Assembly (NCBI RefSeq): GCF_004358445.1 | Contig: NZ_CP037951.1 | Span: 2,157,501 to 2,221,500 of the forward strand | Source: Parashewanella tropica | GTDB taxonomy: Bacteria; Pseudomonadota; Gammaproteobacteria; Enterobacterales; Shewanellaceae | Length of the DNA: 64,000 nucleotides | Direction: 5' to 3' | Part shown: positions 1 to 64,000 of the stretch, piece after piece | Numbering within the stretch: the first letter of the stretch is position 1 | Layout of the letters: the number at the start of each line of letters is the position of its first letter | Made by a program: the position numbers and the translations under genes | The notes under the pieces: generated by a model | The model's input: the letters and a program-made list of their open reading frames with translations, nothing else | Database searches by the model: none | Told to the model about the DNA's origin: nothing

Positions 1-84
1 CCTGCAGACAATGCTGCAATTGATAGTACCAGTACTTTAAAATTCATTGTTTATAAGCCCTTTAAAATTACTTCCTTTTACTGA
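1..84 (+). other. Open frame entering from the left edge, ending at a TGA
   Basis: Frame 1 is open from the window edge to a TGA at 82-84 and encodes about 27 residues (ending ...KFIVYKPFKITSFY). It could be the 3' end of a gene that begins outside the window, or a chance frame. It stops 11 bases before the IS3 left end, so it is not a simple in-frame partner of the PDZ-like remnant on the other side of the insertion. Confidence 0.25.
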
Positions 85-112
85 CCAGATAAACCTGTTC
101 TGGTCAACTAAA

Positions 113-1014
113 TCAGGACACTTTTCTTAGAGAGTTTTCATACTCATTTTCAAATTCAACCGGAGTTCGATCATCATTAGCAGAATGTAAACGTTTCAAG
201 TTGTAATACTTCATGTAAGCAGCAACATCAGCACTTATTTGAGAACGTGTTTTCTGCCTAACTTTTAAAATCCAATCATGTTTTAAGCTGCCGAAAAATC
301 TTTCAACTACGGCATTATCCCAACAAGCACCAACATCTCCCATGCTAGCTCTAACATCTAATTTCTTCAGCAAGTTACGATACTGTTTACTTGTATACTG
401 TGAACCTCTGTCACTATGAAAAACTAATCCCTTAGGTGGTTTTCTCAGGCGATGAGCTTTAAGCATGGCTAACGCTACTAAGTCAGTAGTCATTCTTCTA
501 GATAACTGCCAACCAACAATTCGACGTGAGTATAAATCCATCACAACTGCAAGGTACATCCAACCTTGCTCTGTTTTTAAATAGGTCACCTCTCCACACC
601 AGACTTGATTTGGTGCCACTGGATTAAAATTTTGATTTAATAAGTTATCCGCAACAGCATCTGAATGACGTCGCTTGGTTGTTACTCGATAAGCCACACG
701 CTGAGTTACATGCAGCCCTAGCTTTTGCATGACTGTCCGTGTTCTGTCACGCCCAATGGCAAAGCCTTCCTTGCGTAATGCTTTCATTAGTCCACGACTG
801 CCAAGGCTATTCCGGCTTTCTTTAAACAGAGCTTTGGTTCTGCGATACAGGTTTAGCGTATCAGCACTGATAATCCTTGCAGGGCGTTTTAACCAAACGT
901 AGTATGCTGAAGTGCTAACATTGAGTTGCTTACACAATGCTGTAATCGGCAGATGCTTGGCTTGGGACTTTATGAACTCAAACTTTACTTCATTTCTTTC
1001 GCAAAGAAGGCGCT
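113..1014 (-). pseudogene. IS3 transposase OrfB (DDE integrase core), 5' part cut off by IS30
   Basis: The frame encodes an HTH_21-like N-terminal segment and an rve/DDE integrase core, with FHSDRGSQY (second Asp) and WDNAVVERFFGSLK (Glu). In the first catalytic block, where IS3 transposases normally read W-C-G-D-V-T-Y, the codon at this site is GAG, giving CGEVTY, so Asp is replaced by Glu. In IS3 elements OrfB is normally made as an OrfAB fusion by -1 frameshifting. Here the frame before 1014 is separated from the slippery site by 1.2 kb of IS30, so the fusion cannot be made. The frame from 937 down to 113 remains open (274 residues from an internal start). Confidence 0.88.
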
Positions 1015-2235
1015 TGTAGATTCAACTTGTCAACGCAACACTATTTTCAATTACCTGTTTTGGTGTTTTAAAGCCCAGTATTTTTCTAGGACGGTTATTT
1101 AACTGTTCTGCGACTTCACTGTATCGACTCTGAGAGTGTTGGCGTAAACATGTCTTCTTAGGGAAGTATTGTCTAATCAGGCTATTAGTATTTTCATTTA
1201 AACCTCTTTGCCAAGGGCTTTGAGGATCACAAAAATAAACAGGTACACCAGTTCGTTCCGTTAGTTCAGCATGTTTTGCTAATTCCATTCCTCGATCCCA
1301 AGTTAATGACTTCTTTAGCTCTTGTGGTAGCTTATTAAATTTATCTACAAGAGCTTCATTGACAGATACTGCGTCTTTTCCCTTCAGTTTTAATATGATC
1401 GTATAGCGCGATTTCCTATCAACTAGAGTAGCGATATGCGTATTTTTAGAACCTGTAACTAAATCTCCCTCCCAATGCCCAACAGTTCTTCTTGTCTCAA
1501 CACTTCTTGGTCTTTCGTGGATGGAAACGCCATTAACTATATTAATGGTGCCACGTTCGCCCTTACGAGAGTGTTTTTTGCTATACCGTAAACTATGACC
1601 ACGACGAAGGTGTTTTACTAGGGAATGATGAAGCGCATTACGCTTTCGGTAATAAATGGTTTTATATATAGTTTCAGCGGAAATTTGCATTGATTTACGT
1701 CGGGACATTGTACGCTTCAACCAACCCGATATCTGCTCTGGAGACCAATTTAATTCTAACTTTTTAAGGACGGTAATTTGAAGTTCGGTATTGGCTTCCA
1801 GTAAACAAAGCTTGGGGCGTCTGGCCATTCTCCACGCTCGGTTGTTAGCATCAACGGCTTTGTAATATCTACTCCCTCGATTACGCTGTACTTCCCTAGA
1901 TATTGTTGATGGCGAGCGATTTAATTGACGAGCTATGGCACGGATACTCTTTTTAGCAGATAAGCCAGCTCGAATCTCTTCTCGCTCTTCAATTGTTAAA
2001 TGTAAGCTCCTACGCTGACGTGATTCTGGCTTTATGCCTCCTGAGTCTCTGAGTATAGTAAACACACTTCCAGGCTTAGAGTTAATGATCTGAGCAATAT
2101 CACTAAAACCAAGCCCTGATTTCCAAGAGTCAAAGACAAACTCTCGCTCCTGTTTGGTAAAGGTACGTTTCATTCAATTTTCCTCCGCTACTCAATATTT
2201 TCACATGAGTGTTGCGTTGACCAATTGAATCTACA
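1015..2235 (-). mobile_element. IS30-family insertion sequence nested in the IS3 element
   Basis: Twenty-eight-base imperfect inverted repeats bound the element: TGTAGATTCAAC... from 1015 and, on the minus strand from 2235, TGTAGATTCAATT.... They differ at only two positions over 28 bases. A 2-bp CT duplication flanks it (1013-1014 and 2236-2237), in keeping with the 2-3 bp duplications of IS30 elements. Excising the element plus one CT restores the expected OrfA ending KKASAFFAKEMK, which fixes the ends to the base. It carries one intact transposase gene whose stop codon lies inside the left repeat. Confidence 0.93.
1022..2173 (-). CDS. IS30-family transposase
   Basis: 383 residues, full length for the family. 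The N-terminal part has two HTH segments, including LTIEEREEI...SIRAIARQLNRSPSTISREVQRN, typical of the IS30 DNA-binding region. The C-terminal DDE core shows GHWEGDLV (Asp), LTWDRGMEL (Asp) and CDPQSPWQRGLNENTN (Glu), so all catalytic residues are present. The TGA stop (1022-1024) lies within the left terminal repeat. The gene looks intact and the element potentially active. It lies on the same strand as the interrupted IS3 genes. Confidence 0.95.
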   Translation of the reverse strand: MKRTFTKQEREFVFDSWKSGLGFSDIAQIINSKPGSVFTILRDSGGIKPESRQRRSLHLTIEEREEIRAGLSAKKSIRAIARQLNRSPSTISREVQRNRGSRYYKAVDANNRAWRMARRPKLCLLEANTELQITVLKKLELNWSPEQISGWLKRTMSRRKSMQISAETIYKTIYYRKRNALHHSLVKHLRRGHSLRYSKKHSRKGERGTINIVNGVSIHERPRSVETRRTVGHWEGDLVTGSKNTHIATLVDRKSRYTIILKLKGKDAVSVNEALVDKFNKLPQELKKSLTWDRGMELAKHAELTERTGVPVYFCDPQSPWQRGLNENTNSLIRQYFPKKTCLRQHSQSRYSEVAEQLNNRPRKILGFKTPKQVIENSVALTS

Positions 2236-2237
2236 CT

Positions 2238-2498
2238 TGCCTTTTTTAATATTTCTTTTTCTATCCTAAGTTGCTTAACTTCACGCCTTAACTGTTTAAG
2301 TTCATCACGCTCTGATTCTGATAAAGCAGTGCCGTCTCGTTCTGCTTCTACTTTATCCTTCCATTTGTAAAGTAAACTTGTTGTTATTCCAAGAGACTTA
2401 GCCGCTTCCGGAACTGAATAGCCTTGATCCAAAACAAGGGCAACGGCTTCTTCTTTAAACTCTTTAGGGTAATTTTTGTAACTTCTTCTTGCTGTCAT
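2238..2498 (-). pseudogene. IS3 OrfA (HTH protein), 3' end displaced by IS30
   Basis: The first 87 codons of the IS3 regulatory/HTH protein remain (helix-turn-helix SVPEAAKSLGITTSLLYKWK, then a leucine-zipper-like LKQLRREVKQLRIEKEILKKA). IS30 enters just after this, and the frame then runs 35 codons into IS30 sequence before stopping. The last eight or so OrfA codons (SAFFAKEMK then TAA at 985-987) are stranded on the far side at 985-1014. The AAAAAAG slippery heptamer used for OrfAB frameshifting is intact at 2241-2247, four bases from the insertion. Confidence 0.9.
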
Positions 2499-2566
2499 TG
2501 ATACACCTTAATGTTTGACTGTTAATTGTCTCTCATTCAAGTGTCCAGTTCCATTAGACCAGAACA

Positions 2567-2734
2567 CAAAACAATGGTCTAAAAGAATCGGACGTTATAA
2601 CTCAAGTCAACGGTATAATTATCACGCACAAGAACTTTGATGTGATCAGCGAGAAATTGGCAACACTAACTACAATCAAAGAGATTTGTTATCTGCGCGG
2701 TAGCGAGTCTGACTGTAAAGAAGTGAACTTATAA
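2567..2734 (+). pseudogene. C-terminal remnant of a PDZ-like protein, cut by the IS3 element
   Basis: Directly outside the IS3 right end an open frame runs to TAA at 2732-2734 and encodes about 56 residues with no start. It contains G-L-K-E-S-D-V-I-T-Q-V-N-G, then hydrophobic and charged residues ending near E-V-N-L. The GL(K)x(G/S)DVIxxVNG signature is typical of PDZ domains, such as the C-terminal PDZ of GspC-type or HtrA-type proteins. I infer a host gene whose 5' part was lost or lies beyond the left window edge. Which PDZ family it belongs to cannot be decided from this fragment. Confidence 0.55.
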
Positions 2735-2756
2735 ATCAGTTAAGAAATCGCCTGTT

Positions 2757-2781
2757 GGCGGTATCTGCTTAGGATACTGCC
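2757..2781. other. Stem-loop after the PDZ-like remnant
   Basis: GGCGGTATC (2757-2765) pairs with GATACTGCC (2773-2781), nine pairs including one G-U, around a seven-base loop. There is no T tract, so it is not a clear intrinsic terminator. It could be an mRNA 3'-end structure of the broken gene. The rest of 2735-3017 shows no gene. Confidence 0.4.
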
Positions 2782-3017
2782 ATCGCCTTTGTGCATCGCT
2801 TAACAAAGCATAGCGTCCTTCTAATAATTCCAAAATTCATTTGCTCAAGACTTATAATTCATCAACAATCAGCTGCAAAACCATGCTGCAACCTATTAAT
2901 TAATATACACTTCAAGTTCAGTAAACTCAGTGTTGTCAAAATTCATTGAGAGCATAAAACATTGTTTTTGATTGAATTACAATAAGTTAACTAACACTAA
3001 GCGATTTTTTGCTAAGG

Positions 3018-3482
3018 TCATATTTCACAAACCATTATGGTTGTAATATCACCAAAGTGTTCTGCCTCATGCAGAGCAACAAAACCATGCTTTTGATAAA
3101 GAGCAATATTATGTTCATCACATTGAAGATATAATTGCTCTATGCCAAGCTCTCTGGCCAATTGCTTTGCCTTAGAAATTAGAATATTCGCATACCCCTT
3201 CCCACGCTGATTTGGACAAACATACACGCCACCAACCCAATGCTCATATTCTGGATGATGCTTATTTTCTCTATATTTAAGCTCAGCTACACCAACTAGA
3301 GCGTTGTTATCTTCAATAATAAATGAATAAGGGAGCTTTCCTTTGTTTTTGCTCCTACTCAAACCTAGATTGTAGATAAAATCATAAGTAAAAGTTTTTC
3401 CATTATTACCCCATTCATCGTAATACCATTTGGCAATAGTACTGACGTATTCTTGATGATCTGCTAAGTAAGCAACTTGCAT
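3018..3482 (-). CDS. GNAT-family N-acetyltransferase
   Basis: 154 residues, the usual size of a single-domain GNAT acetyltransferase. The acetyl-CoA-binding motif A is clear (VYVCPNQRGKGYANILISKA, QRGKGYA at residues 92-98), followed by the C-terminal Tyr/His-rich strand (ALYQKHGFVAL). Substrate cannot be predicted. It lies just downstream, on the same strand, of a frameshifted second GNAT gene. No signal peptide; a cytosolic enzyme is expected. Confidence 0.85.
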   Translation of the reverse strand: MQVAYLADHQEYVSTIAKWYYDEWGNNGKTFTYDFIYNLGLSRSKNKGKLPYSFIIEDNNALVGVAELKYRENKHHPEYEHWVGGVYVCPNQRGKGYANILISKAKQLARELGIEQLYLQCDEHNIALYQKHGFVALHEAEHFGDITTIMVCEI

Positions 3483-3526
3483 AATAATTTCCCTATTTAT
3501 AAGACCTTAGCGCTAGATGGTTTAGC

Positions 3527-3987
3527 TCAATTATTCTCACCTAAATTGAGTTTCATTTCTAATAGTGACGGTTGGAAGCCTGCTTTTTCATAAGCTTTTA
3601 TGGCTGAATCGTTTGCTGAGTAAACATCTAGGTAAAAGTCAGAGACACCACGTTCTTTACCCCAAGCGAAGAGTTTATCCAGTATCAATTTATTAATGCC
3701 CTGCCCTCGATATTCAGGTAATACATAAAACCAAGATAGCAATGTTTACTGTGGATGAGAGACTGTTTTGAATCGCGTAATTGTCCGTAGCCTGTTGCAA
3801 TTATTTGTCCTGCTTCTTCGACAACAAGTAGGTGCGAATCATGATCATTAATCAAATATTCAATGTCATAGTACTTTGCATCTGAAGGCTTGATAGAGTT
3901 GTTATACGGACGCTCTGCTTCTACAACAGCTTGTTCTAACGCTTTTAAACTTCCAAGATCTTCAAGTTTCGCCTTTCTATAATTCAT
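3527..3987 (-). pseudogene. GNAT acetyltransferase, split by a single-base frameshift
   Basis: Two overlapping frames on the minus strand together make one GNAT protein. The first (start ATG at 3987) covers the N-terminal half to ...CYLGFMY. The second (ending 3527) supplies VLPEYRGQGINKLIL (motif A) and AIKAYEKAGFQP (the terminal strand). The frame shifts by one base (apparent 1-nt loss) around 3725-3745, within a run reading TTTTATGTATTACC. Without the shift the protein would be about 153 residues, close to its neighbour. A sequencing error is the main alternative to a true pseudogene. Confidence 0.8.
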
Positions 3988-4125
3988 TTTGTTCTCGTTT
4001 TTTGTGCAATGTTACAGTTACTGATCCAGTACATAAGAGCATGTCGCCGCTGATTTTGTTAAATCCATTCTAGACTGCCATATCTCTATATTGATTGTTC
4101 TCCCCTTCATCATTCACAAATGATT

Positions 4126-5043
4126 TTAAAATTGTACAGAACAATATTTTGACTGGTAACTCCGAGGGCATTCGGCATAAAACCGCTTGAAACATCGACT
4201 GAAGTGACTTGTATTCGAAAAGCCTGACTCAAAACACGCTGCCGTAATCGACTTTCCTAGCTTTATTAATTCCGCAGCTTTCTTTAATCTAAGCTGCAAT
4301 TGAAAGGCCGCAGGAGTGCAGCCGAAGTGAGTTTTAAACTGAGTAAAAAATTTTGTTCTACTCATACAGGATAATTTACACAACTGCTCAACATCGAGCT
4401 GAGCGTCTAAGTTTTCAACAATATAATTTACTGATGCATTTAATCCATTGGTCTCGGGATCTTTTGTGCAGTGTTCCAAAATAAAGCTTCTAGTTTGCTC
4501 CCTCAATAAACGAATCGTTAACTCTGTAATAGCAAGATCGATCATATAGTTTCGATCTTGATGATTCTCTATGTAAACCTGAACAATGCGGTTAAGCAAA
4601 TGCTGTGTTGAAGATGTATGGTGTGTATGAATTGAATTTGGTCTGTAACCCCAATATCCATAATCTTTATCGAGCGGTTCAGATTTCTCTAGCTGCTCTA
4701 CAACCTTCTTAATACGATCCGTTGATATTTCGATCGCTAAGCAAGTTGTTGGCTCTGAATTTGTCGCCTCTGGGAAGTCAATTTTTACCTGATTATTTGG
4801 TGCAATGATAAAGGATTCGTGGGGTAAAAATTGACTCTGATAATCAGCTGAGTTGTCATGCATGATTTTTTTACCTGCAATCATTCCACAAAAAAGCAAT
4901 TGATCAGATAGGAGCGGAATTTTATCGGCTTGCTCAAAAGTGTCATAAATACTCAGTTCAGTATCTGAAGCAGCAAAACTTATCTTATTTTCAACCAGCA
5001 CTTTAGGTTTCTTTCGTAATTCTGATAGTTGTTCACGAATCAT
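4126..5043 (-). CDS. AraC-family transcriptional regulator
   Basis: 305 residues. The first ~170 residues resemble the AraC N-terminal type seen in YqhC-like regulators of aldehyde-stress genes. The last ~90 residues (about 213-300) form the two-HTH AraC DNA-binding domain (LDVEQLCKLSCMSRTKFFTQF; AACFESGFSNTSHFSRCFKRFY). It is transcribed divergently from the aldehyde dehydrogenase at 5169, with a 125-base shared intergenic region. A local activator or repressor of that gene is therefore the simplest reading (inference). Confidence 0.88.
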   Translation of the reverse strand: MIREQLSELRKKPKVLVENKISFAASDTELSIYDTFEQADKIPLLSDQLLFCGMIAGKKIMHDNSADYQSQFLPHESFIIAPNNQVKIDFPEATNSEPTTCLAIEISTDRIKKVVEQLEKSEPLDKDYGYWGYRPNSIHTHHTSSTQHLLNRIVQVYIENHQDRNYMIDLAITELTIRLLREQTRSFILEHCTKDPETNGLNASVNYIVENLDAQLDVEQLCKLSCMSRTKFFTQFKTHFGCTPAAFQLQLRLKKAAELIKLGKSITAACFESGFSNTSHFSRCFKRFYAECPRSYQSKYCSVQF

Positions 5044-5168
5044 ACGCCTACTCCAGTGTATTTATTTTGTACTGAGAGTCATTTATTATGGATTAACAGC
5101 AAAGTTAAATTCATTTTGTGTCATTACGTTAATAAGAAAAACCGATAAATACAATAGAAGGACATCAT

Positions 5169-6689
5169 ATGATTTACTCTGCACCTGGTACCAAAGATGC
5201 CATTGTTAATTTTAAACCTAGGTATCAAAATTTCATTGGCGGTCAATGGGTTGAACCTAGTGATGGCAAATACTTTCAGAATATCAGCCCAGTTAATGGC
5301 AAATCTTTTTGTGAAATTCCCCGCTCAAATGCTAAAGACATAGAGCTAGCACTAGATGCAGCTCATAAAGCTAAAGACTCTTGGGGTACAACTTCTGTAA
5401 CGGAGCGTTCTAATCTTTTACTAAAAATTGCAGACCGCATCGAGCAAAATATTGAATATCTAGCGGTAGCTGAAACTTGGGATAACGGTAAAGCAGTAAG
5501 AGAAACGCTAGCAGCCGATATACCACTTGCTGTTGATCATTTCAGATATTTTGCAGGTTGTTTACGCGCCCAAGAAGGCTCGATTGGCGAAATTGATGAA
5601 AAAACCGTTTCATATCATTTTCATGAACCATTAGGTGTTGTTGGACAAATCATCCCTTGGAACTTCCCTATTCTCATGGCGGCTTGGAAACTAGGTCCTG
5701 CTCTTGCCGCAGGCAATTGTGTTGTGCTCAAACCAGCCGAACAAACACCAGCATCTATTTTGCTGTTAGTTGAATTAATTGAAGACCTTCTTCCTGCTGG
5801 TGTGCTTAATATCGTAAATGGCTATGGCGAAGAAGCTGGACAAGCACTAGCCACCAGCAAACGTATTGCCAAAATAGCTTTTACAGGTTCAACACCTGTT
5901 GGTTCACACATCCTAAAATGCGCTGCAGAGAATATCATTCCATCGACTGTAGAGCTCGGCGGTAAATCACCCAATATTTTCTTTAAAGATGTAATGGATC
6001 AAGAAGATGAATATTTGAGTAAATGTATTGAAGGTGTTGTATTAGCTTATTTCAATCAAGGTGAAGTCTGTACCTGCCCGTCCCGCTTATTCGTCCATGA
6101 AGATATCTATTCTCAATTTATTGAAAAAGTTATTGAGCGCTCCAAGGCTATTATACGAGGAAACCCATTAGATACTGAGACCATGGTTGGTGCTCAAGCA
6201 TCGCAAGAGCAGTACGATAAAATCATGGGTTACATAAAAATTGGACGTGAAGAAGGTGCCGAAGTTTTACTTGGTGGAGAGGCTGAATCATTAGATAGTG
6301 AGCATAGTAATGGTTTTTATATCAAACCTACCTTGCTAAAAGGTACAAATGATATGCGAATTTTCCAAGAAGAAATATTTGGACCTGTTATTTCACTTTG
6401 TACCTTTAAAGATGAAGCAGAAGTACTGGAGTTAGCAAATAGTTCTGAATTTGGATTAGGTGCAGGGGTTTGGACACGCGACATGAATCTTGCTTATCGA
6501 ATGGGTCGTAAGATTGAAGCAGGTAGAATATGGACTAACTGTTATCATATGTATCCAGCCCATGCCGCATTTGGTGGGTATAAGAAGTCAGGTGTGGGAC
6601 GTGAAACGCATAAAATGGCACTAGAACATTATCAGCAGACTAAAAACTTATTGGTGAGTTATGACGTTAATCCTTTAGGATTTTTCTAG
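5169..6689 (+). CDS. NAD(P)-dependent aldehyde dehydrogenase, AldB/ExaC type
   Basis: 506 residues, standard for the family. It oxidises aldehydes (acetaldehyde-like substrates in characterised AldB/ExaC/AcoD relatives) to carboxylic acids. Visible motifs are IIPWNFP (163-167), the Rossmann FTGSTPVG (238-245), the catalytic-base region VELGGKSPN (Glu262) and the nucleophile in [11 protein letters not shown] (Cys301). The adjacent second Cys is typical of the AldB/ExaC subgroup. The start ATG has AAGGA eight bases upstream. It probably works with the divergent AraC-type regulator in aldehyde or alcohol metabolism. Confidence 0.93.
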
Positions 6690-6810
6690 AGGATAACTAG
6701 AGCGTGTTAGTACTAAAAGGTGATTTCGGTCACGCCTTGATATAGTGATGGAAGTGAAAGGAATCATCTTTTATTTAGTTACAAATCCGCGTTAAACCCG
6801 TACCTATAAA

Positions 6811-7401
6811 CTATTTTCTATAAATAATGCCCTTCTTCACCTTATTAATGACACTTTTAAGTGAATGAAATATGCGGCGAATACCAATAATTGAAAATAC
6901 CTCAAACTTTTGAGTTGTGGTTAACATATGTGGTTGGAATTGCCATATCAAACGTAATACATGAGATTGTGTGACAGCTTTTGCAATTAGCCAAATGGGA
7001 GACAATTTGAACTTTCTGACTGTGATTCGCTCAAAATCGACCATATAAAGTTTACCTTTGTCATCAACAAGTAAATCTCGGATAGGTAAAGCATGTCTAG
7101 CGATTCCATGTGCAAATAAATCTGAAACAATTCCTTGTAACTGCTGTAAGTGAGATTGAGATAAAAAGCTTGGATTCTTACCAGGAAGCTTGGTCATTTC
7201 GAGTTTCATCTTATCCATATTAGCGTTAATTAGATGAGGAACTCGATCCATATCTGTAAACTGCTTGAGTGCGTGTAATTCAAGTTTAAACCGCTTTATG
7301 CTGTCTCTTTGGGGCAAAAAAGTTTTAATCACATTTCTAGCGTTAATTTCAACATACATTTTGCCTGTACTATAAATACTCTCATCGTTACTATCTGACA
7401 T
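6811..7401 (-). CDS. Protein-kinase-fold protein at the end of the oxidase operon
   Basis: About 196 residues from the ATG at 7401 (GGCGAG lies 6 bases upstream; an in-frame TTG at 7434 has no such site). The middle shows a kinase-like catalytic loop and metal-binding segment: HGIARHALPIRDLLVDD, then KLYMVDFERI. This recalls the HxDxxxxN and DFG/DFE motifs of LPS-kinase, RIO or aminoglycoside-kinase-like folds. A Lys-containing N-terminal lobe (NVIKTFLPQRD) is present, but a glycine-rich loop is not. It follows sco by about 90 bases on the same strand. Substrate unknown; a degenerate kinase is possible. Confidence 0.6.
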   Translation of the reverse strand: MSDSNDESIYSTGKMYVEINARNVIKTFLPQRDSIKRFKLELHALKQFTDMDRVPHLINANMDKMKLEMTKLPGKNPSFLSQSHLQQLQGIVSDLFAHGIARHALPIRDLLVDDKGKLYMVDFERITVRKFKLSPIWLIAKAVTQSHVLRLIWQFQPHMLTTTQKFEVFSIIGIRRIFHSLKSVINKVKKGIIYRK

Positions 7402-7491
7402 CTTTAACTCGCCTAATACTAACCTTGCAATCAATCTGAACCTTTCAATAAAAGACCATGTTCTATCATAATTAACCTGAGCTCAGGTTAA

Positions 7492-8118
7492 TTAGCTATA
7501 CCTAGCCATCAATTTAAGAACATCTGCCTCCATATCTTTATTCTTGATCTGCGCTATCCTTCCAGGAACAATTTGAGGTTTTACAATTCCAATTTTTAAG
7601 CCTCTTGGGGATACTAATGTCATTGTTGCACTATGGCTAATTAAATAATTTTTACCTTCACCTACCTTGGAATAAGCCATTCCTAGATTTCTAGTAAGCT
7701 GAAATAATTCAGACTGTATTCCAGTAACAGCGATAAAGTGTTTATTAAAAAATGATGTGTATTCTTTCAACTTAGCAGGACTGTCACGCTCAGGATCGAC
7801 TGAAATAAACACTATTTGAAATGGATAGTCTTTTTTAAGCTTGGGATATGCAGCAGCCAATTTTGTCATAGCGGTGGGACAGATATCAGGGCAGGAAGTG
7901 TAACCAACAAAAAATAATGTCCATTTCCCCTGCAGATTTGCATTGGTAAATGGTTTCTCAAATTGATCCATCAAATAAAACTTTGTAACTGGAGATTTTA
8001 TTGGATATTCAGTTGTGGTTACCAATTTTAATGGCTGATGTTGATAGTAATATGCAACACCTCCACCAAGCACTGCAAAAGTAATCAAGCAACAGATAAT
8101 AAATAACTTTGATTTCAT
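7492..8118 (-). CDS. SCO1/SenC copper chaperone for cytochrome oxidase
   Basis: 208 residues, with an N-terminal membrane anchor (residues ~5-24) and a thioredoxin-fold domain facing the periplasm. The copper ligands are present: GYTSCPDICP (Cys76, Cys80) and the distal His in SHSATMTLV (His162). SCO proteins deliver copper to, or reduce, the CuA site of subunit II. The gene is in the oxidase operon downstream of ctaB, with AAGGAAAA before its ATG. Confidence 0.93.
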   Translation of the reverse strand: MKSKLFIICCLITFAVLGGGVAYYYQHQPLKLVTTTEYPIKSPVTKFYLMDQFEKPFTNANLQGKWTLFFVGYTSCPDICPTAMTKLAAAYPKLKKDYPFQIVFISVDPERDSPAKLKEYTSFFNKHFIAVTGIQSELFQLTRNLGMAYSKVGEGKNYLISHSATMTLVSPRGLKIGIVKPQIVPGRIAQIKNKDMEADVLKLMARYS

Positions 8119-8127
8119 CGCTTTTCC

Positions 8128-9024
8128 TTACAAATAATGGTCTATCAATAACACAATAAAAAGAATCATTAGATGATAAATAGAAAATCTGAACACAGAC
8201 ATTGCAGAAACTCTGCTCGAGTTGAACTTTAATCGCCACGCTTTTACAAAGAACATTGCGCTTAATAAAGTTGCGCCTATAAGATAAACAGTTCCGCTCA
8301 TACCGACAATCACAGGCAATAAGCATGCTACCCATAAAAGTAAGGTGTATAAGAGAATGGATGTTTTGGTGTACTCAATGCCATGAGTAACGGATAGTAC
8401 AGGAATGTCGGCTTCTGCGTATTCATCTTTCTTGGCAATAGCAAGCGCCCAAAAATGAGGAGGGGTCCATAAAAAGATTATGATTACTAGCAGCAACGCA
8501 TTGCTGTTAAAACTCCCAGTTATCGCCGTCCAACCGAGTAGTGGCGGCATTGCACCAGCCAAACCACCAATCACGATGTTTTGTGACGTTGCTCTTTTCA
8601 AATACAAAGTATAAACCACGGCATAGCCCAGTAGGCTTGCACAAGTAAGCCAGGCTGTTAGAAAATTGACTAAATAATTGAGAACCCCAAATCCACAACA
8701 ACCAAGAATCGCAGCAAATATTGAAGCCTTAAACACACTGACTCTATGCTGTGCGATGGGCCTGTTGTGCGTTCGCTGCATTTTTAAATCGGCATCTCTG
8801 TCAATCACATGATTAATCACAGCTGCAGATGCAGCCATCATAGCCACTCCCACTAAACCACTAATCACTAGATTAATCGGTAATCGACTGGGTGTAGACA
8901 AGCACATACCTACAACAACGGTCAGCAACATGAGCGCGACCACTTTAGGCTTTGTAAGCTCTAGGTAATCTTTCCAACTAAAGGGGATTGTTGAGAAATT
9001 GCTGACAAGTATCTCCCTATTCAT
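8128..9024 (-). CDS. ctaB/cyoE: Protoheme IX farnesyltransferase (heme O synthase)
   Basis: 298 residues from the ATG at 9024, which overlaps the end of ctaA by eight bases and has AGGTTGG upstream; an ATG at 9048 is a longer alternative. It is a polytopic UbiA-family prenyltransferase that adds farnesyl to heme b. The aspartate motif [20 protein letters not shown] is intact, and the second conserved loop ([16 protein letters not shown]) is present. Seven to nine hydrophobic segments are visible. It supplies heme O, which CtaA converts to heme A for the adjacent oxidase. Confidence 0.95.
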
Positions 9025-10009
9025 AGCTACCAACCTTGCGCCTAGCATGAAAATTGATATAGATTAGGCAAAGCAACAATAATAAAGCTCCAGCGTTATG
9101 TGACACTGCTACACCAATAGGTAACTGAAACAATACGTTCATTACACCTAAACTTATTTGCAATAAAAGTAGCCCTATTAACCAATAACCACTTCTCCTT
9201 AATGGTGCTTTAGATTGAGCCCAAAGCCTAAATGCTAACGTTGCTAGAATAACAGCCGTCACCATTGCCCAAATCCGATGACAAGCATGTATCGTCATCC
9301 GCGCATTAGCATTCAGAACGCCAAATTCATAGCTGTTGTGAATCCCCTGCCAGACTGAAAATGCTTGCCCGAAGTTCAGGTGATTACTCCAGTCACCTTG
9401 ACATATCGGTAACGACGTACAGGCTAGTGCCGCGTAATTAGTGGACGTCCACCCACCTAACATTATTTGAATTATCAGTGCAGCAAGCGCCAAAACAGCA
9501 TGAAACCTTATGCCTATTGAACATCTATTACCTTCGGCTGGTGGTTTACTCGTAAAATTAAGATATATGAGCCACAGTATGGAGATAACGCAATAGCCGC
9601 CAATTAAATGAGACATGACTACAATAGGCATAAGTTTCATCGTCACTGTCCACATACCTAATGCAGCCTGAAACACAATAACGGCAAATAAGCCCACGGC
9701 TAGATACCGTAGAGTTAGCCTTTTAAAAAATGATTGGAGTAAAATCAATACAACCAATAAACCAAGAGTGCCGGCAAGATAACGATGGATCATTTCAAGC
9801 CATGCTTTTTTAGGCTGAACCGTATCGCCTTGAAATGAGCTATTTGGATTTTTCTGTAATTGCTGCTGAGTTGGAACGGTATAATGACCATAACATTGCG
9901 GCCAATCAGGGCAACTTAAACCAGCATTCGATAAACGAGTGTACGCCCCCATCAGAATCACAACAAAAGCCAGTATGATTGCACTACCTATGAGTAATTT
10001 AGACTTCAT
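9017..10009 (-). CDS. ctaA: Heme A synthase
   Basis: 330 residues, COX15/CtaA family, with eight hydrophobic segments in two homologous halves. It oxidises the C8 methyl group of heme O to give heme A. Conserved features include [19 protein letters not shown] in the first extracytoplasmic loop, EMIHRYLAG and a later CHRIWAM (heme-ligand His residues), and SLPICQGDW with the second loop Cys. The ATG at 10009 overlaps the TGA of the upstream gene (TGATG), suggesting translational coupling. Confidence 0.95.
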
Positions 10010-10542
10010 CACCCCACCTTCGACAATTTAAGTAGGGTTTTCATATCTGTCAGTAAATGCCGCGCCTGTAGTAGGCTTGCTCGTTCATTTGTCACTGTTG
10101 GGTACCTTAATACCCATTTGCCAAGTGGGTCGACAATAACGAACAGATCATCAGCCAGAGCGGTCGCCAATGCCGAGTTAGGTTTCAGAACCTTAGCATT
10201 AAGGTGTTTTATCTGCTTAAGGTTATTGGTTATTAACACTGGTTTTACCCTATTTTGATCTTTACCTAACGCAATAACCGTGCGCTGCAATATGGATATC
10301 TGCTGTTTACATAACCATGTGCACTGCCTAGGAACTTGGAAGAGCACTTGCCAATGATGAGGTACGGGATTATCTATTTTTAAGGCCTGATAACTCAACT
10401 TGACCGGAAGCAAATCACCTAAGTTAGTAGCACCAGCACTATACCAATGCATATTCAGAAATAATTTACCTAACAAAACTGGAGCGATAAAAACGAAAAC
10501 CAAGCACATTAGAACTTGATGGTTACTTAATCTTGTCACCAT
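10009..10542 (-). CDS. Uncharacterised membrane-anchored protein of the oxidase operon
   Basis: 177 residues, with one N-terminal membrane segment (about 10-30) and a periplasmic domain. The domain has a CTWLCKQQI Cys-x3-Cys-like pair (about residues 74-78) and an ADDLFVIVDPLGKWVLRYP strand, both reminiscent of thioredoxin/SCO folds. A gene of this type sits between SURF1 and ctaA in many gammaproteobacterial cox operons. A role in oxidase assembly or in redox/copper handling is inference. It overlaps the end of the SURF1 gene by 20 bases and has AAAGGA upstream. Confidence 0.7.
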   Translation of the reverse strand: MVTRLSNHQVLMCLVFVFIAPVLLGKLFLNMHWYSAGATNLGDLLPVKLSYQALKIDNPVPHHWQVLFQVPRQCTWLCKQQISILQRTVIALGKDQNRVKPVLITNNLKQIKHLNAKVLKPNSALATALADDLFVIVDPLGKWVLRYPTVTNERASLLQARHLLTDMKTLLKLSKVG

Positions 10543-11308
10543 CTAACCGATTCCTTTTAAAAATACTAAACAAACCAATTACTGCCAAAGTTGTTGCCAT
10601 GGCAAACCACTGCACCGCGTACCCGTAATTTTTTGAAGATGGCATGGCCAATTTATGTATTCTTTTTATTAATAAACGGCCATCAACACTGTGAACCGCT
10701 TGTTTTGCTTGTACTGCAATGCCAAGTACCGAGTGGCCTAGGAAAAGGCTAAGTTCTTTATAGTTCATGTTTTGGATGCGAACTTCTTTGCCTATTTCAG
10801 GTAACAATTTGCTACTAAATGGGTTTTTGTCTGTGTGATACAAAGTCCCTACTACTTTCATTTTTCGCTCTATTGGTTTCACTTCTGGTAGATTATTTCT
10901 CTCAGCAAAAGCCGCAATAAAACCTAGATCAACTAACACCCATGGTAAATTAGGCTGATATTGCATAACCTGATAAACCTCGTAACCGACCTGTTGACCC
11001 ATGATTTGATTGTCTAAATAGAGTAGTGGCTTAGATACAGGAGCTAATGTTAAGTGTGTCTGGTAACCAGTCAGTTCCGCTACTTTATGTGTATTTTCGA
11101 TTTGCGAGTAACTTAATTGGTGTTGACTTCTGCTTCTAAGGTTCTGTTCAAATCGTTGATTTTGGTCTCCCCTTTTTAGCTGCCAAAATCCTAGGCTAAC
11201 TAGCAAGATAAATAACGCCACAAATAGAATTAAGCCCAGCAATTTCTTACTGTTCGATTTTTTAAACGTGTTCAGTGTTACTGATGTTATTAATTGCTTA
11301 AAGTACAT
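10523..11308 (-). CDS. SURF1-family cytochrome oxidase assembly protein
   Basis: About 261 residues from the ATG at 11308, which overlaps the coxC end by 11 bases; the frame is open to an ATG at 11347. It has two membrane segments (after KKLLGLILFVALFILLVSLGFWQLKRG and near the end, FAMATTLAVIGLFSIF) bracketing a periplasmic domain. The SURF1 signature GFWQLKRGDQNQRF, LLYLDNQIMGQQVGYEV and VLVDLGFIAA are visible. SURF1 aids heme A insertion into subunit I. Confidence 0.88.
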   Translation of the reverse strand: MYFKQLITSVTLNTFKKSNSKKLLGLILFVALFILLVSLGFWQLKRGDQNQRFEQNLRSRSQHQLSYSQIENTHKVAELTGYQTHLTLAPVSKPLLYLDNQIMGQQVGYEVYQVMQYQPNLPWVLVDLGFIAAFAERNNLPEVKPIERKMKVVGTLYHTDKNPFSSKLLPEIGKEVRIQNMNYKELSLFLGHSVLGIAVQAKQAVHSVDGRLLIKRIHKLAMPSSKNYGYAVQWFAMATTLAVIGLFSIFKRNRLDGDKIK

Positions 11309-12170
11309 ATACAAACACGAATAAACACAGCCAAACAACATCGACAAAATGCCAATACCAACTCCCCGCCTGAAATGCGAAATGCTTCTTAGGCGTAAAG
11401 TGTCCTTTTAATACTCGACAAAACAACACGATTAAAAATATAGTCCCGAGAGTGACATGTAAACCGTGAAATCCAGTCAGCATAAAGAAGGTATTACCAT
11501 AAACCCCTGATTGGAGTGTTAACCCCATTTGGGTATAGGCGTGATGGTATTCTTTAGCTTGAAAAAACAAAAAGCACAGCCCTAGTAAAATGGTTAAGCC
11601 TAAACACACAGCTAGCGGCTTGCGTTTGTTATTTTCCAAACTGATATGCGCAAAATGCAAAGTGACTGATGAGGTTAATAAGATCACAGTATTCACCAAA
11701 GGCACCCCTAACCATTCCATAGCTTGGGTTTTCTCTCCCTTTGGAGTAACAATTAACGGCCAATGAGCTTGAAAATGAGGCCATAAAACTTGGTGTGTAG
11801 AACCACCATCATGTCCACCGAGCCAAGGAACCGAAAATACTCTTACAAAAAACAAAGCACCAAAGAAAGCACCAAAAAACATGACTTCTGAAAAAATAAA
11901 CCAGCTCATCCCCTGACGAAATGAAATATCCATCTGCCTTGAATACAAACCGGACATAGATTCTGAGATTACATTACGAAACCAACCAACGATCATGAAG
12001 AGAATCGTGGCAACACCAGCCATTAATAAATACAGACCATGAGTGGCCTGCCCTTTATTTAACTCCATCACAAAATTGCCCGCGCCAAAAGCAATACAAA
12101 ACAAACCAATAGCACCAATAATTGGCCACTGACTTTGTTCTGGCACATAATATTTTGCATACGAGTTCAT
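11298..12170 (-). CDS. coxC: Cytochrome c oxidase subunit III
   Basis: 290 residues from the ATG at 12170, chosen because GGAG lies six bases upstream; the frame extends four codons further. Seven hydrophobic segments of COX3 are seen, with conserved FRQGMSWFIFSEVMFFGAFFGALFF, ITLHFAH-like VTLHFAHISLE, and FQAGSWYWHFVDVVWLCLF at the end. It is an integral membrane subunit stabilising the catalytic core, encoded after ctaG as in related operons. Confidence 0.95.
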   Translation of the reverse strand: MNSYAKYYVPEQSQWPIIGAIGLFCIAFGAGNFVMELNKGQATHGLYLLMAGVATILFMIVGWFRNVISESMSGLYSRQMDISFRQGMSWFIFSEVMFFGAFFGALFFVRVFSVPWLGGHDGGSTHQVLWPHFQAHWPLIVTPKGEKTQAMEWLGVPLVNTVILLTSSVTLHFAHISLENNKRKPLAVCLGLTILLGLCFLFFQAKEYHHAYTQMGLTLQSGVYGNTFFMLTGFHGLHVTLGTIFLIVLFCRVLKGHFTPKKHFAFQAGSWYWHFVDVVWLCLFVFVYVL

Positions 12171-12188
12171 TGCAGTCTCCATAGGTAA

Positions 12189-12767
12189 TTAGCTTTCTAC
12201 TTGTTTGGCAACTTCAGGGTGAGCCTCTAAAACAGCTTTAGTGACGTCGTACAAGGTGTAGGACAAAGTTATGGTATGTATGTCCTTAGGTAGCGCTGGG
12301 TCAATAAAAAAAACGACGGGTAAATCTGCGCTTGTTTGAGCTTTCAGTGGTTGTTGAGTAAAACAAAAACATTCGGTTTTATGAAAATACAGCGTCCCTT
12401 GACCGGGTGATATCGAAGGAATGGCTTGTGACACAATCAAATGATGTGAATTATTCCGCGCGTAGAACTTTGCATGAGCTAACTCACCGGGATGAACAGT
12501 CACTTCTTTAGTTATTGCTCCAAAATCATAAGGTAGTCCAGGATGAATTTGAGTCACAAATTCAACTTTAATATTGCGACTTTTATCGACCACTAGTTCT
12601 TTTTTATATTTTTCTGGAATGTTTGAAGAGTGACCATTTATACCGAGCTGTTTACACATGACGTTATAGAGAGGTACTAAAGCAAATCCAAATCCAAACA
12701 TACCAATACAGCCGAAAATTAAGTAAATCATCAGCTTTTTATTCTTGGACATGGGTTGTTGACTCAT
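12189..12767 (-). CDS. ctaG: Cytochrome c oxidase assembly protein CtaG/Cox11
   Basis: 192 residues, one N-terminal membrane anchor and a periplasmic immunoglobulin-like domain. It delivers copper to the CuB site of subunit I. The copper-binding CFCF motif (residues 133-136, TECFCFTQQPL) and the upstream conserved Cys38 (YNVMCKQ) are intact. The ATG overlaps the coxA stop (TAATG), which indicates tight coupling. Confidence 0.95.
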   Translation of the reverse strand: MSQQPMSKNKKLMIYLIFGCIGMFGFGFALVPLYNVMCKQLGINGHSSNIPEKYKKELVVDKSRNIKVEFVTQIHPGLPYDFGAITKEVTVHPGELAHAKFYARNNSHHLIVSQAIPSISPGQGTLYFHKTECFCFTQQPLKAQTSADLPVVFFIDPALPKDIHTITLSYTLYDVTKAVLEAHPEVAKQVES

Positions 12768-14371
12768 TATTCAACCTCTGGCGGTGTTGAAAATGAGTGA
12801 TATGGTGGCGGACTAGGCAATGTCCACTCCAATCCTTCAGCTCCATCCCAAGGTTTAGCTGGTGCTTTCTCACCTCCTTTAATGCATTTGATCACTAATG
12901 CTAAAAACAATAATTGCGATAACCCGAAAGTAAAACCACCGATAGAAACCACTTTATTCAAATTCGCGAACTGCAATGCATAATCAGGGATACGCCTTGG
13001 CATACCAGCTAGACCCAAAAAGTGCATTGGAAAAAATAACACATTCACAGATATCACAGAACACCAAAAGTGCCATTTGGCTAATGTGAAGTTATACATG
13101 TGTCCAGTCCATTTCGGTAACCAATAATACGCAGCGGCCATAATCGCGAATACCGCACCAGTCACTAATACGTAATGAAAATGAGCGACGACAAAATAGG
13201 TATTATGATATTGGAAATCCGCAGGCGTAATCGCCAACATCAAACCAGAGAACCCACCAATGGTAAATAGAATGACAAACGCAATAGCGAACAACATTGG
13301 AGGTTCAAACGATAGTGAGCCCCGCCACATGGTTGCTACCCAGTTAAACACTTTTACACCTGTGGGAACCGCGATAATCATGGTGCAATACATAAAGAAG
13401 AGTTCTGACACCAATGGCATACCTGTAGTAAACATGTGATGCCCCCACACGATAAATGACAGCAATGCGATACTTCCTGTGGCATAAACCATTGATGAAT
13501 AACCAAACAATTTCTTTCTACTGAATGCAGGAATGATGGAAGAAATGATCCCAAAAGCAGGCAGAATCATAATATAAACTTCAGGATGACCAAAAAACCA
13601 AAAGATGTGCTGAAACATTACAGGATCGCCACCACCAGCAGCATCAAAAAAACTGGTCCCAAAAAACTTATCTGTTAGCACCATGGTAACAACACCAGCC
13701 AATACGGGCATTACTGCTATCAATAAAAATGCGGTAATCAGCCAAGTCCATACAAAAAGTGGTAACTTCATCCACTTCATACCCGGTGCACGAAGGTTAA
13801 AGATAGTTACAATGACATTCATTGCGCCCATGATTGAGCTAATACCCATAATGTGAATAGAAAAAACAAATAAAGCGGTACTATCACTACTGTAATGGGT
13901 GGATAGCGGTGCGTAAAAAGTCCATCCGAAATTTGGGCCACCACCAGGCATGAACAAGGTGCTAATTAAAATGGCAAAGGCAAACGGTAATATCCAAAAG
14001 CTCCAATTATTCATTCTTGGTAGCGCCATATCAGGTGCGCCGATCATCATTGGAATAAGCCAGTTCGCTAAACCAGTAAATGCTGGCATTACCGCACCAA
14101 ATACCATTATCAGTCCATGTACAGTGGTCATCTGATTAAATAAATTTGGGTCTAAGATGACTTTGCCTGGTTCGAAGAGCTCAACTCTGATCAGCATTGC
14201 CATGCAGCCGCCAATCAAAAACATAATAAAGCTAAACCATAAATATAAAGTGCCAATATCCTTATGATTAGTCGTTTTTAACCAACGCATGATTCCTTTT
14301 GGAGGTTGATGGTGATGTTCATGGCTGGTCGAGTTAATAGTGGTGGACATCTCTGGATTCAATGTTGTCAT
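12767..14371 (-). CDS. coxA: Cytochrome c oxidase subunit I
   Basis: 534 residues with twelve transmembrane segments. This is the catalytic heme-copper subunit that reduces O2 and pumps protons. Heme and CuB ligands are visible: the first heme a His in MTTVHGLIM, the CuB/Tyr cross-link block FWFFGHPEVYIMILP, the His pair in WGHHMFTTGM, and heme a3/a His residues in AHFHYVLV. AAGGAT precedes the ATG. Glu in GHPEVY marks an A-type (A1) oxidase. Confidence 0.97.
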   Translation of the reverse strand: MTTLNPEMSTTINSTSHEHHHQPPKGIMRWLKTTNHKDIGTLYLWFSFIMFLIGGCMAMLIRVELFEPGKVILDPNLFNQMTTVHGLIMVFGAVMPAFTGLANWLIPMMIGAPDMALPRMNNWSFWILPFAFAILISTLFMPGGGPNFGWTFYAPLSTHYSSDSTALFVFSIHIMGISSIMGAMNVIVTIFNLRAPGMKWMKLPLFVWTWLITAFLLIAVMPVLAGVVTMVLTDKFFGTSFFDAAGGGDPVMFQHIFWFFGHPEVYIMILPAFGIISSIIPAFSRKKLFGYSSMVYATGSIALLSFIVWGHHMFTTGMPLVSELFFMYCTMIIAVPTGVKVFNWVATMWRGSLSFEPPMLFAIAFVILFTIGGFSGLMLAITPADFQYHNTYFVVAHFHYVLVTGAVFAIMAAAYYWLPKWTGHMYNFTLAKWHFWCSVISVNVLFFPMHFLGLAGMPRRIPDYALQFANLNKVVSIGGFTFGLSQLLFLALVIKCIKGGEKAPAKPWDGAEGLEWTLPSPPPYHSFSTPPEVE

Positions 14372-14380
14372 GGATTATCC

Positions 14381-15508
14381 TTATTGCTGAACCTTATGAA
14401 CATCGGCAGCTTGAACAGCATCACCCATGTTATTGCCCCAAGAGTTACGCTCGTAGGTTATGGCTGCGGCGATTTCTTCATCTGTTAGTTGCTTACCAAA
14501 TGCCTGCATTGCCGTTCCTGGACGACCAAACTTCACCGTATGAATGTGATCATGAACAGGACCTGTTGCGGTTTTACTGCCTTTAAGCGCTGGAAACACA
14601 CCTTGCAGCCCCATGCCATTTGGTTGATGGCAGACAGCACAATGAGCGAGATAAACACTCTGCCCCTTTTTCATCAACTCTTCTTTAGATAATGTTTTAG
14701 AGAGTGAAGCTTGGGCTGATTGAGCGGCCAGTAGCTTGGCCTGTTGCTGATTTTTAAGCCACTTGTCAAAATCTTTACCTGTCACTGCTTTTACTACAAT
14801 CGGCATAAAACCATGACCTTTACCACATAATTGAGCGCATTGTCCTCGATACACTCCAGCTTTATCTATACGAGTCCAAGCCTCATTAATAAAACCAGGA
14901 TTGGCATCCTTTTGGATGGCAAATGCTGGTACAAACCAAGAATGAATAACGTCTTCTGAAGTGATTAAAAAACGAATTTTGCGATGGATAGGCAAAACTA
15001 GAGGCTTATCTACTTCAAGCAAGTAATTAGCATCTTTTGGTTGTTGATTATCTATCTGCTTTTGAGAGGTTTTTAAGATGCTATAAAAGCCAACGCCCTT
15101 ATTAAAGTAATCATAATGCCACTTCCATTGTGACGCTGTTATCTTGACGGTTAGCGCGGCATCTTTAGTATCATCCATTCTAATTAATGTGCCTGTTGCT
15201 GGAACTGCCATCGCAACCAAAATCAGAAATGGAATGATTGTCCATGCCAATTCAACTTTCGCGCTTTCATGAAAGTTTGCGGCTTGATGGCCATTGGATT
15301 TACGATGCCGAAACATGGAATAAATCATGGCACCAAAAACACCGAACCCAATGATGCAGCAGATGTAAAATATGGTCATGTGAAGATGATAGATATCATG
15401 ACTGATCCCAGTAACACCTTCCGTCATATTAAGTTGCCCCGCTTCCACAAAATATGGAAATAAAAGCAGGCAAACTAAAGCTAAAAACCTTTTTGAATTT
15501 GAATACAC
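14381..15508 (-). CDS. coxB: Cytochrome c oxidase subunit II with fused cytochrome c domain
   Basis: 375 residues from a GTG at 15508, chosen because AGGAG lies seven bases upstream and the product then opens with a signal peptide; the frame extends to a TTG at 15565. Order of parts: signal peptide, two transmembrane segments (COX2_TM), cupredoxin domain with CuA ligands in YRGQCAQLCGKGHGFMP, and a C-terminal class I cytochrome c domain with CAVCH and an axial-Met region (PGTAMQAF). The fusion makes this a caa3-type enzyme. It is the first gene of the cox operon. Confidence 0.95.
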   Translation of the reverse strand: MYSNSKRFLALVCLLLFPYFVEAGQLNMTEGVTGISHDIYHLHMTIFYICCIIGFGVFGAMIYSMFRHRKSNGHQAANFHESAKVELAWTIIPFLILVAMAVPATGTLIRMDDTKDAALTVKITASQWKWHYDYFNKGVGFYSILKTSQKQIDNQQPKDANYLLEVDKPLVLPIHRKIRFLITSEDVIHSWFVPAFAIQKDANPGFINEAWTRIDKAGVYRGQCAQLCGKGHGFMPIVVKAVTGKDFDKWLKNQQQAKLLAAQSAQASLSKTLSKEELMKKGQSVYLAHCAVCHQPNGMGLQGVFPALKGSKTATGPVHDHIHTVKFGRPGTAMQAFGKQLTDEEIAAAITYERNSWGNNMGDAVQAADVHKVQQ

Positions 15509-15802
15509 CCAACGACTCCTAAAGTAATCACTTAACGCTGCTGGACGGTTAATCTCCCTACCCAAAAGTCCTGAATTGATATGTTCAATGTCTGAATTGA
15601 AACAGGTAAAGACAGTTTGAACGAAAGGATGACTTTCTAGCTATCTGAAAGATTTTTAATTCTTATCGACTAAAAAGCACCGAATGGTGTGGAAGATTAC
15701 TTGACTTAACTCAAACTTCCTAAAAGAAAATCCTTTTATTAACAAGGATTAATGATGGTCAACAAACTGTGAATACTTGGTGAAAATAATTTAAACAGAG
15801 GT

Positions 15803-15828
15803 ATAAAAAAGCCCTGTATTTACAGGGC
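15803..15828 (-). terminator. Rho-independent terminator after asmA
   Basis: Read on the minus strand, an eight-base stem GCCCTGTA/TACAGGGC with a two-base loop is followed by TTTTTT. It lies 23 bases beyond the asmA stop and separates asmA from the cox promoter region. The remaining 15509-15802 has no gene and probably holds the cox promoter. Confidence 0.85.
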
Positions 15829-15850
15829 ATTAGTCATTGGTTATATCAAT

Positions 15851-17695
15851 TTAGAAGCCAAGCTGTTCAAATAATTTCTTTTTAAACTTTTCTTTTTCTC
15901 TATTCAACTCTTGCTTTAAAACGGCTTCAGTATCTAATTTAAACTTAGGATTAGCTAAAGTACCAGTTACTAAGAACGGAATATCTCTACCTCTAAGTTG
16001 ATTCCAGCCTGATTTATTTCTTTTACTTTCAGTAACATTTACTGTGAGTTTATAAACTAAATTATCCGTCAATAAAGAAGCAGTCCCATTGCCTTTAACC
16101 TTTAAAGCTGGTGAAGATAAGGTTGTATTAGTTATCCTCATAACGCCGTTATTAATGGCAAACTCTGTACCTAACTTTGCAAAAAGTGTTTTATCAACTT
16201 GCGTCTCAGCTGGTGCAGCAGCTCCTTTCAGCTGATTCTCGAAATTAGATAGCATTTTTCCAATATCGACACCATGATAGGCACCATCTGTTACCGCAAA
16301 ACGGCCTTTAGCTGACAGCTTACGCTTTATGGAAGAAGGTGTTAGACCAATACCATTACCTGTGATAGATAAATTGGTTTCCCCTGAAATCTCTTCAGCA
16401 TCTAATGCATCTTTTAACAATGGCTGAAATTGGAATTTGGACAAGTTACCACTAAAGCCATAACGAGCAATTGGCTTTCTTGCGTCCAAACGAGCTTTAG
16501 CTTGGAGTCTGCCTTGATAAAGATCACTGGAAATATCTTTCACTGTTAATACAGAGTTAGTAATTTCTGTTATCAGCTGTAGGTTTTCGGCGTGAATGTT
16601 ATTCGCTTTAACACTCTTGATGTTCACTTGTACACTGCCATTGATTGAAGCTAGAGCTGAAAGGTCTGGCTCTTTCTCAGCACCTTGAGAAGTTTTAGCA
16701 GCAACATCGTCATTAACGCTCTCATTGGAACTTTGTTCAGCAGAGTCTTTTGGCAAATAAGGAGTAAGGTCTACATCACCTAAGTTGAAGCTGACATTTA
16801 CCTTTGGAACCCTCAAACCGTAGCTTGCATATACACTTCCGTTACCTTTGATGTCATTAACTTGTACATGGTTAACCTTTAACTTCGCTTTTTGTTCGTC
16901 AAGATTTACCGTTGCAGCTAACTTCAAGATGGCTTTTATGTGCCCTGTCGGCAAATCAGCACCATTTGCATTCAACTCAGTTTCAAAACTTTTCAAGTTT
17001 ATTGATTTAAAACTGGAAGCCACATTGATTACGCCTCTACCTGTAAGATTTGCATCCAGCTTAGGCTGCTTAATTTCGGCCTTAAGATTAAATGGTGAGT
17101 CTGTATCTAAACTAAACGAGGCCAGTTTAAAGTAATCTAACTTTACTGTTTGTTGTGATTGAATTTGTAAATTTTGTTGATGAATAATAATATTCTCAAT
17201 ATTCACACCCGCAATCTTTACTGAACCAAGATCGATATTTGTTTTTTCATCCTTTGCTTGTTCAGGCTTAGCCACTTCAGGTTTAGATTTTGTCGATTGA
17301 CCTTTTTGTTGCAACTTATTGAGATTCGATAGACCATTTTTATCCGTTAAAAGATTCAACGTCATACCTTTGAATTCCATCGCTTCAACTTCAATGTCTT
17401 TTGAAAGCAATGGCAATAAAGCGACATCAGCAACAACGTGGTCAATCCGTACCAATTCTTTTTTATTAAAACCTTTAGGGTTTTCAATGGCGAAACCATT
17501 AACTTCAATTCCAACTGAAGGGAAAAGTTTCCAACCTAAATCACCATCAATATTAGCTTTATAGCCAGTAGATTCTTCAATGGAAGAGATAATTTGAGGT
17601 TTTAGCTGGTTGATATTGAAGAACAGTGTGAGATATAAAACGAGCGCGGTTATGATAACGACAATGCCTATTGCCAATCCTTTTATCAATTTCAT
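15851..17695 (-). CDS. asmA: AsmA-family protein
   Basis: 614 residues: an N-terminal membrane segment (residues ~8-28), then a long, mostly beta-rich periplasmic region and the conserved C-terminal AsmA_2-like part (GRFAVTDGAYHGVDIGKMLSN; LRGRDIPFLVTGTLANPKFK). AsmA-like proteins (relatives of TamB and YhdP) act in the envelope, probably in phospholipid transport to the outer membrane. A low-complexity Ser/Glu/Lys stretch around residues 330-350 is a linker. Single-gene unit with its own terminator. Confidence 0.9.
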   Translation of the reverse strand: MKLIKGLAIGIVVIITALVLYLTLFFNINQLKPQIISSIEESTGYKANIDGDLGWKLFPSVGIEVNGFAIENPKGFNKKELVRIDHVVADVALLPLLSKDIEVEAMEFKGMTLNLLTDKNGLSNLNKLQQKGQSTKSKPEVAKPEQAKDEKTNIDLGSVKIAGVNIENIIIHQQNLQIQSQQTVKLDYFKLASFSLDTDSPFNLKAEIKQPKLDANLTGRGVINVASSFKSINLKSFETELNANGADLPTGHIKAILKLAATVNLDEQKAKLKVNHVQVNDIKGNGSVYASYGLRVPKVNVSFNLGDVDLTPYLPKDSAEQSSNESVNDDVAAKTSQGAEKEPDLSALASINGSVQVNIKSVKANNIHAENLQLITEITNSVLTVKDISSDLYQGRLQAKARLDARKPIARYGFSGNLSKFQFQPLLKDALDAEEISGETNLSITGNGIGLTPSSIKRKLSAKGRFAVTDGAYHGVDIGKMLSNFENQLKGAAAPAETQVDKTLFAKLGTEFAINNGVMRITNTTLSSPALKVKGNGTASLLTDNLVYKLTVNVTESKRNKSGWNQLRGRDIPFLVTGTLANPKFKLDTEAVLKQELNREKEKFKKKLFEQLGF

Positions 17696-17942
17696 CTTTA
17701 GAGTCCCATAAGAAAATTTTAGCTATTGTATACCTTGATAATGAAAATAGGATCACAATTTTAATATCAATTTTTGAACTCTTAATTATTATTTATTGAG
17801 CAATAGCCATAAAATTGTATAATTACTCTGCTGATGCTAATTAAAATTACCATAGTGTAATCCAAAGTGACGCTCAGTAAACCTTTTCACTTCATTTGAT
17901 TAACCCTTAGGTGAATCAATAATACTTGTACTCGAATAAATT

Positions 17943-18257
17943 ATGATGAATGAGAATTTGGATTTAGAAAAAGCCATTTCTGCACTCGATTCATATGGAC
18001 TTGAACAAAAACAATCGTCGGACTTAACTCAAGCCCGTAACAAAAAGCAAATGACGGCTTACCTTGAAACACTTGATTACAGCTTAAGAAGAATGAAACT
18101 GCTTCAAGAAGCCATTAACGAAATGGTAGCTACGGAAGAACATCGCTTATTGCAGCAAGAGCAGATTCAAACTTTTAAAACAAAAGTGATCAACCTCTCT
18201 CGCCAATACAACATCAGTTATGATGAAGTATTACAAATAATGGCAAGTAAAAGTTAG
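17943..18257 (+). CDS. Small coiled-coil protein of unknown function
   Basis: 104 residues, highly charged and predicted mostly helical; no signal peptide, membrane segment or cysteine. A heptad-like region (LRRMKLLQEAINEMVATEEHRLLQQ) suggests a coiled coil. The C-terminus (RQYNISYDEVLQIM) resembles a short helix of H-NS-like or other small regulators, but I do not recognise the family. It stands alone, converging on the TapT gene with only three bases between stops. Confidence 0.55.
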   Translation: MMNENLDLEKAISALDSYGLEQKQSSDLTQARNKKQMTAYLETLDYSLRRMKLLQEAINEMVATEEHRLLQQEQIQTFKTKVINLSRQYNISYDEVLQIMASKS

Positions 18258-18260
18258 AAT

Positions 18261-19022
18261 TTACATCCCTTCTAATATCGCTTGTTGATGTGCTTCATTA
18301 AAACGATCTAAATATTCAGTAAAAGGTTTAAGTTCTTTGGCTGGTCTTTTATTTCGTCCTAATAAAACAGATTCTTTGAAGACATCACACCATTTTTGCA
18401 ACGCAATAGCATTATGAGTTTCCCCAAATGACTCTAATGCTAAAGCGGCAACTTCAGCCGTACCAAGCTGGAAATCTCTGACACCTTTTCGGATCATATA
18501 GTTCGCCAGAAAATCTGGACTAAATGACAGCATAGGAATGTTTTGTAAATACGGACTTTTCCGAAACATTTTTACCGCTTCACGCCAGCAACCATCAAGT
18601 AGGATAAATAACGGCTTCTTATTTGAAAAATCTTTTGTGTTTATCGAATTAATAACACTCGTTTTTTCTGTTGCATATTCTTCAGGAAAAATAAGAATTG
18701 GTTGATATTGGTCGTTGGTCAATAAAGCCAATAACTTCGGATTAGGTTCCGTTCTCGACCAAAGAAAAGCGTGTGTGTCAGGGAATAAATCCGCAATTAA
18801 GCGCCCAGTGTTTGAAGGTTTTAACACTTCATCATCGTACATGACTAAAGCAAATGCGGCATCGGAATTTAACTGGCGTCTATGCGGACACAAACACCAA
18901 ATTCTTGCCTGTAAACACAGTTTGCAGCGACTGATGTTTTTGCCTCTGGCATTAAACTCGGTAGAGGACAAGGATTTTCTGTAATCATACAGGCTGTGAA
19001 TGCGGTGCTTTAATATAGTCAT
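18261..19022 (-). CDS. tapT: tRNA-uridine aminocarboxypropyltransferase (DTW domain)
   Basis: 253 residues from the ATG at 19022. A longer frame to 19073 is unlikely because the extra codons coincide with the terminator of the upstream gene. The DTW-domain family adds the 3-amino-3-carboxypropyl group to a tRNA uridine (acp3U47) in Escherichia coli. The N-terminal zinc-like CKLCLQARIWCLCPH cluster is present, along with the DxxW core (LLDGCWREAVKMF) and SFSPDFLANYMIRKG. Cytosolic. Confidence 0.85.
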   Translation of the reverse strand: MTILKHRIHSLYDYRKSLSSTEFNARGKNISRCKLCLQARIWCLCPHRRQLNSDAAFALVMYDDEVLKPSNTGRLIADLFPDTHAFLWSRTEPNPKLLALLTNDQYQPILIFPEEYATEKTSVINSINTKDFSNKKPLFILLDGCWREAVKMFRKSPYLQNIPMLSFSPDFLANYMIRKGVRDFQLGTAEVAALALESFGETHNAIALQKWCDVFKESVLLGRNKRPAKELKPFTEYLDRFNEAHQQAILEGM

Positions 19023-19034
19023 TTTCTTTAAAGT

Positions 19035-19064
19035 TAAAAAAACACTCGCCTGATAACGAGTGTT
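19035..19064 (-). terminator. Rho-independent terminator after pssA
   Basis: On the minus strand, AACACTCG pairs with CGAGTGTT around an eight-base loop (19049-19056) and is followed by a run of seven Ts. It lies 36 bases past the pssA stop and just ahead of the chosen tapT start, which supports that start. Confidence 0.85.
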
Positions 19065-19099
19065 TAGTGTCAAACAAGTTCATTCAATCTTTGTGTAGA

Positions 19100-20410
19100 T
19101 CACATAATACGACGAAGGATAAAGTCTGCACGTAAGCGCTTAATGCGAGTTAAGATTTTTTTCACTTCTTCAGGGTAATCTTGCAAGGTTTCGATATCGG
19201 TATAATGAGCGACCTGCGTAGTATTTTGTAAAATATGCTCTCTTTCTTTAGAGAATCCTTGCTCTAACTCTTGGTGAACATCATGAACTAAAATGCCATT
19301 TTCAAGATCTAACGACCACGCTCTAGGGTTTAGATTTGAACCTGTAAGTAGGTGGTATTTATTATCTGCACTTATGCCCTTTAAATGAAAGCTGTTGTTT
19401 TCATTCTTCCAAAGGTTAACCTTCAACAATCCCTTATCTATCGCCCATTGATGACGCTTCATAAATCGCAGTAATGCTTGTTCATAGATATATGGAACAG
19501 CACCAATGGTTGAAAATTCCTCTTCAGGAGGGATAAAGAAATCATTAGCTGTCTTATCACCCACAACAATTTCAAGCTTTTTGCCTTGCTTCAAATGTTT
19601 TGTTAACGCGCGACTCAATGAATACGGTGGATTAAAGTATGGAGTACAAATAAATAATGATTCAATGGATTCTTTAACAACCGCAATCGCTGCTTTATTT
19701 AGTGCATTTTTTCGTTTGCCTAATCCAACCAACGGAGTAATACGAAGGCCTAACTTAACACCATTGAATTCATAATTACTTCTGCTTAAACGGCTCTTAA
19801 GCTTTTTAATTTGCGATTTAGTCGGTAAAATTTCCGGTTCTTGTGTTTGCGCTAAAGAAACAATCGCAGGCTCTTCAAGTAAGCCTTTCATAAAATCGCG
19901 TAGTGTGCGAGCACCATATTCACTATCAATGACATGATAACGGTCAAAACGATATTTGTTTGCATGGTGTAAATAGATATTATTTAAACTCGCGCCACTA
20001 AAGATGATCGAGTCATCAATGACAAATCCTTTTAGGTGAAGTACCCCAAGAATTTCTTTTGATTTAACAGGAACACCATAAATTTCAATCGGGTGCTCAG
20101 CCTTCGCTAGACGCTCCCGATACATGAAATAGTTCCCACTGTCTCCTTTATGCCCAATCAAACCACGACGAGCACGGTGAAAATCAACAAAGACTTTAAC
20201 ATCAAGCGTAGGGTTAGATTGCTTTGCAGCCAGTAGTGCATCAATAATTTCGCGACCCGCTTCATCATCTTCAAGATATAGTGCTGAGATATAGATGCTG
20301 TGTTGTGCGTTGGCAATACGGTTAATTAACTCTTTGCGAAAATGTTCTGCCGTGAGTAACCATGACATTGAGTCAGCCGTAATTGAAATGCCACTTAACT
20401 GGCTTAACAA
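19100..20410 (-). CDS. pssA: CDP-diacylglycerol--serine O-phosphatidyltransferase, PLD-like
   Basis: 436 residues from a TTG at 20410, chosen because AAGGAG lies six bases upstream and the product then begins LSQLSGIS, in line with the E. coli PssA N-terminus; the frame is open to another TTG at 20521. It makes phosphatidylserine, the precursor of phosphatidylethanolamine. Two phospholipase-D motifs are intact: HLKGFVIDD (His125, Lys127, Asp132) and FHLKGISAD near residue 340, each followed by Asn/Ser. Peripheral membrane enzyme. Confidence 0.92.
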   Translation of the reverse strand: MLSQLSGISITADSMSWLLTAEHFRKELINRIANAQHSIYISALYLEDDEAGREIIDALLAAKQSNPTLDVKVFVDFHRARRGLIGHKGDSGNYFMYRERLAKAEHPIEIYGVPVKSKEILGVLHLKGFVIDDSIIFSGASLNNIYLHHANKYRFDRYHVIDSEYGARTLRDFMKGLLEEPAIVSLAQTQEPEILPTKSQIKKLKSRLSRSNYEFNGVKLGLRITPLVGLGKRKNALNKAAIAVVKESIESLFICTPYFNPPYSLSRALTKHLKQGKKLEIVVGDKTANDFFIPPEEEFSTIGAVPYIYEQALLRFMKRHQWAIDKGLLKVNLWKNENNSFHLKGISADNKYHLLTGSNLNPRAWSLDLENGILVHDVHQELEQGFSKEREHILQNTTQVAHYTDIETLQDYPEEVKKILTRIKRLRADFILRRIM

Positions 20411-20658
20411 GATAATCTCCTTAACCGGAACTAAGGGTCGTGTGCTGAATAAGATTGGAGCACGATTCGACCATAAAGACACATGGAGGTAAAAACTACC
20501 GACTTGTCCTCTTTTGAGCAAGTTATTTGTGTATTTTTAGGAGAGTAAGTGGATAGAACGACGCATTTTTATCCGATATTAATGTTATCTTGTGTGTTTC
20601 AACCTTAACTTGTTAGAGTAGAACAAAACAGGTTGTTTCCAGCGGATAAGGAAAAACG

Positions 20659-21990
20659 ATGAGTCTAAATTTGTGGCATCAACGTCGATCAACAGAGTCT
20701 AAAAATAGACGGGATGATCATCGCAGTCCATTTCAGCGTGACCGAGCAAGAATTTTACACTCAGCCGCTTTTCGTCGCTTACAAGCCAAAACTCAAGTTT
20801 TGGGTGTTGGTATGAATGATTTTTATCGCACCCGATTAACTCACTCGCTAGAAGTCGCTCAAATCGGCACAGGAATTTTAGCTCAGTTAAAACAGAAGCA
20901 CCCGAACCAACATGAATTACTAAGTTCAAATAGTTTAATAGAAAGTCTTTGCTTAGCTCATGATATTGGTCATCCTCCCTTTGGCCATGGAGGTGAAACC
21001 GCTTTAAATTATATGATGCGTGATCATGGCGGGTTTGAAGGCAATGGGCAAACGTTCCGGATCTTATCGCGTTTAGAGCCCTACACAGCACATTGGGGAA
21101 TGAACCTCGCGCGGCGCACACTTCTTGGAGTATTAAAATACCCTGTTCCTTATCAAAGTCTATTTAATCAATATGAGTTACAAAAAGTAAAAAATTATCG
21201 TCAATTAAAGCCTGCCCAGTGGCCCGTTGTAAAAGGAATATATGATGATGACATCGAGATCCTCGATTGGGTACTTGAGCCATTATCAGACAACGACAAA
21301 TCACGATTTTTAACCAGCAAAGAGACAAAACTGTATCATCACAAACGGACAGTTTATAAGTCACTTGATTGCTCGATCATGGAATTGGCAGATGACATCG
21401 CCTATGCCGTACATGATCTAGAAGACGCCATTGTTATGGGAATTGTAACTAAGGAACAATGGCAACATTTGGTTGAATTTCAATTAAATGAAATTGATAA
21501 CGATTGGATAAATCAAGAAGTTGTCAATCTCAAAGACAAACTCTTTAACTCTGAACATCATGTTAGAAAAGATGCAATAGGCACGTTGGTAAACAGCTTA
21601 GTCACAGCCATTTATCTTGACCGTGATCCCAACTTTGACAGCCCATTACTTAGCTTTAATGCCAAGCTTCAACCTGAGTTTAATTTATTGCTCGATATCT
21701 TAAAACGCTTCGTTTACAAAATGGTGATACGCAGGCCAGAAATTCAAATGATTGAATTTAAAGGACAGCAAATCGTCATGGAGTTATTTGAAGCATTAGA
21801 ATCCGATCCTGAGCGCTTGCTCCCTTTTAATACTCAAGAGCGCTGGCTTAAACATCAACATGAGTTTGGTAACGGCAACCGTATTTTATGTGATTATATA
21901 TCCGGAATGACCGATGATTTTGCGGGTCGTTTGTATCAACAATTATTTAGCCCTAAAACCAATAGTTTGATCGATTTAAGTTCCCAATAG
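20659..21990 (+). CDS. dgt: dGTP triphosphohydrolase-like HD protein
   Basis: 443 residues, HD-domain dNTPase family. The metal-binding set is visible: [10 protein letters not shown] (His62), [15 protein letters not shown] (His-Asp101-102) and [15 protein letters not shown]. Family members hydrolyse dNTPs to deoxynucleosides and triphosphate. The length and N-terminus ([27 protein letters not shown]) match the dGTPase-like proteins of Shewanella and Vibrio rather than the longer E. coli Dgt. AAGG precedes the ATG. Divergent from pssA. Confidence 0.92.
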
Positions 21991-22048
21991 TCTTCGATTG
22001 TAAGATAATACGCGGCTCTAAAATAAAAGCGTTACTAGAGCCGTATAA

Positions 22049-22306
22049 ATGTACCAAAAAACGATTACCATCCTAGCCAAGCATGGAATTCATACTCGCC
22101 CTGCAGCCCTCTTAGTAAAAACGGCTAAAACATTTGATTGTGATGTCATTGTGGAGTGTAATGGCAAACAAGCCAGTGCCAAAAGTTTATTCAAATTGCA
22201 AACTCTGGGCTTATATCAAGGGCAAGAAGTAAAAGTTTTTGCCGAAGGCGCGCATGCACAAGAAGCCGTTGAGAGTGTATCTACACTACTCGAAACCTTA
22301 AGTTAA
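22049..22306 (+). CDS. ptsH: Phosphocarrier protein HPr
   Basis: 85 residues, the exact family size. It carries phosphate from enzyme I to the sugar-specific EIIA proteins. The active site KHGIHTRPAA has phosphorylatable His15, and the regulatory-site region around Ser46 (ASAKSLFKLQTLG) is conserved. First gene of the ptsH-ptsI-crr operon, 23 bases before ptsI. Confidence 0.97.
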   Translation: MYQKTITILAKHGIHTRPAALLVKTAKTFDCDVIVECNGKQASAKSLFKLQTLGLYQGQEVKVFAEGAHAQEAVESVSTLLETLS

Positions 22307-22329
22307 TCCGCTTATATTCGGATATCACT

Positions 22330-24033
22330 ATGTCATTAACTGGAATTATTGGATCCACTGGTCTTGCATTTGGTCAAGCTGTACACATTATTGAGCAAGA
22401 TTATAAAGTTGACTTACACCTGCTTCGCAAACATGAAGTCACTGAAGAGCAAGCTCGCTTAAAAGAAGGTGTTCGGCACCTTGTCCAGTTGTTACAAGCA
22501 AGTCTTCAACAGCTCAATCCCGAATGCGAAAACTATCAGCTCATTGAGTCCGATATATTATTACTTGACGATCAAGAGCTGCATGCCGAAATGCTTAATA
22601 GCATCGAACATCAACGCTATTCGGCAACGCTTGCTGTTCAACGAACCTTTGATACTCACGCCTATGAAATAGAGAGCATTCAAGATCCAATGATTGCCAG
22701 TCGTGGGCAAGATATTCGACACTTATCTTCAAGGCTCATCGCTGCAATCAATGGTACATTAAGTTGGAATTTAGATTACCTAACCCAAAGTACCATTATT
22801 TTAGCCCACGATATCACCCCTGCTGAATTTGCATTGCTGCCGACGAAATACATCAGTGGCATTGTGTTGGAAACGGGAAGCATAACCAGCCATACTGCGA
22901 TTCTAGCTAGTGCCGCAGGCATCCCTGCGCTTTTAGATTGCCAGTATCAAAGTTTAAATATCCGCAATGGCCAACCACTAGTTATTGATGCTATTGATGG
23001 CATATTGCATCACATGCCAGATGATGAACTTGTTGAAAAACTGCGTCGCAAACAATTAGAGGAAGTGACCAGAACCAATGCTCTGTTAACCATAACAGGT
23101 CAAGAAACACAAACCCTTGATGGTCATTCCGTTTCACTTCTTGCTAATGTCGGAAATATCAATGATGTAACAAGAGCCAAGGATATCGGCTCTCTTGGCG
23201 TAGGTCTATTCAGAACTGAATTTATGCTTATGCATGACAGTGAATACCCTAACGAGCAAAAGCAATATCAAACATTTTGCGATGCGTTACATATTCTAAA
23301 TGGTATGCCACTGACCATTCGAACTTTAGATGTTGGTGCGGATAAACCTCTACCTTTCGTGCAAGCTGCACAAGAAGAAAACCCAGCATTAGGAATTCGT
23401 GGCTGTCGGTATTCATTGGATCACCCTCAATATCTAAAACCTCAATTGAAAGCCGCCATGAGGGCAACAAATCATGGCTTGGTTAAAATCATGTTCCCTA
23501 TGGTCAATCAGGTTGAAGAAATTGATCTGATTAAATCTGTTATAGAGGAATGTAAGCAAGAGCTGATAAATAACGATATAGGTTATGGAAATTTCGATTT
23601 TGGCATTATGGTTGAAACACCTGCTGCGGTTCTTAATTTGCCGAGTATGCTCCCAGAACTTGATTTCATAAGTATTGGCACCAATGATTTAACGCAATAC
23701 AGTATGGCGGCAGACCGTAGTAACCTAAGTTTATCAAAATCTTTTCCAGCGCTTTCTCCTGCTATTTTAAAAACCATTGATCTAATCGTTACTCAAGCCA
23801 AGCAATACGATGTTAGTGTTTCACTCTGTGGAGAATTAGCCAGTGATCCTAAGGTTGTCCCATTGTTAATCGGTCTTGGCTTAAGCGAACTGAGTGTAAA
23901 TTTGAATAAATTTTTAGAGATTAAATCCACAATCTGCTCTGGTGACTATAATCAATTCCAAGAGCTTGCTGAAAAAGCGTTGAAGCAGACGAGAATTCAA
24001 CCACTGCAGCAATTAATTTATGCGCGTACTTGA
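22330..24033 (+). CDS. ptsI: PTS enzyme I (PEP-protein phosphotransferase)
   Basis: 567 residues. It autophosphorylates from phosphoenolpyruvate and passes phosphate to HPr. The phospho-histidine loop GSITSHTAILA (His188), the PEP-binding TLDVGADKPLPF and GIRGCRYSLD, and the C-terminal LCGELASDP with catalytic Cys are all present. It overlaps the crr region and is cotranscribed with ptsH and crr. Confidence 0.97.
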   Translation: MSLTGIIGSTGLAFGQAVHIIEQDYKVDLHLLRKHEVTEEQARLKEGVRHLVQLLQASLQQLNPECENYQLIESDILLLDDQELHAEMLNSIEHQRYSATLAVQRTFDTHAYEIESIQDPMIASRGQDIRHLSSRLIAAINGTLSWNLDYLTQSTIILAHDITPAEFALLPTKYISGIVLETGSITSHTAILASAAGIPALLDCQYQSLNIRNGQPLVIDAIDGILHHMPDDELVEKLRRKQLEEVTRTNALLTITGQETQTLDGHSVSLLANVGNINDVTRAKDIGSLGVGLFRTEFMLMHDSEYPNEQKQYQTFCDALHILNGMPLTIRTLDVGADKPLPFVQAAQEENPALGIRGCRYSLDHPQYLKPQLKAAMRATNHGLVKIMFPMVNQVEEIDLIKSVIEECKQELINNDIGYGNFDFGIMVETPAAVLNLPSMLPELDFISIGTNDLTQYSMAADRSNLSLSKSFPALSPAILKTIDLIVTQAKQYDVSVSLCGELASDPKVVPLLIGLGLSELSVNLNKFLEIKSTICSGDYNQFQELAEKALKQTRIQPLQQLIYART

Positions 24034-24050
24034 TAGCATTTGAGGGAAAA

Positions 24051-24563
24051 ATGGGCTTTATCAATCAATGTAAACAGTGGTTTGACAAAACACCGCAGCA
24101 AACACAAACAGTTGACATCTATTCGCCAGTTTCTGGTGAAATTGTATCTATTGAGCAAGTTCCTGATATTGTATTTGCCGAAAAAATTGTTGGTGATGGC
24201 ATTGCAATTAAGCCTGTAGGCTCAACAATTCATGCTCCGATTGATGGCAAAATCGGAAAAATCTTCGAAACAAACCATGCATTTAATATCAAATCGGAAA
24301 ATGGTTTGGAGCTGTTTGTCCATTTCGGTATTGGTACGGTCGAATTACAAGGAAATGGGTTTAGCCGTTTGGCTAAAGAAGGCCAAGAAGTAAAGGCTGG
24401 CGAACCTATTTTAACGTTTAATCTTGACTATATTGCAGAACAGGTTGAAAGCACTTTAACACCTGTTGTTCTCGCTAATATGGAAGATGTAAAAAACATC
24501 AATAAAAACCTAGGTAAGGTCTCCGCTGGAGAAGACGTAATATTTAGCGTTGATATAGATTAG
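24051..24563 (+). CDS. crr: PTS EIIA-Glc
   Basis: 170 residues from the ATG at 24051, which has GAGGG just upstream; a longer frame from 24030 would overlap ptsI. It is the glucose-specific phosphocarrier and the regulator of adenylate cyclase and non-PTS permeases. The active-site histidines are NHAF (His76) and FVHFGIGTVEL (phosphorylated His91). Last gene of the pts operon. Confidence 0.96.
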   Translation: MGFINQCKQWFDKTPQQTQTVDIYSPVSGEIVSIEQVPDIVFAEKIVGDGIAIKPVGSTIHAPIDGKIGKIFETNHAFNIKSENGLELFVHFGIGTVELQGNGFSRLAKEGQEVKAGEPILTFNLDYIAEQVESTLTPVVLANMEDVKNINKNLGKVSAGEDVIFSVDID

Positions 24564-24632
24564 ACCATTATACAATCATCAGAGTTTTCATAAATACATT
24601 CAGTTTGTCTCAAGTTTCTATTCGTTAGCATA

Positions 24633-25823
24633 ATGCTTTGTTTTATAGAAGCTCACATGGAAGATTTAAGTAATATACATAAACGAAAACACTCTCTTGA
24701 TATTGTCAGGGGTGTTCTCATCGTCCTAATGGTACTTGACCATACACGAGACTTTTTTAGTGCAACCTCTTTCTATCCAACTGATTTAACTCACGCTTCT
24801 TCTGCTCTATTTCTCACTCGATGGATCACTAACTTTTGCGCACCAGGTTTTGTTTTTATTTCAGGCATCAGTGCATATCAGTTTGAAGGTAAATATGATC
24901 GTAACGAGTTGTCCAATTATTTATTGAAAAGAGGTCTTTTTTTACTGCTTCTAGAAGCGACAGTGATTGATTTTATATGGCAAGCAGGCTATTCGATCTA
25001 TATTTTTCAAGTGATTTCAGCCCTTGGCGCAAGTATGATTATCTTAGCTTTTTTAGTGAAATTACCAAAAGCTCCGACGGCAATCGTTATGGTTACAATT
25101 ATCGCTTTTCATAATCTGTTACCTGATAAATTATTAATTGAAAAATTAGGTAACTTCAGTTGGGTATGGAACTTAATGCATTTACCTTCGGTACTAGCTA
25201 AAGGCACTTCACCGAAATGGTTCTCAACTGTTTACACCCTAATCCCTTACTTTTCAATTATGTATTTAGGCTACATCTTCGGTCATACTTATGATTTCCC
25301 AGCACAACAACGAAGAAACTGGCTGTTTTGTTTATCTTTATTGAGTATTACGCTATTTATAGTCTTAAGATTTTTAAAGCTAGGTGACACTTCACTTTGG
25401 GTGAATACTCAACATGCTTTTTTATCATTTATCAACCTGACTAAGTACCCTTTATCATTAGATTTTGTATTGTTAACACTACCTTTCTCATGGCTTCTAT
25501 TAGCCATCATGGACAAAAAAAATGCTAATGAATACTCATTCTTTTCTACAATTGGCAAAGCCTCTTTGTTTGTCTATGTTGCGCATCTGGTTATTTTATT
25601 GATTGGATCTTTATTTTGGTCAAAGCTCAGTTTTGGCACTTACATAAATTTTATGGACGCACAGATACAATCAAAAACATTCATTTGGCCGGACACTTAT
25701 CAAGAAAGCCTTTCTAGGGCTTTTGTCGTGTGGCTGAGTTTATCTACAACGCTCTATTTTATCGCTAAATGGTATTTGAAATTTAAAAAGCAACATCAAT
25801 ACCGGATCTTAAAATACATTTAA
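24633..25823 (+). CDS. DUF1624 / heparan-alpha-glucosaminide acetyltransferase-like membrane protein
   Basis: 396 residues, or 388 if the ATG at 24657 is used; neither start has a strong ribosome site. About ten hydrophobic segments are visible. The N-terminal block KRKHSLDIVRGVLIVLMVLDHTRDFF matches the HGSNAT-type catalytic family, in which the conserved Asp-Arg-G and D-H form the acyl-transfer region. Members move acetyl or acyl groups across the membrane onto glycans or other acceptors; the substrate here is unknown. Flanked by crr and yffB-like on the same strand, with no tight coupling. Confidence 0.8.
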   Translation: MLCFIEAHMEDLSNIHKRKHSLDIVRGVLIVLMVLDHTRDFFSATSFYPTDLTHASSALFLTRWITNFCAPGFVFISGISAYQFEGKYDRNELSNYLLKRGLFLLLLEATVIDFIWQAGYSIYIFQVISALGASMIILAFLVKLPKAPTAIVMVTIIAFHNLLPDKLLIEKLGNFSWVWNLMHLPSVLAKGTSPKWFSTVYTLIPYFSIMYLGYIFGHTYDFPAQQRRNWLFCLSLLSITLFIVLRFLKLGDTSLWVNTQHAFLSFINLTKYPLSLDFVLLTLPFSWLLLAIMDKKNANEYSFFSTIGKASLFVYVAHLVILLIGSLFWSKLSFGTYINFMDAQIQSKTFIWPDTYQESLSRAFVVWLSLSTTLYFIAKWYLKFKKQHQYRILKYI

Positions 25824-25895
25824 CTTAAATAAGTTATTGTCTTTTAGACTTCTTGATAGTTACCATACAGCTTTACATTTTTAGAGCGAAGAAAG

Positions 25896-26246
25896 ATGAA
25901 AGCAATTACTTTATTTGGCATTTCAAATTGCGATACGGTTAGAAAAGCCCGTAAATGGTTAGCAGAGAATCAGATTGAACACACCTTTCACGACTTTAGA
26001 AAAGATGGTCTAAGTAAGACTGAAATCAATCATTGGCTGGAAAGGCAAGGTTGGGAAGCTCTTTTTAACAAAAGAAGTACTAGCTATAGAGCCTTACCTG
26101 ATGAGGATAAAACTAATATTGATCAAGCAAAAGCCATTGAGTTGATGTTGGAGCACCCTACATTGATAAAAAGACCAGTATTACTAACTGAAAATTCAGT
26201 TCAAATTGGATTTAAGGCTGAACAATATCAAGAGTTATTCAACTAA
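25896..26246 (+). CDS. ArsC/Spx-family protein, YffB type
   Basis: 116 residues, ArsC-like thioredoxin fold. The N-terminal [15 protein letters not shown] holds the single active-site-type Cys, followed by the [26 protein letters not shown] block typical of YffB-like proteins. It is not a classical arsenate reductase, since the Arg triad is not all present. Its TAA overlaps the dapE ATG (TAATG); the yffB-dapE pairing is common in gammaproteobacteria. A redox or glutathione-linked role is inferred for the family. Confidence 0.88.
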
Positions 26247-27376
26247 TGCCGCATCCTGTCATATCGTTAACACAAGAATTAATACAACGCCCTTCGATTA
26301 CCCCCCTAGATGAAGGTTGCCAAACATTAATGGCTGAACGTCTTGAAAAGCTGGGGTTTACCATTGAAACCATGGTTTTCGAAGACACCACCAATATGTG
26401 GGCGCGACGTGGTACCGATGGCCCCGTTTTTTGCTTCGCTGGTCATACCGATGTGGTGCCGGTAGGAAAAGAATCAGCTTGGGAGCATCCGCCCTTTTCT
26501 GCTGAACTTATCGATGGCTATATCCATGGTCGTGGTGCTGCTGATATGAAGGGCTCTTTAGCTGCAATGATCACTGCAACCGAATCATTTATTGCTAATA
26601 ACCCAAACCATAAAGGCTCTATTGCTTATCTAATTACCAGTGATGAAGAAGGGCCATTTATTAACGGCACAACAAGAGTCATCGACACCCTAGAAGCTCG
26701 TAATGAGAAAATCACTTGGGCATTAGTTGGTGAGCCTTCTTCTACAACCGAGTTGGGTGACGTAGTAAAAAATGGTCGTCGTGGTAGCCTTACCGGCAAC
26801 TTGACTGTTCATGGTATTCAAGGGCACGTTGCCTATCCTCATCTAGCAGAAAACCCTGTTCATACTTCAGCACATGCATTAGCAGAGCTGAGTCATCAAG
26901 AATGGGATAACGGTAATGACTTTTTTCCACCTACCAGTTTTCAAATCGCCAACATCAATGGTGGCACTGGTGCGTCTAATGTAATTCCAGGGCATTTAGA
27001 CGTGATGTTCAATTTCCGTTATTCAACAGAAGTTACCGCAGAGCAACTAATTGAAAGAACTGTAGCGATTTTCGATAAACACCAACTCAAATACGATTTG
27101 AACTGGGTCTTTAATGGCTTACCGTTTTTAACGGATAAAGGAAAATTAGTTGAAGCGACCCAAACAGCCATTAAACAAGTCACGGGTCGAGACACTCAAT
27201 TACTGACTACAGGCGGAACATCTGATGGACGCTTTATTGCCCCAACCGGTGCAGAAGTCATTGAGTTAGGCCCAGTAAATGCCACCATTCACAAAGTGAA
27301 TGAATGCGTAAAAGCCGATGATCTAATACAATTATCTGATTGCTATGAAGCCATTTTGGAAAATCTTTTATGCTAG
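26246..27376 (+). CDS. dapE: Succinyl-diaminopimelate desuccinylase
   Basis: 376 residues, M20 metallopeptidase fold. It removes succinate from N-succinyl-LL-diaminopimelate in lysine and peptidoglycan precursor synthesis. Zinc and catalytic residues are visible in [34 protein letters not shown] and [11 protein letters not shown], with the late His in [14 protein letters not shown]. The end overlaps the next gene by seven bases, so the three genes yffB-like, dapE and M15 peptidase form one transcript. Confidence 0.96.
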
Positions 27377-28050
27377 AAAACCTTTCTATTAAGCATCCAT
27401 ATCTTTATGGCCTTCAACAAGACCACTTAATTGATGTTGATGGGATATTATTAGAAAGTCAGACGGCAACTGCATTTGTCAACATGGCAAATGCAGCTTC
27501 AAATGATGGAATAAACATTTCAATTTGTTCAGGTTTTCGAGACTTTAACCAACAACTTAATATTTGGAATAATAAAGCTTCGGGCAAGCGCCCTGTCTTA
27601 GACATCAATTCTCAAGCCATAGATATCGCCAAGCTTTCAGGAGCACAGTTAATGCGAGCCATTCTTCAGTGGTCTGCCCTACCTGGTGCTTCACGCCACC
27701 ATTGGGGGACTGATATTGATGTTTATGACGTAAATAACGTATCTAAAGCCAACCTCCAATTAATTACTGATGAGTATTCGGAGCATGGTCCCTGTAGCGA
27801 TTTATACCAGTGGTTGAAACAAAACTCTGCCAAATTTGGTTTTGAGCATCCTTATCAAACAGGGAAAAGTGGCGTGAGTTCAGAGCCTTGGCATATAAGC
27901 TATCGCCCTGTATCTGATACTTACCTTAAAGCGTTTGATATAAATGACTTCAATACAGTCATATCTGCAGCAGATATTCATTTGAAGAATGATATTCTTA
28001 AACAATTGAACCAATTAGTGGAGAATTACGTATACAGGATCGCATTTTAA
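27370..28050 (+). CDS. M15 family (VanY/DdcY-like) D-alanyl-D-alanine carboxypeptidase
   Basis: 226 residues. The M15 zinc site is intact: [13 protein letters not shown] (HxxxxxxD) and EPWHISYRP (second His), with [15 protein letters not shown] before it. No clear signal peptide is visible at the N-terminus ([15 protein letters not shown]), so export is uncertain. Family enzymes trim peptidoglycan stem peptides. It overlaps dapE, which links it to diaminopimelate metabolism by position only. Confidence 0.87.
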
Positions 28051-28124
28051 ATTGGCTAGACCACATAGCCCCTTTATCTTGATATAATCCCTACCAAATC
28101 ACTCAACTATACAGTGGAACTAGA

Positions 28125-28739
28125 ATGAAATTATTAAAACCACTTTTTGATAATAATCGCCAATGGGCAGAACGAATTAAAGAAGAAGACCCTAGCTTCT
28201 TTGAAAAACTTTCTAAACAGCAAACCCCAGAATACTTATGGATTGGTTGTGCTGATAGTCGAGTGCCTTCAAACCAAATCATAGACGTTATGCCGGGTGA
28301 AGTATTTGTCCATCGCAACATTGCTAACCAAGTGATCCATACTGACATTAACTGCTTAGCCGTAATTCAATACGCAGTAGAAGTACTAAAAGTGAAACAT
28401 ATTATGGTTGTCGGTCATTATGGTTGTGGTGGCGTGAAAGCCTCTATGCAGAATGAAGATCGTTTTGGACTCATTGATCACTGGTTAGATCAAATCCGTA
28501 ACGTTTACCGCAAGCACGAAGCAGAACTTGTTGATTTAGACGAAGATGCAAAATTCAATCGCATGTGTGAACTGAATGTTATTGAACAAGTCGCCAATGT
28601 TGCTAGCTCGACTATTGTTCAACACGCATGGAAAAATGGTCAAGACGTGGCTGTTCATGGTTGGATATACGGAATCGATAACGGTCTGCTGAATGATCTA
28701 GATGTTACTATCGATCGAAAAATGGCTCAATATGAATGA
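28125..28739 (+). CDS. can: Beta-class carbonic anhydrase
   Basis: 204 residues, cytosolic, converts CO2 and bicarbonate. The zinc ligands are Cys42 in GCADSRVPSN and His98/Cys101 in GHYGCGGVKA; the Asp44-Arg46 catalytic dyad is present. The length matches E. coli Can. It has a terminator of its own (28784-28821). Confidence 0.95.
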   Translation: MKLLKPLFDNNRQWAERIKEEDPSFFEKLSKQQTPEYLWIGCADSRVPSNQIIDVMPGEVFVHRNIANQVIHTDINCLAVIQYAVEVLKVKHIMVVGHYGCGGVKASMQNEDRFGLIDHWLDQIRNVYRKHEAELVDLDEDAKFNRMCELNVIEQVANVASSTIVQHAWKNGQDVAVHGWIYGIDNGLLNDLDVTIDRKMAQYE

Positions 28740-28783
28740 TAATTAGCCAGCCTTTATCTAAAGTTTAAAATAGACAAAGACCG

Positions 28784-28821
28784 AATCTGCGACCAATGTT
28801 ATGATTGCTCGCAGATTTTTT
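28784..28821 (+). terminator. Rho-independent terminator after can
   Basis: AATCTGCGA (28784-28792) pairs with TCGCAGATT (28809-28817), then TTTT. It falls inside the in-frame upstream extension of kdsB, so translation of kdsB from the earlier ATG at 28801 is unlikely. Confidence 0.8.
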
Positions 28822-28842
28822 ATTAAAGCTAAAGGCGAAAAA

Positions 28843-29580
28843 ATGAATTTTACCCTGATCATACCTGCACGTTATGGTTCAACTCGCTTTCCCGGTAAGC
28901 CACTTGCTTCAATTGCTGGTAAGCCAATGATCCAACATGTATATGAACGTGCCTCTTTAGCGAAAGGGTTAGCCAATATCGTTGTTGCAACGGATGATGA
29001 ACGCATTCAAGCAGTTGTTGAAGGTTTTGGGGGTAAAGTGGTTATGACCAATCCTGATGCAGCGACAGGTACAGACAGAATTAATGAAGCAATTGCAAAA
29101 CTTGGCTTACCTGATGATGAAATCATCATCAACTTACAAGGTGATCAGCCTTTAGTTGATCCCATTTCAATCGAGCAATTAATCACATTATTCGAAAAGC
29201 ACCCCGGTGAGTTTGAAATGGCTACCCTTGCGTACCAAATCACTAACGAAAAAGACATTGATGACCCAATGCAAGTCAAAGTTGTTTTTGATAATCAGCA
29301 TCATGCTTTGTACTTCTCGCGTTCAAGAATTCCATTTGGTCGTGATACTAATGAGTATCCTGTATTCAAGCATATTGGCATGTACGCCTATACCAGCCGT
29401 TTTATTCAGATGTTTGCAAAGTTACCGCATGGAACTTTGGAGCAACTTGAAAAACTCGAACAATTACGTGCATTAGAACATGGGCACAAGATCAAAATTG
29501 CCATTAGTGCATTTAATTCTCAGGAAGTGGATACACCAGAAGACGTTAAAAAATGCGAAGCTAGGTTAGCAATAGATTAA
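28843..29580 (+). CDS. kdsB: 3-deoxy-manno-octulosonate cytidylyltransferase
   Basis: 245 residues from the ATG at 28843, which has AAAGG upstream; the in-frame ATG at 28801 lies in the preceding terminator. It activates KDO as CMP-KDO for lipopolysaccharide inner core synthesis. The nucleotide-binding [15 protein letters not shown] opens the protein; [11 protein letters not shown] and [18 protein letters not shown] follow. E. coli KdsB is 248 residues. Confidence 0.96.
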
Positions 29581-29589
29581 CTGTTTGTC

Positions 29590-29611
29590 GGTCACCTGAA
29601 CTCAGGTGACC
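29590..29611. terminator. Perfect stem-loop after kdsB
   Basis: GGTCACCTGA and TCAGGTGACC form a perfect ten-pair stem with a two-base loop, ten bases past the kdsB stop. There is no good T tract on either strand. It may be an mRNA 3'-end stabiliser, or a terminator of weak type. Confidence 0.5.
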
Positions 29612-29723
29612 TTGATATTCTGTCCCCATATCATTTCTCAAAAAGTTAATGAATCTAAATTAATTTTTAATTTTTTCTATTTCACCTTTTAATGTAAGCC
29701 TTTGCTTCTAAAAGGTAATGACT

Positions 29724-31058
29724 ATGGCAGCCCTATCAGCAACTTTATCGAGAATACCAAATAGACTTGCCCCTGCAACGGCAACCGTATTCACTAAGCC
29801 AAAATTCAAATACGCTAAAAATGAATATCAGGTCAGATCACAACATTCTCCTCAGCTACCCTTTCATTTAGAACAAAACTCTGACAGAAAAGAAGCTGAA
29901 GATGTTCGCTCGTCGAATCAAAACGCAGATACAACGAAACCGTTTCGCTTTGACAGTTTGGTATTAAGTGGTGGCGGAGCAAAAGGCGCTGGCTACGCCG
30001 GATTAATTGAAGAACTTGATACAACTAAGCGATTAGAGTCGATAAATGATCTAGTAGGCACCAGCATTGGTGGTATGGTCTTATTTGCACTTTCCCTTGG
30101 TGCATCAATAAATACTACTCAGCAGTGGATGGCATCTTCAGGAGCAAAGTTCGATAAAGAAATAATGAATACGCAGTTAGAAACTATTCTGTGGCATGTA
30201 TGTGAGCCACATTTGCAATTTATTTCTGAATACTTGAAATTTAAAGGAGAGCCTTTACTAGACGATAGTGGCCAAAGATATCACGGCGAAAACGGAAGGC
30301 GGTGTATAGCAAATATAAATTTTAGACAACATCAATTACTAGTAGACGCATGTACTAACACCGCAGATACCTCGCTACTCCCACAGAATATGAAATCCCT
30401 GACGATCATTGCGAGTATACTTGGTAAATACGAAATTGAATTTTCAGCTGAAAATACGCCGAGTGTACCTATAGTCACTGCTGCTATAGCAAGTTCAAGC
30501 ATGCCAAAATTAATGCCTCCCGTTGAACTTCCATCTTCTGCTTTCAAATGCTTACCACCTGTTCGTATTCCCAAAACGCTAAAATTATTTGATGGTGGCT
30601 TAACAAATAATACTCCTCACATTTATGCAAAAGGACTAAATAAGTTAGTTGTTACGCCTTATTCACCAAAAGTTTTATTACCTGATCAACAACAGTCTAG
30701 CTTAGACGTAATTGCAGAAGAGTTAAAGCTAGCAGCCTCGTCATTGGTTCTTGGGTTCAATGCATCGAGAGTAATGAGGTTAAACCGCTTCGATATTCGT
30801 CAAGCCACCGTAGATCCAAGTGTCACTTTGTTCTTTTTAAAGGTGAATGTCGGTGTTCAAGATTTCCAAAGAGGGTTAATTAAATTCTGGGAATTATCGA
30901 ATGATTCTAGATTACAGACCCACGAATTTTTAAAACAACGCCAAGCTTTCAACAGTAGTTCAGACTCAAAAACGCAAACAAAAGAACAACAGCTCCAATC
31001 CCAAAGAAAATACACAAATGAGAAATATAGTTTTGCCAGTAAAGAGGTATGGAGATAA
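29724..31058 (+). CDS. Patatin-like phospholipase with unusual N-terminal extension
   Basis: 444 residues from the second ATG (29724), which sits eight bases after AAAAGG; an ATG at 29718 is two codons longer. The patatin catalytic set is complete: oxyanion loop GGGAKG (83-88), nucleophile GTSIGG (Ser114) and DGG (Asp290). The first ~75 residues are Ser/Thr/Pro/Gln-rich, basic and unstructured, with no Sec signal. The tail (~425-444) is Gln/Ser/Lys-rich. The layout recalls ExoU-like secreted phospholipase effectors, but no secretion genes or chaperone are nearby. A housekeeping or spheroplast-type phospholipase is the alternative. Confidence 0.82.
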   Translation: MAALSATLSRIPNRLAPATATVFTKPKFKYAKNEYQVRSQHSPQLPFHLEQNSDRKEAEDVRSSNQNADTTKPFRFDSLVLSGGGAKGAGYAGLIEELDTTKRLESINDLVGTSIGGMVLFALSLGASINTTQQWMASSGAKFDKEIMNTQLETILWHVCEPHLQFISEYLKFKGEPLLDDSGQRYHGENGRRCIANINFRQHQLLVDACTNTADTSLLPQNMKSLTIIASILGKYEIEFSAENTPSVPIVTAAIASSSMPKLMPPVELPSSAFKCLPPVRIPKTLKLFDGGLTNNTPHIYAKGLNKLVVTPYSPKVLLPDQQQSSLDVIAEELKLAASSLVLGFNASRVMRLNRFDIRQATVDPSVTLFFLKVNVGVQDFQRGLIKFWELSNDSRLQTHEFLKQRQAFNSSSDSKTQTKEQQLQSQRKYTNEKYSFASKEVWR

Positions 31059-31115
31059 TTGGTATCAGGTTATTTTTCTGTTACCTTAACCGAAACGTTC
31101 AAAACGAAACTGATT

Positions 31116-31280
31116 ATGAGCACTCTTGAAGTTTGGTTAATAATATTATTAGTGGTTGGTGTGATTATGAGTAATCTCGCCGTATTAAAGTACAGTGCAA
31201 AATTCAAAATGCCTCAATTTAAAGCGGATTCAGATAAAGATAAAACTCAGGAAAAAGATAACAATACACCAGATAGTTGA
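31116..31280 (+). CDS. DUF2897-type small membrane protein
   Basis: 54 residues from the ATG at 31116; the frame is open upstream to a TTG at 31059, directly after the patatin stop. One transmembrane helix (VWLIILLVVGVIMSNLAVL) is followed by a basic/acidic tail (KFKMPQFKADSDKDK). The pattern matches the small DUF2897 inner-membrane proteins of Shewanella and Vibrio; function unknown. It may be cotranscribed with the patatin gene. Confidence 0.65.
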   Translation: MSTLEVWLIILLVVGVIMSNLAVLKYSAKFKMPQFKADSDKDKTQEKDNNTPDS

Positions 31281-31311
31281 GAGCTAACTGGTGTGATATT
31301 TATGTGCAATA

Positions 31312-31941
31312 CTATAAAACTAGAGGACGCTTATTTTCAAACAGCAGTTTTGCAGCTAGGGATTGGAATAAAGAAATCACTGAAGATGTCCCCCAATAAA
31401 GACCAATCGCAGACGACACATTCAACAAACTGATCAAACAGACTACACTCATCAATGCAATCATTGCATAATTTACACTGTCAGCTGCACTCGGCATAAA
31501 ATACATTGATAGACCTGTTATAAACGCAACGGCCACACTCAAAAATATATCTGACTTAGAAATATCAGCAATCCAAGCTAATCTGCCCGACAAGGCAATA
31601 TTACTTAGGCCTTGGAACATCCCAATACCTACAACGGCTTGAACCATCATGTTTAGGACAGTGTTTTTACTCATTAGAGAAACGCCGTTTGATTTATACA
31701 ATTCCATAAGTTTCTGGGATTGTAAAACAGGATCTTTAGAATATTTTTCCTTTAATACTTCTATTTCAGGCTTTAATTCAGCTAATTTTTGCATATTCGA
31801 AAATGTTTGCTTAAGAGATGCAAAAGAAATCGGCATTAAAATAAGGCGTATTACTAGAGTAAACACAATTACAGCTAGGCCGGAAGATAATGTTAATTCT
31901 GATTGTAAGGTGTTAATAGCTGACTGAAATAGCCAATCCAT
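31312..31941 (-). CDS. Short stand-alone YidC/Oxa1-family insertase homologue
   Basis: 209 residues comprising only the conserved Oxa1/YidC membrane core, with five hydrophobic segments; the large periplasmic domain (P1) of proteobacterial YidC is absent. The groove arginine is present (LVIRLILMPISF, Arg32), followed by the cytoplasmic hairpin LKPEIEVLKEKYSKDPVLQSQKLMELYKSNG. The C-terminal segment SSAIGLYWGTSSVISLFQ matches the last YidC helix. The normal yidC would lie in the rpmH-rnpA region, so this is probably a second paralogue of unknown client. Confidence 0.82.
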   Translation of the reverse strand: MDWLFQSAINTLQSELTLSSGLAVIVFTLVIRLILMPISFASLKQTFSNMQKLAELKPEIEVLKEKYSKDPVLQSQKLMELYKSNGVSLMSKNTVLNMMVQAVVGIGMFQGLSNIALSGRLAWIADISKSDIFLSVAVAFITGLSMYFMPSAADSVNYAMIALMSVVCLISLLNVSSAIGLYWGTSSVISLFQSLAAKLLFENKRPLVL

Positions 31942-32362
31942 GATAATTCCATTTAGTTAAGACATATTATGTCAACTAAGTTAATCGATCATTTGAATAG
32001 TGTCAACGGCAAAACTCTAGGGCGTGTTGAACTATCGTGATTATTTTTGCAGCGATAAATTGGTTATCTTATGCAAGGCAGAGTTTGTGAAGTGTGGTTT
32101 CTCCACATAAACAAACGATAACGCGGCAGAAGTGACCAATTTACGCTGTCTTGATGCTTTTGAGCACTTCCTGTTCTGTGTTGTGATCAGCTCACTTAGA
32201 TGACTAAGCTTCACTGCTCACGCCTTGAACAGAAAGGTGCTCAAACAGCACAAAATTCAATCCAGAAAGATCAACGATGAGATGGTCTCCTCCTCTTATC
32301 GGCATCACAATGTGCCAGACTTGGAAATAGATTATTCAAGTTAACAGAGTGAGGAGACCACT

Positions 32363-33385
32363 ATGAAGATTACTACAGTAGGCCTGGATTTAGCAAAAAA
32401 CGTAAGCCACTTTGTTGGTTGTAATCAAGCTGGAAAAATCGTTAAAAAGAAAATGCTTAGTAGGAAAGACATTTTGCCTTTCTTTGCTCAGTTACCCAAA
32501 TGTTTAGTGGGGTTAGAATCTTGTGCCAGTGCTCATTATTGGGCAAGAGAGATTGAGAAGCTTGGACATATCGTCAAGCAAATCGCACCTCAATTTGTAA
32601 AAGCTTATGTTCGTGGCAATAAGAATGATTACAACGATGCTTTAGCCATAGCTGAGGCTGTTGTGCGACCAGAGATGCGATTTATTCGAACTAAAACTCG
32701 CACTCAACAAGATATTCAAGCACTTCATGTTATGCGAAAAAAATGTGAACGTGATAGAACAGCGAATACCAATGAAATTAGAGGATTACTCATGGAATAC
32801 GGCATTGTTATTCCACAAGGTATTCATAACGTTTATAAGAGGTTACCAGAGCTGTTCGATGCAAATGTAGAAAACGGACTCAGCAACTTATTCAAAGAAT
32901 TACTAAAACAGCATTATAAAAAATTGGAACAGCTACAAGAGCATTTGGATGTTTACACTCAAAAAATCAAAGAGCTTAGCAAAGTAGAAGCCTGTGTAAA
33001 ATTACAGAGCATTCCAGGTATAGGGCCAATTACAGCTAGTGCGTTTTATCAACATGTGGGTAACGGTAGTGAATTTAAAAATGGGCGCTGCGTCTCAGCT
33101 TCACTAGGTTTGGTTCCAAAGCAACATAGTTCTGGTGGCAAAGATAAGCTTCTTGGGATAAGTAAACGGGGTGATGGTTATTTACGAACCTTGTTAATAC
33201 ACGGAGCGAGAGCCGTGATAAGAGCCAATGTGGGTAAAGAGACCAAGTTGGCTCAATGGATAAAGAAATTAGAAAGCACTCGCGGCCGAAATAAAGCTGC
33301 TGTTGCGTTAGCGAATAAGATGGCTCGTGTGGGTTGGGCTTTAATGATAAATGACAGTAGTTATCAGGCCGATTACGCAGCCTGA
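32363..33385 (+). CDS. IS110/IS1111-type DEDD transposase
   Basis: 340 residues. The N-terminal RuvC-like DEDD domain shows TVGLDLAKN (Asp9), GLESCASAH (Glu52) and GNKNDYNDALAIAEA (Asp89, Asp92). The C-terminal Transposase_20 domain contains IPGIGPITASAFYQHVG and SSGGKDKLLGISKRGDGYLRTLLIHGAR, including the serine believed to form the DNA link. The ribosome site GAGGAG lies in the copy of the repeat at 32351-32360. This family recombines at RNA-guided sites. Intact. Confidence 0.94.
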   Translation: MKITTVGLDLAKNVSHFVGCNQAGKIVKKKMLSRKDILPFFAQLPKCLVGLESCASAHYWAREIEKLGHIVKQIAPQFVKAYVRGNKNDYNDALAIAEAVVRPEMRFIRTKTRTQQDIQALHVMRKKCERDRTANTNEIRGLLMEYGIVIPQGIHNVYKRLPELFDANVENGLSNLFKELLKQHYKKLEQLQEHLDVYTQKIKELSKVEACVKLQSIPGIGPITASAFYQHVGNGSEFKNGRCVSASLGLVPKQHSSGGKDKLLGISKRGDGYLRTLLIHGARAVIRANVGKETKLAQWIKKLESTRGRNKAAVALANKMARVGWALMINDSSYQADYAA

Positions 33386-33631
33386 TAACAAGAAACAATA
33401 TTAACTATAATCATTCCAAAGGATTGCTCAATAAAAAGTAACCGATGACAAACAGGTAAGACCGACATATCGAAAACCTGATAGGGCTGATGAGTTCATA
33501 ACTCGTGTCAACGATAAGGACGATATGTGCGAAGTTCATCAAGGCTCGAAACCCAAGTGTTTCAACAGAGAAGTCGGATATACGAACGCAAACCTATCCC
33601 TGTCAAAAACTATTTTTTATGTTGCAATATT
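33386..33631 (+). ncRNA. Candidate guide (seek/bridge) RNA region of the IS1111-type element
   Basis: Non-coding segment between the transposase stop and the right subterminal repeat, where IS1111-type elements encode their guide RNA. A long-range stem ACATATCG (33465-33472) with CGATATGT (33521-33528) encloses a hairpin GAGTT/AACTC (33492-33504). A later CGG/GTCGG block (33567-33579) could pair with CCGAC before it. Ends of the RNA cannot be set by eye. The target it should match is the MITE end around 32271-32275/33648-33656. Confidence 0.5.
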
Positions 33632-33652
33632 GGAGGAGACCATATACACGCC

Positions 33653-34912
33653 CTAGCCATAAAACCAATAGCAAACACCTATTGCCGCTAATGCGCCTGC
33701 TAAATCAGCTATCAGACCGCAGGTAATGGCATGACGACCATTTCGAATACCCACTGATCCGAAATATACCGCTAACACATAAAAGGTTGTCTCTGAACTG
33801 CCTTGAATAATGGCCACTAAACGCCCTGCGAATGAATCAACACCATCATGTTGCATGGTTTCAAGCATTAATGCTCGTGCACCGCTGCCGCTAAAAGGCT
33901 TCATCAAGGCGGTTGGTAATGCATCAACAAATCTTGTATCGAAACCAAACCAGCTAACAACACTTGCTATTGCTTGAAGTGCGACATCCAACGCACCAGA
34001 AGCTCTCAATAGGCCAATGGCTATTAACATGGCAAGAATGTATGGAATTAATTGAATCGCTTGACCAAAGCCTTCTTTGGCACCATCAATAAACTCATCA
34101 TAAACAGCCACTTTTCGATATCCAGCTACAAGAATAAAACTGAAAATCAAACACAGTAAAATACCATTACCAAGCACAGTTGATATTTCACCTATGGCAG
34201 CTGCACTCAATGTAGTCAGATAAGCAACCAGCGCCATCAAGCCACCAATTAATAGCGCCCCGTAACCAAGTATGACGGTATTCAATAATGAAATTCGTTG
34301 CGCAATCGCTACCGCAGTTAAACCCGCTAACGTTGAAGCGCTAGTAGCTAATAGAATAGGCAAATATACATCGGCGGGATTGGCGGCACCTTGTTGTGCT
34401 CGATATAGAAATACAGTGACTGGAATTAGCGTTACCGATGAGGTATTGAGAACCAAAAATAAGATTTGCGCATTTGAAGCTACGGTTTTTACAGGATTGA
34501 TGGATTGTAGATCCTGCATGGCTTTTAAACCAAGTGGTGTTGCCGCGTTATCCAACCCAAGAACATTAGCCGTGAGATTCATTGTCACACTGCCAAATGC
34601 AGGATGCCCTTTTGGTACTTCAGGCATTAATTTGGCAAGTAAAGGCTCAGTAAACTTGGAGATCAAACGGATCATCCCTGCTTTTTCACCGACACGCATT
34701 AGCCCCATCCATAGGGTTAGTACGCCTACTAAACCAATAGCGATATTGGCAGATAACTTTGAGCTATCAAATAATGCTGTCACAGAAGCGCTAATGACTG
34801 AAGTATCACCATAAGCAACCTTGCCTATAATGACCACAAAAGCAACAACAAAGAAATACCACCAAATACGGTTTAGCAAATGAACACTCTCTAAAATTCT
34901 GGCTGAAATCAT
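33653..34912 (-). CDS. SpmA-SpmB-like fused nucleoside-recognition (Gate) membrane protein
   Basis: 419 residues in two halves. Each half has a Gate/nucleoside-recognition domain: the first resembles SpmA (LTLWMGLMRVGEKAG, NLTANVLGLDNAATPLGLKAM), the second SpmB (MKPFSGSGARALMLE, IIQGSSETTFYVLAVYFGSVG). About ten membrane segments. The family is named from spore maturation proteins, but this host is not a spore-former; transport of a small solute is a guess. Its TAG stop (33653-33655) lies in the CTAG end of the adjacent MITE. SD AGGAG is only two bases from the ATG. Confidence 0.82.
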   Translation of the reverse strand: MISARILESVHLLNRIWWYFFVVAFVVIIGKVAYGDTSVISASVTALFDSSKLSANIAIGLVGVLTLWMGLMRVGEKAGMIRLISKFTEPLLAKLMPEVPKGHPAFGSVTMNLTANVLGLDNAATPLGLKAMQDLQSINPVKTVASNAQILFLVLNTSSVTLIPVTVFLYRAQQGAANPADVYLPILLATSASTLAGLTAVAIAQRISLLNTVILGYGALLIGGLMALVAYLTTLSAAAIGEISTVLGNGILLCLIFSFILVAGYRKVAVYDEFIDGAKEGFGQAIQLIPYILAMLIAIGLLRASGALDVALQAIASVVSWFGFDTRFVDALPTALMKPFSGSGARALMLETMQHDGVDSFAGRLVAIIQGSSETTFYVLAVYFGSVGIRNGRHAITCGLIADLAGALAAIGVCYWFYG

Positions 34913-34939
34913 TACTCCTGCGAAAACAGGATAATAATA

Positions 34940-37900
34940 TTAAACTTTATCCAGCTGAATCATAATACGTTTTTCAGAAATTGGGTACTTAGTCCCTAAC
35001 ACCTGCGCAAAACAAGACACGCGGTATTCTTCAATCATCCACTTTGCTTCTTCAAGTTCTTGTGGCACCGCTGCAAGCTTTGGTAACTTGGCTAATTTAG
35101 CCTCAAGGCTTTTCTCACAATTATTAATCGAATGCATTTGCAAACGGTCACGATTAGGGTCGACAGGTAATTTTTCCAAGCGATTTTCTATAGCTTTCAG
35201 ATAACGAAGAATATCCGATAACCTTTCCCAGCCCGAAACTTCAACAAATCCTTTAAATACTAAACGATCAAGGTGAGCTTGAATGTCACTCATCGCAAAT
35301 GCAATATCTAAACTGATTTTACCCTTTAAGCGCTTTTTAATTTTTTGATGAAGGGTCAAAATTTCTTCGGTTTTGAGCGCTATTTTTTCGGCGGTTTCAT
35401 TAAGTTCTTGTCTTACCCAATCGCGAGCCTTATCAAAGTCATCGGCATTACGAACATCCAATTGCTTTTCATCAAGCAATTGTTGAACTGAAGCAGCAAT
35501 GATGTCATCAATCAGTATTTGTACTTGTCCGAATGGATTAAAGTACATTGAAAGCTTAGCTTTATTGGGCAACCTTTGCTGCAAGTGTTTCACAGGAGAT
35601 GGGATATTTAAAAGCAACAGCCTTCTCAAGCCTCTCCGCTGTTGCATTTCAGCTTGATTTTCATTATCAAATAATTTGATAGCAACTGAGTCTTTATTAT
35701 CGATAAGCGCTGGAAATGCTTTGACTTCAAAACTTCCTTTGTGTTGCTGATATTGCTTTGGCAAATCACCAAAGTTCCACTCAGTAAGCTTATCTTTCTC
35801 TATTCCTGAGTCAGCGACTTTGCGAATAGCCTGCTTTACCTTTCCTTGAAGGCTTGCCTGTAACTCAGTGAGTTCACGACCTTGTGCTATCAACTTACCT
35901 TTATCACCTTCCACTTTAAAGTTGATGATTAAATGTTTATCAAGTTGGCTAAAGTCAAAGTCGTCTTCGCTGAGTCGTACACCACTCATGCGTAAGAGCT
36001 GCTTACTCAAAGCTTCGATAAATGACAACTCAAACGGTTTCATGGCTTCGACACAAGCTTTTGCGTATTCAGGCGCAGGCACAAAGTTACGTCTTAAAGT
36101 TTTAGGCAGAGACTTGATTAAAGCTACACACTTCTCATACCGAAGACCGGCCACCAGCCAATCAAAGCCTTGATCTTCAACTTGGTTTAGCAAAGCAATA
36201 GGAATGTGAATAGAGACACCATCATCTTCATTTCCAGGCTTGAATTGATAGCTGATAGGCAAAGTTAAGTTACCTTGCTGCCAAGTGTCCGGAAAATCTA
36301 ATTGCGAAACATGCCCTGCATCACGCTTAAACAACATCTCAGGATCGAAATGCAACAGTTTAGGATCATTGCGCTTGGCTTTATTCCACCATTTGAACAA
36401 GGTGGCAGAGCTATAAATATTGTCTGGTAAACGCTCTTGATAAAAATCCACCAGCACTTGTTCATCAACCAGAATGTCTTTACGACGAGATTTATGCTCA
36501 AGCGCTTCAACTTCCTCTAATTGTTTACAGTTGTGGAGATAAAAAGGTTCTTTGGTTCGCAGTTCACCTTCAGCAAGTGCGCTACGAATAAAGATCTCAC
36601 GAGACTCAACAGGATCGATTTTCCCATATTGGACTTTACGCTTATGAACAGTCGTTAGCCCGTAAAGCACTTGGTTTTCAAAAGCGACAACACTGCCCTG
36701 CTTAGCTTCAAAATGCGGCTCATTGTAATTACGTTTAATGAGATGGCCTGCCAATGGTTCAATCCACTCTGGATTGATTTTGGCGCAGCTGCGCGCAAAC
36801 AAGCGTGATGTTTCAGTGAGTTCAGCCGCCATGATCCACTTAGGCCCTTTTTTGGCTAATGGCGAGCCAGGAAACACGAAAAACTTACGGTTTCGAGCAC
36901 CCAAATATTCATTGTTATTATCTTTAAAACCGATATGACTCAATAAGCCTGAGAGAATTGCTTGGTGAATGTTATCGTAATCAGATTCTTCGCCTTTAAG
37001 CTTCCATTTAAGATCATGTACGGCTTGTCTTAATTGTGAGTACAAATCCTGCCATTCGCGAATACGAAGGTAAGCTAAAAAGTCTTGTTTACATTTCTTT
37101 CTAAATTGACTGGCTGATAGCTCTTTTTGTTGAGACTGAATGTGTTCCCACAAGTTTAACCAAGCAACAAAATCCGAATCTTTGTCTTTGTACTTGCTAT
37201 GGGCTTCATCTGCAGCTTGTTGCTTCTCTAATGGACGCTCACGTGGATCTTGGATTGATAAACCTGCTGCGATAACCATCACCTGTTGTAAACAGCCAAG
37301 CTTATTCGCTTCAATTACCATTCTTGCCAAACGCGGATCAACAGGGATTTGCGCCAATTGACGGCCAAGCTGAGTCAACTGTAATCCTTTTTTTCCCTTA
37401 TTTACTGCGGTTAATTCTTCCAGCAATAAGAAGCCGTCTTTAATGTGACGAGATTCTGGTGGTTGAATAAACGGGAAACCTTCAATATCACCAAGTCCAA
37501 TCGCCAGCATTTGTAAAATAACCGATGCTAAGTTGGTTCTTAGGATTTCTGGATCGGTAAACTCAGGACGACTTAAAAAATCGTCTTCGTCATATAAGCG
37601 AATACAAATGCCTGGACCGACACGACCACAGCGACCTTGCCGCTGATTAGCGCTGGCTTGTGAAACTGGCTCAATGGGCAGTCGTTGTACTTTGGTGCGA
37701 TAGCTATAACGGCTAATACGCGCTGTACCGGGATCAATCACGTATCGAATACCAGGAACGGTTAACGAGGTTTCCGCTACGTTGGTCGCCAATACGATTC
37801 GTCTGCCAACATGCGATTTAAAGACTTTGGATTGCTCACCATAAGACAAACGTGCGTAAAGCGGCAGAATTTCTGTATCACGATAATTTTGTTTATTGAG

Positions 37901-38815
37901 TTGCTCTGCAGTATCACGAATTTCCCGCTCACCATTCATGAAGATCAGAATATCACCTAAGCCTTCGTCCATGAGTTCTTCTACCGCTGAGAAAATACCA
38001 TCGATAAGATCAAGCGATTGCCCTTCTTCTCTCACTAATGGACGGTATCTGGTTTCAACAGGAAATGTTCTGCCAGAAACTTCAATAACTGGGGCATTGT
38101 TAAAGTGTTTTGAGAAACGATCGACATCAATGGTTGCCGAAGTAATGATGACTTTTAAATCTTTACGCTTTTTAAGGATTTCTTTTAGGTAACCCAATAT
38201 GAAATCGATGTTTAAACTACGTTCATGGGCTTCATCAATAATTAGAGCATCGTACTGATTTAAGTAACGGTCTGATGCCAATTCAGCCAGCAGAATACCG
38301 TCGGTCATTAACTTGATATAACTAGAATCTTTAATGGCATCTGCAAAACGAACTTTAAAACCTACGGTTTCACCTAGTGGAGAATTGATTTCCTCTGCAA
38401 TACGAGTGGCAACCGAACGCGCTGCTAAACGTCTTGGCTGAGTGTGACCAATTAACCCTCGACTTCCCAACCCAAGCTCTAAACAAATCTTTGGAAGCTG
38501 TGTGGTTTTACCTGAACCGGTTTCACCAGCAACAATGACCACTTGGTTTTCAGCAATGGCTTTAGCAATTTCATCTTTCTTTTGTGAAACTGGTAGCGCT
38601 TCAGGATAGGTTACTTCTGGACGCTGTTGGAATCGGAATTCTGCCTTTTCTTTTGCATCGAGTGCTTTTTGTTTTAGCGCCTCTAATTCTTGATCTTTTT
38701 CAGTTGAGTTAGCTTGCTTATTTAAACGAAACAAACGCCGACGGATTTTTGCCGTATCTTGAAGAAATCCTTGATTCAAAAAAGCATGGGAAAGAGGGTT
38801 AACCGTCGAAGTCAC
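34940..38815 (-). CDS. hrpA: ATP-dependent RNA helicase HrpA
   Basis: 1291 residues from a GTG (E. coli HrpA has 1300). DEAH-box helicase; HrpA is implicated in resolving ribosome collisions and in mRNA processing. Motifs: GETGSGKTTQLPK (97-109), TQPRRLAARSVA, DEAH (194-197), SATID, ATNVAETSLTVPGI and QRQGRCGRVGPG, then HA2/OB and the long C-terminal DUF3418 region. It stands as its own unit, upstream of the SpmA/B-like gene on the same strand with 27 bases between. Confidence 0.96.
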   Translation of the reverse strand: MTSTVNPLSHAFLNQGFLQDTAKIRRRLFRLNKQANSTEKDQELEALKQKALDAKEKAEFRFQQRPEVTYPEALPVSQKKDEIAKAIAENQVVIVAGETGSGKTTQLPKICLELGLGSRGLIGHTQPRRLAARSVATRIAEEINSPLGETVGFKVRFADAIKDSSYIKLMTDGILLAELASDRYLNQYDALIIDEAHERSLNIDFILGYLKEILKKRKDLKVIITSATIDVDRFSKHFNNAPVIEVSGRTFPVETRYRPLVREEGQSLDLIDGIFSAVEELMDEGLGDILIFMNGEREIRDTAEQLNKQNYRDTEILPLYARLSYGEQSKVFKSHVGRRIVLATNVAETSLTVPGIRYVIDPGTARISRYSYRTKVQRLPIEPVSQASANQRQGRCGRVGPGICIRLYDEDDFLSRPEFTDPEILRTNLASVILQMLAIGLGDIEGFPFIQPPESRHIKDGFLLLEELTAVNKGKKGLQLTQLGRQLAQIPVDPRLARMVIEANKLGCLQQVMVIAAGLSIQDPRERPLEKQQAADEAHSKYKDKDSDFVAWLNLWEHIQSQQKELSASQFRKKCKQDFLAYLRIREWQDLYSQLRQAVHDLKWKLKGEESDYDNIHQAILSGLLSHIGFKDNNNEYLGARNRKFFVFPGSPLAKKGPKWIMAAELTETSRLFARSCAKINPEWIEPLAGHLIKRNYNEPHFEAKQGSVVAFENQVLYGLTTVHKRKVQYGKIDPVESREIFIRSALAEGELRTKEPFYLHNCKQLEEVEALEHKSRRKDILVDEQVLVDFYQERLPDNIYSSATLFKWWNKAKRNDPKLLHFDPEMLFKRDAGHVSQLDFPDTWQQGNLTLPISYQFKPGNEDDGVSIHIPIALLNQVEDQGFDWLVAGLRYEKCVALIKSLPKTLRRNFVPAPEYAKACVEAMKPFELSFIEALSKQLLRMSGVRLSEDDFDFSQLDKHLIINFKVEGDKGKLIAQGRELTELQASLQGKVKQAIRKVADSGIEKDKLTEWNFGDLPKQYQQHKGSFEVKAFPALIDNKDSVAIKLFDNENQAEMQQRRGLRRLLLLNIPSPVKHLQQRLPNKAKLSMYFNPFGQVQILIDDIIAASVQQLLDEKQLDVRNADDFDKARDWVRQELNETAEKIALKTEEILTLHQKIKKRLKGKISLDIAFAMSDIQAHLDRLVFKGFVEVSGWERLSDILRYLKAIENRLEKLPVDPNRDRLQMHSINNCEKSLEAKLAKLPKLAAVPQELEEAKWMIEEYRVSCFAQVLGTKYPISEKRIMIQLDKV

Positions 38816-38955
38816 TTTGAAAACCTACATCGAAAAAGAAAGTGCTAGATCCTATCAGTATCCTGATAGTTTTAATAGTTTTGCTTGCGTGAAGAACGAT
38901 TCCTTACCACAATGAATCTAATGCCTATTTACTATTAAAAACCAAATAGAAATCA

Positions 38956-40785
38956 TTGAAAAAATACACGACTCCTATTTCAATAATTCTGCTTTTTCTG
39001 GTGGCTTTCCCCACTTTGGGAAAAGGCAATGATTTTATTGACGTTGAAATATCAGGTGTAAATAGCTCACTGACAAAAAACATTGAAGCACATCTTGGTC
39101 CTCTACCAACCTCGAAGACATTACGCCGAGCATATATTTTTAATGCCGAAAGCAAAATACGTGAAGCCATGGAATCTCGTGGTTATTATCATTCACAAAT
39201 AAAAACAGACATAAAAAAAGGAATATGGAAATTTCATGTTCAAGTTGCAGAGGGTAAACCTACTCTAATATCCAATTTAGATATCCACGTTACCGGAGAG
39301 ATGCAACGAGATCCTGATTACCTACTTTGGCGTTCGAAAATACAATTAAAAACCAATCAACAACTCAACCACGGAACTTACGAAGACGTAAAATCTAGCT
39401 TAGCAAGTCTTGCATTAGACAACGGCTATTTTGATGCGACCTATACCAAGTCCCAAATATTAGTTGATCGCAAAGCCAATACTGCCAGCATCAGTTTGTA
39501 TCTAGACTCAGGAACACGTTATTACTTTGGTGATATCAAGTTTACAGGGCAAACTTTAACTGATGAGGTTATGCAGAAGCTGATCCCTTTCCCTAAAAAT
39601 ACACCTTATTCCAGTCATTGGTTATCCGAATTTAACAAAGAATTGAGTACTACTGGATATTTTTCCAGTATCAAGGTGTTACCGCAACTGCATCATGCTA
39701 AAGATTATAAAGTACCATTAAAAGTTGAGCTCTCTAATAAAGATAAAAACATCATTGAACTTGGTTTAGGTGCAGACATAGGAACATCTAGTGAACGCGA
39801 TATCGATCCTAGAATCCGTGTTTCATGGGGAATGCCACAAATTAATAAGTACGGACACTCTCAATTCACTACTACCGAATGGTCACCTGAGCGTCCTAAG
39901 TTTTTAACAACCTATATGATCCCCTTAACTCACCCTATTAACGACCAACTGCAACTGCAGGTTGGTTTGCAGCAGGACAAATATGGCGTTGTTCAAGACT
40001 TTGATAAAGATGAGAAACGCTTTAGAACAAAAAATAAATTGGAAGCAACACAGTATTTATTTGGTGTGGGACGTCAGCGTAAATTTAAGAGCCTTTGGGT
40101 TTTAAATTATTCGGTTCAGACCCTTGCCAGTAAATACACCCAACAAAACATAAACTACAAGCCAAGGTATCTCCTTTTCAATCTTGCTTGGTCAAAAACG
40201 GTCAAAGACGAAATTACTCCCCTAGATCCAGAGTTCGGATTTAGACAGTCATACAGTATTGAACATGCAAATACAGCATTAGGTTCAACAATCAGCCTTA
40301 CTCGCATACAAGCTCAGTTCAAGTGGATATTCACGCCTTGGGATAGACATAGGTTTGTATCAAGAGTCGATTTAGGGGTTAACATTGCTAAAAGCGCAGA
40401 CCTGCCCAAAATTGCCCCTTCTCTTCGCTACTTTGCTGGTGGAGATCAAAGTATCAGAGGCTATGGATATCAGGAGTTAGGTCCCTATATTGACTACACC
40501 GATTCTACTGGTCTTCATAGACAAGTCATAGGCGGACGATACTTGGCAGTAGCAAGCACAGAATACCAATACTATGTCACTCCAACTTGGCGTGTTGCCA
40601 CCTTTGTTGATGCAGGTAATGCCTTAGATACCAGCCAATTAAAGCCTATTATTTCTACTGGTGCAGGATTACACTGGATTTCTCCTATCGGTCCAATACG
40701 CCTTGACCTCGCAACCGGTCTCAACAAAACCAATACCGTTGCCCGCTCTTGGCGAATTCACCTTACCATGGGGGCAGAGTTATGA
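38956..40785 (+). CDS. tamA: Translocation and assembly module protein TamA
   Basis: 609 residues from a TTG at 38956; an in-frame stop lies nine bases upstream, so no longer version exists, and the product opens with a signal peptide (PISIILLFLVAFPTLGKG). Three POTRA-like repeats fill about residues 25-265, and a BamA-like 16-strand barrel the rest, with RYFAGGDQSIRGYGYQELGP (the barrel lid motif). TamA works with TamB in autotransporter biogenesis and phospholipid traffic to the outer membrane. Its stop overlaps the tamB start (ATGA). Confidence 0.93.
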   Translation: MKKYTTPISIILLFLVAFPTLGKGNDFIDVEISGVNSSLTKNIEAHLGPLPTSKTLRRAYIFNAESKIREAMESRGYYHSQIKTDIKKGIWKFHVQVAEGKPTLISNLDIHVTGEMQRDPDYLLWRSKIQLKTNQQLNHGTYEDVKSSLASLALDNGYFDATYTKSQILVDRKANTASISLYLDSGTRYYFGDIKFTGQTLTDEVMQKLIPFPKNTPYSSHWLSEFNKELSTTGYFSSIKVLPQLHHAKDYKVPLKVELSNKDKNIIELGLGADIGTSSERDIDPRIRVSWGMPQINKYGHSQFTTTEWSPERPKFLTTYMIPLTHPINDQLQLQVGLQQDKYGVVQDFDKDEKRFRTKNKLEATQYLFGVGRQRKFKSLWVLNYSVQTLASKYTQQNINYKPRYLLFNLAWSKTVKDEITPLDPEFGFRQSYSIEHANTALGSTISLTRIQAQFKWIFTPWDRHRFVSRVDLGVNIAKSADLPKIAPSLRYFAGGDQSIRGYGYQELGPYIDYTDSTGLHRQVIGGRYLAVASTEYQYYVTPTWRVATFVDAGNALDTSQLKPIISTGAGLHWISPIGPIRLDLATGLNKTNTVARSWRIHLTMGAEL

Positions 40786-43700
40786 ACTGGAAATACGTTC
40801 GACACTTCTTCCGTGGTTTAATTTATATCCCTACAGCATTATTCGTCATCATCGCTTTATTGGTAGGTACACCTTTAGGTAGCCAGATTACGATTACCGC
40901 ATTGAACGGCCTACTCCCTCAATTGAAGGTTAGTTATCAAAGTGGAACCCTAAACAAAACGATTCATATCAAGAAGTTTTCTTGGATTGACAATGGTGTC
41001 TCAGTGACTGCTGACGATATTCTGCTAACTTGGCGTCCTCACTGTTTTTTACAAAAACAACTATGTGTTAATGATATAAAAGCAACTAACACAAGAGTTA
41101 AGATTGTTACATCCACTGCAACCAGTTCAAAGTCACCAGAAATAAAGAACAAACCCAACGCCAATTCTGATGTTTTTTTACTGCCTTTTGGGATCATTGC
41201 CAAGCATGCAGAGTTTAACGACATCCTTGTAGACGTTGATAACCAAAAATATGCCAGTAAAAACTTGGACTTTTCTGCTCAATGGCTAGAGTCAGGAATG
41301 ATCATTACTAAATTAAACTCCAATCAATTCTCAATGTCTGGTGTCTGGGGGGCTGAGAAAAGTACTGAAGTTAATACAAATAACAATAGCGCTAAAGATT
41401 CTGAACCGATAACACTTCCTAGTGTTGAGTTGCCATTCCAACTCACCGTCCATCACTCCAATTTAATTAACTCTCAATTGGAGCTTGATGGTAAACCTAT
41501 AAATTTTAAACGTATTAATATTGACGGTTTTTGGCGAGGTAAACAATTAACTCTCAAACAACTGCAACTATCTCATAACAAGATTACAGCCGCCTTATCT
41601 GGAAATTTGAAGTTTACTGATAATTACCCTCTTACCCTCAGTGTAAATGCTAAACTTGATAACCGATCAGGAGAGCTTTCTTCACCTTTACCTTGGCTGA
41701 CTTATCTGAAAGATATTCATCAGCAATTCCTACAAGCCAAGCTATCAAAAAATTTATCATCACTAAACTATTCACTGAAGTTAAGTGGCGATATAAACAG
41801 CCAAGCTGCAGGAGAAGTAAACCTTTTGCAGGAAAACCTGCCTTTTAAAACAGACATTAAAAAATTACAGGGCAGATGGAAAACCGCACAAGGATTAATT
41901 TACGCAGATCAAACGACCATCACAGCCAATGGCAGCATTAATTCGGTTAATTTAGTAGCTAAAGGACAATTTAAGACGCCTTTTATTCCGCAAATTAACC
42001 TCGATGTTAATGGCCATATCTCTCGTGATGATGCTAATTTTGAGCATTTAATCGTTAAGTCGAGCTCAGGTAATATTGAAGCCAAGGGCAAAATTTCATG
42101 GAACAATCAATATGTTTGGGATTTAGATGGAAATTTTGCTCACTTTCAACTGCAAAACTTTGGTAAAAGATTCAGCAATAAAATACCTCAAATTGCTTTA
42201 AACGGAATGCTTGTGTCCAATGGAAAGTTTCAGCACAGTAATTGGTATATTAAAGTCAAAGATAGTGACCTTGCAGGCTCATATAACAATTCCCCTTTTA
42301 ATATAAAAGGAAGTGTGGATTTTAATTCTTCCTATCAATTGAGAAGTCAGGGATTAAGTGCGGAGTTTTTGGGAAACAAATTACAACTTACTAAAAAAAG
42401 TAATGACAAGCTTGAAGGGTTACTAGAGGTACAACAGTTATCAACTCTAATTCCAGATCTAAAAGGCTCTATAAATACTCAATTCACAACCTCTCTTAAC
42501 CAGCAACCTAAGTTTGATTTTGATTTACAAGGTCAGAATATTGAATATCAAGACTATCAACTAGAGTCCATTAAAAGTAGTGGCAGTTACTTTCCTCTTA
42601 AAAACCACTTCACTGATAGTTTGACTCAATTAACCAATCTCAGCATATTCAAACATAAACTACGGCTGATTCAGATCAAGACACAAGCCGATCTCAACAG
42701 GCAATCATCTGATATCACAATACATAGCGCACTTAATGCCCGTTTAAAAATAGATTCTCACACAACCGACACTGGCTGGGCTTTTACTTTACCTACACTT
42801 GATATCTTTACCGCTAAGACCATGTGGCAATTGAACAAACCTATCTCAGCAAGCTGGAACAGTAAGCGTAATCAAGCCAGTATAAGTGCCTTTTGTTTAC
42901 TTAAGAATGGGGAAGGATTATGTTTGAATGATGAAGCAATCATAGGTAAATCTGGTCATGCCCAAATTAGCTATAACGGTGGTATAAAAGAAATTACTAA
43001 GCCCTATCTACCTAAACATATTGAATTAGAAGGCAATGCTCACCTAAATTCAACAATTGAATGGAAGCAAGACCAAAAACCCACCGGTAACTTTAACCTA
43101 GACCTTCCCTCAGGGAAAATACGCATCTATCCCCACAAAGATGTTCCAAGAGAATTTGGTTACCAATCTTTTTCCCTAACAGGTAATTTGAATAAACAAT
43201 GGCTAAAACTGGCATCAAGTTTAAAAGCTAAAAATTTAGCTCACTTAGATGCAAAGCTAAACATTGGAGTTCAACCCGAGCATAATTTAAACGGTCTACT
43301 CGACATTAATAACATCGAACTCGCACCCATTGCTGAGTTCATACCTTTATTCCAAAAATTCGACGGTAAACTCACCAGTAAGATTAAAGTATCTGGCACA
43401 CTTAAAGACCCTTTGTTTGATGGTGAGGCTGAGGTAAAAGATACTGAAATCGCTTTATTAGAAAACCCAACAAAAATTCATGGCTTAAATGCAAAACTCT
43501 TAGTAAAGAATAGAAAGGTTAACATATTTAGCAATTGGAATATGGATGAGGGAACGGCTTCACTTAATGGCATCTTAGATTGGCAAGATCAAAAACTAAA
43601 AGGAAAACTCGCACTTAAAGGAAAAAATCTCAGTGTCATCAAACCTCCATTAGCTGTTTTAACCGTAAACCCAGACATAAAAATTGATATTGATGGTAAA

Positions 43701-44570
43701 CAAGTTGCCTTTTCAGGGAAAGTTGATGTTCCTGATGGTGCCATTACTATTGCCCCCTTACCTAAAGAAGGCACACCATTATCGGACGATGTTGTATTCG
43801 TGAACCAAAAGAAAAAAAGCCTCAGTTCGAACTTTTTACAACTTACCACTAACCTAGATGTCAATGTCAGTGACAAAGTAGAAATTAAAGGAATGGGACT
43901 GTCTGCCAATTTAGGTGGCAAAATAAGCTTACGTCAGAAACAGCAAGAAAAACCGTTATTATTTGGTTCAATCAAAGTCTTGAATGGTAGCTATCGCTTT
44001 TTAGGACAAACTCTAAATATTACTGATGGAAATCTAGAATTTGTTGGGCCTGCGGATAATCCTAATATCTATATTGTTGCAGTAAAAAACATTCAAGATG
44101 AAGATCTTACTGTTGGTGTAAAAATGACGGGGCAAGCAAGAAAGCCAACAGTAACGCTATTCTCTAGTCCTGTTAAAGAGCAAGCCGAAATCGTGTCATA
44201 TTTATTTCAAGGACACAGTTTCTTTAACGATACTACCGATAACTCTAACGATGCGCTCCTACTAAGTGCAGCTCTTACTATAGGTTCACACACTGGCAAT
44301 AACCCTATCAGTGCTATTGGGAATTCTGCTGAAAGTGTTTTAAATAAACTTGGAATAAAAAACGTGCAACTCAACGCCAACGATCAAGGTAAGGTTGCTG
44401 TAAGTGGCAATATTGGTGACAGATTATTGGTTAAGTATGGCTATGGTGTATTCAACCCTGGTTATGAGCTAAGTTTACGCTTTTATCTACTATCACAGCT
44501 TTATTTAGAAACCGTATCCAGCGCTGTCGGCCAATCACTTGATATCTATTACCGATTTAGTTTTAACTAA
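40782..44570 (+). CDS. tamB: Translocation and assembly module protein TamB
   Basis: 1262 residues from the ATG at 40782, which overlaps the tamA TGA. One N-terminal membrane segment (IYIPTALFVIIALLVGTPLGSQ) anchors a very long periplasmic beta-helix-like groove. The C-terminal DUF490 domain, residues ~900-1262, ends ...QLYLETVSSAVGQSLDIYYRFSFN. It spans the periplasm and contacts TamA at the outer membrane. A bidirectional terminator follows. Confidence 0.94.
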   Translation: MNWKYVRHFFRGLIYIPTALFVIIALLVGTPLGSQITITALNGLLPQLKVSYQSGTLNKTIHIKKFSWIDNGVSVTADDILLTWRPHCFLQKQLCVNDIKATNTRVKIVTSTATSSKSPEIKNKPNANSDVFLLPFGIIAKHAEFNDILVDVDNQKYASKNLDFSAQWLESGMIITKLNSNQFSMSGVWGAEKSTEVNTNNNSAKDSEPITLPSVELPFQLTVHHSNLINSQLELDGKPINFKRINIDGFWRGKQLTLKQLQLSHNKITAALSGNLKFTDNYPLTLSVNAKLDNRSGELSSPLPWLTYLKDIHQQFLQAKLSKNLSSLNYSLKLSGDINSQAAGEVNLLQENLPFKTDIKKLQGRWKTAQGLIYADQTTITANGSINSVNLVAKGQFKTPFIPQINLDVNGHISRDDANFEHLIVKSSSGNIEAKGKISWNNQYVWDLDGNFAHFQLQNFGKRFSNKIPQIALNGMLVSNGKFQHSNWYIKVKDSDLAGSYNNSPFNIKGSVDFNSSYQLRSQGLSAEFLGNKLQLTKKSNDKLEGLLEVQQLSTLIPDLKGSINTQFTTSLNQQPKFDFDLQGQNIEYQDYQLESIKSSGSYFPLKNHFTDSLTQLTNLSIFKHKLRLIQIKTQADLNRQSSDITIHSALNARLKIDSHTTDTGWAFTLPTLDIFTAKTMWQLNKPISASWNSKRNQASISAFCLLKNGEGLCLNDEAIIGKSGHAQISYNGGIKEITKPYLPKHIELEGNAHLNSTIEWKQDQKPTGNFNLDLPSGKIRIYPHKDVPREFGYQSFSLTGNLNKQWLKLASSLKAKNLAHLDAKLNIGVQPEHNLNGLLDINNIELAPIAEFIPLFQKFDGKLTSKIKVSGTLKDPLFDGEAEVKDTEIALLENPTKIHGLNAKLLVKNRKVNIFSNWNMDEGTASLNGILDWQDQKLKGKLALKGKNLSVIKPPLAVLTVNPDIKIDIDGKQVAFSGKVDVPDGAITIAPLPKEGTPLSDDVVFVNQKKKSLSSNFLQLTTNLDVNVSDKVEIKGMGLSANLGGKISLRQKQQEKPLLFGSIKVLNGSYRFLGQTLNITDGNLEFVGPADNPNIYIVAVKNIQDEDLTVGVKMTGQARKPTVTLFSSPVKEQAEIVSYLFQGHSFFNDTTDNSNDALLLSAALTIGSHTGNNPISAIGNSAESVLNKLGIKNVQLNANDQGKVAVSGNIGDRLLVKYGYGVFNPGYELSLRFYLLSQLYLETVSSAVGQSLDIYYRFSFN

Positions 44571-44600
44571 CACTTTCAAAACTAAAGTAATAAATACAAA

Positions 44601-44622
44601 AAAAGCGCCCTAAGGCGCTTTT
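44601..44622. terminator. Bidirectional terminator between tamB and rplY
   Basis: AAAAGCGCC and GGCGCTTTT pair around a short loop (44610-44613). A runs on the left and T runs on the right allow it to act for tamB (+) and rplY (-). Confidence 0.9.
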
Positions 44623-44643
44623 TAATCGACCGATTACGAAATA

Positions 44644-44931
44644 TTAAGCGTAAACGAAGTCGATGTGCTCAACCATTGGCTTGAACGCGTGGCGTTGCAT
44701 AGCTTGTGCACGAACTTTAACTTCTTTACCGTCTACAACAACAGTTAGGTCAGTCGTATAGAAGTCATCATTAAGTTGAATGTTGATGATATCTTTGTGC
44801 TCAAGAACGATTGACATAGGCTCTTTGCCTTTGCCATATACAACTGCAGGAAGTTTACCAGCACGACGTAGGCGGCGGCTCGAACCTTTCCCCACTTCTG
44901 TGCGGATTTCAGCATTTAAAGTGTAAGACAT
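44644..44931 (-). CDS. rplY: 50S ribosomal protein L25
   Basis: 95 residues, the short (E. coli-type) L25 that binds 5S rRNA, without the CTC extension. [25 protein letters not shown] is the conserved rRNA-binding part; the ending [10 protein letters not shown] is typical. Preceded on the same strand by the terminator of the prolyl oligopeptidase gene, so it has its own promoter. Confidence 0.96.
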
Positions 44932-44961
44932 ATCTTTCTCACTTATATAAAACGTTAAAAT

Positions 44962-44991
44962 AAAAAGTCAGAACCTCGACCAGTCCTGACT
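44962..44991 (-). terminator. Terminator after the prolyl oligopeptidase gene
   Basis: On the minus strand AGTCAG pairs with CTGACT around a loop that can itself pair partly (GACTGGTC), followed by TTTTTATTTT. It lies between the oligopeptidase stop (45040) and rplY. Confidence 0.7.
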
Positions 44992-45039
44992 CATGAAAAG
45001 CTCGCGGAGTTTATCACGAACATCTTATACCAACAAGTA

Positions 45040-47133
45040 TTAACGCAATTGTTGCATCAAATAGGCGTAAGTTAATGCCCTTAATTCAGCAGCTTGGTTG
45101 TTATCCGCTGCACCAGCATGACCACCTTCAATATTCTCATAATATAAGACGTCAAATCCCATATCTTCCATCTTAGCTACCATTTTACGAGCATGAGCCG
45201 GATGTACGCGGTCATCACGAGTAGAAGTGGTAAAGAATACTTTTGGATATTGCTTATTTTTATTCAAATTATGATATGGAGAATAGGTTTTAATGTAATT
45301 CCATTCAGCTGCAACATCAGGGTTACCGTACTCCCCCATCCAGCTAGCACCAGCAAGTAACTTATTGAAGCGTTTCATATCTAATAGCGGCACTTGGCAA
45401 ACTACCGCATTATATAGATCTGGACGACGAGTAAATGCTGCACCAACTAAAAGCCCACCATTACTACCACCTTGAATTCCTAGGTGACGGCTTGACGTAA
45501 CTTTACGAGCAATCAGGTCTTCAGCAATGGCTTCAAAATCTTCATAAGCTTTATGGCGATTACTTTTAAGTGCAGCTTGATGCCATGCGGGCCCATACTC
45601 GCCACCACCACGAATATTGGCAAGCACATAAACGCCACCTTGCTCTAGCCAGTTTTTACCGGTAAGTGCAGAATAAGATGGTCGAAGTGAAATTTCAAAA
45701 CCGCCATAACCATAAAGTAAAGTTGGATTTTTGCCATTCAGCTTGATGTCTTTAGACATCACCACAAAATACGGAATTTGAGTGCCATCTTTAGAGGTCG
45801 CAAAAAATTGCTTACTTTTAAACTTGTTAGCAGCAAACTGTTGTGGCATTCCTTTTAATTTTGAAAGCGTAAGCGTGTTTTCATCAACGTGATATAACGT
45901 TGATGGTTCGAGAAAACTCGTATAATTTACAAAGAACTCATCACTATCACGCTGAACGTTCAAAACACTAATTGCGCCATTTTCTGGGAACGGTACTAAT
46001 GATTGTTGCCACTTACCATTTGAGCTTTGTTGGTAACGAACAAGCTTACTTTTTACATTATCTAACCAATTAATGAAAATTGAGTTTTTGGTAAAACTGA
46101 TGCCCGAAATCGAACTAGTTTTAGTGGGCTCAACAAGTGTAGTAAATTGCGGTTGTTGAGCAATAAGTTTCTCTACTGGGGTAAAAACGATCGAGCCTTG
46201 CTTAAAGGTTTTACCATTCGATTTTAATTCTGACTTTAGCTCAACGAACAAGTTACCTTTAAAGTAGCCAGAAATATCAGCATCTTTTGGCAAAGGTAAA
46301 TCAACTAATTTTCCGTTTTGATACACTTTATAGTCACGGGTATAAAACGTTGTGCTGTCATATACAATCGGTAGCGGTGTTTTATCGTCAAAAGCAACAT
46401 ACCCACCGATAGATACCGACTTTTTATCGCCAACATAGACTGTTTTAGCTTCAGACAAAGACTGCCCACGCTTCCAAAGCTTTACGACTCTTGGGTAGCC
46501 AGAGTCGGTCATACTCTTACCATCGCCAAAGTCCGTGCCGACAAATAAAGTGTCTTTATCAATCCAAGCTAAATTGGATTTTGCTTCTGGCAAAAAGAAA
46601 GGTTTTTCAGACTTTGGAACAAATGATTTTGTCGAAAGATCAAACTCACGGATTTCGACTGCATCGGCGCCACCACGGGAAAGACTCACTAAACACCTTA
46701 CATTTTCAGGATAATGACAACGCATCCCCTTATAAACCCAGTTAACGCCTTCCTTTTTACCTAAAGCATCAATATCTAGAACAGTTTCCCATTTTGGATT
46801 TTCTTTTAGATATTCTTCCATTGTGGTCCTACGGTAGATACCACGAACATGGTTCTCATCTTTCCAAAAATTATATAGATAATCGCCACGCTTACTTGCA
46901 TAAGCAATTCGATGTTTGGAGTTATAAATCGCTAAGCTGTTTTCAACCAGCTCATCAAATTTGGGATATGCTTTGATTTGTTTAGCTGAATTTTCATTTT
47001 TTTGGCTTACCCACTGCATTGGCTTTTTGCCATGCACATCCTCAAGCCATTGGAATTTATCTTCATGTGCATGAACGGAGCCAATCATTGCCAATGTACT
47101 CGCAAGAGCGAATGGCTGGAGTTTTTTATTCAT
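45040..47133 (-). CDS. Periplasmic prolyl oligopeptidase-family peptidase (S9A)
   Basis: 697 residues with a signal peptide (PFALASTLAMIGSVHA), a seven-blade beta-propeller in the middle and a C-terminal alpha/beta-hydrolase domain. Catalytic triad: Ser557 in GGSNGG, Asp near 640 (TRDDRVHP) and His672 (GGHAGAAD). It cleaves short proline-containing peptides. Transcribed alone, with AAGGAT before the ATG. The signal peptide separates it from cytosolic POPs. Confidence 0.92.
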   Translation of the reverse strand: MNKKLQPFALASTLAMIGSVHAHEDKFQWLEDVHGKKPMQWVSQKNENSAKQIKAYPKFDELVENSLAIYNSKHRIAYASKRGDYLYNFWKDENHVRGIYRRTTMEEYLKENPKWETVLDIDALGKKEGVNWVYKGMRCHYPENVRCLVSLSRGGADAVEIREFDLSTKSFVPKSEKPFFLPEAKSNLAWIDKDTLFVGTDFGDGKSMTDSGYPRVVKLWKRGQSLSEAKTVYVGDKKSVSIGGYVAFDDKTPLPIVYDSTTFYTRDYKVYQNGKLVDLPLPKDADISGYFKGNLFVELKSELKSNGKTFKQGSIVFTPVEKLIAQQPQFTTLVEPTKTSSISGISFTKNSIFINWLDNVKSKLVRYQQSSNGKWQQSLVPFPENGAISVLNVQRDSDEFFVNYTSFLEPSTLYHVDENTLTLSKLKGMPQQFAANKFKSKQFFATSKDGTQIPYFVVMSKDIKLNGKNPTLLYGYGGFEISLRPSYSALTGKNWLEQGGVYVLANIRGGGEYGPAWHQAALKSNRHKAYEDFEAIAEDLIARKVTSSRHLGIQGGSNGGLLVGAAFTRRPDLYNAVVCQVPLLDMKRFNKLLAGASWMGEYGNPDVAAEWNYIKTYSPYHNLNKNKQYPKVFFTTSTRDDRVHPAHARKMVAKMEDMGFDVLYYENIEGGHAGAADNNQAAELRALTYAYLMQQLR

Positions 47134-47210
47134 TGTTAGATCCTTAATTTCTGACCCAACAACTATAACAAATTGGTATATTTTAAATACATTGTATAAA
47201 TAAAATGTAA

Positions 47211-47238
47211 CAAAAAAGCACTGCTAAATGCAGTGCTT
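47211..47238 (-). terminator. Terminator after the Cys-rich lipoprotein gene
   Basis: On the minus strand AAGCACTGC pairs with GCAGTGCTT around a five-base loop (47225-47229), then TTTTTT. It is 29 bases past the stop at 47267. Confidence 0.88.
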
Positions 47239-47266
47239 AAATCCAAGATGGGTAAAGTGACGATAC

Positions 47267-49225
47267 TTAATCGTCCCTATGCTGTATAGCTTCTTCGACG
47301 AACCCTATTGTTCCACCTTCAATTCCCAATAATGTAGTTCCCCTTTGCCCAAAGCGTTGGACAAAATCACCTTGTCGATCATAGCCACCAACTTTGGTTA
47401 GGGCTAATATACTTGGTAATTCAGGTAATAGTTGCCTAAAAGAGTTCGGGATAATAATGCCTGCTACATCATGCCCATTTACCGTACTCGTGCCCCAGTT
47501 TGTTGTAGCAAAGTGATCATTATCAGTTACATTCTCAGGCCCGATTTTAGGATCACCGCTAGGAATATAAAACTGAAGGTAAATATTATTTGGACCACCC
47601 GCTTCTTCAATAATTAACTTTGATAAATCACCGTTAACAACAGCAATTCGAAATATCTCATCTGTTTCTTTATAAGCTAAAATATGCGCCCCTTCTTCCT
47701 TGTCACTTAAATTAGCGGTACCAAGATATAGAACATCAGGAATTTCATTAACAGATGCTTGGTATATATAACCAGATTTAGTTCTCTTATCAAAATAGGT
47801 TGTTACATTTTTAGCCCCTTTAGCGCGATTATGAGGCCTAATCACACCAACGTAGTGACATAATCCTTCAATAGGATCATCTGCATTTGGCTTACAATCA
47901 CTTTTATCTTGATAAATTACACCGTCCACTGTTGGTACAATAAAAACTTCATAAGCAACTGAAGAGTCGTTTTCTGGGAATGATACATTACTATTTTTAG
48001 ATGCTTCACCCCAAGAAGGTATTCCAGGAAAGTTATTCATTAATGTAGTAACGGGTATACCACTTACAGAGAACTTGTTTGATAAAACTACATAATCTAA
48101 TTGACGATAACTTTGGTTGACCAGTTCAAGTCCCGTTACTTCATCGCCATCTTTTGTGGTTTGCTCATAAAGTTTATGATTATAATAAATACTTAGCTGA
48201 GAGACCGAATTATCTGAGCTAGATAGGCCTTTTATTCCATCAACGCCTAAAACACTTGGTTTCTCGATAACTTCATTAACTTTAGGGGGCCAATAACTTT
48301 GAAATTCTGTTAAGACTGAATCATTATATTGGAGTCTGGTAGATTTGAGCCCTACTGGTACTTCATGATAACGCGTAAGGCTCGCGCTAGTATTACCATT
48401 AAAGACGTCAAATAAGTTGGCAGGTTCTGCATTCTCTAAATACGTTCGCAGCTGGTCTTCAAATTTCAAATCTTCTGATTCGGATTGTGATAGAAGGTTA
48501 TCATTACTTGAACTTACACTAGCTTGATTACTTCCTTGTTGCTCAGTAAAGCTAAACCTTGGGATTTTTTGGTATTTATGTACTCTTCTTAATGTGCTAA
48601 ATGTAATAAGTTTGTGTTTATCACTAGGTGGTAGTTCGCCTAATTGGCTGTCTGCTTCAATCAAATCTGATCTTCGTTTGTAATTTGCAATATAATCCTT
48701 GGAAGCCTGCATATAAACCTCAGCTTCTTTCTTAGAAATTGGCGTGGACTGCGATATAGGCAAACTCTTTTCTTTTAAAAAATCTTTGCATAAATCGAGG
48801 TTTGTTAACATTCCATCTTGTAATGATTTTAACGCTTTGTTTTTCGAACCTCGATGGATCATTTCCTGATAAAGCAGACTCGTCATTGGGCTAATTGAGT
48901 CACAATCCACTGGACTCACCATTTTAAATTCATGCTCGACTTGAACTGAACTCATTTTTTTAATGGTATTAGGTGAAATAACGGCCAATGTAGGGCAGCT
49001 GAGGTTTAGGTTTTGAGAAAAAACGAAACCATCATCGTTTGATGATGTTTGCATTTCATCAGTATCACAAGCTAAGTTGTTATTACAATCCGAGCAAACC
49101 ATTGCATTTTGCAAGTAATCATCATCAGCGATAACAGCTATAGATTTATGTTTTGATGATGAACCATCAAAACAAGCGTTGAGAAATAATGACAAGGAAA
49201 CAACCAGCAATCCTTTGTACGACAT
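47267..49225 (-). CDS. Large lipoprotein of unknown function
   Basis: 652 residues. The N-terminus is a lipoprotein signal with lipobox LNAC (Cys18). Residues ~35-70 hold DDDYLQNAMVCSDCNNNLACDTDE...DGFVF, a short Asp/Asn/Cys motif seen in many surface proteins of marine gammaproteobacteria (D..L..A.VC.D.N.N..CD..E). The remainder is beta-rich with no family that I recognise. The lipobox and absence of a +2 Asp suggest the outer membrane. GGAG precedes the ATG. Single gene with terminator. Confidence 0.72.
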   Translation of the reverse strand: MSYKGLLVVSLSLFLNACFDGSSSKHKSIAVIADDDYLQNAMVCSDCNNNLACDTDEMQTSSNDDGFVFSQNLNLSCPTLAVISPNTIKKMSSVQVEHEFKMVSPVDCDSISPMTSLLYQEMIHRGSKNKALKSLQDGMLTNLDLCKDFLKEKSLPISQSTPISKKEAEVYMQASKDYIANYKRRSDLIEADSQLGELPPSDKHKLITFSTLRRVHKYQKIPRFSFTEQQGSNQASVSSSNDNLLSQSESEDLKFEDQLRTYLENAEPANLFDVFNGNTSASLTRYHEVPVGLKSTRLQYNDSVLTEFQSYWPPKVNEVIEKPSVLGVDGIKGLSSSDNSVSQLSIYYNHKLYEQTTKDGDEVTGLELVNQSYRQLDYVVLSNKFSVSGIPVTTLMNNFPGIPSWGEASKNSNVSFPENDSSVAYEVFIVPTVDGVIYQDKSDCKPNADDPIEGLCHYVGVIRPHNRAKGAKNVTTYFDKRTKSGYIYQASVNEIPDVLYLGTANLSDKEEGAHILAYKETDEIFRIAVVNGDLSKLIIEEAGGPNNIYLQFYIPSGDPKIGPENVTDNDHFATTNWGTSTVNGHDVAGIIIPNSFRQLLPELPSILALTKVGGYDRQGDFVQRFGQRGTTLLGIEGGTIGFVEEAIQHRDD

Positions 49226-49306
49226 GACCTACTCCAATATTAGCTAACATCCTTGAAATTAAAGCTTAGCAAGAATTTTGAGTTGAGTAGGTATTTTGAA
49301 CAAAGA

Positions 49307-49348
49307 AATCCTAGAAGCAGGTTTCAAAAAATCTCTACCTCTAGGATT
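49307..49348 (-). terminator. Weak terminator-like stem-loop after the DUF885 gene
   Basis: AATCCTAGA (49307-49315) pairs with TCTAGGATT (49340-49348) across a 24-base loop, ending ten bases past the DUF885 stop at 49358. The minus-strand tail is TTTCTTTG, a weak T tract. Confidence 0.5.
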
Positions 49349-49357
49349 AAAGCGGGT

Positions 49358-51142
49358 TTACTGTATTTCGGCTAACATCTGTTGACGTATATATTTAACT
49401 GGTGCACTACCATAACTTAAAAACTTCTCGTGGAACTGTTTAAGATCGAATTTCTTACCCAGTAGCTGTTTATATTCTTCTCGGAAGTCATAGATTTCTC
49501 TATAACCAGAATAGTAGCTAGTGAGCTGAACTTGACTTAATGTCGCACGACGCCACTTACCTTCTGCTTCGGCACGTTCTTGGAAAGCTTCGTTCATCAA
49601 CAAGTCTAAGCCTTGTTGTTTAGTCATACCTTTGACCTGAATGCTGTAATCAAGAATGGTGTTACAAATTACACGTAGATTCCATTTGTAGTACATCAAC
49701 CACATTTCTGGCTCAAAGTTGCTATAGCCTTCCTCAAGCATCATACGTTCAGTGTATACAGCCCAGCCCTCAACCATGGCGCCATTACCAAATAAACTTT
49801 TAACCAAACTTGGTGATTCATTTGAATAAACCAATTGTGTGTAATGACCAGGAATGGCTTCATGGATATTTAGAATTTGTAAAATCCAATGATTGTATTC
49901 ACGAAGATAACTTTCAGCTTGTCCATCTGACATGGCATCAAGCGGAGTTACGTTGTAATAAGTATTTCCGTGTTTATCGTAAGGGCCAGGGGCACTAATC
50001 GATGCACCTGCAAAACCACGCATATAGGCTGGGGTTTCACGAACAACAAGAGGCTTAGAAGGATCTAGTGTGATTAACTGCTTTTTATTGACAAAGTCTA
50101 CTAACTCAGGAATTTGCTTTTTGACCTCAGCTACAAAGTCATCACGTTTAACATGGTTTACTGAGAGTTTTTCAATCAGTTGACGAATCGCCTGTTTATT
50201 ATCTTTCGGCTGTGGCTCAGTGAAGTATTTTGACCATAGCTGATCCGTAAGCTTAACCATTTCCCCTTGAACACGATTTTTATCCGCCACCGCTTTTTCA
50301 TAAAGCTGCCTTGCAGTCATACCTGATTGGATATCTAGTGCAAACTTTTGTTCATATAACTTTTCACCAATACGGAAACTACGAGCACCATTTTTGGCTA
50401 GATCTTTTTCTAAATTATGAAGCCAAGTAACATAACCTTTTATCGCTTGACGAGATTGATTAACTCTCTGAACAAATAACTGTTTATCAGATTCTGACAG
50501 CCCAGATTTTTTTGCCTTTTCAATAAGCTCATCAGAAAATACGCCTAGCCCGCCTTTATTTTGCTGAATGGCTAATTGAGTATGTTCAAGCGTAGGATTA
50601 GAGATATTTCCTTTAGCCGCTTTGTAATACGCTGCTATATATTGCATCCTGTTAAGAACTGATTTTAATCTTTGATCTAGAGGCGCAAAATCTTCGTTGA
50701 TAATTTGGGCAAAACCACCAGCAACATTATATTGTGCAGGATTCCACTGCCACGCTTTGCCATTATTGATACCCCATTCTATTTTATCGAGTACGTTTTC
50801 AATCAAGCGGAAATCAATAGTTTGACTAATGGTTAAGGTCGACAGTTTAATCTGCTTAAGCGCATCTCTTTGTTTTTGCACAAACGCCAATGTTTTTGTA
50901 CGACTTTGTTGATTTGGTATAACCAGTTCACCATCATATTTATGGTAACCGCTATACGTTGCCCACGTTGGAAACTGTTTCCACAAGTCATTAATAAATT
51001 GCTGTGAAAAATCAGAGAAAGCTTGGCTTTTTACTTGTGAATGTTGAGGGTGTTGAACTTCATTTGAGGAGTGTGAGCCACTGCAGGCAGTGACTCCAAC
51101 TAATGCGGTTGTAAGCGCTAAAGCTAATAAGCTCTTTTTCAT
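49358..51142 (-). CDS. DUF885-family lipoprotein (M32-like peptidase fold)
   Basis: 594 residues from the ATG at 51142 with TAGGA upstream; the frame is open to 51184. It has a lipobox (LVGVTAC, Cys about 20). DUF885 proteins carry a HEXXH-like site; here NIHEAIPGHYTQLVY is visible near residue 440, with a downstream MVEGWAVYTERMMLEEG, both hallmarks of the family, which is thought to be zinc peptidases. Outer-membrane anchoring is likely. Confidence 0.87.
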   Translation of the reverse strand: MKKSLLALALTTALVGVTACSGSHSSNEVQHPQHSQVKSQAFSDFSQQFINDLWKQFPTWATYSGYHKYDGELVIPNQQSRTKTLAFVQKQRDALKQIKLSTLTISQTIDFRLIENVLDKIEWGINNGKAWQWNPAQYNVAGGFAQIINEDFAPLDQRLKSVLNRMQYIAAYYKAAKGNISNPTLEHTQLAIQQNKGGLGVFSDELIEKAKKSGLSESDKQLFVQRVNQSRQAIKGYVTWLHNLEKDLAKNGARSFRIGEKLYEQKFALDIQSGMTARQLYEKAVADKNRVQGEMVKLTDQLWSKYFTEPQPKDNKQAIRQLIEKLSVNHVKRDDFVAEVKKQIPELVDFVNKKQLITLDPSKPLVVRETPAYMRGFAGASISAPGPYDKHGNTYYNVTPLDAMSDGQAESYLREYNHWILQILNIHEAIPGHYTQLVYSNESPSLVKSLFGNGAMVEGWAVYTERMMLEEGYSNFEPEMWLMYYKWNLRVICNTILDYSIQVKGMTKQQGLDLLMNEAFQERAEAEGKWRRATLSQVQLTSYYSGYREIYDFREEYKQLLGKKFDLKQFHEKFLSYGSAPVKYIRQQMLAEIQ

Positions 51143-51191
51143 TATTATGTTCCTAACTTTTTCGTTTGAAACATAATACTTCATTCAATAA

Positions 51192-52178
51192 CTAATACAA
51201 TCTAGCTTCGCCCTCGGGTCGAGTTTTAAGCACCTTTAAACACCACATGTATTGCTCAGGATGGGCCATAATAGAGCGTTCTATCATATCATTTAGGCAC
51301 TGCGCTTCAGATTGCTTACATTTGATGGGATCCAAATCACATTCTTCCATCACTTTAACTTCAAACCTATGGCTCTCTTTTGAATATCCAACACATACAG
51401 GAAGTACGACAGCGTCACCAGCCTTTGCCAGCCGACCCACCACAGGTAATGTGGCTTTGGTGGTATTAAAAAAAGGCGCTAAAACACTTTTTTCTGGCCC
51501 TAGATCTTCATCGGGTAAATAAAAAAAACTTCTGTCTTCTTTCAATGCCGAAATCATAGCACGTAGCCCTGCTTCACGCTTATAAACATGACCACCATGA
51601 CTACTTCTTATTTTTACCGTCAGCCATTGAAACAATGGATTTCGGTGAGCTTTAGTCATTGCCATCATGGGTAACTCTGCACTCAACCTTAAACCAGCGT
51701 GCTCTAGCCCCCAAACATGTGGAGAAATAAAAATAATTGGCTTTCCTTCATCACGAGCTTTTTTTATATGTTGCTGTCCAGATAAAGAGACCGATTTCTG
51801 TAATTTATCCTTATTGCACAACATTAATTCAGCTTGAGCCAATAAGGTCATTAAAAAATACTCAATATTTTCTCTGACTAACAGTTCAATTTCATCGGAA
51901 GATTTTTGAGGAAAACAAGCGTTGAGGTTAGCTTTGCAAATTTTAACTTGTTTGCTTGAGATTTTATAAACTAACCCACAAAGACTTCGTGCTATAAATT
52001 CTCTCGCTGTGGCAGGTAAAAAACCGATTAAAAATAGAATTCCTATCCCAATCCAAGAAGGCCATAATTTGGGATGCAAAAGTCCCCAAGTAAAATCACA
52101 ATCATATTTATTTTTTTTGCAGGACAAACTGGCTTCCTCACTCTTACAGCTGTAGTTATTATAATTATTTTTGAGCAC
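51192..52178 (-). CDS. Lipid A biosynthesis acyltransferase (LpxL/LpxM family)
   Basis: 328 residues from a GTG; the first ~28 residues are a Cys/Lys-rich cytoplasmic extension before the membrane helix (LWPSWIGIGILFLIGFLPA). The HxxxxE motif SPHVWGLEHAG (His154, Glu159) is the acyl-transfer catalytic pair; YLPDEDLGPEKSVLAPFF follows. It adds the secondary acyl chain of lipid A. The overall pattern is closer to LpxM than LpxL, but not decisively. Confidence 0.88.
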   Translation of the reverse strand: MLKNNYNNYSCKSEEASLSCKKNKYDCDFTWGLLHPKLWPSWIGIGILFLIGFLPATAREFIARSLCGLVYKISSKQVKICKANLNACFPQKSSDEIELLVRENIEYFLMTLLAQAELMLCNKDKLQKSVSLSGQQHIKKARDEGKPIIFISPHVWGLEHAGLRLSAELPMMAMTKAHRNPLFQWLTVKIRSSHGGHVYKREAGLRAMISALKEDRSFFYLPDEDLGPEKSVLAPFFNTTKATLPVVGRLAKAGDAVVLPVCVGYSKESHRFEVKVMEECDLDPIKCKQSEAQCLNDMIERSIMAHPEQYMWCLKVLKTRPEGEARLY

Positions 52179-52354
52179 AGTACTCTAGTTTATACAATTC
52201 AACCAATCGATGTAAATTAATTGTTACTAGAATATGTTTTCTATAGCTAAATCAATATAAATTATACCCTAATGTAGAGTGTGATAGATAAAGAAAGTTC
52301 AAGTGAAACGCCTAATAGAACAGCGTTTAATGAAATTAAAAGTGATGAAAAGAG

Positions 52355-52380
52355 AAAGACCACCTGAGTAGGTGGTCTTT
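52355..52380 (-). terminator. Terminator after ihfA
   Basis: AAAGACCACCT and AGGTGGTCTTT form an 11-pair stem with a 4-base loop; on the minus strand it is followed by TTTCTCTTTT. It lies 12 bases past the ihfA stop. Confidence 0.82.
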
Positions 52381-52391
52381 TTAAAAGGCTG

Positions 52392-52688
52392 TTAATTCGC
52401 CGCGTTAGATTTTTCTACGCGACTTTTCAATTTTTGCCCAGGGCGGAATGTGACTACCCTGCGTGCAGAAATTGGAATATCTTCACCCGTTTTTGGATTC
52501 CTTCCCGGTCTTTGATTCTTATCCCTAAGGTCAAAATTGCCAAAGCCAGATAGCTTGACCTGCTCACCATTTTCGAGCGCACCACGAATTTCTTCGAAGA
52601 ACAACTCTACCATCTCTTTTGCTAGGCGCTTGTTAATACCAAGCTCTTCAAAAAGATGTTCTGCCATTTCGGCTTTGGTAAGTGCCAT
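52392..52688 (-). CDS. ihfA: Integration host factor subunit alpha
   Basis: 98 residues, nucleoid-associated DNA-bending protein. The family signature [22 protein letters not shown], with the Pro that inserts at the DNA kink, is present. It follows pheT with a three-base gap, as in other gammaproteobacteria, and is followed by a terminator. Confidence 0.97.
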
Positions 52689-52691
52689 ACT

Positions 52692-55079
52692 TTAATCCCT
52701 CAACGATGCGTTGAACTCTTTTTTAAGAACAGAAACTATAGAATCAACTTGCTCTGTAATTTCTTTTTCTTCCAGTGTACGAGTAGTGTCTTGTAATGTC
52801 AGTGCAATTGCTAAGCTCTTCTTGCCTTCCTCAATACCTTTACCTTGGTAAACGTCGAACAAGTTTACTCCAACTAACTGATTATCGCCTACTTTTTGAA
52901 TTGCATCAACAACATTTCCAGCTGAGATGGAGTCATCTACAACAACAGCAATATCACGTCTGTTCGCAGGGAATTTAGAAACAGTTTGTGCAGAAGGGAT
53001 CTTCTGTTGCAACAAAGCATCTAATTCAACTTCGAAAACAATGGTTTTTCCATTCAAGCCAAAAGGCTTTTCCAAGCTTGGATGAATTGCACCGATATAG
53101 CCAATTACTCGATCATTTCTTAGTATTTCAGCAGATTGCCCCGGATGTAGCGCAGAATGCTGACAGGCTTTAAAAGTAAATTCTGAAGCGTCCGCTGTCA
53201 AGCCTATAATCGCCTCTAAATCACCTTTAAGATCGAAGAAATCAACAGCTTTGCTTTCCATTGACCAATGTTCGTCCACATTGCTACCCGCAATTACGGC
53301 ACCGATCATTTGTTGTTGACGAACACCAGACTCTGCATTTTCTTCAGGCACAAAACGTAAACCTGTTTCAAACAAGCGTACGCGACCTTGCTGACGTTTT
53401 TGGTTGTATGCCACTGTAGTCAAAAGACCCGTGAACATAGACAAACGCATTACCGACATTTCGCTAGAAATCGGATTTGGCAGCTCCATAACTTTTGCTT
53501 GTGGATGAACCAGTTGCTGCAGTTTAGGATCTACAAAGCTATAAGTAATTGCCTCTTGGAAACCACGAGTGATTAACGTTTGACGCACTTTACGTAGTGG
53601 TAAGTTTGCTTCTTTATGATCAGACATCACCAAACGCGCTTGCGGTGCTGTGTTTGGAATATTGTTATAACCATAAATGCGAGCCACTTCTTCAATCAAA
53701 TCATCTTCGATAGCCATATCGAAACGATAAGTACGAGTGGTCACTTCCCAGCTATTGTCTTTCTCTTCAACAGTGAAACCTAAAAGCTGTAGAATTTCCA
53801 TTACGTCAGCATCACCAATGTGATGACCTAAACGGCTATCTAGGCGCGAACGACGAAGTGTAATCGTGTTTTCAGTTGGCAATTCGTGCTCAGCAACCGC
53901 TTCTACTACCTCACCGGCTTCACCACCGCAAATGTCTAAAATCAGGCGAGTGGCACGATCCATCACTTTGTGTTGAATTTGTGGGTCAACACCACGTTCA
54001 AATCGATGTGAAGAATCAGTGTGTAAACCGTATTGGCGAGCTTTACCTCGGATTGCCATGGGTGCAAAAAATGCACACTCAAGGATGATATCTTGAGTCT
54101 CAGCAGTAACGCCTGAAGCTTCACCACCAAAAATACCTGCTAATGCTAGAGGACTATTGTTATCAGCAATAACCAGCGCTTCATTAGCCACAGTGATTTC
54201 ATTGCCGTCAAGTAAAGTCAACTTTTCTTCACCATTGCCGTAACGAACTTGAATATCACCTGCCACTTTAGCCGCATCAAATGCGTGCATCGGTTGACCA
54301 AATTCAATCAATACATAGTTAGTTACATCAACGATTGGGTCGATTGAGCGGATACCACTACGGCGTAATTTTTCTTGCATCCATAAAGGCGTTTCCGCTT
54401 TTACGTTAATACCTTTTACGCTACGAGCTAAATAACGTGGACAAGCCGCTGATTCAGTAACATTAACACTTGGTTTATCAGAAGCTGTTGCAGTAACGGC
54501 TTCCCAAGTTGGCTCTTTAGCTGTAGTACGATTAAGTACTGCAACTTCACGAGCTAGACCAACCATACCTAAACAATCGGCACGGTTCGCTGTAAGGTCT
54601 ACATCAATGATTTTATCGTTAAGATCTAAGTATTCACGGATGTCTTTGCCGATTGGTGCATCCTGTGGTAGCTCAATAATACCGTCACTTTCAATATCAA
54701 TACCGAGCTCAGTGTATGAGCAAAGCATACCGAAAGACGGTTGACCACGAAGTTTCGCTTTCTTAATTTTAAAGTCGCCAGGTAGTTTTGCACCTACCAT
54801 TGCAACCGCAACTTTTAAACCTAAACGGCAATTTGGCGCGCCGCATACGATATCAATTAGCTCTTCTTCACCAACGTTGATTTTGGTTACACGTAGTTTG
54901 TCTGCATCTGGATGCTGACCACATTCAACTACTTCACCAACGACAACACCACTGAACGCTTCAGCAACTGGGTCTACGCCATCAACTTCTAAACCAGCCA
55001 TGGTGATTTGTTCTGATAATGCTTCACTGTCAATAGCAGGATTAACCCACTCACGAAGCCATGATTCACTAAATTTCAT
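52692..55079 (-). CDS. pheT: Phenylalanine--tRNA ligase beta subunit
   Basis: 795 residues (E. coli 795). Order: N-terminal tRNA-binding EMAP-like domain, B3/B4 editing region, B5 ([23 protein letters not shown]), core with [15 protein letters not shown] and C-terminal FDX-ACB ([22 protein letters not shown]). It forms the alpha2-beta2 enzyme with PheS, encoded 15 bases upstream. Confidence 0.97.
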
Positions 55080-55094
55080 TGTATCTTTGCTCCG

Positions 55095-56482
<1,388 letters not shown>

Positions 56483-57949
56483 ATGAAAGAAGTAAAATTT
56501 CGTTGGATTGACGGACTGTTAATTCAAATGACCGTAAGACAGAAGTTCATTGCTTTGGCAATTTTTGCAGTATTGCCGTTAATTATTCTGACTTATATCA
56601 TGAGCGTTCAAGTGAATAATGCCCATATTGAGCGATACCTTGAAAATCAGGTTGAGTCACTGAATCAGCAGCTAAAAATCATACAAGCAGTAGAACTTGA
56701 CTCACTATCAAAGCTAAACATCGAAGGACGATTAATCGATGTTGCAAATCTATCTCATGAGCAAAAAGGGATTGCTCGTTCAGGCGGTGGCGTTGTAGGA
56801 AATACGGCTGTTAGTAAAGTTTCAACGAATCAAAAAGCACTTGTAAAAACTCTTGATGTTGAAAGCCAAAACTTATTAGAGCACATTCAATATATTTATT
56901 TCATAGCAGCTTTATGTGTACTTTTTGTCATAGTTTCGATTTATTACATCTCAACATTCATCCGTGGTGCACTATACACAACTGTCAAAGCACTTGATAC
57001 AGCTGCCAAAGGCGACTTAACTCAGCGTTTAAACTTCCATGTTGTTCCAGATGAATTTAGTATCTTAGCCGTGAGCATTGATTCTTTAGTTGAACGTCAG
57101 CACAACTTAGTACAGCAATTAATGGCAGCCACGACGAAAATCCGTGATGTTGTGATCGATTTTCGTGCCGGTGCTGAACAAGGCAAAAGCTTAGCCGCAG
57201 ATCAACGCCAACATCTAGATTCATTGGCAACCGCGATGGAAGAAATGACCGCAGCAGTGAAAGAAGTATCTAGAAATGCTGAACAATCTGCTTCTGAGAC
57301 TCAAGAAACCAATCATCAGATCACCGTCGGCTCTCAAGATATTTCCAGTACTGTATCTGTTGTTGGCGCTCTTGCACAGGATATTACCAATGCATCAGAT
57401 GCGGTTCATGAGCTAAATGATAATGCATCTCGTATTGATGAGGTGGTAACAACCATTAATGCTATTTCTGAACAGACCAACTTACTTGCACTTAACGCAG
57501 CCATTGAAGCCGCTAGAGCTGGTGAACAAGGTCGAGGATTTGCGGTTGTAGCAGATGAAGTAAGAACCCTTGCTGGACGAACTCAATCAGCAACCGTTGA
57601 AATTAAATCTATGATCGAGTCATTACAGCAAGGTGCGAGCGCCCTTACCCAAGTAATGGCTAGAACGGTAGAACAAGCGGAACAAGGTAAACAGTGCATC
57701 ATCAAAACTGGTGAAGATCTTACTTCAATCGCAGATAAGAGTGATAATGTACTCGATATGAGCGTACTAATTGCAAGCTCTGCTGAAGAACAATCTGCTA
57801 CTGTAAACGAAGTCGCCAGTAACTTGATGGAAATTCGTAATCAGTCACATGATGTGGAGAGCTCTGCGAAAAATGCTGTCGTAGGATGTGATGACTTATT
57901 TGCTACAGCAGAGCAGCTTGATCAACTACTTGTTGGCTTAAAAGTGTAA
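56483..57949 (+). CDS. Methyl-accepting chemotaxis protein
   Basis: 488 residues from the ATG at 56483 (a GTG at 56438 is longer). Two transmembrane helices (about 21-41 and 137-157) bracket a ~95-residue periplasmic sensor that includes a Gly-rich SGGGVVGNT stretch. HAMP (about 158-210) and a signalling coiled coil follow, with the conserved hairpin [35 protein letters not shown] (328-367). No CheR-docking pentapeptide at the C-terminus. The ligand is unknown. It lies between the pheST and rplT blocks. Confidence 0.92.
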
Positions 57950-57983
57950 TATTTCTTTATAATTACTCTCATTTTCTATTAAG

Positions 57984-58008
57984 GGGAGAACATTGTTCTC
58001 CCTTTTTT
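57984..58008 (+). terminator. Rho-independent terminator after the chemoreceptor gene
   Basis: GGGAGAAC (57984-57991) pairs with GTTCTCCC (57995-58002), followed by TTTTTT. Confidence 0.92.
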
Positions 58009-58018
58009 ACAAAGTCAT

Positions 58019-58127
58019 TTAAGAACTTTTAATCAAATTTTTCTTCAATGTTTCTGCTGATTCAACTGAAATAACTATTTCAGATACCTCTTCAACAATA
58101 CTACCCATCATTCCATAATACTTAATG
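58019..58127 (-). pseudogene. C-terminal part of the broken PH-domain gene, beyond the IS110 element
   Basis: A minus-strand frame ending at TAA (58019-58021) encodes KYYGMMGSIVEEVSEIVI then SVESAETLKKNLIKSS. Joining it across the IS at the shared TAATG puts it in the -1 frame relative to the end of the gene at 59349. The join becomes seamless if an extra AT in the short AT run at 59375-59380 is removed. I infer it is the lost C-terminus of that gene. Confidence 0.55.
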
Positions 58128-59349
58128 AGATGGTACGTCCCTCCCTGCATACAGTTAAACTGCAACTGATGTAGCCTTTAAAGGAAGTGCCAAATGAATA
58201 CTCCACACATTATTGGAATCGACTTAGGTAAAAACTCTTTTCATTTAGTTGGCCATGACCAATCTGGTCAACGGTTATTTAAGAAAAAGCTTACTCGCCA
58301 AAAGCTACTCGAATTTTTGGCATTTCATGAGCCGGTGATCATAGCTATGGAATCGTGCGGCGGCTCTCACTGGCTCGCGAGAAAATGTTCTGAGTTTGGA
58401 CATACTGCTAAGTTAATCCCTCCCCAATATGTAAAGCCATACGTTAAAACTAATAAAAATGATTTCATTGATGCCGATGCTATTGCTGAAGCCGCTTCTC
58501 GACCAACTATGAGGTTCTCGTCTCCAAAAACAGAATCAGCTCAAGTTATCTCGACCATTCAAAAAATTCGTAATGGGTATATTAGAGAGCGAACCGCATG
58601 CATGAACAGAATAGGCTCAATTCTTCTTGAATTCGGGATAAGTTTGCCAAAAGGACACTCTATTATGAAAGGTCTGTTTCAATGGCTAGCTGATAAGAAT
58701 CAACATCTTCCACCCCTAATTGTTTTTGAGTTAACAGAGTTACATGAACACTATCTGAACCTTAATGAGCGTATAGCATCACAAGCGAATAAAGTTGAGA
58801 GAATTCTTGCTGATAATGAGCAAGTTAAACAATTACAAAGTATCCCAGGCATAGGTCCTGTTGTCGCAAGCGCTTGTGTATCATCTGTTAGTGAACCAAG
58901 CGACTTCAAAAATGGACGAAATTTCGCAGCATGGATTGGGCTTGTTCCCCTCCAGCACTCTACAGGTGGAAAAACCATATTACTTGGAATATCAAAACGT
59001 GGAAATAAAGAGCTGAGAACACTATTCATCCATGGTGCGAGGTCTATTTTGTGGCGAGATAAATCTGCAGAGAAATACTTTGGTTCATGGCTTATCAACC
59101 TTAAAAAACGAAAGCCTTTTAACGTTGCTGTAGTTGCATTAGCCAACAAAATAGCCCGTATAGCCTGGGCAGTTTTAGTCAATAAAAAGTCTTTTGAAAT
59201 CAGAATATAGTCAAAATTTGCAGTGAGAGTAAAAGATGACACAACGGTTAGACCACCAGACTGATGACCTGTTGCCCCAAACAGCAATGTAAAATGCTTT
59301 TCGCTTTGTGAGGACAGTCTGGCGCATACCTCATCATAGAGCTGAGACT
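58124..59349 (+). mobile_element. IS110-family element within the PH-domain gene
   Basis: The sequence TAATG occurs at both sides (58123-58127 and 59349-59353), one period of 1,226 bp apart, marking the insertion to within five bases. The left end (ATGAGATGGT) matches that of the IS1111-type element at 32277-32286. The right subterminal repeat is only weakly recognisable (GAGCTGAGACTAAT). There is a 5' leader of about 70 bases and 3' non-coding sequence of about 140 bases. It carries one intact transposase gene. Confidence 0.78.
58194..59210 (+). CDS. IS110-family DEDD transposase (second copy, divergent)
   Basis: 338 residues. DEDD catalytic residues: IIGIDLGKN (Asp10), AMESCGGSH (Glu53), KTNKNDFIDADAIAEA (Asp90, Asp93). 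C-terminal LQSIPGIGPVVASACVSS and HSTGGKTILLGISKRGNKELRTLFIHGARS. Related to, but clearly different from, the copy at 32363, so the two came from separate elements. GGAAG precedes the ATG. Intact. Confidence 0.94.
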   Translation: MNTPHIIGIDLGKNSFHLVGHDQSGQRLFKKKLTRQKLLEFLAFHEPVIIAMESCGGSHWLARKCSEFGHTAKLIPPQYVKPYVKTNKNDFIDADAIAEAASRPTMRFSSPKTESAQVISTIQKIRNGYIRERTACMNRIGSILLEFGISLPKGHSIMKGLFQWLADKNQHLPPLIVFELTELHEHYLNLNERIASQANKVERILADNEQVKQLQSIPGIGPVVASACVSSVSEPSDFKNGRNFAAWIGLVPLQHSTGGKTILLGISKRGNKELRTLFIHGARSILWRDKSAEKYFGSWLINLKKRKPFNVAVVALANKIARIAWAVLVNKKSFEIRI

Positions 59350-59978
59350 AATGAAGGTCTCAAAAAGACTCTGAATATATTAGCGCAAATCAGCTCGTTA
59401 TTTTTAACTCTAGTTGCAATAACGGGACGTACCATATATTGGGGCTGATTGAAGATTAGCTTTGCATTGTCTTCTGACTTTTTACCTAAGACCAAGTCAT
59501 TGCTCTCAACATCAACATTGATCTTAACGTCTTTTATATGTTTCAGCGGAACTCGTATAATCCCAATAAGTCCTTTCGTAATGACGAGGTGATCATCTTG
59601 AATATAAATTGAATAGTTCTTCGCAGCCCTGTAATTCGCAACACAGAAAACTATGCCATAAAGGAACAGTGAACACGTGATAATCGCTAAAAGTTCACTA
59701 AAATCGAGTAAAAGGTAGTAGCTTAACGTTGCCAATATAATTAATGATATAGCGACTAAAACCATGCTACTTACTTTTGCAGCTTTACTATTTAAATGAG
59801 CAATTGTTGGCGTATGATTCTTTGAAAAGTAAGGTATTGCGTAGTACCAACTGGCTGGTTCAGAAGCCAAAGTCAGCGCCAGTGTATCTGTAGCTTCATT
59901 CCTCCCCTCTTTTGCCTGTATCAAAATTTTATCTTTAAACGTTGTTGGCTCGCATTCTGACTCTCTATTCCCAGCCAT
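59334..59978 (-). pseudogene. Bacterial PH-domain membrane protein, 3' end altered by IS110
   Basis: About 214 residues from the ATG at 59978 (the frame is open to a TTG at 59987). Two membrane helices (about 70-110) are followed by a PH-domain-like strand pattern (YSIYIQDDHLVITKGLIGIIRVPLKHIKDVKINVD). The stop lies inside the IS. Without the IS the same frame would end ...LRPSLSIME, again very short; with a 2-base AT deletion at 59375-59380 it would read on as NELICANIQSLFETFIKYYGM, which looks more natural. So both a frameshift and the IS seem to have hit the gene. Paired with the small membrane protein upstream. Confidence 0.6.
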
Positions 59979-60023
59979 CACTTTCAAAGCTGTAACTCTA
60001 GGATCCCCCTTAGCCCCCCTAGC

Positions 60024-60392
60024 TTACCATAAACCTCGAATAACACTTACCATAATGTACAATTCGACAATAATTAGTAAGGCGATTAAGGGATACCGAA
60101 TATAAGAGATGAATTCAAAATATGACGCAAATTCTTGCGGAAAAGAATAACGGGCGACCAATCCACTCAAACTAAAGATGACTAACATCTTCCAGAGCTT
60201 TTGCTTTCCTAGTTTAATGATACAAAACCAGTAAACAGCAGGTAAAACAACAAAAAACACCAAATTGATACAGTAGAATACAAACCAATCTTGAGAATTT
60301 TGAAGTTGTTCAGGTAATAATTGCACACCTAAACCATACCCTAAAATTGCAACGATAAGAAATACTAATCTAGCTTTTACTACCAAGCGCAT
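60024..60392 (-). CDS. Small four-helix membrane protein of unknown function
   Basis: 122 residues from the ATG at 60392, six bases after GGAG; four hydrophobic segments (about 8-26, 42-62, 72-90 and 100-120) and few charged residues. I do not recognise a family. It precedes the PH-domain gene by about 45 bases on the same strand, so the two were probably one operon. It lies in the block that splits rplT from pheS. Confidence 0.55.
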   Translation of the reverse strand: MRLVVKARLVFLIVAILGYGLGVQLLPEQLQNSQDWFVFYCINLVFFVVLPAVYWFCIIKLGKQKLWKMLVIFSLSGLVARYSFPQEFASYFEFISYIRYPLIALLIIVELYIMVSVIRGLW

Positions 60393-60539
60393 TAAACACT
60401 CCATTGTTATTTTTATGTTAACAACAATATTGAGTTAAAAAAGGATTATTCAAGTGACAGTTAGAAAATAAAGGATTGGTTGAAAGATAAAACTATACGT
60501 GTAACTGGTAGAGTTGGAATTATTAGAATTCAAAACGAA

Positions 60540-60565
60540 CAAAGCCTCAGTAAACTGAGGCTTTG
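60540..60565 (-). terminator. Terminator after rplT
   Basis: CAAAGCCTCAG pairs with CTGAGGCTTTG (11 pairs, TAAA loop), 30 bases past the rplT stop. The minus-strand tail is GTTCGTTTTG, a mediocre T tract. It ends the infC-rpmI-rplT transcript before the inserted block. Confidence 0.78.
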
Positions 60566-60594
60566 AGACAAAAAACAAAATTAACTTTTGCTAA

Positions 60595-60954
60595 TTACTT
60601 AGCTAGAGCGTCTTTTGCTTTTTCAACTAAAGTTGCGAAAACAACTTTGTCGTATACTGCGATGTCTGCCAAAATCTTACGATCGATTTCGATAGACGCT
60701 TTCTTAAGACCGTTGATGAAACGGCTGTAAGATAGACCATTTTGACGAGACGCTGCATTGATACGTGCAATCCATAGTTGACGGAATTGACGTTTCTTTT
60801 GACGACGGTCACGGTAAGCATATTGACCAGCTTTAGTTACAGCTTGAACTGCTACGCGATAAACGCGTGAACGAGCTCCGTAATAACCTTTGGCAAGTTT
60901 CAGTACTTTTTTGTGACGAGCACGAGCGGTTACACCACGCTTAACTCTTGGCAT
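60595..60954 (-). CDS. rplT: 50S ribosomal protein L20
   Basis: 119 residues; typical [33 protein letters not shown] start. It binds 23S rRNA and, in E. coli, represses rpmI-rplT translation. Last gene of thrS-infC-rpmI-rplT. Confidence 0.97.
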
Positions 60955-60970
60955 TTTCTAATCTCCTAAA

Positions 60971-61165
60971 TTAAGCGTATGGTAATTGACGCGCGATTGC
61001 TGGAACGTCAGACTTAGCAACAAGGCACTTAGCACGTAGATGACGTTTACGCTTAGTGCTTTTCTTAGTCAAAATGTGACGAAGGTGAGCTTGCTTGCGC
61101 TTGAAACCATTAGCAGTTTTCTTAAAACGCTTAGCAACACCCTTATCGGTTTTCATCTTAGGCAT
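60971..61165 (-). CDS. rpmI: 50S ribosomal protein L35
   Basis: 64 residues, [25 protein letters not shown]..., as in other gammaproteobacteria. Placed 16 bases upstream of rplT, 90 bases after infC. That gap is where L20 autocontrol sites lie in related species. Confidence 0.97.
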
Positions 61166-61255
61166 TGTATACTACTCCGCATTGGGAATGTTAATAAATA
61201 GCAAGGCGAAATGAGACTTATAAAAGCCTCATTTACTTTTAAATAATTGCCCTAC

Positions 61256-61798
61256 TTATTTCTTTTTAGGCGCTAGCACCATTACAGCTTGGCGACCTTC
61301 CATTTTCGGGAAAGACTCCACTACTGCAATCTCTTCCAAATCACCTTTAATACGGTTCAAAAGATCCATACCGATGCTTTGGTGTGCCATTTCACGGCCA
61401 CGGAAACGCAGCGTAACTTTCGCTTTGTCACCATCGTTTAGAAAACGAGTCAGGTTGCGTAGTTTTACCTGATAATCGTTTTCATCAGTTCCAGGACGGA
61501 ATTTAACTTCCTTAACCTGAACCTGCTTTTGCTTTTTCTTCTGTTCTTTTTGCGCTTTCGCCTTATCGAACAAGAATTTTCCGTAGTCCATGATCCGGCA
61601 TACTGGAGGCTCAGCATTAGGGCTGATCTCTACAAGATCTAACCCAGCTTCGTCAGCTAAACCTTGTGCTTCTCTAATGTGCATGATGCCGTGTTGTTCA
61701 CCATCCACACCGTTAACACGTACTTCAGTTAAACCGGTAATTTCTTCATTGATTCTATTGGCGGCGTCTTTGCGTCCACCTGTTCTTTTAGCCTTTAT
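61256..61798 (-). CDS. infC: Translation initiation factor IF-3
   Basis: 180 residues if read from the AUA at 61798. This start was chosen because GGAGG lies 8 bases upstream (the end of thrS) and the N-terminus [19 protein letters not shown] matches the family. The first ordinary start in frame (near 61708) would remove the essential N-domain. IF-3 rejects non-canonical starts, so a rare start codon gives autocontrol, as E. coli AUU does. Core motifs: [21 protein letters not shown] and [16 protein letters not shown]. The gap to the thrS stop is 3 bases. Confidence 0.93.
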
Positions 61799-61801
61799 GA
61801 C

Positions 61802-63730
61802 TTATTCCTCCAAAAGATTTAGACTACGGAGCGAAATTTGTTCACGGATTTTAGCGGCAAAGGCATCAATACTCAACTTACCTAAGTCTTTTCCGTCTCG
61901 AGTTCGCACCGCGACTTCCCTATTTTCCATTTCTTGGTCGCCAACGACCAGCAAATAAGGAACACGTCGTAACGTGTGCTCGCGTATTTTAAAGCCAATC
62001 TTTTCGTTTCTCAAGTCACTTGATGCACGAATACCCTGCTTTTTGAATAATCCGACTACTTCTTGAACATAATCGGCTTGTTTATCCGTGATATTCATCA
62101 CAACAGCTTGGGTTGGTGCAAGCCAAGTTGGGAATCGACCCGCGTATTCTTCAATTAGAATACCGATGAAACGCTCCAATGATCCTAAAATAGCACGGTG
62201 AATCATTACCGGAGTTTGACGACTACCATCTTCAGCTACATAAGTTGCACCTAAACGAGATGGTAACGCGTAATCCAATTGTACAGTGCCGCACTGCCAA
62301 GCACGATCTAAACAGTCGTGAAGTGTGAACTCGATCTTAGGACCATAGAACGCACCTTCACCTTCTAGAATACCGTATTCGATATTATTGTTAGCTAAAG
62401 CTTGTTTTAACGCTTCTTCAGCTCTGTCCCACATATCATCATCACCGATACGTTTTTCTGGGCGAGTAGAAAGCTTAACAACAATGTCTTTAAAGCCGAA
62501 AGTTGAATAAGTGTCGTATACCATCTTGATACACTTACTGACTTCCTGCTGCACTTGATCATCGGTACAGAATACATGTGCATCATCTTGAGTAAAGCCA
62601 CGTACACGCATCAAGCCGTGAAGTGAACCAGATGGTTCGTTACGGTGACAGCATCCAAACTCAGCCATACGCAATGGTAAATCACGGTATGATTTCAAAC
62701 CTTGGTTAAAAATTTGAACGTGGCCTGGGCAGTTCATTGGCTTCAATGCGTAATCACGCGCTTCACTATGAGTCGTAAACATTGCCTCAGAATATTTATC
62801 CCAATGACCAGAACGCTCCCAAAGTACTCGGTCCATGATCATGGGACCTTTAACTTCGTCGTAATCGTAATCAACTAATTTAGTACGAACAAACGTTTCT
62901 AGTTCGCGGAAAATGCTCCAGCCATCGTTATGCCAAAACACCATGCCTGGCGCTTCTTCTTGCATGTGATATAAATCAAGCTGTTTACCAATTTTACGAT
63001 GGTCGCGTTTTGCAGCTTCTTCTAAACGATTTAGGTAAGCTTTTAATGCTTTTTTATCAGCCCAAGCAGTCCCATAGATACGCTGCAACATTTTGTTATT
63101 TGAATCACCACGCCAGTATGCACCTGCAACACTCATTAGCTTAAAGTGGTGGCAGAACTTCATATTTGGTACGTGTGGACCACGGCACATATCGATGTAT
63201 TCTTCGTGATGGTACAGCGCTGGCGTCGAATCTTGACTAATATTTTCGTCAAGGATCTGCATCTTATAAGTTTCGCCACGAGCCTCAAACGTGTCTCTCG
63301 CGATTTGCCAGCTGCCGACCTTTTTAACTACGTCATAGTTAGTTTTGGCTAGCTGAAGCATGCGCTTCTCAAGAGCATCAATATCTTCTTGAGTTAATTT
63401 ATGATCAAGATCGATATCATAATAAAAGCCATTATCGATAACCGGACCGATCGCCATTTTGACATCTGGCCACAATTGTTTGATTGCATGTCCCAATAAA
63501 TGTGCGCATGAGTGACGAAGAATTTCTAGTCCCTCATCGTCTTTGGCTGTAATGATTGAGAGTTCTGAATCAGTATCAATCACATCACAAGCATCTTTAA
63601 GTTCGCCATTAACTCGACCTGCGATACAAGCTTTCGCAAGACCAGGACCAATATCAGCAGCAACATCATAAGTAGAGACAGGTTGAGCAAACTCACGTTT
63701 GCTACCATCAGGAAGTGTAATAACAGGCAT
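61802..63730 (-). CDS. thrS: Threonine--tRNA ligase
   Basis: 642 residues from the ATG at 63730 (E. coli 642; AAGGA is upstream); the longer frame to 63793 would swallow the regulatory leader. N-terminal TGS domain ([14 protein letters not shown]), editing domain with [14 protein letters not shown] and [13 protein letters not shown], class II core with zinc-site [12 protein letters not shown], and C-terminal anticodon-binding domain ([19 protein letters not shown]). First gene of the operon. Confidence 0.97.
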
Positions 63731-63742
63731 ATATATTCCTTT

Positions 63743-63773
63743 CCAGTGGTGACCCATACGCAGGGCCACTTGG
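63743..63773 (-). promoter_or_regulatory. Candidate thrS translational operator (tRNA-Thr anticodon mimic)
   Basis: On the minus strand CCAAGTGGCCC pairs with GGGTCACCACTGG (with one bulge) around the seven-base loop TGCGTAT; loop bases 3-5 are CGT, the position and sequence of a tRNA-Thr anticodon. It ends 13 bases before the thrS ATG, next to the ribosome site AAGGA. This is the placement of operator domain 2 of E. coli thrS, where ThrRS binds and blocks the ribosome. Confidence 0.75.
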
Positions 63774-64000
63774 TTGTATAAATAAAAACTCAACGAAAGC
63801 GTTAGTCAGTACCAGAGCCTAAGTAGGCCTTCGATGATAAAAAGAGCGTCTATGATAAGGATTCTCTACCCTTCAAGCAATGCCAGATTAATTATTTCCT
63901 CAATTTTGTGCTTTAATTAGACAAGTGACAAATCTGTTCTATTCTAAATGTTCTACAAATGAGTGGAGTTGTTCTGAACACCCTAACCTTTCAATAAGTT
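63774..64000 (-). promoter_or_regulatory. thrS upstream leader, with second possible operator hairpin
   Basis: The leader continues upstream on the minus strand. GCCT-ACTT-AGGC (about 63816-63830) and AACG-CTTT-CGTT (about 63791-63802) can form short hairpins in the place of E. coli operator domain 4. A TTGTCA-like -35 (about 63925-63930) could belong to the thrS promoter. No gene starts inside 63794-64000 on either strand. Confidence 0.4.

Follow-up and report, generated by a model that had tools for sequence, protein, structure and literature searches.

The 64,000-nucleotide stretch of Parashewanella tropica DNA analysed here (the window) contains an IS1111-family insertion sequence (IS) which is very probably active or recently active, with a transposase guided by an RNA encoded 3′ of its gene. 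What the IS recognises is a short sequence, which that guide RNA most likely reads. Because the guides read TCAAC and GCCCTA, its usual landing site would be the terminal repeat common to an IS5-family element and its MITEs, and other places with similar letters are also used.

The region 32017–33656 is a MITE (approximately 260 bp) with the IS inserted near its right end. The left and main part of the MITE (32017–32275, forward strand) begins with an intact terminal repeat, CTAGGGCGTGTTGA (32017–32030), contains no internal ORF of 60 or more amino acids and ends at the IS junction TCAAC. The right terminal repeat, TCAACACGCCCTAG, is split, i.e., its first part runs to TCAAC at 32275 and its remainder, the right-end fragment ACACGCCCTAG, lies beyond the IS at 33646–33656 (forward strand). 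A preliminary description of this DNA had placed an IS1111-type element exactly in a MITE terminal repeat with a shared AC, and this is what we find, with a 1370-bp IS (32276–33645, forward strand) splitting TCAACACGCCCTAG. The coordinates it gave, 32017–33656, mark a real span, but one that covers the MITE plus the IS rather than the IS alone. The 14-letter MITE repeat, with up to two mismatches allowed, occurs twice in the window versus 0.20 expected, and 3 of 100 shuffles reach two. Splitting its terminal repeat probably stops this MITE copy from moving.

The IS has perfect 11-bp subterminal inverted repeats, TGGTCTCCTCC on the left (32283–32293, forward strand) and GGAGGAGACCA on the right (33632–33642, forward strand), and outside these lie a 7-bp left extension (GATGAGA) and a 3-bp right extension (TAT). 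Such an arrangement defines the IS1111 group, whose subterminal inverted repeats measure 11–13 bp and are extended by 7 bp on the left and 3 bp on the right (available text of PMC11187229). The core dinucleotide AC flanks the IS on both sides (left junction 32274–32275, forward strand; second AC 33646–33647), and, in a group described as making no target duplication, one of the two may be assigned to the core or to the IS itself; uninterrupted sister sites in Alteromonas alba and Parashewanella curva have a single AC. The transposase (32363–33385, forward strand, 340 aa) is a DEDD recombinase of the IS110/IS1111 type, another feature of the group, and matches Pfam PF02371 (E 2.1e-22) and PF01548 (E 1.3e-13) and NCBIfam NF033542 (317.5 bits against a cut-off of 140). 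Residues D9, E52, D89, D92 and S257 are invariant across ten aligned transposases, and when a profile of the ten is aligned to IS621, they fall on its catalytic residues, given as D11, E60, D102, D105 and S241 (available text of PMC11208158).

Non-coding sequence 3′ of the transposase gene holds a predicted bridge RNA/seekRNA (33455–33590, forward strand, from an alignment of 33 RNAs), in which a target-binding loop is followed by a donor-binding loop. All four guides lie on the forward strand. The right target guide (RTG), UAGGGCUG (33482–33489), is complementary to the top strand of the target, and the left target guide (LTG), UCAAC (33508–33512), has the same sense as that strand. The right donor guide, UUCAUC (33535–33540), pairs with GATGAG of the IS left extension with one G-U, and the left donor guide, AUAUAC (33578–33583), is the same as the IS right end plus the core; the donor guides were read by eye. 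Judged from sequence and covariation, this 3′ guide-RNA region appears to have the IS1111-group order, with the top-strand match 5′ of the bottom-strand match. We propose that the DEDD recombinase would be guided by an RNA transcribed from this region, whose first loop would pair in the cell with the two target halves (on the top strand through RTG UAGGGCUG and on the bottom strand through LTG UCAAC) and whose second loop would pair with the joined IS ends of a circular form. Recombination at the common AC core would then insert the IS.

When the regions 3′ of the transposase are compared among the window, P. curva, A. alba and Shewanella olleyana, they are strongly conserved, with differences concentrated in two slots. 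Slot 1 complements the right half of the target (UAGGGCUG in the window, UAGGGCGG in S. olleyana, UAGGGGCU in A. alba and UAGAGGGC in P. curva), and slot 2 repeats the left half (UCAAC; in P. curva, GGAAC).

This covariation of guide and target extends to a wider set of relatives. We inspected 59 of 80 relative loci for ends (the 21 others are mostly partial or end-of-contig matches), and 20 of the 59 were without one or both ends by the end patterns used. The 43 guide entries comprise 39 inspected loci, including L045 and L097, which were retained with stops in their transposase frames, plus the window element, the two further copies of it in the genome and S. olleyana. Once duplicate guide sets and the two additional copies of the window IS are set aside, 37 distinct guide sets remain. 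Across these, an RTG pairs on average with 7.14 of 9 positions in its own target and with 3.52 in the targets of other elements, with two registers of slot 1 allowed for own and foreign targets alike, while the LTG agrees at 5.38 of 7 positions with its own target and at 2.07 with those of other elements. No permutation out of 10,000 reached the own-target mean for either guide, in a test that ignores the relatedness of the elements, which can inflate agreement. With duplicates counted, 40 of 43 entries have the same base in the core and in the donor guide. Poor fits occur at L064 (2/9, with an apparently doubled right end) and L104 (3/9). Around position 3770 of L064, a Shewanella relative, two IS right-end sequences stand close together, and this may explain the poor guide match there. 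The window RTG fits each of its three sites at 6/9 (a score of at least 7 is attained by 31 of the 37 guide sets), and the window LTG agrees with the third site at 3/7.

Support for the structure of the guide RNA comes from the alignment, given that the window RNA alone folds no better than shuffles (z −0.84). The alignment contains 33 of the 43 entries, without repeats, L049, L060, L047 and L074 (the last two were missed by the pattern). Both-sided changes occur in 20 of 28 predicted pairs, and in the hairpin that separates the two target guides 90% of cells are paired, a share that falls to 19–42% when it is slid. For this hairpin, one of five measures (further pair types) is not above shuffles (309/500), and one of its five pairs fails in 13 of 33 rows. 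Rfam gave no family up to E 1 on window positions 31900–33800.

Close relatives use both the same kind of site and a different one. We surveyed 152 genomes of the family, scoring up to two candidates per genome, so the counts are lower bounds. Among the matches listed, only P. curva has another whole-IS match, and S. olleyana has two large IS pieces. The A. alba transposase is 75% identical to that of the window, and its element sits in a MITE-like repeat with left end CTAGGGGCTGTTGCTC that has five matches in the A. alba genome; of the four other matches, two were read, and both of these sister copies show the uninterrupted site AAAGATCAACAGCCCCTAG. The S. olleyana element is broken over two contigs, so its flanks may derive from different copies. 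Its right flank begins ACACGCCCTAG, and its left flank lies in a MITE-like family with at least 67 matching pieces (40 of 84 candidates scored).

The P. curva relative has a transposase 79% identical to that of the window and is inserted in GGAGGAAC/GTCCTCTCACG. Its guides (RTG UAGAGGGC, LTG GGAAC) correspond to an occupied site of GGAAC/GTCCTCT, which lies within a group II intron, as Rfam RF02012 matches there and over the same stretch in all three uninterrupted intron copies tested. We looked at 14 of 15 intron loci (19 matches): the site stretch is uninterrupted in 11 of the 14, eight of them with the exact expected letters, and the other three are the one occupied copy and two in which the stretch was not found. 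As judged from these sequences, the P. curva relative appears to have been retargeted to a group II intron site through altered guides. This intron (L119 / G017:C76 and L251–L265) is multicopy in Parashewanella, with 12 matching pieces in one genome (G020) and five in another (G017). In another family genome, around position 1389 of L143 (G026:C61), a leftover IS right end (approximately 80% identical) is followed by TTGGCCCTAGG, which is close to the MITE-end sequence. A palindrome pattern was also counted in the genomes of seven relatives, in a badly designed test whose matches were not linked to insertion sites. One genome stood out, and in each of the others the pattern was either no commoner than its reversed control or very rare.

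The P. tropica genome holds three IS copies, identical over 1370 of 1370 bases, which suggests that the IS moved recently. The window copy and copy 2 (L032) lie at the same base of two differing MITE copies. Copy 3 (L033) lies outside any MITE, between converging M17 aminopeptidase and endonuclease I genes, in one arm of a perfect hairpin (AAAACAGCCCCTAG...CTAGGGGCTGTTTT) which bears AACAGCCCCTAG and looks like an intrinsic terminator. The idea that only the MITE is targeted was therefore rejected. Once the IS and a single AC are removed, all three occupied sites read AACA(CG, GG, GC)CCCTAG and match AACANNCCCTAG. The preliminary description asked whether IS copies always sit at the same base of the repeat; that base was hit in the second MITE copy and in the MITE-like repeats of A. 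alba and S. olleyana, while copy 3 is outside the MITE. It would have been contradicted by IS copies at unrelated sites lacking any match to TCAACACGCC, which is not what we find, the third site agreeing at 6 of 10 letters. Its view that the MITE as such is recognised is not supported, as one copy is in a terminator-like hairpin and the P. curva relative is in a group II intron.

Guide-free recognition of the MITE repeat, or of a hairpin form of it, by the transposase alone is very unlikely. The copy-3 hairpin (fold z −4.64) points that way, as do 9 of 34 joined insertion sites which fold with z below −2 (nine further sites were skipped, and L064 and L104, though counted in the guide pairing, were excluded from folding). 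However, the four MITE sites fold ordinarily (z −1.03 to +0.94), for which reason we rejected hairpin recognition, and the 79%-identical transposase of P. curva uses an unrelated sequence, with the guide slots of its RNA changed to match. The guide–target permutation test likewise counts against guide-free recognition. Two relatives, L041 and L068, also appear to sit in hairpins.

The two remaining alternatives are less probable again. Copying of the MITE plus IS as one unit, with the common position reflecting a single insertion, would account for two of three copies being at the same MITE base, but we consider it extremely improbable and rejected it: the host MITEs are 93% identical (approximately 7% apart), with right repeats ACACG versus ACAGG, while the IS copies are identical, so the two are separate insertions; in addition, the third copy is outside a MITE, and the same position is used in other species. 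Equally improbable is chance, i.e., that a loosely specific IS landed in a common repeat, a reading favoured by there being only three copies and by the approximately 590 sites that satisfy a crude guide score, and opposed by the sharing of AACANNCCCTAG at 3/3 sites when its uninterrupted form occurs just 31 times in 4.22 Mb, and by related elements in two other genera hitting the same base of similar-ended repeats.

The 31 uninterrupted occurrences of AACANNCCCTAG, counted on both strands, compare with four for a reversed-pattern control. Mobile-element (MITE or IS5-type) ends account for 23 of them: 18 are at MITE matches, and the other five comprise both ends of the IS5 element, a solitary IS5-type end and a pair of short palindromic repeats whose ends are alike. 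The remaining eight are elsewhere, one being the other arm of the copy-3 hairpin. The 23 long MITE copies have 46 ends between them, 26 of which carry an uninterrupted motif of the AACANNCCCTAG kind. Many insertions at other MITE copies had been predicted, but despite these motif-bearing ends there are three IS copies in total, two of them in a MITE. The crude guide score is unweighted, and approximately 590 genome sites equal the window’s own site by it (extrapolated from nine in the window, of which one is the MITE left end and one is inside the RNA region), while approximately 30,000 equal the third site. Guide pairing as read here therefore does not alone explain why all copies are at AACANNCCCTAG, and unmodelled position weights or features must sharpen the choice of site.

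The MITE belongs to a family with ends TAGGGC..GTTGA and TCAAC..GCCCTA, with variants. Using its left 265 bases as a query, we found 31 matches in the 4.22-Mb genome (two are pieces of one copy), 23 of which span most of the query. An 858-bp element in the same genome (G000:C1:1360154–1361011) encodes an IS5-family transposase (NF033580, 276.9 bits against a cut-off of 110). Both of its ends are identical at 18/18 positions to the GGGG-type end CTAGGGGCTGTTGATCTT present in MITE copies such as L016, so by sequence this element is likely the MITE parent; the window MITE’s own left end agrees with the IS5-element end at 14/18 positions (by eye). As expected of an IS5-derived MITE, the copies are short, non-coding and multicopy, and their inverted ends are common to the autonomous element. 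The outer ends of the MITE are TA...TA, often CTAG, and in four congeners without the MITE the corresponding empty site has diverged. With MITE copy L002 as the query, at least 89 of 152 genomes of the family contain matches (up to five candidates per genome were scored, making counts lower bounds), and outside the genus most of the matches listed cover about half of the query. Two near-palindromic repeats of approximately 60 bases (L213 and L214; G000:C1:2845300–2845700 and 3627100–3627500) have ends like those of the MITE and the IS5 element.

IS1111-family elements in transposon ends are not new. For example, IS4321 and IS5075 are said, in work attributed to Partridge and Hall (2003), to lie in the terminal repeats of Tn21-family transposons. 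They resemble the window IS in being IS1111-family elements in a transposon terminal repeat but differ in their target, which is a Tn21-family transposon and not an IS5-type MITE. To this the published record adds REPs, attC sites and MITEs as locations of IS1111 elements, and the closest case is in Coxiella burnetii, where 20 of 21 annotated IS1111 copies lie beside QMITE2 (available text of PMC5896051). The suggestion that IS1111 elements aim at mobile-element repeats thus has a MITE precedent. In both systems an IS1111-family element is found repeatedly in one part of a MITE, but the Coxiella site is a GTAG-type palindrome within the MITE, whereas the window IS uses a terminal repeat common to an IS5-family element and has had its guides read (compared with the same available text of PMC5896051).

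Guide RNAs of this type are also known. The seekRNAs of ISEc11, ISKpn4 and ISPa11 resemble the predicted window RNA in lying in non-coding sequence downstream of tnp, in elements with 7-bp and 3-bp extensions, and in having a top-strand match 5′ of the bottom-strand match; the targets of these elements differ from that of the window IS, and the window RNA is a prediction from sequence (available text of PMC11187229). The bridge RNA system of IS621 is alike in its DEDD plus serine recombinase, its target- and donor-binding loops and its 2-bp core, but IS621 belongs to the IS110 group, in which the RNA mostly lies at the left end, and it has a CT core and lacks long subterminal repeats (available text of PMC11208160 and PMC11208158). 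Our literature coverage, outside which lay most subscription papers and ISfinder, yielded no account of the window element, nor of any IS1111 element inserted in a group II intron or at the ends of an IS5-type MITE. We take the window IS to be clearly a fresh instance of an already described type of element, one that offers a useful example of retargeting in nature.

Its value lies in forming, with its relatives, a natural series of closely related RNA-guided ISs whose greatest differences lie in the guide slots and whose host sites belong to different mobile-element families. Such a series makes the pairing rules of IS1111 guides testable, including which core-adjacent mismatches are tolerated. 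Targeting multicopy mobile elements may, these data suggest, offer an RNA-guided IS many sites of little harm to the host. We rate as an even chance the broader reading, taken as a whole, that this IS lineage parasitises other mobile elements. On this reading its guide RNA is matched to the multicopy element that happens to be plentiful, which would be IS5-type MITE ends in Parashewanella, Shewanella and Alteromonas but a group II intron in P. curva, and it would switch targets through changes at roughly twelve guide nucleotides.

On one side of the MITE lies a gene for a 209-aa protein with a 60KD_IMP (YidC-type) domain (PF02096; 31312–31941, reverse strand), and on the other a gene with a nucleoside-recognition (Gate) domain (33653–34912, reverse strand). 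In all four congeners, the 330 bases beside the Gate-domain gene contain neither the MITE nor the IS, and in three of these four the adjoining gene also differs. For copy 3, no orthologous empty site could be identified, as none of the four congeners has the same sequence past the aminopeptidase gene. The CTAG of the MITE end provides the stop codon (TAG) of the Gate-domain gene, which the four congeners without the MITE end with TAA or TGA (stops read by eye).
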